From: a virus
Strand: one strand, 5' to 3'
IMG/VR virus record: IMGVR_UViG_3300025141_000845
Location: 1 to 22,498 of that record
Length of the DNA stretch: 22,498 nucleotides
Part shown: positions 1-22,498 of the stretch, piece by piece
How positions within the stretch are numbered: position 1 is the first letter of the stretch
How the letters are laid out: every line of letters begins with the position of its first letter
The notes under the pieces: generated by a model
Databases searched by the model: none
What the model was told of the DNA's origin: nothing
Seen by the model: the letters and a program-made list of their open reading frames with translations, nothing else
Made by a program: the position numbers and the translations under genes

Positions 1-48
1 GAAGGGTGCCCATCGTGGCTGCTCGTCCTCGAAATGGTGTAGCAGGCG

Positions 49-72
49 GGGCGGGGGCTTCGGCCCTCGCCC
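49..72 (+). terminator. UUCG-tetraloop terminator of an upstream gene
   Basis: A 10-bp GC-rich stem (one G-T wobble) closes on a TTCG tetraloop and is followed by TTTCG. The same hairpin type recurs after the next two genes, so it is read as the terminator of a gene lying before the window. The U tract is weak. Confidence 0.6.
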
Positions 73-79
73 TTTCGTG

Positions 80-119
80 GCGCGCCCTATCACTTGTATG
101 GGTTCACACGCGCGCGCGC
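80..119. repeat. Intergenic repeat module, copy A
   Basis: GCGCGCCCTATCAC is followed by a spacer containing GGGTTCACA and an alternating CACACGCGCGCGCG tract. Four copies occur (80, 720, 1653, 2589), all between genes. The role is unknown. The alternating purine-pyrimidine run is the type that can adopt Z-DNA, which is an inference only. Confidence 0.7.
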
Positions 120-171
120 CTCGCTGGTTTGGGTGGTCACCGGCACGCGCAAATAAACACACAGAAAGGTG

Positions 172-200
172 TTGACTTTCAAGACCACACAGGTTACATT
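172..200 (+). promoter_or_regulatory. Sigma-70-like promoter of the gene at 246
   Basis: TTGACT (172-177), a 17-nt spacer and TACATT (195-200). The same layout with 17-nt spacing occurs at 801-829 and 1745-1773, which strongly supports function. GGTTACATTAATAATGTCC is shared by the first two copies. Transcription would start near 207, about 40 nt before the ATG. Confidence 0.75.
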
Positions 201-205
201 AATAA

Positions 206-219
206 TGTCCATAAGGACA
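206..219. promoter_or_regulatory. TGTCC/GGACA inverted repeat at the predicted transcription start
   Basis: TGTCC-ATAA-GGACA lies at the predicted +1 of the 172 promoter. A similar repeat with a 6-nt spacer lies at the same place in the next promoter (835-850). It could be an operator or a short hairpin at the mRNA 5' end. Confidence 0.4.
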
Positions 220-245
220 AACAACCCCTTCAGACGGAAATCATT

Positions 246-674
246 ATGGGATTCACCCCAGATACAAACATCTCAGACTTCACAACAATCCTTCACCTTG
301 AGAAGACCGGAACACTCTCCAGTTGCGACATTGAATACACCATCGATATCGGTGGGGAAACAATGGACGGAAGCGTAGACCTCAGCAGCGATGACTTCGA
401 GGTATGCGTAGACCTTGATGTCGGCGACCTTGAACACCTTGACGTTGACGAGGTTGACACCATCCTCAGCGCACTGTGCAAGTTCCACCCGGAGTTGATG
501 GGCTCGCGTATCTTCGGATGCGTGCCAACCGACACCGATGCAATCAAGGCACTCATGGCACGGATGGATGAGCTTGGCGAGAAGCTGAACGATGCAACGG
601 TTGAGCTTGCAGCGATTCGCAGGACTGCAAAGATGCTCGCAACCCCTGAGCAACCACAGCCCTGCAACAAGTAG
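246..674 (+). CDS. Acidic phage protein of unknown function (142 aa)
   Basis: I do not recognise the family. The frame is open back to position 6, but the upstream part runs through the terminator, repeat and promoter, so the ATG at 246, behind a weak GACGGAAA purine stretch and about 40 nt after the predicted transcription start, is chosen. The N-terminal two thirds are strongly acidic, with Asp-rich stretches around residues 37-80 and an ILSALCKFHPELMG segment near 80-90. The C-terminal part (about 105-133) looks helical (ALMARMDELGEKLNDATVELAAIRR) and could form a short coiled coil. The acidic character would suit a protein that binds a basic partner or mimics DNA, but nothing specific supports that. 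The gene has its own promoter and is followed by its own terminator. Confidence 0.8.
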   Translation: MGFTPDTNISDFTTILHLEKTGTLSSCDIEYTIDIGGETMDGSVDLSSDDFEVCVDLDVGDLEHLDVDEVDTILSALCKFHPELMGSRIFGCVPTDTDAIKALMARMDELGEKLNDATVELAAIRRTAKMLATPEQPQPCNK

Positions 675-684
675 AGAAGGGGCA

Positions 685-712
685 GGGCGTCGGGCCTTCG
701 GGTCCGGCGCCC
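685..712 (+). terminator. UUCG-tetraloop terminator of the gene at 246
   Basis: A 12-bp stem (GGGCGTCGGGCC paired with GGTCCGGCGCCC, two wobbles) closes on TTCG and is followed by ATTTTCT. It starts 11 nt after the stop codon. It is the best of the three tetraloop terminators here. Confidence 0.8.
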
Positions 713-719
713 ATTTTCT

Positions 720-760
720 GCGCGCCCTATCACTCGTGAGGGTTCACACGCGCGCGCGCG
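720..760. repeat. Intergenic repeat module, copy B
   Basis: GCGCGCCCTATCAC, then a GGGTTCACA-containing spacer and an alternating CACACGCGCGCGCG tract, directly between the terminator at 685-712 and the promoter at 801-829. Its internal order matches copy A. Confidence 0.7.
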
Positions 761-800
761 GCCTCGGGTGAGGTATGCGAAAGAAACCCGCAATAAAGTG

Positions 801-829
801 TTGACTTGATAGTGAACGTGGGTTACATT
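801..829 (+). promoter_or_regulatory. Sigma-70-like promoter of the gene at 872
   Basis: TTGACT (801-806), a 17-nt spacer and TACATT (824-829). The downstream part GGTTACATTAATAATGTCC is identical to the 172 promoter. Confidence 0.75.
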
Positions 830-834
830 AATAA

Positions 835-850
835 TGTCCAATCAAGGACA
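835..850. promoter_or_regulatory. TGTCC/GGACA inverted repeat, second copy
   Basis: TGTCC-AATCAA-GGACA lies at the predicted +1 of the 801 promoter. The arms match the 206-219 copy but the spacer is two bases longer, so the arms rather than the spacer are conserved. Confidence 0.4.
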
Positions 851-871
851 CGTTTCAGACGGAGAAACAAA

Positions 872-1609
872 ATGCATCATTTCAATGCAATCAGTACGAC
901 GACAGGCGGCCAGTTCTTTTATCTCATTGGCCATGAATCCAAGACAGACCAGTCGGTCAAGACTCGGCAACTCCAGGCAACGACCGGCGCGATACCTCGC
1001 ACCATTGAGCTTGACGCCCAACGGCTTGACGCGGTCACCGCATTGACAGCGGCCCACCTACTTGACCCTTACGGCATCGGGGCAACCCTCGCATCCGAGG
1101 CGCTCACCGTACTTGTTGATAGGGTCAAGGCCCGACAGAGCGGGACAAGTCAAGGCGGCGCCAAGGTCAAGCACATCGTGGCGCGGGGTAAAAACGGTTC
1201 GAGCATTATGCAAATCGTGTCAGTGCGTGACTCTTGGGCGCTGCAAATCGTGGGCGAGCAAGTCAAGTCCTGGTTTACCCTCGACGACAAGGGCCAGCCA
1301 ATCCACACCGGCAACGTTGACCACGCAGCAGAACAGCAACGCAAGTTCCACAAGACGGTACAGCAAGCGCAAGCGCAGGCCAGCAAGCGTGCGAACAACC
1401 CGACGCAGTCAATCAGCAACGTCGTGGCGTTGCTCAACAAGGTGATACCTCGACCCGTTGGCGCTCCAGAGTACCGGAGCTTGAACCTTATGGGGCCCGC
1501 TTCTATCAAGTGCCACAGTGTGGCTATGAATGGTGAACGGTTCACCGACTTTATGTCAATCGTGGCGCACTTCCGTCCAGACCTTGTCAAGCTTATGCGG
1601 CAAGTCTGA
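872..1609 (+). CDS. Phage protein of unknown function (245 aa)
   Basis: I do not recognise the family. The start at 872 is chosen because it follows GGAGAAACAAA, a leader used by several genes here, and lies after the predicted transcription start; the longer frame from 806 would begin inside the promoter. The protein begins MHHFNAISTTTGGQFFYLIG. Visible parts are an Ala/Leu-rich helical stretch near residues 50-75, a segment with alternating hydrophobics (KHIVARGKNGSSIMQIVSV) near 100-120, and a Gln/Ala/Lys-rich linker near 155-180 (FHKTVQQAQAQASKRANNP). There is no signal peptide, membrane segment or cysteine motif. It has a dedicated promoter and terminator, so it is expressed as a single-gene unit. 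It may be a host-takeover or accessory protein, but that rests only on this arrangement. Confidence 0.8.
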   Translation: MHHFNAISTTTGGQFFYLIGHESKTDQSVKTRQLQATTGAIPRTIELDAQRLDAVTALTAAHLLDPYGIGATLASEALTVLVDRVKARQSGTSQGGAKVKHIVARGKNGSSIMQIVSVRDSWALQIVGEQVKSWFTLDDKGQPIHTGNVDHAAEQQRKFHKTVQQAQAQASKRANNPTQSISNVVALLNKVIPRPVGAPEYRSLNLMGPASIKCHSVAMNGERFTDFMSIVAHFRPDLVKLMRQV

Positions 1610-1619
1610 GTGTGTCGCG

Positions 1620-1645
1620 GGGGCGGGGGCTTCGGCCCTCGCCCC
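1620..1645 (+). terminator. UUCG-tetraloop terminator of the gene at 872
   Basis: An 11-bp stem with a TTCG loop is followed by CGTTTG. It starts 11 nt after the stop codon and is nearly identical to the hairpin at 49-72. Confidence 0.7.
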
Positions 1646-1652
1646 GTTTGCG

Positions 1653-1693
1653 GCGCGCCCTATCACGAGTGTGGGCCCACACGCGCGCGCGCG
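1653..1693. repeat. Intergenic repeat module, copy C
   Basis: GCGCGCCCTATCAC and an alternating CACACGCGCGCGCGC tract in the same order as copies A and B. The spacer differs (GAGTGTGGGCC). Confidence 0.7.
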
Positions 1694-1744
1694 GCACTGG
1701 GCAGGCTCGACACCGCCCCCATTAAAATAATCGATTAAAAGGCC

Positions 1745-1773
1745 TTGACCGGTTAAAGTTATTAGGTTATCTT
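1745..1773 (+). promoter_or_regulatory. Sigma-70-like promoter of the gene at 1808
   Basis: TTGACC (1745-1750), a 17-nt spacer and TATCTT (1768-1773), with the downstream part GGTTATCTTAATAA resembling the two earlier promoters. Confidence 0.7.
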
Positions 1774-1779
1774 AATAAC
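1758..1779. promoter_or_regulatory. Inverted repeat spanning the -10 box
   Basis: GTTATTA (1758-1764) and TAATAAC (1773-1779) are perfect inverted arms separated by 8 nt and cover the -10 box. The position fits a repressor operator. The first two promoters lack the left arm. Confidence 0.35.
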
Positions 1780-1807
1780 AAGAAACAAACACCCTTGGAG
1801 CTACCCC

Positions 1808-2485
1808 GTGGAATACTTGTGCACAGCGACATCCAACAACAAAAAAACCGGCAACGTCCCCACGATATGGATAGGCGGCACCCGTGCAGAATCGCTCCAG
1901 TCATGCCGGGACGTTGGCTGTCCACTACTGCACAAAAAGCACGGGGGACAAGGGGGCGACGGTAACCCGATATGCTACGCGCAAAGCGGCACACCCTCAT
2001 TCGCCCACATCGCTATGACCAAGGCCCACGCCAAGGGCAAAAACTACACCCTGCGCGGAGCACTGGCGACGGCATCCAAGGCGGCTAAGATGGTCCGGCT
2101 CGGTTCAATCGGTGACCCGGCTGGGCTGTCGCCACTCGATGGCGCATACATCCGCGAAGCCGTGAAGCGCGAAGGCCTCGCCCTTATCGGATACACCCAC
2201 GGCTGGGCCCTTGACAAGTCAAGACGCTGGAAGGGTAGCATCATGGCTTCGTGCGATACGCTCGCACAAGCTGACCAAGCCATAGCAGACGGATGGCGGG
2301 CTACCGTTGTACTACCTCACGACCATACCGCGCGCGTATTCGAAACACCGGACGGCCACAAGGGTGTAGTATGCCCGGCAATGCTTCAACCCGAGATTGT
2401 CACCTGCAACACCTGCCGACTCTGCGACGGCTCCAAAGCTGGCCCGGTTATCGGCTTTCCTGACCATGGGCCGGGTGCCAAATGA
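1808..2485 (+). CDS. Cysteine-rich phage protein, DUF7227-like (225 aa)
   Basis: The start is a GTG with GGAG seven bases upstream; no ATG in this frame fits better. The N-terminus (SNNKKTGNVPTIWIGGTR), a first cysteine group (SCRDVGCPLL, about residues 32-40, then PICYAQSG near 56) and a C-terminal group (VVCPAM, TCNTCRLCDG, about 188-210) match my recollection of a widespread phage family annotated DUF7227. In that family the pattern is KTG, then SCP..CP, then a late C..C..C cluster. The spacing suggests metal or iron-sulfur binding, but the function is not established. It has its own promoter and no clear tetraloop terminator after it. Its stop codon overlaps the start of a 30-residue membrane protein. 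Confidence 0.75.
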   Translation: MEYLCTATSNNKKTGNVPTIWIGGTRAESLQSCRDVGCPLLHKKHGGQGGDGNPICYAQSGTPSFAHIAMTKAHAKGKNYTLRGALATASKAAKMVRLGSIGDPAGLSPLDGAYIREAVKREGLALIGYTHGWALDKSRRWKGSIMASCDTLAQADQAIADGWRATVVLPHDHTARVFETPDGHKGVVCPAMLQPEIVTCNTCRLCDGSKAGPVIGFPDHGPGAK

Positions 2486-2574
2486 TACCGCTGCACGAGC
2501 AACTAATAGGAACGGTCATATATCTAGCCATGGTCTACGCTTTCGTCCTCACCCTCATCCGGCTCACAACGTGA
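2482..2574 (+). CDS. Predicted single-span membrane microprotein (30 aa)
   Basis: The ATG overlaps the preceding stop as ATGA, the usual arrangement for translational coupling. The product begins MIPLHEQLIG, continues as an uninterrupted hydrophobic run (TVIYLAMVYAFVLTLI, about residues 11-26) and ends RLTT, so one membrane span with a positive residue just after it. It is followed by repeat copy D. The open frame is short and could be chance, but the coupling and the clean membrane segment argue for a real gene. I do not recognise a family. Confidence 0.5.
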   Translation: MIPLHEQLIGTVIYLAMVYAFVLTLIRLTT

Positions 2575-2588
2575 GTCGGGTCGAGGCC

Positions 2589-2624
2589 CGCCCTATCAGC
2601 ATGCACACACACACGCGCGCGCGC
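2589..2624. repeat. Intergenic repeat module, copy D (diverged)
   Basis: CGCCCTATCA is followed by GCATG and a longer alternating run, CACACACACACGCGCGCGCGC (2604-2624). Unlike copies A-C, no UUCG terminator precedes it and no clear TTGAC-17-TA promoter follows within 100 nt. Confidence 0.6.
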
Positions 2625-2703
2625 CCGAATATGGGTGTGGCCTGTCGCGAGAACGGGGGAGGCGCACCCCACACTCACACCCTGGAGGCACCGGGCCAAA
2701 GAA

Positions 2704-2949
2704 TCACTTGACCTTTCGCTTGTGCCGTAGTAGTCTACGGAGTGAACGGGTGGTTGACACAGTTTTCTTGGAGGCAACTTTCGGGTTCCCGGCCCTTTTG
2801 ATTCTATCGCGACTGAGCATATCGCAGGTTAAAGCTACACTTTTGGCCGCACTGACGGCACCGGCAACCATGGTGGAAGGGGCCGCATTTGAACAGACGG
2901 CACGCACTACTTCTCCCCCTCCAAAATCGTAAGGGTCAATCCAAGGCAT
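2704..2949 (-). CDS. Possible small basic protein on the minus strand (81 aa)
   Basis: The frame is open from 3144 down, but the upstream part would overlap the gene at 3003, so the ATG at 2949 is the likelier start if the gene is real. The product begins MPWIDPYDFGGGEVV and ends in a very basic tail (TRSLRRLLRHKRKVK), with an Ala/Ser/Val-rich middle. No clear Shine-Dalgarno site is seen. A plus-strand frame (2708-2932) covers the same bases but looks less protein-like. If real, the basic tail suggests nucleic-acid or membrane contact. This is a weak call. It would be divergent from the gene at 3003. Confidence 0.35.
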   Translation of the reverse strand: MPWIDPYDFGGGEVVRAVCSNAAPSTMVAGAVSAAKSVALTCDMLSRDRIKRAGNPKVASKKTVSTTRSLRRLLRHKRKVK

Positions 2950-3002
2950 CACTTGTTGTGAGCGAATACCCGAAAAACCTTCATAATCGAATAAGGAATC
3001 CA

Positions 3003-3446
3003 ATGAGCGAAAACTATCCAGACGCAAGACACTGGCATCGCCTTCATCGCAGGATGGAGTGTTCAGATGCATCTCTCCGCTCTCACAACCATCGTGAGCT
3101 TGAGCAGTTCTACCGTGAGGTGGATGGTCATCTGAGTGGTTCATTCATCAAGTCCGAGATTCAGGCATGTGGCCTTCGCCTATTCGTACTCTATCGCGAG
3201 ATACAGTCACAACTCAACCGCAAGGACTCTCTGGAGTCTTTCGCCTCTGTCTTGGGCGAGGGTGCTCCTCCCATCTACAACTGGCTCAGAGGCTCTACAG
3301 GCATCAAGCGGTACACCATTGACATCCTGCACTCTTGGTGCGTCCTTCTGACAAAGCATTGGAAGCCAGAGGGAGTAACACTCTACCTCCTTTGTCATCC
3401 CACGGGCATCATAGAGCCCATCATCTACACAAAGCCCACGGAGTAG
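3003..3446 (+). CDS. Putative HTH DNA-binding phage protein (147 aa)
   Basis: The ATG at 3003 follows an AAGGAATCC ribosome site; the frame extends to 2889 without a comparable site. The C-terminal half contains a segment like a Cro/CI-type helix-turn-helix: ESFASVLGEGAPPIYNWLRG followed by IKRYTIDILHSWCVLL (about residues 79-116). The N-terminus is His/Arg-rich (DARHWHRLHRRM). The gene ends directly at a block of tandem CTGTCCCT repeats, so it may regulate its own region. HTH assignment is by eye and needs a profile search. Confidence 0.6.
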   Translation: MSENYPDARHWHRLHRRMECSDASLRSHNHRELEQFYREVDGHLSGSFIKSEIQACGLRLFVLYREIQSQLNRKDSLESFASVLGEGAPPIYNWLRGSTGIKRYTIDILHSWCVLLTKHWKPEGVTLYLLCHPTGIIEPIIYTKPTE

Positions 3447-3474
3447 CCTGTCCCTACCTGTCCCTCTGTCCCTA
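3447..3474. repeat. Tandem CTGTCCCT repeats
   Basis: Three 9-10 base units in tandem (CCTGTCCCTA, CCTGTCCCT, CTGTCCCTA) begin immediately after the stop of the gene at 3003. The first unit is complementary to GGTAGGGACA at 3561-3570, and a GGACAG follows at 3575-3580. They could be protein-binding iterons or part of a long-range RNA hairpin. Confidence 0.6.
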
Positions 3475-3807
3475 CTCCCCCCTATATAACCCTATTGGTA
3501 CACACTATTATTATGCTATCTCTATATATTCCCTTTACTCTTTACCCTTTTATAGAAGAAGGTAGGGACAAGAAGGACAGTAGAGAAAGCATAGGTTCAA
3601 GCTCCACTTTTACCCCGTCCCCCTGTAGGGCCACCTGTCCAATAGCACTGGACAAACAACCTTTTCGACAGAAAGAACTTGCAGAGTTATTCGATATAGG
3701 TTACCTTATAGTGACCAACAGGACACCTTCAACGCCAATCACAAGTCAGGTCGAGCATACCACTGGGAACCGCTCGCCATTATTCAGATAAGGAAACAAC
3801 ACCCACT
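3475..3807 (+). other. AT-richer region without a convincing gene
   Basis: This stretch is visibly richer in A and T than its surroundings (CCCTATATAACCC, CTATCTCTATATATTCCC). It contains the arm GGTAGGGACA pairing with the repeats at 3447 and an inverted repeat TGTCCA-7-TGGACA (3636-3654). An open frame covers 3495-3791, but only the piece QPFRQKELAELFDI (encoded near 3659-3700) looks protein-like, resembling the start of a helix-turn-helix. About 25 nt later another frame reads like protein (SGRAYHWEPLAII), so this may be a frameshifted remnant. A ribosome site AAGGAAACAAC for the next gene lies at 3790-3800. The GGACA sites and the AT-rich stretch would also suit a replication origin or control region. 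Confidence 0.45.
3636..3654. promoter_or_regulatory. TGTCCA/TGGACA inverted repeat
   Basis: Six-base arms with a 7-nt spacer, carrying the same half-sites as the repeats at 206-219 and 835-850. Confidence 0.35.
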
Positions 3808-4170
3808 ATGGCTACAATCAAACTCAAGTTCGACCTTATCGAGGAAGACTTCCACGGCATCATAGAGATGGCAGGATACGGTATTACATACTGGGCCCGC
3901 TCTCTTGAGAAGACGAGCCGAGGATATGTCGTCGTCGATAGTATGAAGACCAAGATGGATAACGGTGAACGTATCCGCATTAAGAAGACCCTCACTCGTG
4001 CATCCCTTGAGCGTGCAGTGGTGGGTCTATTCACTGAGCGAAAGCTCAATAACTACTACATGTCGGCAATCGACCGGCTTGTCTTCAATGGTGATTCAAG
4101 CGATGTCGGTTCGGATATTGCTGACGCTATTGTTCAACAGGCCTGCTTTGGCCAAGTCATCTACGGATGA
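3808..4170 (+). CDS. Conserved phage protein of unknown function (120 aa)
   Basis: Starts after AAGGAAACAAC, a leader like that of several other genes here. The N-terminal segment (FHGIIEMAGYGITYWARS, residues about 15-32) and the C-terminal segment (DIADAIVQQACFGQVIYG) resemble, from memory, a family of uncharacterised small proteins common in tailed phages that have a G-YWA motif early and a QQA-FG--YG ending. No function is known to me. It contains no cysteine cluster, signal peptide or membrane span. It is the first gene of the dense operon running to 7553, so it is probably expressed early together with those genes. Confidence 0.75.
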   Translation: MATIKLKFDLIEEDFHGIIEMAGYGITYWARSLEKTSRGYVVVDSMKTKMDNGERIRIKKTLTRASLERAVVGLFTERKLNNYYMSAIDRLVFNGDSSDVGSDIADAIVQQACFGQVIYG

Positions 4171-4184
4171 AGGAAACAAACACT

Positions 4185-4754
4185 ATGTCTGACTCAACTA
4201 CTCATGCGCTTAAGAACCTGGAGCGGCACAGCGAGCTTGAAGCCCGCACTGCCTACATCATCAAGATTCTCATCCAAGCGGAGCTTCCGTGCCGGGTGTA
4301 TGACTCTCCTGATTATCTGGATAAGCTGGCCGATGCGGTCCACAACCTGTGGAACCACTTGTGCCAACTCGACACGTACAACCTTGCAGCGTGGGACATC
4401 GGAGTATGGGAGCTTGCCTCTCTGTACGGTGCTGCCAAGAATGCTCGCACATTCCCCCGTGAAGAGAAGGGCGAGGACAAAGTGTTGCTCGCGCTGGGCG
4501 ATATGATTGAGCGCTTTGAGAAGTTCGTTGACCGGGAAGGTATCGCGGTGCTTGGCGGCGACACAGACCGTGAGGTTCTGAACCGAGCCAAGGAAGTCTA
4601 CGATGAGGCGGAGCGGTGGCCTACCACTGGGTCCGAGGAATCATTCATCAAGCTCTCGTCAACACAGATGCTGCGGGCTGGCTTCAGGCCTGACAGTTGC
4701 ACACAGCCTGAGCTTGATGCCTTCATGAACCAGTGCTCAGAAGAGGGGAGGTAA
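4185..4754 (+). CDS. Phage protein of unknown function (189 aa)
   Basis: The frame also allows an ATG at 4167 overlapping the previous stop, but the ATG at 4185 has AAGGAAACAAACACT just upstream, the same leader as the gene at 3808, so it is preferred. The protein looks mostly helical and acidic: a segment around residues 40-85 (SPDYLDKLADAVHNLWNHL, then WDIGVWELASLYGAAKNA) and a second around 95-140 rich in Glu and Lys. There is no recognisable motif. It is the second gene of the small-gene operon and lies 3 nt before the next gene. Confidence 0.75.
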   Translation: MSDSTTHALKNLERHSELEARTAYIIKILIQAELPCRVYDSPDYLDKLADAVHNLWNHLCQLDTYNLAAWDIGVWELASLYGAAKNARTFPREEKGEDKVLLALGDMIERFEKFVDREGIAVLGGDTDREVLNRAKEVYDEAERWPTTGSEESFIKLSSTQMLRAGFRPDSCTQPELDAFMNQCSEEGR

Positions 4755-4757
4755 GCA

Positions 4758-4973
4758 ATGGGATACCCACTTCAAGGCATTCTCCATGACGGAGTTGTCC
4801 CACTCACCGTCAGGTTTGCTTTAATCGAGCCACTCATCCAGGCAATCCTCGACACCGCTGAGTTCCATGGAGAAGTCCACCAGAACCAACGCTACGAGGC
4901 GGCAGAGCGAGCATGCATGGCCACGGGGATAGCGTTCCCAGCCTGGCTGCAGAAGCAGAAGGGAGGTGAGTGA
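4758..4973 (+). CDS. Small phage protein of unknown function (71 aa)
   Basis: Starts behind GAGGGGAGGTAAGCA, a strong ribosome site formed by the end of the previous gene. The product is compact with a central helix-like segment (VRFALIEPLIQAILDTAEF) and ends KQKGGE. The terminal GGE arises from the sequence GGAGGTGAGTGA, which also serves as the ribosome site and start of the next gene. No family is recognised. Confidence 0.7.
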   Translation: MGYPLQGILHDGVVPLTVRFALIEPLIQAILDTAEFHGEVHQNQRYEAAERACMATGIAFPAWLQKQKGGE

Positions 4974-5302
4974 TGGACTACCGTGACGGATACATTGAGT
5001 TGCTCGTGGCAGAGCGCTCGACCTTGAAGGCGAAGAACAAGGTGCTGCTGGCTGCGCTTAAGGACTGCTTGAAGCTGGATGATATAGCACCATCAGGAAT
5101 GTTCAAGAGCATCCACGCCGGGGCACGCGAAGCAATCGCCAAAGCCAGTGCTGAGCCCGAGCAACCATGCACACCATGCAACTGCGTGAAGTGTACGACC
5201 GCGAGGACTGCGGGCGGGACGACTGATGCGCCCGGCTACGAAGAAACCAATGACCTGCTGGAAGCAGCAACCGAAGCCATGAACCCTGTAGGAGGTGAGT
5301 GA
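4973..5302 (+). CDS. Small phage protein with a C-terminal Cys pair (109 aa)
   Basis: ATG at 4973 shares its A with the preceding TGA and has GGGAGG six bases upstream; a GTG one codon earlier is less likely. The N-terminus (MDYRDGYIELLVAERSTLKAKNKVLLAALKDCL) looks like one long amphipathic helix, probably a coiled coil. A short cysteine group follows near residues 62-71 (CTPCNCVKC), which could bind zinc, and the tail is acidic and ends VGGE. Functional inference stops there. Confidence 0.7.
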   Translation: MDYRDGYIELLVAERSTLKAKNKVLLAALKDCLKLDDIAPSGMFKSIHAGAREAIAKASAEPEQPCTPCNCVKCTTARTAGGTTDAPGYEETNDLLEAATEAMNPVGGE

Positions 5303-5496
5303 TGCGAATGTACCAAACATATCCACAAATCAAAACAACGAAGGGGCTGAGCCGTTTGGTCTGGGCTCACGGTCGAAGCCGTGCCTACTCATGCAGGCAG
5401 GCAGCAAAGAACGCACTGACTGAACTGAAGGCACGCGGCCCTTACCAATCCGCTGATGAAATCGAACTGGCGCTCATCGCCATTGGAACGAAGTGA
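5302..5496 (+). CDS. Small basic phage protein (64 aa)
   Basis: ATG at 5302 in the junction GGAGGTGAGTGATG, coupled to the previous gene. The product is basic in its first half (KTTKGLSRLVWAHGRSRAYSCR), followed by a helix (QAAKNALTELKARG) and an acidic end (DEIELALIAIGTK). It is unrecognised; size and charge would suit a small nucleic-acid-binding protein but no motif shows this. Confidence 0.65.
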   Translation: MRMYQTYPQIKTTKGLSRLVWAHGRSRAYSCRQAAKNALTELKARGPYQSADEIELALIAIGTK

Positions 5497-5777
5497 TGAA
5501 GATGCCAGACGGACTCGAGTACTGGACCGCTGACGAGGTGGCCGAATGCCTGAGTGGTATCGGGCCTGACCTGTACCGCAAGCTGTGGGACATCCTCAAC
5601 GCTGCCACGAACCCAACACCGCTTGGTGGCGACGGCTCCAACGGTACTGTTGAGACACCGGACGGTCGTCTTGACCTGGACAACGACGACAAGGCTGGGC
5701 ACTGGTGGGCCAAGCTCACGGTCGCCGAGCAGACAACCATTGCCACTGCCTACACTGCTGAACGAGGTGCATCATGA
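5496..5777 (+). CDS. Small acidic phage protein (93 aa)
   Basis: ATG at 5496 shares its A with the previous TGA; a second ATG at 5502 is an alternative. The N-terminal segment LEYWTADEVAECLSGIGPDLYRKLWDIL (split over about residues 7-34) looks helical, with a Gly/Asp-rich middle (GGDGSNGTVETPDGR) and a C-terminal helix (WAKLTVAEQTTIATAYTAE). No family is recognised. It overlaps the DUF2786-like gene by ATGA. Confidence 0.65.
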   Translation: MKMPDGLEYWTADEVAECLSGIGPDLYRKLWDILNAATNPTPLGGDGSNGTVETPDGRLDLDNDDKAGHWWAKLTVAEQTTIATAYTAERGAS

Positions 5778-6469
5778 ATCCCATTATTGCCAAGATTGAG
5801 AAGCTCCTGCGTCTGTCACAAGACCAAGAAGGCACACCGGAAGGTGAGACTGCTGCACGGTTGGCGAGCAGGATGATGGCAGCGCACGCTATCGAGATGG
5901 CGAGCATTGACTTGACCAAGGGTGTCGAGCATGACCCCATGGAGAAGCAGGACATGAAGGTTCGCGTCAGTGTCTGGCGCCGTAGCCTGGCATCTGTGCT
6001 GGGCGAGCACTGCAACTGCACTGTTGCCTATTCATCCATCAAGGGGATTGGTCAGTTCATCAGCATGTACGGTCACCGCACCGACATCGAACTGCTCCAG
6101 TATCTGTACGACATCTGCGAGCGGCAGATTGAGAGCGAGGCTCGACGCTACGTCAACAACATCGATAGCGACTGGCGTGGCGGCAAGAAGATGATGGGCA
6201 ACAACTTCCGTCGCAGCGCCGTCGCAGGCCTTAGCACCAAGCTGGAAGAGATTCGCAAGGACACCCAAGCCGAGAACGCAGAGGGCTTCGCACTCGTTCG
6301 CAGTCGCAAGCAGGCAGTGGATGAGTGGGTCAACGAGAACTACTCCTTCCGCTCTGGAACCAACAGCAGCTATGGGCACAACGGTGCGGGGTACTCCGCT
6401 GGTCGCAACGTCAGCCTGAGTGCTGGTGTCGGCAGCAGTGGTAGCCGCAAGCAGATTGGGGGTGAGTGA
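5774..6469 (+). CDS. DUF2786-family phage protein (231 aa)
   Basis: The first 40 residues (IIAKIEKLLRLSQDQEGTPE, then EAARLASRMMAAHAI-like spacing) match the DUF2786 signature: a helix K-I-KLL-L, an acidic/Gly turn, then E-x-A-x-x-A-x-x-M-x-x-H. A second domain around residues 60-160 (WRRSLASVLGEHCNCTVAYS, GHRTDIELLQYLYDICERQIE) fits the region usually following DUF2786 in phage and bacterial proteins. The C-terminus is Gly/Ser-rich and low in complexity, ending IGGE. The function of the family is not known to me. It starts with an ATGA overlap and is the largest gene of this operon. Confidence 0.85.
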   Translation: MNPIIAKIEKLLRLSQDQEGTPEGETAARLASRMMAAHAIEMASIDLTKGVEHDPMEKQDMKVRVSVWRRSLASVLGEHCNCTVAYSSIKGIGQFISMYGHRTDIELLQYLYDICERQIESEARRYVNNIDSDWRGGKKMMGNNFRRSAVAGLSTKLEEIRKDTQAENAEGFALVRSRKQAVDEWVNENYSFRSGTNSSYGHNGAGYSAGRNVSLSAGVGSSGSRKQIGGE

Positions 6470-6654
6470 TGAAACCTAACGACACCAATGGACTTTGGGA
6501 CGACGGTTACCTAATGAAATCTACCCGTGAAAGACAACGCCAAGTGCGGGTAGCAACGGGCGCGATGTGCCGATGCCGCAAGTGCTACTGCTGCGAGGAG
6601 TGGCTGAAAGACAAAGCCGAAGGAAAGGAGATGAGTGATGCCGTGGGTAAATAA
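6469..6654 (+). CDS. Small Cys-rich phage protein (61 aa)
   Basis: Starts in the junction GGGTGAGTGATG. The central part is basic and contains a cysteine cluster CRCRKCYCC (about residues 35-43), which may bind a metal or be structural. It is otherwise unrecognised. The next gene starts 17 nt before this one ends, using the AAGGAG inside this gene. Confidence 0.65.
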   Translation: MKPNDTNGLWDDGYLMKSTRERQRQVRVATGAMCRCRKCYCCEEWLKDKAEGKEMSDAVGK

Positions 6655-6997
6655 ATACGTCGAGCCAGAGGTAGCCTTCGAGGTTCGCACGCAATGCACA
6701 GAGGAACAAGTCCAACAGCACTGTGATGCGGCACCAGAGAATGACCGTCGAGACTTCGACAACAAGCTTGGCCTGAACGTGGAGATTTACCATGCCTACA
6801 AGAACGGCGAGGCGCACTGCCCGCTCACCTACTGGTACACAACGGACGAGAAAGAGGACGATGACTTCACCTTCGACATCCGCTGGGTACCCAACTTCAA
6901 GGAGGGCGATGACCACTATGTCACCCTCCAGTCAGCGGTGAAGCACGGGCTCGTCAGGTTCGTGGACGGCAAGTTCGTGCTGCCGAAGGGGGAGTGA
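6638..6997 (+). CDS. Acidic phage protein of unknown function (119 aa)
   Basis: The ATG at 6638 follows AAGGAG by seven bases and overlaps the previous gene by 17 nt. The product is acidic, with a DEKEDDDFTFDIRW stretch near residues 69-82 and a C-terminal beta-like part (HYVTLQSAVKHGLVRFVDGKFVLPKGE). No motif is recognised. It is coupled to the next gene at GGGGGAGTGATG. Confidence 0.7.
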   Translation: MPWVNKYVEPEVAFEVRTQCTEEQVQQHCDAAPENDRRDFDNKLGLNVEIYHAYKNGEAHCPLTYWYTTDEKEDDDFTFDIRWVPNFKEGDDHYVTLQSAVKHGLVRFVDGKFVLPKGE

Positions 6998-7179
6998 TGC
7001 CGACAGTCACACTGGACATATCAGACAAAGCATTCAAGCGCCTGCGTACTGACGTAATGGTTCGCACGATGGCAAACGTGGGAGGAACGCAAGACCTCAT
7101 GCACGCAGTGTGCATCAAAATCATCAAGGCAAAGGACGGCGATGTGGTTGAACTCAAACTGAAGAAGGAAGGCGCGTGA
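6997..7179 (+). CDS. Small phage protein of unknown function (60 aa)
   Basis: Coupled through TGATG to its neighbours on both sides. The product begins MPTVTLDISDKAFKRLRTDV and ends VVELKLKKEGA, a beta-helix-beta-like pattern with a basic central helix. It is short and unrecognised. Confidence 0.65.
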   Translation: MPTVTLDISDKAFKRLRTDVMVRTMANVGGTQDLMHAVCIKIIKAKDGDVVELKLKKEGA

Positions 7180-7553
7180 TGGAAGAAGAGAACTGGATTA
7201 ACCACATCCCCACAGTTGATAAGCTGGACTTGGTTGTCGGCACACCCGTGCGGTTCGTGCCAGGCAGGGAGCCACCGGGCTTCAACATCAGGGACAACAT
7301 GTGCCTGACTGTCAGACCATGGGGCGATGAGCACGAAACCCATTGCCTCGTAGTGGATGATAGGGGCACCAGTATGCCAGTCCGTATGGACTCACTGGTC
7401 ATCGACCTGAATCATCCGCTTGGCCCTTCCGCTGCGGCATTGACGATTCTCTCTGGCTTTGTCCTTTCCCATCGTTCCGGCTTTATCTTTGATGCTGCCT
7501 ATGACAAGCGAGCCATCGCCGACATGCTCCAGCACCATTGCGAAGAAGAATGA
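7179..7553 (+). CDS. Phage protein of unknown function (124 aa)
   Basis: ATG at 7179 overlaps the previous TGA. A beta-rich first half (LVVGTPVRFVPGREPPGF, THCLVVDDRGTSMPVRMDSLVIDL) could be a small barrel, followed by a helical C-terminal part (AALTILSGFVLSHRSGFIFDAAYDKRAIADM). It is the last gene of the operon. The 71 nt after it contain no clear terminator; a weak GGTTACGATACA lies before the next gene. Confidence 0.7.
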   Translation: MEEENWINHIPTVDKLDLVVGTPVRFVPGREPPGFNIRDNMCLTVRPWGDEHETHCLVVDDRGTSMPVRMDSLVIDLNHPLGPSAAALTILSGFVLSHRSGFIFDAAYDKRAIADMLQHHCEEE

Positions 7554-7624
7554 ACACCCGGTCATAATCTGTCCGTAGCGTGTAGCCCGCCAAGGTTACG
7601 ATACATCACAACAAGAGGAACACC

Positions 7625-9052
7625 ATGAGCAGCACATATAAGGGCGACAGCCCCGGCAAGAAAATCACCAGACTGCGGATGTGGCACCAGATGTTCTACT
7701 TCGCCAACTGGCTCGATATGAAGAACGAGGGCATCCTCGTGCTCGCTGGCGATGGCGGTGACCTGTCTGCGCTGGATGGTTGGGGCATAGACCACGACAA
7801 GATTGTGGCTGTAGACATGGAGAAAGACAGTGTAGAGAAGTGCCGCGAGAGGTTTCCGAGCATGCAGGTCATGCACGGCAAGCTGGGCGCAGTCGTCAAG
7901 AACCCCAACGTGAAGTACAACATGGCGCACGTAGACTTCTGTGGTGGACTGTCCATGCCAAACATCAACACGCTGGTCAACGTCATCAACAACGCAGACA
8001 AGAGCCAGCCGCTCATCCTTTCCGTCACTATGCTGAAGGGGCGAGAGTATAAGCGAGCGAACGGTAAGGTTGTATCAAAGCTCCCTCGCAGCCTACGGAA
8101 AAAGTATGCGGCAGAGTTCAGGAGAATGGGTCACCCGATTGCTGCACGCATGATGTTCAACGGCCCATTTGAACCAAGGAGGCTCGTAGACATTGGCGAG
8201 AAGCACCTGCTCAAAGAATGGAGTGAGGTCAAGCACGACCCGTCACACCCGCGCCACCAAGACATGCTCAAGAGGCACGCTGTCACACGCGATGGAAAAA
8301 TCAGCTACCTTGGCACCTGCGTGTCAAGAATGGAGGTGCTGCGAGAATGCTTGATGTCAAGAATGATTCAGGAAGAGGCCACCGATGCAATAAAGGCTGG
8401 AAGGATTCCATCTCACGGCAGCAAGATTAAAGACCTTGATGCGGTGATGGGCATACTTAGTGGTGGCCTGCTTGGGTATCACAGCAAGAACGGCAAGCAG
8501 CACGGCACACCATTTGTGACTATGACATTCGTTGTTGCTCACGGGATAGTCTTGGACCTCATCTCAGGCCCGTTGCATCAGTATGGCGGCGAGAGCTACT
8601 TCGCTGCTGGCGCAACAAGCATAGGGTACCACCGCGCCATGACAGCAGCCGCTGGAGAGATGGCGCTCAAGCCATTCGTATCCGACTACGCGAAGCTCGT
8701 TGGTACAAAGGTAGCCGCCAAGGTGTTCGACCTTCCCAAGGGTACAGTTACAGCGTGGCTGGCCCACAGGAACATGGGCTCATACGACCACTTAAACCAA
8801 CAACTCTATGAGAACTACCTAACCCTTGGGGCAGGTGAGCGCACTGCTGATGAGGCGAGAAGTATGCTTGAAGAGGGCTGCGAGGACTGGGGCATGAACT
8901 TTGGCCCAAGACCGGGAATGAAAAACCTAAGGGGGATATACACGATCGGCGCTGAGATCATAAAACAAAACGGCAGAAGCTCTTACAGTGACTGGGATGT
9001 TGAGGAGACAGATGATGGCCTCATGTTCACAGTGCCGAGGTATTCACGATGA
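7625..9052 (+). CDS. Methyltransferase-like protein with C-terminal HTH-like segment (475 aa)
   Basis: ATG at 7625 after AGAGGAACACC. Residues 36-110 look like the front half of a class I SAM-dependent methyltransferase fold: a first strand and loop ILVLAGDGGDLSAL (37-50), a second strand ending in an acidic residue IVAVDMEKDSVEKC (60-73), and a strand-loop YNMAHVDFCGGLS (98-110) where a catalytic motif would sit. No canonical NPPY/DPPY or PCQ motif is seen, so a DNA base target is not shown. Residues about 354-384 (YAKLVGTKVAAKVFDLPKGTVTAWLAHR) resemble a helix-turn-helix, suggesting DNA binding. The middle (about 215-350) is unassigned. It may act on DNA or RNA, but the substrate is unknown. 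The end overlaps the next gene as ATGA. Confidence 0.65.
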   Translation: MSSTYKGDSPGKKITRLRMWHQMFYFANWLDMKNEGILVLAGDGGDLSALDGWGIDHDKIVAVDMEKDSVEKCRERFPSMQVMHGKLGAVVKNPNVKYNMAHVDFCGGLSMPNINTLVNVINNADKSQPLILSVTMLKGREYKRANGKVVSKLPRSLRKKYAAEFRRMGHPIAARMMFNGPFEPRRLVDIGEKHLLKEWSEVKHDPSHPRHQDMLKRHAVTRDGKISYLGTCVSRMEVLRECLMSRMIQEEATDAIKAGRIPSHGSKIKDLDAVMGILSGGLLGYHSKNGKQHGTPFVTMTFVVAHGIVLDLISGPLHQYGGESYFAAGATSIGYHRAMTAAAGEMALKPFVSDYAKLVGTKVAAKVFDLPKGTVTAWLAHRNMGSYDHLNQQLYENYLTLGAGERTADEARSMLEEGCEDWGMNFGPRPGMKNLRGIYTIGAEIIKQNGRSSYSDWDVEETDDGLMFTVPRYSR

Positions 9053-9480
9053 GCAATGTACCTGACGACTGGGGCGCGTACAGGCGCAAGTGTCCTGAGT
9101 GTGGGCACCACTACCACCTGAGTGGCACCGAGGAATGCAAGTGTCCACCCGAGACCTTCCCATGCGAGCACCCTACTTGCGACGAGAAGGTTGAAGATGA
9201 GGGCAAACTGACGATGCTGGTGAGCGGTGAGTCGTGGTGCGCGTTCTGTGTGGACTACCACGGCTTTACTTGCACGATGTGTGAGGAGGCTACAATGGAC
9301 GCAGACCGCGCCAATACCGACACAGACGAGGCGTACTGCATCCACTGCGATGAAGAATGCAAGGAGAAGAAAATCAGACATCACGCGGCCACAGTGGTCG
9401 TTGTTGAAGAGGCTGAGGAAACAACAAGCGAGCGCATTATCCGCGCTCAAATCGAAGGAGGCATCAATGCCAGAGATTAA
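9049..9480 (+). CDS. Multi-zinc-ribbon-like protein (143 aa)
   Basis: Starts with an ATGA overlap. Cysteine pairs are spread over the first 110 residues: CPECG (14-18), CKC (30-32), PCEHPTCDEK (about 39-48), WCAFC (63-67), TCTMCEE (74-80), YCIHCDEEC (95-103). Several zinc-binding knuckles are likely. The C-terminal 35 residues lack cysteines and look helical. Such proteins often contact nucleic acids or proteins; no specific partner is visible. Confidence 0.75.
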   Translation: MSNVPDDWGAYRRKCPECGHHYHLSGTEECKCPPETFPCEHPTCDEKVEDEGKLTMLVSGESWCAFCVDYHGFTCTMCEEATMDADRANTDTDEAYCIHCDEECKEKKIRHHAATVVVVEEAEETTSERIIRAQIEGGINARD

Positions 9481-9688
9481 AAGAAAGGCTGGAAAGCCAC
9501 TACCAAAGGTTGACCCCGAGAACGCGGAGCTTCTGTGGCATGCGCTGTTCGCCATCACTCACGCTGTTGAGCAGTTGAAGTTCGCTGTAGAGGTGAACAC
9601 CTACAGGCACGCGGACATGGACCTTGGCGCCTGGGAGTTTGCACGCCTGGCTCTTGATACTTCTCGCGAAGACAAGCCAGCAAACTAA
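9467..9688 (+). CDS. Small phage protein of unknown function (73 aa)
   Basis: The ATG at 9467 follows GAAGGAGGCATCA, a strong ribosome site, and overlaps the previous gene by 14 nt. The frame is open further upstream but that part is the shadow of the zinc-ribbon gene. The product has a basic start (MPEIKRKAGKPLPK) and two helix-like segments (ELLWHALFAITHAVEQLKFA, LGAWEFARLALDTS). It is unrecognised. Confidence 0.7.
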   Translation: MPEIKRKAGKPLPKVDPENAELLWHALFAITHAVEQLKFAVEVNTYRHADMDLGAWEFARLALDTSREDKPAN

Positions 9689-9752
9689 TCGAATATGATT
9701 GCTGCCACGGCGTGTTCGTGGTAGAGTACACTGACGCCACAGGAGAAACAAC

Positions 9753-9827
9753 ATGAACACATACGTTCTTAGGCCTTGCTGTGGCACTCAACAGAAGCAC
9801 ACGGGGAGGTGTCGCAATGCCAAGTGA
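9753..9827 (+). CDS. Possible zinc-binding microprotein (24 aa)
   Basis: The ATG at 9753 directly follows AGGAGAAACAAC, the leader used by at least five other genes here. The product starts MNTYVLRPCCGTQQ and then has HTGRCRNAK, so two cysteines and a later His and Cys (C9, C10, H16, C20) that could hold one zinc. It overlaps the start of the next gene by 11 nt. The ribosome site is better than that of many larger genes, which supports it despite its length. It could instead be a leader peptide for the 444-residue protein. Confidence 0.5.
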   Translation: MNTYVLRPCCGTQQKHTGRCRNAK

Positions 9828-11151
9828 AAAACTGATGGATGGAATCAAGAGTGCTGTGGGTGTCCACAGCGTCTATCTTGCCGCCAAACACGACGAGAAT
9901 CTGGCTGGAAGGTTCAGCCACACGGAGGGAAAGTCCTTAGTGGATGGGCCAACCAAGGCAACAAAGCGGTCTATCGCAAACGTCATGGTCTACATGGCTG
10001 GAAGGTACAGCAAAGACCTGACCTTTGAAGAGGTAGAGATGGGTCTACTCGCTGCCGCGACATCAGTAGTGTCCGATGGAAAGCGACAGAAGTCTGGGCC
10101 AAACTTTGATGTGATTGGCGCAGAGCTTGCGGGAGAGATTGAAGGCAAGCTAACGCCGGACGAGCTTGGTGCAGAGATTAAAGACATCATCGACAGGTTC
10201 CAACTGTACGACCCTGCATCGCATTCGTATCGAACGGTTGAGCAGGGACTCGGTGTCGCCCTCAGGATGCTTGGGTGGGACCGCCGTCGCCAGATGACCA
10301 GCGGCACCCGAGCCTACAGGTGGTACCCGCCAGAGGGGTTCTTCGATGCCAGCACACCAAACGAGGTGAGCGAGCCAGTGGATATCGCCATTGATGCGAG
10401 CGGTGTCGATGATGTGTTCGATGACTGGTCTGATGATATCGCTGAAGATGTGGTGGTCGAAGAGAAGCCAAAGCCAAAAAAGAAGCAGAGCGGCGTCAAG
10501 CCAGACGACGAGCTTGCTGCGCGCATCTCAAGCATGGGCCTATACCCCGGCATCAGTTCATATGAGGTAGCTATGGCGAGCTATGACTTCATTGGTAACG
10601 GTATCGATGTTCCCAAGTCTGAGCCAGAGATGCCCCACAAGGCCAAACTTTCCGTCGGGGCAACCATGAAGAACATGGGCTGGGGCAAGAAGACACGGCG
10701 CATCGATGGCATACCTCACGTTGGCTGGCATCCACCAGAAGGATGGGAGGAGCCAGAGCAGCCAGAGACAGTGCTTCGCAAGAAGGAAGAGGATGAGCCA
10801 GACGATGTGTTCACCGAGCCGGTGGCTGATGAGCCTGCGTCTGTGGCGGATGGCCTGCCTCGACTCAGTGGGACCGCTGACGAGGTGGACGATGACCTAC
10901 CGTGGCCAGACATGACCGACTTCTCTGGCGATGCTGGTGAGGAAGGTGACGAGGAGCCTGTCGAAGAAAGAGCCTACATCAAGGAGATTCACAAAGATGG
11001 GCGGGAAGAAGTCTACATGGCTGAAATCTCGATGGGTAGCACTGGCGTGTACCTGAAGCCAACAGAGGCTTACCCGTCAGAGAGGATGCTCGAATGGGAT
11101 GCCGACGAAGAGATATGGTTCTGCGGCACAGTCATCGGCGGCGAGGAATAG
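9817..11151 (+). CDS. Acidic protein with two copies of a small winged-helix-like domain (444 aa)
   Basis: The ATG at 9817 lies eight bases after GGGGAGG; a GTG at 9781 would only extend it into the microprotein. Residues 138-174 (SYRTVEQGLGVALRMLGWDR to AYRWYPPEGF) and 276-310 (AKLSVGATMKNMGWGKKTRR to HVGWHPPEGW) are clearly two copies of one motif. It resembles the C-terminus of the VapE-like helicase at 16329 (MRVGDIMRQLGYDRVRRRIGGQR-type spacing ending in aromatic residues). In VapE proteins this end is a winged-helix-like DNA-binding part, so DNA contact is plausible here. The linkers are very acidic (about 185-225 and 310-385). The N-terminal 135 residues are unassigned. The stop is followed by a 204-nt gap. 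Confidence 0.7.
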   Translation: MPSEKLMDGIKSAVGVHSVYLAAKHDENLAGRFSHTEGKSLVDGPTKATKRSIANVMVYMAGRYSKDLTFEEVEMGLLAAATSVVSDGKRQKSGPNFDVIGAELAGEIEGKLTPDELGAEIKDIIDRFQLYDPASHSYRTVEQGLGVALRMLGWDRRRQMTSGTRAYRWYPPEGFFDASTPNEVSEPVDIAIDASGVDDVFDDWSDDIAEDVVVEEKPKPKKKQSGVKPDDELAARISSMGLYPGISSYEVAMASYDFIGNGIDVPKSEPEMPHKAKLSVGATMKNMGWGKKTRRIDGIPHVGWHPPEGWEEPEQPETVLRKKEEDEPDDVFTEPVADEPASVADGLPRLSGTADEVDDDLPWPDMTDFSGDAGEEGDEEPVEERAYIKEIHKDGREEVYMAEISMGSTGVYLKPTEAYPSERMLEWDADEEIWFCGTVIGGEE

Positions 11152-11161
11152 ATGCCTCAAC
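11151..11161. repeat. Direct repeat GATGCCTCAAC, first copy
   Basis: The 11 bases occur again at 11292-11302, and both copies are followed by a pyrimidine-rich stretch (CTTTTTTCAACTTTC, CCTTTTACTTACACC). The pair brackets most of the gap before the SF2 helicase gene. Confidence 0.5.
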
Positions 11162-11291
11162 TTTTTTCAACTTTCTTCACAAACCACATCCCACTTCAGG
11201 AGCAAGTGGTCGGATAAGTAAATAGACCAGGGGCGTTTTCTCATTGCTGCCCTCAAAACACCGAGCAGGGAGGCATGTCGGTGGTCGAACA

Positions 11292-11302
11292 GATGCCTCA
11301 AC
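11292..11302. repeat. Direct repeat GATGCCTCAAC, second copy
   Basis: Second exact copy of the 11-base unit, 26 bases before the palindrome at 11328. Confidence 0.5.
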
Positions 11303-11327
11303 CTTTTACTTACACCACAACCAACAG

Positions 11328-11341
11328 CACTATATATAGTG
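11328..11341. promoter_or_regulatory. 14-bp perfect palindrome overlapping a likely -10 region
   Basis: CACTATATATAGTG is fully self-complementary, 14 nt before the start codon of the helicase gene. A TATATA inside it could serve as -10, with TTACAC at 11310-11315 as a weak -35 15-17 nt upstream depending on register. The arrangement suggests an operator or a combined promoter-operator. Confidence 0.45.
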
Positions 11342-11355
11342 TTAGGAGAAACAAC

Positions 11356-12789
11356 ATGACAGACCTTAGGTGCGTACTCGGCGGTGGGTGGTTTTTACCA
11401 CCAGGCTCACCGTACATAGATGAGCTTCGTGCAAAGTACACTTGCCCGAACCCGCAGTTCAGCCAGGCGATGTCTCTCCGAAAGAAGGGGAAGTGGGTCG
11501 AGGTTCCTGACGAGAAGGTGTACGCATGCCAGATGATTCCTTTGCGCCACGATTGGGGCCTTGGGCTCATGGTGCCGAGGGGCATTCAGTTGCGCGAGGA
11601 AGTTGATGTCGCCACCCACACCGTCACATCGTATCCTCATGGGTCGAAGTTGGGACTGCTGCGTTTATCACCAGGGGTGAGCCTGCGACCGTATCAGAAA
11701 GAGGCTGTTGATAACATCATCAAGAGTGACGATGGGCGTGCCATCACACCATGTGGTGGGCTTGTGGTGGCGCCGTGTGGCGCGGGCAAGACCATGATAG
11801 GGCTTGGGGCCATGACGAAGTTCAACACAAAGATTGTTGTTCTTGTTCATACCCGCGACCTTGCCGAGCAATGGAAGCAGCGCATTGAGGCACAGCTATG
11901 CACGCCGGACGGTGAGGTGCCCAACGTCACTATATGTGGTGGTGGTAAGCGCGACGACTCAGGCCAGATTGTAATCGCCATGTTCCAGTCCCTCGCCAAG
12001 GGCAGGTGGGAAGAGGTCCATGACTGGGGCAAGCAGTTTGGGATGTGCATTGTAGACGAGGCTCACCATGTGCCTGCCTCCACGTTCAGCAAAGTAATGA
12101 TGTCCATGCCAGCCAAGGTGCGGATTGGGCTCACAGCTACGCCAGACAGACCCGACGGCCTTGGCGCAATGCTTGGGTGGCACTTCGGCAAAGAGTTGTT
12201 CCAAATCACAACCAGGGAGCTAATCGAGAAGGGTCGCGTCATGGAGCCAGACATTCACTTTACGAAGACAAGCTGGACGCCAGCGGGCCAGATGGATTGG
12301 CCAAAGCTGGTCACCAGCATGTGCGGCGATGAGGAAAGGAACGAACAGATACTGGAGATAGTTGAATCGTTTGTCATGGATGGCAGGCAGGTTCTTGTCC
12401 TGTCAGACAGGGTACAGCACTGCATCGACATGGCAGAGAATGTGGCCAATCGGGGCATGAGCGCTGCCGCTCTCGTCGGGAAGATGACCAAGAATCAGAG
12501 GGCCGAGGTTCTCGCCGCCGCTGACAACAGGGAGTTGAAAGCAATCTTTGCTACCACTGTGGCTGACGAGGGCTTGGACTTGCCGGGTCTGGACACTGTT
12601 GTCCTCACGACGCCGACAAAAGCAATGGGCCGCATCCAGCAGCGCATTGGTAGAATCATGCGCGCAGCGGAGAACAAGAAGAAACCTATTGTGGTGGACT
12701 TGGTCGATAACACTCAGGCGTCATGGTACGCACACAAGAAGCGGGCTGAGTTCTACACGAAGCTGGGTTGCAATGTACAAGAATTTTAG
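11356..12789 (+). CDS. SF2 DEAH-type DNA helicase (477 aa)
   Basis: ATG at 11356 after AGGAGAAACAAC; the frame reaches 11275 but that crosses the palindrome. Motifs in order: LRPYQKEAVDN (110-120), Walker A VAPCGAGKT (138-146), DEAH box CIVDEAHHVP (231-240), motif III GLTATPDR (258-265), a second RecA domain with VLVLSDR (346-352), FATTVADEGLDLP (398-410) and motif VI QQRIGRIMRA (428-437). This is the XPB/Rad25-like phage helicase arrangement. It would unwind or remodel DNA during replication or recombination. About 105 extra N-terminal residues (LGGGWFLPPGSPY) precede the helicase core. SSB and a zinc ribbon follow. Confidence 0.92.
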   Translation: MTDLRCVLGGGWFLPPGSPYIDELRAKYTCPNPQFSQAMSLRKKGKWVEVPDEKVYACQMIPLRHDWGLGLMVPRGIQLREEVDVATHTVTSYPHGSKLGLLRLSPGVSLRPYQKEAVDNIIKSDDGRAITPCGGLVVAPCGAGKTMIGLGAMTKFNTKIVVLVHTRDLAEQWKQRIEAQLCTPDGEVPNVTICGGGKRDDSGQIVIAMFQSLAKGRWEEVHDWGKQFGMCIVDEAHHVPASTFSKVMMSMPAKVRIGLTATPDRPDGLGAMLGWHFGKELFQITTRELIEKGRVMEPDIHFTKTSWTPAGQMDWPKLVTSMCGDEERNEQILEIVESFVMDGRQVLVLSDRVQHCIDMAENVANRGMSAAALVGKMTKNQRAEVLAAADNRELKAIFATTVADEGLDLPGLDTVVLTTPTKAMGRIQQRIGRIMRAAENKKKPIVVDLVDNTQASWYAHKKRAEFYTKLGCNVQEF

Positions 12790-12803
12790 CGGCGGAAACA
12801 AAG

Positions 12804-13067
12804 ATGATGTGTCCAAAATGTGGAGCAAAGACCATGGTGCTGACTTCTCGAAGCGTCTCCAAGCCAGGGAGAGGCTGGTCACTAAGCCACGGGGAGAAGG
12901 CAGTCGGGTGGTACACCCAAGATTTTATCGTTCGAAGGCGAAAGTGCACAGGATGCACGTTTCGTGAGCATACAGTTGAACTTCTTATCGATGACATACG
13001 TGGCATCGTTCAAGAGTCCATACACGGGCACGCGCCCGAATACTTAACAACAAAGGAGAAGAGATGA
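12804..13067 (+). CDS. NrdR-like zinc-ribbon protein (87 aa)
   Basis: Two ATGs in a row (12804, 12807); no strong ribosome site (GGCGGAAACAAAG). The N-terminus MMCPKCGAKTMVLTSRSV and the later VRRRKCTGCTFREHTVE reproduce the zinc-ribbon pattern of NrdR (CPxC, then DSR-like, then RRRRxCxxC). It has a longer insertion between the cysteine pairs and no ATP-cone domain after it. NrdR represses ribonucleotide reductase genes; here only the ribbon is present, so that role is not implied. It overlaps the SSB start as ATGA, so the two are probably translated together. Confidence 0.7.
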   Translation: MMCPKCGAKTMVLTSRSVSKPGRGWSLSHGEKAVGWYTQDFIVRRRKCTGCTFREHTVELLIDDIRGIVQESIHGHAPEYLTTKEKR

Positions 13068-13456
13068 ACAAAGTCATCTTGACAGGAAACTTGGGCCAGA
13101 AGCCTGAGCTTAGGAAGGCCAACTCTGGTATGGCCATTACCAATCTTCGGATTGCAACCAACGAGCGCGTCAAGGACGGCGACCAGTACAAGGACCACGC
13201 TGAGTGGCACACTGTTGTTGTCTTCGGCAAGCAAGCGGAGAACTGTGCTCAGTTCCTCGACAAAGGCTCAAAGGTTGCCGTCGAAGGTAAGATTCGTACA
13301 CGCCAGTACGAAGACAAGGATGGGAATCAACGCAAGAGCACAGAGGTTCTCGCAGACCGCGTTGAGTTTATGTCTCGTCCAGAGAACGGAACAGCCCCGC
13401 AGCAGAGCAGGCCACAGCAAAGCCCAACTGTTAGCGATGACGAGATACCGTTCTAA
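13064..13456 (+). CDS. ssb: Single-stranded DNA-binding protein (130 aa)
   Basis: The OB-fold pattern is complete: MNKVILTGNLGQKPELR, FRIATNE-like LRIATNERVKDG, then EWHTVVVFGKQAENCAQFLDKGSKVAVEGKIRTRQYEDKDGN-type spacing and a Gln/Ser/Pro-rich linker. It ends DDEIPF, the acidic tip by which bacterial SSBs recruit partner proteins such as primase and RecO/RecQ-type enzymes. It coats single strands during replication and RecT-mediated recombination. Length is shorter than the E. coli protein (178 residues), as is common for phage SSBs. Confidence 0.95.
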   Translation: MNKVILTGNLGQKPELRKANSGMAITNLRIATNERVKDGDQYKDHAEWHTVVVFGKQAENCAQFLDKGSKVAVEGKIRTRQYEDKDGNQRKSTEVLADRVEFMSRPENGTAPQQSRPQQSPTVSDDEIPF

Positions 13457-13462
13457 ACTATC

Positions 13463-13613
13463 GGGGATGTGGCGGAATAGAGTAGACGCGGCGAAATGAA
13501 TGACCGGCGACCTGTAGGGTATACACTCAGGTAGGCAGCCAAGGGTGTACACCTTGGTGTGGAATACTTCTCGTTGGCCAATGGCTGTGGGGGTTCAAGT
13601 CCCCCCATCCCCC
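13463..13613 (+). tRNA. tRNA-like element, type II (Leu-like ends), with about 65 extra nt
   Basis: GGGGATG (13463-13469) pairs perfectly with CATCCCC (13606-13612). Directly before the latter is a canonical T arm, GGGGG-TTCAAGT-CCCCC (13589-13605). After the 5' acceptor strand comes TGGCGGAATAGAGTAGACGC, close to the D arm of bacterial tRNA-Leu with GCG/CGC stem. A variable-arm-like hairpin TGGCC-AAT-GGCTG (13575-13587) sits before the T arm, as in type II tRNAs. A normal tRNA-Leu is about 85-90 nt, whereas this is 151. The excess lies between D arm and variable arm and folds as ACCTG...CAGGT (13510-13532) and CCAAGG-GTGTACA-CCTTGG (13539-13557). No anticodon arm can be assigned with confidence. 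CCA is not encoded. It could be an intron-bearing tRNA, a decayed tRNA or a tRNA mimic. Confidence 0.6.
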
Positions 13614-13630
13614 ACTTTTTAGGAGAATCC

Positions 13631-13825
13631 ATGCCACTTTACATATTTGAATGCAACGCTTGCGGAAGGTGCGCTGAGGTGCTTCAAAGCTTTGCCGACA
13701 AGTGGCCAGACTGCACAGTGTGCAAGAAGCAAATGAAGAAGAAACCAGCGCTCACCAGCTTCAACCTCAAGGGCGACGGCTGGGCGAGGGACAACTACGG
13801 ACTAAAGAAAGGAGAAACAACATGA
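13631..13825 (+). CDS. FmdB-family zinc ribbon protein (64 aa)
   Basis: ATG at 13631 after AGGAGAATCC. MPLYIFECNACGRCAEVLQSF, then WPDCTVCKK, gives two CxxC knuckles, and the end FNLKGDGWARDNYG matches the FmdB pattern (M-P-x-Y-x-x-x-C-x-x-C-G, then C-x-x-C, then F-x-L-x-G-x-G-W). The family is widespread in bacteria and phages and its role is poorly defined. It overlaps the next gene by ATGA. Confidence 0.85.
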   Translation: MPLYIFECNACGRCAEVLQSFADKWPDCTVCKKQMKKKPALTSFNLKGDGWARDNYGLKKGETT

Positions 13826-14139
13826 TACTACTGACCATACTTATAGGCATGGCTTTGGCTCAAGACTTTGATAGCGGCTCGTACCGTTACAGAATCTTCA
13901 GTGAAACCGTGGAGGACAAACAGTGGACGGTCCAGGCATCGAACGGGTTCTACGACTGTAGGGCGGTTATAAAGTGCGTTGGGCTCGATGCGACCATGAT
14001 CATCAGGTCACACAAGCCAACGTGGCATGACCCTCTGGTCATCTACTACATGGTCGACTGGACGCCCAAAAGCTGTGAACTGAAAAGCTGTAAGCGATTG
14101 CCTGAGGCTACATATGAAGACCTGAGGAAGTCTCGGTGA
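13822..14139 (+). CDS. Small predicted secreted protein (105 aa)
   Basis: The ATG at 13822 follows GGAGAAACAAC. The start MILLTILIGMALAQDFDSG looks like a signal peptide with cleavage likely after ALA (residue 13), although no lysine or arginine lies before the hydrophobic run. Four cysteines in the mature part (YDCRAVIKC, SCELKSCK) could form disulfides, consistent with export. No family is recognised. Its stop codon abuts the stop codon of a minus-strand gene within the palindrome TGATCA. Confidence 0.7.
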   Translation: MILLTILIGMALAQDFDSGSYRYRIFSETVEDKQWTVQASNGFYDCRAVIKCVGLDATMIIRSHKPTWHDPLVIYYMVDWTPKSCELKSCKRLPEATYEDLRKSR

Positions 14140-14523
14140 TCATGTGTCCTTGAACGCCATCTTAATGGTTACGGGTTTTCCTGGGGCAGTCACCGTAACA
14201 CCGGCGACACTGTGGACTCCAGGCTGCGTCGAGCACCAGACCTCAACACCCGCTCCGATTGCGTACCCTCCACCAGCGTAGATAGAGCATGTTGAGTTTG
14301 GCCCGCAGTAAAATACGTTGTCGTATTGGGTGGTGGTGAGGGTGTTCCCGCTACCCGCCCAGTTGATTCTCACCCAAACGCCATCAGCATTTGGGTTTGT
14401 AATCTCAATAGCGTAGACGGTTGTGTCGGCATCGTTGAAAGCTTCAACGGTAAGGTCAGCCGTTGAGTCTGTTGAAATCGTAGTGAAAAGAGGGTCGGAG
14501 ACAATACTTGTGGTCAAAGCCAT
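14140..14523 (-). CDS. Beta-rich, probably structural phage protein (127 aa)
   Basis: The minus-strand ATG has AGGA upstream and sits just after the stop of the other minus gene, so both form one operon. The product is rich in Thr, Val, Gly and Ala (STADLTVEAFNDADTTVYAIE, GAGVEVWCSTQPGV), with few charges, typical of beta-rich virion surface proteins such as head decoration or fibre parts. It shares a loose pattern with its upstream neighbour (an N-x-x-G-V/T-V strand, then a late WC segment), so the two may be distant paralogues. The virion location is inference from composition only. Confidence 0.7.
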   Translation of the reverse strand: MALTTSIVSDPLFTTISTDSTADLTVEAFNDADTTVYAIEITNPNADGVWVRINWAGSGNTLTTTQYDNVFYCGPNSTCSIYAGGGYAIGAGVEVWCSTQPGVHSVAGVTVTAPGKPVTIKMAFKDT

Positions 14524-14532
14524 AACGAAATC

Positions 14533-14901
14533 CTATGAGCAAACAAATGTAACATCAACAACCCCGCCAGGAGCATCTGTGGCTGACGACGCAGAACTGG
14601 CATTACACCAAAACGTTAGCTGGCTGAATGGGATGCCGTCTGGGAAGTCAAATTTCCTCGATGTGGTGGCTGGCATCCGCCACTGGTAGTCTGGATCAGT
14701 GGTACCTGATACCCAAGCGCCGCTCGTAGTCTTCAGCTTGAAATAAACAGTGCCACTGTGCTTGTTCCAAATCACAACCGACCTGATGGTCCCCGCCGAG
14801 CCCAGTGCGTCGATCTCCGCACCTTCTGCACAGGCGTCCTCATAAGCGATCTTGTATCTCAACCCACCAGAAGAACCATAGCTACTTACTTTTAGCGTCA
14901 T
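14533..14901 (-). CDS. Beta-rich, probably structural phage protein (122 aa)
   Basis: First gene of the minus-strand pair, 31 nt after a good -10 box. The product begins MTLKVSSYGSSGGLRYKIAY. Its core (IRSVVIWNKHSGTVYFKLKT, TTSRKFDFPDGIPFSQLTFWC, VVDVTFVCS) is a series of beta strands, and the order resembles the gene at 14140. Low charge and many Ser/Thr/Gly residues suit a virion component. No specific family is recognised. It stands alone among plus-strand replication genes, which is unusual for a late gene. Confidence 0.7.
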   Translation of the reverse strand: MTLKVSSYGSSGGLRYKIAYEDACAEGAEIDALGSAGTIRSVVIWNKHSGTVYFKLKTTSGAWVSGTTDPDYQWRMPATTSRKFDFPDGIPFSQLTFWCNASSASSATDAPGGVVDVTFVCS

Positions 14902-14924
14902 TTAAATCACCACATGGTTAAACT

Positions 14925-14930
14925 ATTATA
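14925..14930 (-). promoter_or_regulatory. -10 box of the minus-strand structural pair
   Basis: On the minus strand this reads TATAAT preceded by GG, 24 nt before the start codon. No good -35 is seen at 16-18 nt, so it may need an activator or a phage-modified polymerase. Confidence 0.45.
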
Positions 14931-14977
14931 CCTTTGACATCATAGCAAAGCTCAGACAATCACGCCCGCAAAATGTT

Positions 14978-14997
14978 GGAACAATATGTTGTGTTCC
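14978..14997. promoter_or_regulatory. GGAACA/TGTTCC inverted repeat
   Basis: Six-base perfect arms with an 8-nt spacer in the divergent gap between the structural pair and the HTH gene at 15055, six bases upstream of the TTGACA at 15004. It is a good candidate operator for that HTH protein. Confidence 0.45.
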
Positions 14998-15003
14998 TGT
15001 TCA

Positions 15004-15032
15004 TTGACACGAGCCTATGTGTGGCCTACGGT
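15004..15032 (+). promoter_or_regulatory. Promoter of the HTH-primase operon
   Basis: TTGACA (15004-15009), a 17-nt spacer and TACGGT (15027-15032). The -35 is perfect and the -10 weak. Transcription would start about 15 nt before the start codon of the HTH gene. Confidence 0.55.
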
Positions 15033-15054
15033 GACAACACCAATGGAGGACAGG

Positions 15055-15315
15055 ATGAAAACAAAACTTGTAATCGACACAACCAAAGCACTTCAGGCCT
15101 TGTTTGACGAGGTCGGCGGGAGCTACCGCGAGTGCGCTACAGTCATGGGGTGTGGGCATACCCACCTGTGGGGCGTACTGAACGGAAGGCGTCCACCAGC
15201 AACAGTTGACACCCTGGTCCGGTATGCAGCAAGAGTAGGCAAGGAAACTGGAATCTCCATGTCAATACTCATTACCGACCAACAGCAGGTGAGGTATCAG
15301 ATAAAGGCTTCCTAA
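15055..15315 (+). CDS. Cro/CI-like HTH regulator (86 aa)
   Basis: ATG at 15055, five bases after GGAGG. The middle (ALFDEVGGSYRECATVMGCGHTHLWGVLNGRR, residues about 14-45, here split for reading) fits a lambda-repressor-like helix-turn-helix: helix 2 SYRECATVMG, turn, recognition helix HTHLWGVLNG, then helix 4 PATVDTLVRYAARV. It probably binds the GGAACA/TGTTCC repeat upstream and controls this operon and perhaps the divergent structural pair. No repressor cleavage domain follows, so it is Cro-sized. Confidence 0.75.
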   Translation: MKTKLVIDTTKALQALFDEVGGSYRECATVMGCGHTHLWGVLNGRRPPATVDTLVRYAARVGKETGISMSILITDQQQVRYQIKAS

Positions 15316-15343
15316 ACACCCAAAACACCACGGAGAAACAACA

Positions 15344-16354
15344 GTGTGGCTAAAAAAAGTAGAATCTATAGCAGTATCAGGAATTGCCAAAAACATAGGC
15401 ATGAGCGCAGGAAGGAGCGGGTCTTGTGGCCCGTGCCCATACTGCGGCGCAGAACAAAGAGGCAGCACAGATAAACGCGGACCAATAGGGTTCAGACGAG
15501 ATGACCTTGGATGGAAGTGTCACAAGTGTGGACACGGGGGCTCTGGTGTTGACCTCGTTTGCTATAGCATCTGCGGAAAGAGCTTTAAGGAAGCGAGCGA
15601 TGGAGACAAAGACAAAACCAGAGAGTGGTTTGAGTCGGCCAAGCACTTGGATGTGGTCACCCCAGAGAAAGCCAAGAAGATGAGCAACGCTCGCCCTCCT
15701 GCCAAAGAAGTTCGATCGCTCTGGAAAAACTCATTGAAGCTTCATGAGGTGCCAAAAGACGACCCAGTCTTATCTTTCCTCTTGTCCCGAAAACTAGATC
15801 TGGATGCTCTCGCACGCACAGGTGTAGCCCGCGTTACGCCAAGTAGAAACGCTTATCCATGGCCAAAGTGGTGGCCGGGGGGACGTAGTATGACATGGAG
15901 GTTGATTGTCCCGGCGTTTGATGCGGAGGGGTCGTTTTGTAGCCTGCACGCAAGGGCCGTGTGTGACACGAATGGTGCGCCCAAAACACTCTGGCCAAGC
16001 GGGTTTCAGGCTGGTGGGTTGTTCATGCCAAACAGGCATGCAGTCAAAATGATGCAGGGCAAGCCAGAGGGCATTGACGGCGTTCTTTTTGTGGAAGGGA
16101 TCACCGACTTTATCAAGGCGTCGTCCGAGGCTGAAAGGGAATCCATAAAGCTCGCCGTACTTGGTGGCACATCTGGTTCCTTTAAGAGCGCAGGGAAGCT
16201 CAACATCCCTGCTGGCATCGACATCTACGTTGGCACGGACCCCGATCAGAAGGGCGACGAGTACGCTAGCACAATACAGATGCAGCTTGGCTCCAGGGCC
16301 TGCTACCGTCTCCCTCTTGGTGAAGTAGATGGAGGCAATGGTGAGAGACCTTGA
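15344..16354 (+). CDS. DNA primase with zinc-binding and TOPRIM domains (336 aa)
   Basis: Starts with GTG after CGGAGAAACAACA, the common leader. A CHC2-like zinc ribbon is formed by CPYCG (31-35) and CHKCG (59-63). The C-terminal half carries a TOPRIM domain: LFVEGITDFIKA (248-259, catalytic Glu251) and IYVGTDPDQKGDEYA (294-308, Asp299 and Asp301). The layout matches short phage primases of the CHC2-TOPRIM type. It would make RNA primers for phage replication and probably works with the VapE-like helicase, whose gene overlaps its end by 26 nt. Confidence 0.88.
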   Translation: MWLKKVESIAVSGIAKNIGMSAGRSGSCGPCPYCGAEQRGSTDKRGPIGFRRDDLGWKCHKCGHGGSGVDLVCYSICGKSFKEASDGDKDKTREWFESAKHLDVVTPEKAKKMSNARPPAKEVRSLWKNSLKLHEVPKDDPVLSFLLSRKLDLDALARTGVARVTPSRNAYPWPKWWPGGRSMTWRLIVPAFDAEGSFCSLHARAVCDTNGAPKTLWPSGFQAGGLFMPNRHAVKMMQGKPEGIDGVLFVEGITDFIKASSEAERESIKLAVLGGTSGSFKSAGKLNIPAGIDIYVGTDPDQKGDEYASTIQMQLGSRACYRLPLGEVDGGNGERP

Positions 16355-17678
16355 TGACGTACTGACTGGTGAGCCGGGGGCACCGACCTTAGCCGAACTT
16401 CTTGCCTCAGCAAAAGAGGCCTACGATAGCGGTGAGCAGCCTGGGCCGCAAGCGAGAGTAGTCTCTCGCCTTGAGATTACAACATCCAGGGACGGGACCG
16501 ACAGGATTGTCTCGTCAGTGCCAAACCTTATCACCATCCTTCAGCATGACAGGCGGTGGGCTGGGCGCATCTGGCTAGACACGTTTCGAAACGTCATCAA
16601 AATGGATGACAATGATTTCCGAGACACAGACGCCACCCGCATAAAGCGGTGGACCCATAGGCACTATGGCGTTCACTTCAGTACAGACTGCATCATAGAG
16701 TCTATAGGATTTTTTGCAGAAGAGAACGGAAGGAACCCGCTCGTTGACTGGCTCAAGGAAATCCATTGGGACGGCACTCCCAGGATGGACGAATGGCTCG
16801 TCAGGGCTGTTGGCGCAGAGGATACTAAGCTCACACGAGAAATGGGCCGTAGATGGCTTGTGCAGTGCATCGCTCGCGCTTTTGACCCAGGCTGTAAGGC
16901 AGACTGCGTTTTGATCTTGGTGGGCCCTCAGGGGGCTCGCAAGAGCACTACCTTCAGGCTTCTCGCATCGGACGAGTACTTTTGCGACACACCCATGGAT
17001 ATTGGCTCGAGCAATGCCTACATGCAGATTCACAGAGCGTGGCTGTACGAGGTCGCCGAGCTTGACTCCATTCGGAGAGCGCACAACTCGTCAACCAAAG
17101 CGTTCTTGTCGGCGCAAGAGGACACTTTCCGCCCACCGTATGGCCGCATGCCAATCACACTGAAGCGTCATACAGTATTCTGTGGGACAACGAACAAGGG
17201 TGAGTTCATCACCGACATGACCGGCTCTCGCAGATACTGGCCAGTTCAGATTGGGACAATCGATACTGATTGGATGGTCAAAAATAGGGCTCAGATATGG
17301 GCAGAGTCTGTTGCCGCGTACAATAATGGCGAGAAGTGGTACCTTGAAAACGAAGCAGAGCAACAGCTTGAATCTCAATCGTCTGACTTTAGACAGTACG
17401 ACCCGTGGCACGAAGTTATCGAGGAATGGCTGATAGGGAGCATGAGGAAGTCATCCACAAGCGAGATAATGGCTCAAGCGCTGAGCTTAGAGAAATACCA
17501 GATGACCCGAAACAACGAGATGCGAGTAGGCGACATTATGCGCCAGCTTGGGTACGACAGGGTTCGACGCAGAATAGGTGGACAGCGAACTTATGTGTGG
17601 GTCGAAGGGAAGGACGACAACATAATATCTATGACCAAGCCAGAGCTTGTAGAAAAGACTAATAATGGAGAGGCATAA
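16329..17678 (+). CDS. VapE/VirE-family AAA+ helicase (449 aa)
   Basis: Starts inside the primase gene; ATG at 16329 or 16338 are both possible, and GGAGG at 16331 best suits a GTG at 16341, so the N-terminus is uncertain by four codons. The VapE hallmark NPLVDWLKEIHWDGTPRMDEWL (136-157, here in parts) is followed by Walker A GPQGARKS (199-206), a Walker B-like AWLYEVAELD (237-246), sensor VFCGTTNKGEF (283-293) and arginine finger TGSRRYWPV (298-306). The C-terminus (about 372-426) is a winged-helix-like segment. It is the likely replicative or initiator helicase partner of the primase. The glycine before the Walker lysine is Arg here. Confidence 0.88.
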   Translation: MEAMVRDLDDVLTGEPGAPTLAELLASAKEAYDSGEQPGPQARVVSRLEITTSRDGTDRIVSSVPNLITILQHDRRWAGRIWLDTFRNVIKMDDNDFRDTDATRIKRWTHRHYGVHFSTDCIIESIGFFAEENGRNPLVDWLKEIHWDGTPRMDEWLVRAVGAEDTKLTREMGRRWLVQCIARAFDPGCKADCVLILVGPQGARKSTTFRLLASDEYFCDTPMDIGSSNAYMQIHRAWLYEVAELDSIRRAHNSSTKAFLSAQEDTFRPPYGRMPITLKRHTVFCGTTNKGEFITDMTGSRRYWPVQIGTIDTDWMVKNRAQIWAESVAAYNNGEKWYLENEAEQQLESQSSDFRQYDPWHEVIEEWLIGSMRKSSTSEIMAQALSLEKYQMTRNNEMRVGDIMRQLGYDRVRRRIGGQRTYVWVEGKDDNIISMTKPELVEKTNNGEA

Positions 17679-18301
17679 TGCCTGTATTCGCGCACGGTAG
17701 AGCAGAAGAGATGTCCACCTTTGTAGACAAATACCTGACCGAAGATGACAAGTCTATTATTTTCAGTAAGTCAACGTGCTCAAGAGTTAGGTCAATCGGC
17801 ACCGAGAACCAATTCCTTCTCCACTCTATTGCGGAACAGGTGAAGGCATTCATTGATGGTGGCCACTTCCTACGATTCATAGCGTATGGGCTCGACTACA
17901 TGATGCTTCAGGGGGCCAGCACATTTACCGTAAGCGCAGATGATTTTGAAGACCTTGATGACCTAATCGACTTCTCCAACGCCTACTTCTTTGAGTGGTA
18001 CCAGGAGGGCTCATTAGACGATGACACCATCGATAAGGCATACGTTTGGCTACTAACCACGCCGTACATGGCCATGATGATGACTGAAGATGTCCGTCGA
18101 GAGCTACACAAGACGATTGACTGCCTGTGGTTGTCGCCAGCAACCGGGTGCAATGCTCTGTGGAACCAGTGCTACGCTGTAGGGAAGCGATCGACAGACG
18201 AGGCAGTGCAGCACTGGTTAGACAACGTCCAAATCCGATACAGCGGGTGTGGGTACAACAACATCATTAGGCCACAGGAAGTCGATGTCCACCCTGAATG
18301 A
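17678..18301 (+). CDS. Phage protein of unknown function (207 aa)
   Basis: ATG at 17678 overlaps the VapE stop as TAATG, so it is probably co-translated. The product is acidic and largely helical (SIAEQVKAFIDGGHFLRFIAYGLDYMML, DDFEDLDDLIDFSNAYFFEWY split over residues 48-108), with cysteines clustered late (IDCLWLSPATGCNALWNQC). No motif is recognised. Position suggests an accessory to the primase-helicase pair, but this is inference. Confidence 0.75.
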   Translation: MPVFAHGRAEEMSTFVDKYLTEDDKSIIFSKSTCSRVRSIGTENQFLLHSIAEQVKAFIDGGHFLRFIAYGLDYMMLQGASTFTVSADDFEDLDDLIDFSNAYFFEWYQEGSLDDDTIDKAYVWLLTTPYMAMMMTEDVRRELHKTIDCLWLSPATGCNALWNQCYAVGKRSTDEAVQHWLDNVQIRYSGCGYNNIIRPQEVDVHPE

Positions 18302-18512
18302 AGTCCAAGACTCATGGGATACGCCAGATGGTCTGACCATCGTGACAACCAAAGAGTTCATCCAAATGTTTGATGCCAGCGGTGATCCGGTAATCGAATC
18401 GATATCAAAAGAGTGTGCGCTCGAGATTATCGATAACCATATTGAGGCACAGAAAAACCAAACAGCCATCGATATGTTGATGGCCGTGTTTTGGAAACCA
18501 ATAGAAGCGTAG
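18285..18512 (+). CDS. Small acidic phage protein (75 aa)
   Basis: ATG at 18285 after AGGAAG with a short 3-nt spacing, overlapping the previous gene by 17 nt. The product begins MSTLNEVQDSWDTPDGLTIV and has a helical acidic C-terminal part (CALEIIDNHIEAQKNQTAIDML). It is the last gene of the primase operon and its stop abuts the stop of a minus-strand gene. It is unrecognised. Confidence 0.65.
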   Translation: MSTLNEVQDSWDTPDGLTIVTTKEFIQMFDASGDPVIESISKECALEIIDNHIEAQKNQTAIDMLMAVFWKPIEA

Positions 18513-18734
18513 TTACTTCTTGGTTGACGTTTTTTTAGCGGGCGGCTTTTTGGTTGACGTTTTTTTAGCGGGCGGCTTTTTGGTTGCCGCAGCCTTAGCT
18601 TGTGTAGCCTTAGCCTCAAGCTCCCCAATATACGCATAGAGGGTGGAAATAACCTCAGATGAATTGTACCCGTGCAGTCCCCATTTGACTCTGGTGACAA
18701 TCCGCATTTCATCAACTTTTTCTTTAAGACTCAT
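18513..18734 (-). CDS. Small protein with lysine/proline-rich repeat tail (73 aa)
   Basis: On the minus strand the ATG follows TGGAGAAGAGA. The first 45 residues look folded and helical (MSLKEKVDEMRIVTRVKWGL, SSEVISTLYAYIGELEAKAT); a coiled-coil or small helical domain is possible. The tail is KKPPAKKTST repeated twice, like histone H1-type or nucleoid-protein tails that bind DNA by charge. The repeat is an exact 30-bp DNA duplication, so its copy number may vary. Confidence 0.65.
   Translation of the reverse strand: MSLKEKVDEMRIVTRVKWGLHGYNSSEVISTLYAYIGELEAKATQAKAAATKKPPAKKTSTKKPPAKKTSTKK
18521..18586. repeat. Two exact 30-bp tandem repeats plus a partial third
   Basis: Units 18521-18550 and 18551-18580 are identical, followed by six matching bases. 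They encode the decapeptide KKPPAKKTST on the minus strand, so the frame is preserved by the duplication. Confidence 0.85.
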
Positions 18735-18746
18735 TCTCTTCTCCAG

Positions 18747-18986
18747 TTATGAGCGAAGACCAGGCTTAAGCCCAGGCCACTCTCTTACAGACACTATACC
18801 ACCAGTAGCCTTTTCGATACCGATAGCCAAAGGAAGTGACGGCGTTTTCCGCCCATATTCCAAGTCCCGAAGGTATCCAATACTGAGCCTTAAATCAAAT
18901 CTTATCAACTCCCCATTGAGCCACTGGATAAACAGCACTCGGGTGCTCTTCCCTGGCAGACTTTTCCGGTAAACCTCGATGATCAT
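18747..18986 (-). CDS. Small HTH-like regulator (79 aa)
   Basis: The frame is open to 19109, but that would pass through the divergent promoter region, so the ATG at 18986 (MIIEVYRKSLPGKSTRVLF) is chosen. The C-terminal half, LSIGYLRDLEYGRKTPSLPLAIGIEKATGGIVSV, is a typical Cro/XRE recognition-helix region (helix, DLEYGRKTPS, then LAIGIEKATGG as the following helix). It is divergent from the YqaJ-RecT operon and probably regulates it through the inverted repeats between them. The lysine-rich-tail gene lies 12 nt downstream. Confidence 0.7.
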   Translation of the reverse strand: MIIEVYRKSLPGKSTRVLFIQWLNGELIRFDLRLSIGYLRDLEYGRKTPSLPLAIGIEKATGGIVSVREWPGLKPGLRS

Positions 18987-19019
18987 TTGACACACCCTAT
19001 TAATAAAAAATAGCGCACC

Positions 19020-19034
19020 GGACAGGTTTTGTCC
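19020..19034. promoter_or_regulatory. GGACA/TGTCC inverted repeat
   Basis: GGACA-GGTTT-TGTCC, with the same half-sites as at 206, 835 and 3636 but in the opposite order. It lies between the HTH gene at 18747 and the recombination operon, a likely operator position. Confidence 0.4.
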
Positions 19035-19052
19035 ACAATCGGGTGTGGCTCC

Positions 19053-19081
19053 TTGACACACTTCTGCGAAAGAAGTATCTT
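19053..19081 (+). promoter_or_regulatory. Promoter of the recombination operon with internal inverted repeat
   Basis: TTGACA (19053-19058), a 17-nt spacer and TATCTT (19076-19081). The spacer holds the perfect inverted repeat ACTTCT-GCGAA-AGAAGT (19060-19076). A regulator bound there would block RNA polymerase. The -10 is identical to that at 1768. Confidence 0.7.
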
Positions 19082-19100
19082 TGCTGAAGGAGAAACAACC

Positions 19101-20081
19101 ATGAACCAAGCGGAACGCACGGCGTGGCTCGCTGAGCGAAAGAAAGGATTGGGTGGCACTGATATTGCCGCAATCATGATGGCTGGCGCAGATGCCGCCG
19201 ATAAAATTGGTTCATTCGATAAGAGTCTTTTTAAGATTTGGTCCGAAAAGACTGGGCTATTTAAGTCAGAAGACCGAGACAATGCAGTTTTGATGCGTGG
19301 CCGGGTGATGGAGAAGTACGTGTTTGAGCTATACGAACTCCATTTAGGGAAGGGATGTCGTCTTTGGGAGAGAGGATTAACTTGGCACCCATCTCGGCCA
19401 CGCATCTTCGGCACTCCAGATATGCTGGTTGAGCACGGTGGCGTCACGTTTGGCATGGATGCCAAGACGCGCAGGATGCGAAAGGGGTGGGGCAAGACCG
19501 GAACCACCGACGTACCACTAGATGTAGAGGTGCAAATGCGCGCCTATATGGAGATATTTGATGCCCCGTACTGGGATATCGCAACTCTTTTCAGCTTAGA
19601 CGACTTCCGCGTGTACCGGATAGATAGAGACAAAGAGCTTGGCGCAGACATACTCAGTGTCGCCGAAGAGTGGTGGGAAAAGTATGTCGCTAGCGAGACC
19701 CCGCCGCCAGTTGACAGTACAGACATGTGCAGAGAAGTGCTTGGGAAAATGTTCACGATCAACCCAAGGGTCGCCGATGAACCCCTGAGGCCTGCCAGCG
19801 TTGCTGAGCGCGACCTTTACGAGAAGATACTGAAGGCCAGGGAAACCCACAAAGAAGTGACCGGAAAGAAGAACGAGTTAGAAAATCAGCTACGAAGCTG
19901 TATCGGAGAGTCGTTTGGGATAGCCGGGGTGGCTACATGGAAGCCATCAAAGCCACGGCAAAGCTTCGACAAGAAAAGATTCTCACAAGATCACCCAGAC
20001 CTGTACAAAGAGTACGTTACTGAGGGTCCGTCAAACAGGACTCTGCGAATAATGGAGCCACGAAATGACGACAGCGCTTAG
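19101..20081 (+). CDS. YqaJ-family recombination exonuclease (326 aa)
   Basis: ATG at 19101 after AAGGAGAAACAACC; the longer frame would start upstream of the promoter. Catalytic PD-(D/E)XK elements of the lambda-exonuclease/YqaJ fold are visible: GLGGTDIAAIM (16-26), RGRVMEKYVFE (66-76, Glu71), IFGTPDML (102-109, Asp107), MDAKTRR (119-125, Asp120 and Lys122) and VEVQMRAYM (142-150, Gln145). It would resect double-strand ends to give single strands for the annealase encoded next to it. A helical C-terminal part (about 250-326) follows. The end overlaps RecT by 17 nt. Confidence 0.9.
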   Translation: MNQAERTAWLAERKKGLGGTDIAAIMMAGADAADKIGSFDKSLFKIWSEKTGLFKSEDRDNAVLMRGRVMEKYVFELYELHLGKGCRLWERGLTWHPSRPRIFGTPDMLVEHGGVTFGMDAKTRRMRKGWGKTGTTDVPLDVEVQMRAYMEIFDAPYWDIATLFSLDDFRVYRIDRDKELGADILSVAEEWWEKYVASETPPPVDSTDMCREVLGKMFTINPRVADEPLRPASVAERDLYEKILKARETHKEVTGKKNELENQLRSCIGESFGIAGVATWKPSKPRQSFDKKRFSQDHPDLYKEYVTEGPSNRTLRIMEPRNDDSA

Positions 20082-20949
20082 CCGACGAGACCAGCTTACA
20101 GCACTCAACCAGTTCCTTGGAACCAAGAAGAGTAGCCTTACCCAGATTGCGCCCAGGGGTGCAGACGTTGACCGCATCATTAGAATCGCAATGATGGAGG
20201 CCGCAAAGAATGAACGGCTTGTCCAGTGCTCTCCTACGTCAGTCTATCTGGCCTTAGCTAAGGCTTGTGAGCTTGACCTTATTGGTGGTGGCGCACTGCA
20301 TAGGGCATCGCTCGTTCCGATGTGGAATAAGCGCTCAAAGTGCTTCGATGCTGAGCTTTGGATTGAGTACACAGGCCTCATGGATCTGGTCAAGCGGTCT
20401 GGAGAGGTTGCCCACTTCAAAGCAGAGATCGTTTACGAAAACGACGAGTTCGAACACTCATTCGACCTCGAGCATGGTGACATTCTAAAGCACAAGAAGT
20501 GCTATGAAGACACTGGCGAGATGATCCTGGCTTACGCTGTGTGCTTCTTCAAGGACGGCCAGCGCCAAATAGAGGTCATGAGGAAAGACCAGATCAACAG
20601 GATCAGACAGTCTTCCCGAAGCCCAGACTCTGGGCCATGGTCACAGCACACAGAGGAAATGTGGCGCAAAACGGTTATCCGGCGCATCTGCAAGTACCTG
20701 CCCCTGACGCCCCGGACACAGGAAGTCTTGGCCCACGACATCAAATCTGACTTTGATGATACGCCAATAAACGAAAACTCTTCTGTGGATGGCATAAACG
20801 AGCCGAACAATGTTACAGTCCAAGAGAACGTTATCGATGTCCAGCCGGACGAGAAACCAAAAAGGCCGAGGAAATCAAAAGTTAAGGACTTGGTCGAGAA
20901 GGCCAAGGCAAACGACCTTCCAGAGCCAGAAGAAGACTTCACAGAGTAG
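20065..20949 (+). CDS. recT: RecT-family single-strand annealing protein (294 aa)
   Basis: ATG at 20065 within the end of the nuclease gene. The family pattern is visible: RIIRIAMMEAAKNERLVQCSPTSVYLALAKA (52-82, in parts), ELDLIGGGALHRASLVPMWN (85-104), WIEYTGLMDLVKRSG, then Y/F-rich strands and SPDSGPWSQHTEEMWRKTVIRRICKYLP (199-226), matching the RecT signature ending in KT-xRR. The C-terminal 60 residues are acidic then Lys/Glu-rich and probably disordered. Works with the YqaJ nuclease for phage recombination and end repair. Confidence 0.92.
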   Translation: MTTALSRRDQLTALNQFLGTKKSSLTQIAPRGADVDRIIRIAMMEAAKNERLVQCSPTSVYLALAKACELDLIGGGALHRASLVPMWNKRSKCFDAELWIEYTGLMDLVKRSGEVAHFKAEIVYENDEFEHSFDLEHGDILKHKKCYEDTGEMILAYAVCFFKDGQRQIEVMRKDQINRIRQSSRSPDSGPWSQHTEEMWRKTVIRRICKYLPLTPRTQEVLAHDIKSDFDDTPINENSSVDGINEPNNVTVQENVIDVQPDEKPKRPRKSKVKDLVEKAKANDLPEPEEDFTE

Positions 20950-20957
20950 GAGAACTC

Positions 20958-21626
20958 ATGTCATTGATTGACCAAATTGCAGAAACCGGAAAGAAAACCC
21001 TTCGGATGTCTGAATCGGCAGGGGCGAAGCAGGGCCCGCCAAAGATGATTCAGGCGACAGACTTCATGTCCATTGTCCGTGAAGTGTACGACTCGAAAGC
21101 CATCGACAAGAAGTCGAAGAAAGACTTCAAGGAGTTTCGGACCCGGCTCCGCAAAGCAGAGTGGCCGCTTGAGGGCGTGATGGGCAAGGTTGATAAGAAG
21201 GCTTGGAACGAGATCTGCGAAGACACCATCAAGTATATGGTCAAAAACATTCGCAACTCTCAGCCAAACGGCGAGTGGGTGCTGCTGGACTACGAGGCAG
21301 ACATTCGGATGAACCCAAGAAACCAAGAAGCAATCGTTATTGCCTGCAAGTTTGTTGATGCCGACAATAACGCAGACCTGCGATACGCGAACGGCGTCCC
21401 CGCAATGGATGTCAACGTGAATGTGGCTGACAACAACAAAGAGCTTATCGAAGCGCTCAACAAGAAGAGTGACGAGTCTGACGACACAGAGCTAAAGGAT
21501 CTGATGAAGCAATTCATTCAGGTCATGGCTGCTGATGCCATCAACAAGAAGGCCACGACGGTAGAGTCTGCCCCAGCAGCAAAAGAAGACCCAATCGAGG
21601 ATCTTTCCGAAGCTTTCGAAGGCTAA
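20958..21626 (+). CDS. Unknown third protein of the recombination operon (222 aa)
   Basis: ATG at 20958 with GGAGAACTC upstream, 8 nt after RecT. The N-terminal 45 residues are basic; the core (about 50-150) has KKDFKEFRTRLRKAEWPLEG and a beta-like stretch GEWVLLDYEADIRM, EAIVIACKFVDADNN; the C-terminus is acidic and ends EDLSEAFEG. The acidic end resembles interaction tails of SSB-like proteins, but no OB-fold motif is clear. It is probably a recombination accessory. Confidence 0.7.
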   Translation: MSLIDQIAETGKKTLRMSESAGAKQGPPKMIQATDFMSIVREVYDSKAIDKKSKKDFKEFRTRLRKAEWPLEGVMGKVDKKAWNEICEDTIKYMVKNIRNSQPNGEWVLLDYEADIRMNPRNQEAIVIACKFVDADNNADLRYANGVPAMDVNVNVADNNKELIEALNKKSDESDDTELKDLMKQFIQVMAADAINKKATTVESAPAAKEDPIEDLSEAFEG

Positions 21627-21711
21627 ATCTCCCCTCACCCTTTTGACATGCCACCGGGTACCTGGCCCGTGGACCCGCCGTCATGGGGTGCAGGGGCAAC
21701 CTTGCCATTGG

Positions 21712-21725
21712 GCTTAGCGCTAAGC
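21712..21725. terminator. Palindrome between convergent operons, possible two-way terminator
   Basis: GCTTAGCGCTAAGC is a perfect 14-bp palindrome, 3 bp from the stop codon of the minus-strand gene and about 85 nt after the plus-strand operon. There is no U tract. A second hairpin-like stretch (GGGTACC...GGACCC, 21656-21676) lies upstream of it. Confidence 0.4.
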
Positions 21726-21728
21726 TTA

Positions 21729-22304
21729 CTATAGTTCTGGCTCATCAATAAGCGTGTAAGTAAAGCTGTTGCCCCACTTGCTCTTGGCCGCATAGCAGAT
21801 GGACATGAACTCATCGAAGTCTGCGCTATGGCTGAAGACCTGGCACCCAGCAGACCACCTGTCTACCTGCGTGGAGTCCGACCCGGCTTTGTGAATATTG
21901 ATCCCGTAATAGCCTTCAGTAATAGACTGTACGTCAAGATCAATAATGTCATCTTTATTGTCGTCACGATAAGTTTTGACCGTGCCGCTCCTTTGGCAGA
22001 GTGCGTCATACTTTCCCTGGTGCTTGTCGATTTTCCATACAGATCGGTATTGTCCAGGTACAAGGATAGCAGTCCCACGTACGTTGGTGGGGCGCTCAAG
22101 CCAGTACTTACCGGGCTCAGTGGTACATTCCCAGGTGCGCGTAACCCATCCCTGCTCATCCCTGAAGACAACGCACATGCGGTCATCGAAGCTATTGGGC
22201 TTGTGGTCCCTGCTTCGAATACCGATGATGTTCAGGTTGTACTGGCCCTGCTCAAATACAGCGTGCCCAAGAGAGGCCACATAGTCCAGCAGTACGGGCC
22301 TCAT
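21729..22304 (-). CDS. L,D-transpeptidase-like protein, probable lysis or cell-wall role (191 aa)
   Basis: The start ATG overlaps the stop of the upstream minus gene (TAATG). The catalytic pattern of YkuD-type L,D-transpeptidases is visible: GYYGINIHKAG (131-141, His138) followed by VDRWSAGCQVF (147-157, Cys154), where His, Ser/Gly and Cys form the active site that cleaves or rejoins peptidoglycan peptides. An SH3-like or beta-rich part precedes it. There is no signal peptide, so it would need a holin, or act from the virion. In phages such proteins are usually annotated as structural or lysis-associated. Confidence 0.7.
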   Translation of the reverse strand: MRPVLLDYVASLGHAVFEQGQYNLNIIGIRSRDHKPNSFDDRMCVVFRDEQGWVTRTWECTTEPGKYWLERPTNVRGTAILVPGQYRSVWKIDKHQGKYDALCQRSGTVKTYRDDNKDDIIDLDVQSITEGYYGINIHKAGSDSTQVDRWSAGCQVFSHSADFDEFMSICYAAKSKWGNSFTYTLIDEPEL

Positions 22305-22498
22305 TAGTCACAGTCAGTATTTACGGCAGTGCAAATCTTGGCCTGGTTGATTGCCTGCTGCTGCTGTATCTCAACCATCTTGGCCATCAGGTCTTCCATC
22401 TTATCAAGGCGCTTCTCTATACCCTCGATCTTCAGATCAACCACCTCTTGCTTGCCCGACTTGGACTCAAGGACAACGACGCGCTTACTGAGGTCTTC
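22304..22498 (-). CDS. C-terminal end of a coiled-coil protein (partial, 64 aa visible)
   Basis: The frame enters from the end of the window and stops at 22304-22306, overlapping the next start. The visible residues form a continuous heptad-like helix (LSKRVVVLESKSGKQEVVDL, IEGIEKRLDKMEDLMAKMVE), with a Gln run and an end with two cysteines (KICTAVNTDCD). It may be a lysis accessory such as a spanin-like or holin-adjacent protein, but the N-terminus is outside the window. Confidence 0.75.
   Translation of the reverse strand, partial: EDLSKRVVVLESKSGKQEVVDLKIEGIEKRLDKMEDLMAKMVEIQQQQAINQAKICTAVNTDCD

What the first reader, a model, noticed from the sequence alone, without database searches (positions are those of the whole stretch)
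13463..13613. 151-nt tRNA-like element with perfect acceptor and T arms but about 65 extra nt
Acceptor stem, Leu-like D arm, variable arm and T arm are all present in the right order, so this is unlikely to be chance. The insert contains two stable hairpins and an alternative long helix (GGTATACAC with GTGTACACC, 13518-13526 and 13545-13553). It is too short for a known group I or II intron. Possible explanations are a novel small intron, a tRNA mimic that interferes with host translation or tRNA-cleaving defences, or a decayed gene.
Basis: partly seen in the sequence, partly recalled or inferred. Interest (0 to 1): 0.65.

Follow-up and report, generated by a model that had tools for sequence, protein, structure and literature searches.

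The report
Phage RNA built on tRNA-Leu
A group of related bacterial viruses carries a leucine tRNA whose anticodon arm has been swapped for a conserved 84-base folded domain and whose amino-acid-charging signals are altered, so it looks like a dedicated non-coding RNA held in a tRNA frame rather than a broken tRNA or one with an intron.

Summary
13463-13613 matches the Rfam tRNA model above its curated cut-off (30.5 bits, cut-off 29) when the local stretch is searched, and 300 shuffled windows gave no comparable acceptor plus T arm. It is not decay private to this genome. Two diverged copies (L005 = L006; L007) sit at the same place between SSB and a zinc-ribbon gene, and both keep the insert. 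The frame is a bacterial class II tRNA-Leu whose 17-nt anticodon arm is replaced by 84 nt. All 23 tRNA-type base pairs survive in all copies, with one compensatory change. Signals needed for leucine charging are altered in every copy: A73 became C, C, G; G18G19 is disrupted; U55 became G in two. An intron reading finds no support: no excision yields a leucine anticodon or one shared between copies, no shared bulge-helix-bulge was found, and no intron family matches. Best reading: a stable non-coding RNA cut out by tRNA-processing enzymes, a natural 'tRNA scaffold', similar in layout to T4 RNAC. What the insert binds is unknown. Two unrelated enlarged tRNA-like elements occur in relatives. No transcript data.

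The parts
13463..13613 (+). whole tRNA-like element, 151 nt including base 73
   Evidence: RF00005 30.5 bits; homologues L005:6403-6552 and L007:6618-6786
13463..13469 (+). acceptor stem, 5' strand GGGGATG (pairs with 13606-13612)
   Evidence: 7/7 pairs in all copies; the GGGGATG/CATCCCT acceptor of L005 and L007 is also that of a phage tRNA-Leu(TAG)
13472..13489 (+). D arm, 3-bp stem GCG/CGC as in tRNA-Leu; GG of the loop disrupted (AGAG here; AG in the other copies)
13491..13574 (+). 84-nt domain in place of the 17-nt anticodon arm
   Evidence: comparison with tRNA-Leu and with L005/L007
13491..13500 (+). extended anticodon-type stem, 5' strand (GCGA and GAA; pair with TCGT 13571-13574 and TTC 13568-13570)
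   Evidence: G-C to A-U compensatory change at alignment columns 31/130, G-U to G-C at 29/132
13510..13532 (+). insert hairpin 1, ACCTG/CAGGT around the invariant loop GGGTATACAC
   Evidence: two one-sided changes, both keep pairing
13539..13557 (+). insert hairpin 2, CCAAG/CTTGG, stem invariant, loop free to vary (6 of 9 bases differ)
13576..13586 (+). long variable arm (class II); tandem duplication of 19 nt in this region in L007
13589..13605 (+). T arm GGGGG TTCAAGT CCCCC
   Evidence: 5/5 pairs in all copies; matches bacterial tRNA-Leu
13613..13613 (+). discriminator base: C here, C in L005, G in L007 (leucine tRNAs have A)
   Evidence: sequence; requirement for A73 from PMC9976931
13064..13456 (+). 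SSB gene directly upstream; the gap after it holds tRNA-Asn, a hairpin or this element in relatives
   Evidence: phrog_44 E 3e-50
13631..13825 (+). zinc-ribbon gene directly downstream
   Evidence: PF09723 34.5 bits

Best explanation
A dedicated phage non-coding RNA built on a tRNA-Leu frame. It is co-transcribed with the genes around it. The acceptor/T-arm half and the D stem let host RNase P and the 3' tRNA nucleases cut out a stable RNA of about 150 nt. It is not charged and does not decode. Its working part is the 84-nt domain held where the anticodon arm would be, a branched fold with two hairpins and conserved loop and junction sequence, which most likely binds a host or phage factor. 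Shown: tRNA-Leu frame, conservation of the frame's helices, alteration of charging determinants, retention of the insert in three variants. Inferred: transcription, cutting, lack of charging. Guessed: that the insert acts by binding a target.
For: Rfam tRNA match above cut-off. Short stretches of the frame match real tRNA-Leu genes of a Salmonella phage and of E. coli, Streptomyces and Acetoanaerobium. All 23 tRNA-type pairs kept in all copies; under random substitution at the observed divergence P = 0.005, at roughly third-codon-position divergence 0.0001. Substitutions avoid helices (8/80 vs 17/68, p = 0.03) and in the insert concentrate in one hairpin loop (6/9 vs 7/60, p = 0.0009). L005 and L007 differ at 1 of 150 aligned bases over exactly the tRNA-like unit, although the next gene's third codon positions are only 59% identical. 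A73 and G18G19, both needed for leucylation in E. coli (PMC9976931), are altered in all copies and U55 in two. An inserted RNA in place of the anticodon arm is what the engineered 'tRNA scaffold' uses (PMC3753655).
Against: Only three distinct sequences, two of them nearly identical, so covariation is thin (one two-sided change) and the shuffle control has no power. The near-identity of L005 and L007 may be recombination rather than selection. The insert structure was drawn partly from one of these sequences, and the single-sequence folds do not strongly prefer it. No transcript data. A weakened elbow could reduce RNase P and 3'-end processing.
Confidence: 0.58

Rival explanations
1. A tRNA gene with a small intron of a new kind in the anticodon arm; removal leaves a working tRNA of about 85 nt.
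For: The insert lies in the anticodon arm, the usual place for tRNA introns; ARAGORN with introns allowed reports a gene in the window and in L007. X2 in L007 is called Phe(gaa) with a 40-nt intron at a low threshold.
Against: The anticodons called differ between copies: Glu(ctc), Lys(ctt), His(gtg). No excision shared by the two variants leaves a 5-bp/7-nt arm with U33, and none gives a leucine anticodon. No shared bulge-helix-bulge. No group I or II intron match in Rfam. A73 and G18G19 are altered, so a leucine tRNA would probably not be charged.
Confidence: 0.1
2. A decaying tRNA gene that took up an insertion in an ancestor; no function.
For: Charging determinants are altered, and L007 has a 19-nt duplication; related phages have a normal tRNA-Asn or a plain hairpin in the same gap.
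Against: All tRNA-type helices kept in all copies (P = 0.005 to 0.0001 under drift), changes avoid helices, the insert is retained in all three variants.
Confidence: 0.13
3. A tRNA decoy against tRNA-cleaving defences or toxins.
For: The frame looks like tRNA-Leu; phages do face anticodon nucleases (general knowledge; abstract of PMC2610378).
Against: The anticodon loop, the target of anticodon nucleases, is absent, and the elbow is altered; no clear defence or counter-defence gene was found among the window proteins tested.
Confidence: 0.1
4. A processing mark between two genes: tRNA-processing enzymes cut the SSB message from the zinc-ribbon message, and the insert is a passenger.
For: Always between the same two genes in its carriers; relatives have a tRNA-Asn or a GC hairpin followed by a T run at the same point.
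Against: A plain tRNA or hairpin would do; it does not explain why the insert's loops and junctions are conserved.
Confidence: 0.09

Closest known systems
Phage T4 RNAC (species 1 RNA, 139 nt)
   Same: Phage RNA encoded in a tRNA region; predicted fold has an acceptor-like stem, a long structured arm, a variable-type hairpin and a canonical T arm; function unknown (PMC3014915, PMC9697503).
   Different: No sequence relation; R1 finds nothing in the T4 region. RNAC lacks a D arm, its acceptor-like stem has two mismatches, and no tRNA model reaches its cut-off there.
Engineered tRNA scaffold (PMC3753655)
   Same: Acceptor, T and D arms kept; anticodon arm replaced by an inserted structured RNA.
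   Different: Laboratory design (that paper used human tRNA-Lys3); here natural, on tRNA-Leu with altered elbow and base 73.
Bacterial and phage tRNA-Leu
   Same: Acceptor, D stem, long variable arm and T arm; near-identical stretches.
   Different: No anticodon arm; A73 lost, G18G19 disrupted, U55 lost in two copies.
YrlA (Y RNA-like, RF02553)
   Same: Uses tRNA-type arms in a non-translating RNA (general knowledge).
   Different: T arm comes before D arm in the RF02553 model; no match to the element.

Membership tests
functional tRNA (tRNA-Leu) | cloverleaf with acceptor, D and T arms | tested here: met
   RF00005 30.5 bits; all pairs kept
functional tRNA (tRNA-Leu) | 7-nt anticodon loop on a 5-bp stem, directly or after excision | tested here: not met
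   no excision shared by the copies, no leucine anticodon
functional tRNA (tRNA-Leu) | A73, G18G19 and G18:U55 needed for leucylation | tested here: not met
   C/C/G at 73, G18G19 disrupted in all, U55 lost in two (PMC9976931)
group I or II intron | conserved catalytic core | tested here: not met
   no Rfam match, insert adds only about 67 nt
archaeal-type tRNA intron | bulge-helix-bulge at the splice sites | tested here: not met
   no motif shared between copies
tmRNA | tRNA-like domain with G3.U70, plus tag reading frame | tested here: not met
   ARAGORN -m finds none; only the T arm matches RF00023, 13.7 bits vs 47; pair 3-70 is G-C
T4 RNAC sequence family | sequence similarity | tested here: not met
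   R1 finds nothing in the T4 tRNA region; the element finds no phage record apart from a tRNA-Leu end
phage tRNA-like stable RNA (kind) | discrete stable RNA made during infection | not testable with these tools
   needs RNA data

The most novel reading that the evidence does not exclude
Phages repeatedly turn tRNA genes into carriers of new functional RNAs: the anticodon region is swapped for unrelated structured domains while the tRNA arms keep the RNA processed and stable. The Leu-based element, X2 and the L098 element would be separate inventions near the same SSB gene, and T4 RNAC a further case.
Probability: 0.25. Interest if true: 0.75.

Novelty: new variant of a known kind. Interest (0 to 1): 0.52.

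Why it matters
Phage RNAs with tRNA-like ends and no known role, such as T4 RNAC, are an old open question. A family whose tRNA parentage is clear, whose charging signals are altered and whose insert is conserved gives a testable case that such RNAs are non-translating carriers. It also shows a kind of tRNA-like gene that a default tRNA finder misses.

Tried and rejected
(1) More copies: three conserved-core pattern scans of viral contigs and one of genome contigs gave only the known copies plus chance matches, those read in full lying in coding-type DNA without tRNA arms. (2) SSB, helicase, zinc-ribbon and downstream-gene protein scans gave many relatives but no fourth variant. (3) The R1 match L121:3826-3964 is a hairpin plus T run upstream of SSB, not a homologue. 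(4) Intron readings with ARAGORN, bulge-helix-bulge and excision enumeration. (5) The short reading frame shared by the copies (NDxRPVGYT.., stop kept) suggested a tmRNA-like tag, but three of the four codon changes alter the residue and tmRNA features are missing. (6) A search of relatives by genome is not available for a virus record. (7) mafft inside a script gave no output; redone with another aligner.

Full report
What is there. The window is a 22,498-base virus record. Its genes include SSB, an XPB/RadD-like helicase, a VapE-type helicase, RecE and RecT. ARAGORN with default settings finds no tRNA. Between SSB (13064-13456) and a zinc-ribbon gene (from 13631) lies the element at 13463-13613. 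When 201 local bases are searched, the Rfam tRNA model matches the whole of it at 30.5 bits, above the curated cut-off of 29, with the extra sequence in the anticodon arm. The whole-window search showed only the T arm, presumably because its filters are stricter. A perfect 7-bp acceptor with a perfect T arm occurs once in the window and never in 300 shuffles.

Relatives. An SSB search found near-identical sequence in L002, L003 and L016, and diverged copies in L005 (= L006) and L007. The insert is present in all. Other relatives have a normal tRNA-Asn(GTT) in the same gap (for example L004, L010, L012, L014, L055, L057, L064-L066, L095, L096), or a GC-rich hairpin and a T run (L008, L011). So the gap is a place where small RNA genes come and go. 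No fourth variant was found in eight scans of viral contigs and one of genome contigs.

Which tRNA it came from. The first 27 nt of the L005 copy match a tRNA-Leu(TAG) gene of Salmonella phage Sw2 at 89%, and the T arm and acceptor of the window copy match tRNA-Leu genes of E. coli, Streptomyces and Acetoanaerobium. These are weak BLAST scores (E 1 to 6) on short stretches, but all four that I checked landed on a tRNA-Leu. A normal Leu gene has 17 nt in the anticodon arm; here there are 84.

Kept and altered. In all three variants every one of 23 tRNA-type pairs forms. Random substitution at the observed divergence would give this with P = 0.005, and at a divergence of 28%, about that of neighbouring third codon positions, with P = 0.0001. 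Over the whole structure one pair changes on both sides (G-C to A-U), five change on one side and still pair, and one is broken in the window copy. With three sequences the shuffle control has no power, and I do not lean on it. What is altered is what leucine charging needs in E. coli: A73, G18G19 and the G18:U55 contact (PMC9976931). Base 73 is C, C and G. The GG of the D loop reads AGAG in the window copy and AG in the others. U55 is G in L005 and L007. Loss of charging itself is inferred from these bases; it was not measured.

The insert. Between the window and L005 copies 13 of 69 core positions differ, 6 of them in the 9-nt loop of hairpin 2; the other 60 positions carry 7 changes (p = 0.0009), three of which keep pairs. 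GGGTATACAC, GGTAGGCA and GTGGAATA are invariant. Conserved loops and junctions beside a free hairpin loop suggest a domain that binds something or folds in three dimensions. L005 and L007 are identical at 149 of 150 aligned positions over exactly this unit, while the next gene differs at 41% of third codon positions; this is strong conservation or recent exchange of the unit, and I cannot tell which.

Intron tests. Removing part of the insert should leave one anticodon in all copies. ARAGORN calls three different ones. Enumerating excisions in the arm gives no solution shared by the variants and no leucine anticodon. There is no shared bulge-helix-bulge and no Rfam intron match.

Similar things. 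L007 has a second, unrelated enlarged element, X2 (6487-6608), 122 nt, with acceptor, D, variable and T arms and two hairpins in the anticodon arm. L098:1457-1615 (same in L099), in phages whose SSB is 51% identical, is a third: RF00005 gives 38.2 bits with a large insert. T4 RNAC folds with an acceptor-like stem, a long arm, a variable-type hairpin and a T arm; the RNAC-RNAD region is found in 764 phage records, and the role of both RNAs is unknown (PMC3014915; PMC9697503). The engineered tRNA scaffold uses the same plan (PMC3753655).

Conclusion. I rate a dedicated non-coding RNA on a tRNA-Leu frame at 0.58. Transcription, cutting and the target of the insert are not shown.

Noticed in passing
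L007:6487-6608: Second enlarged tRNA-like element (X2): acceptor, D, class II-type variable arm and T arm, with a 40-47 nt insert of two hairpins in the anticodon arm and a direct repeat ACTGACTTA; found only in this contig.
   Followed up: partly
L098:1457-1615: Third, unrelated enlarged tRNA-like element (RF00005 38.2 bits) with intact D-loop GG and T loop and two extra structured hairpins before the T arm, about 375 nt after SSB; absent from the close relative L199/L100.
   Followed up: partly
L132:409-547 (T4 RNAC): T4 RNAC folds stably (z = -4.6) with an acceptor-like stem, long arm, variable-type hairpin and canonical T arm, i.e. a tRNA-like layout without a D arm.
   Followed up: partly
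L008 and L011, just after SSB: The gap that holds tRNA-Asn or the element in relatives holds a GC hairpin with matching changes on both strands around ATCCAGACGCACC, followed by a T run.
   Followed up: no
window 7625-9052 and 9781-11151: Two large reading frames (475 and 456 aa) with no match in Pfam, PHROGs, NCBIfam or PADLOC.
   Followed up: no
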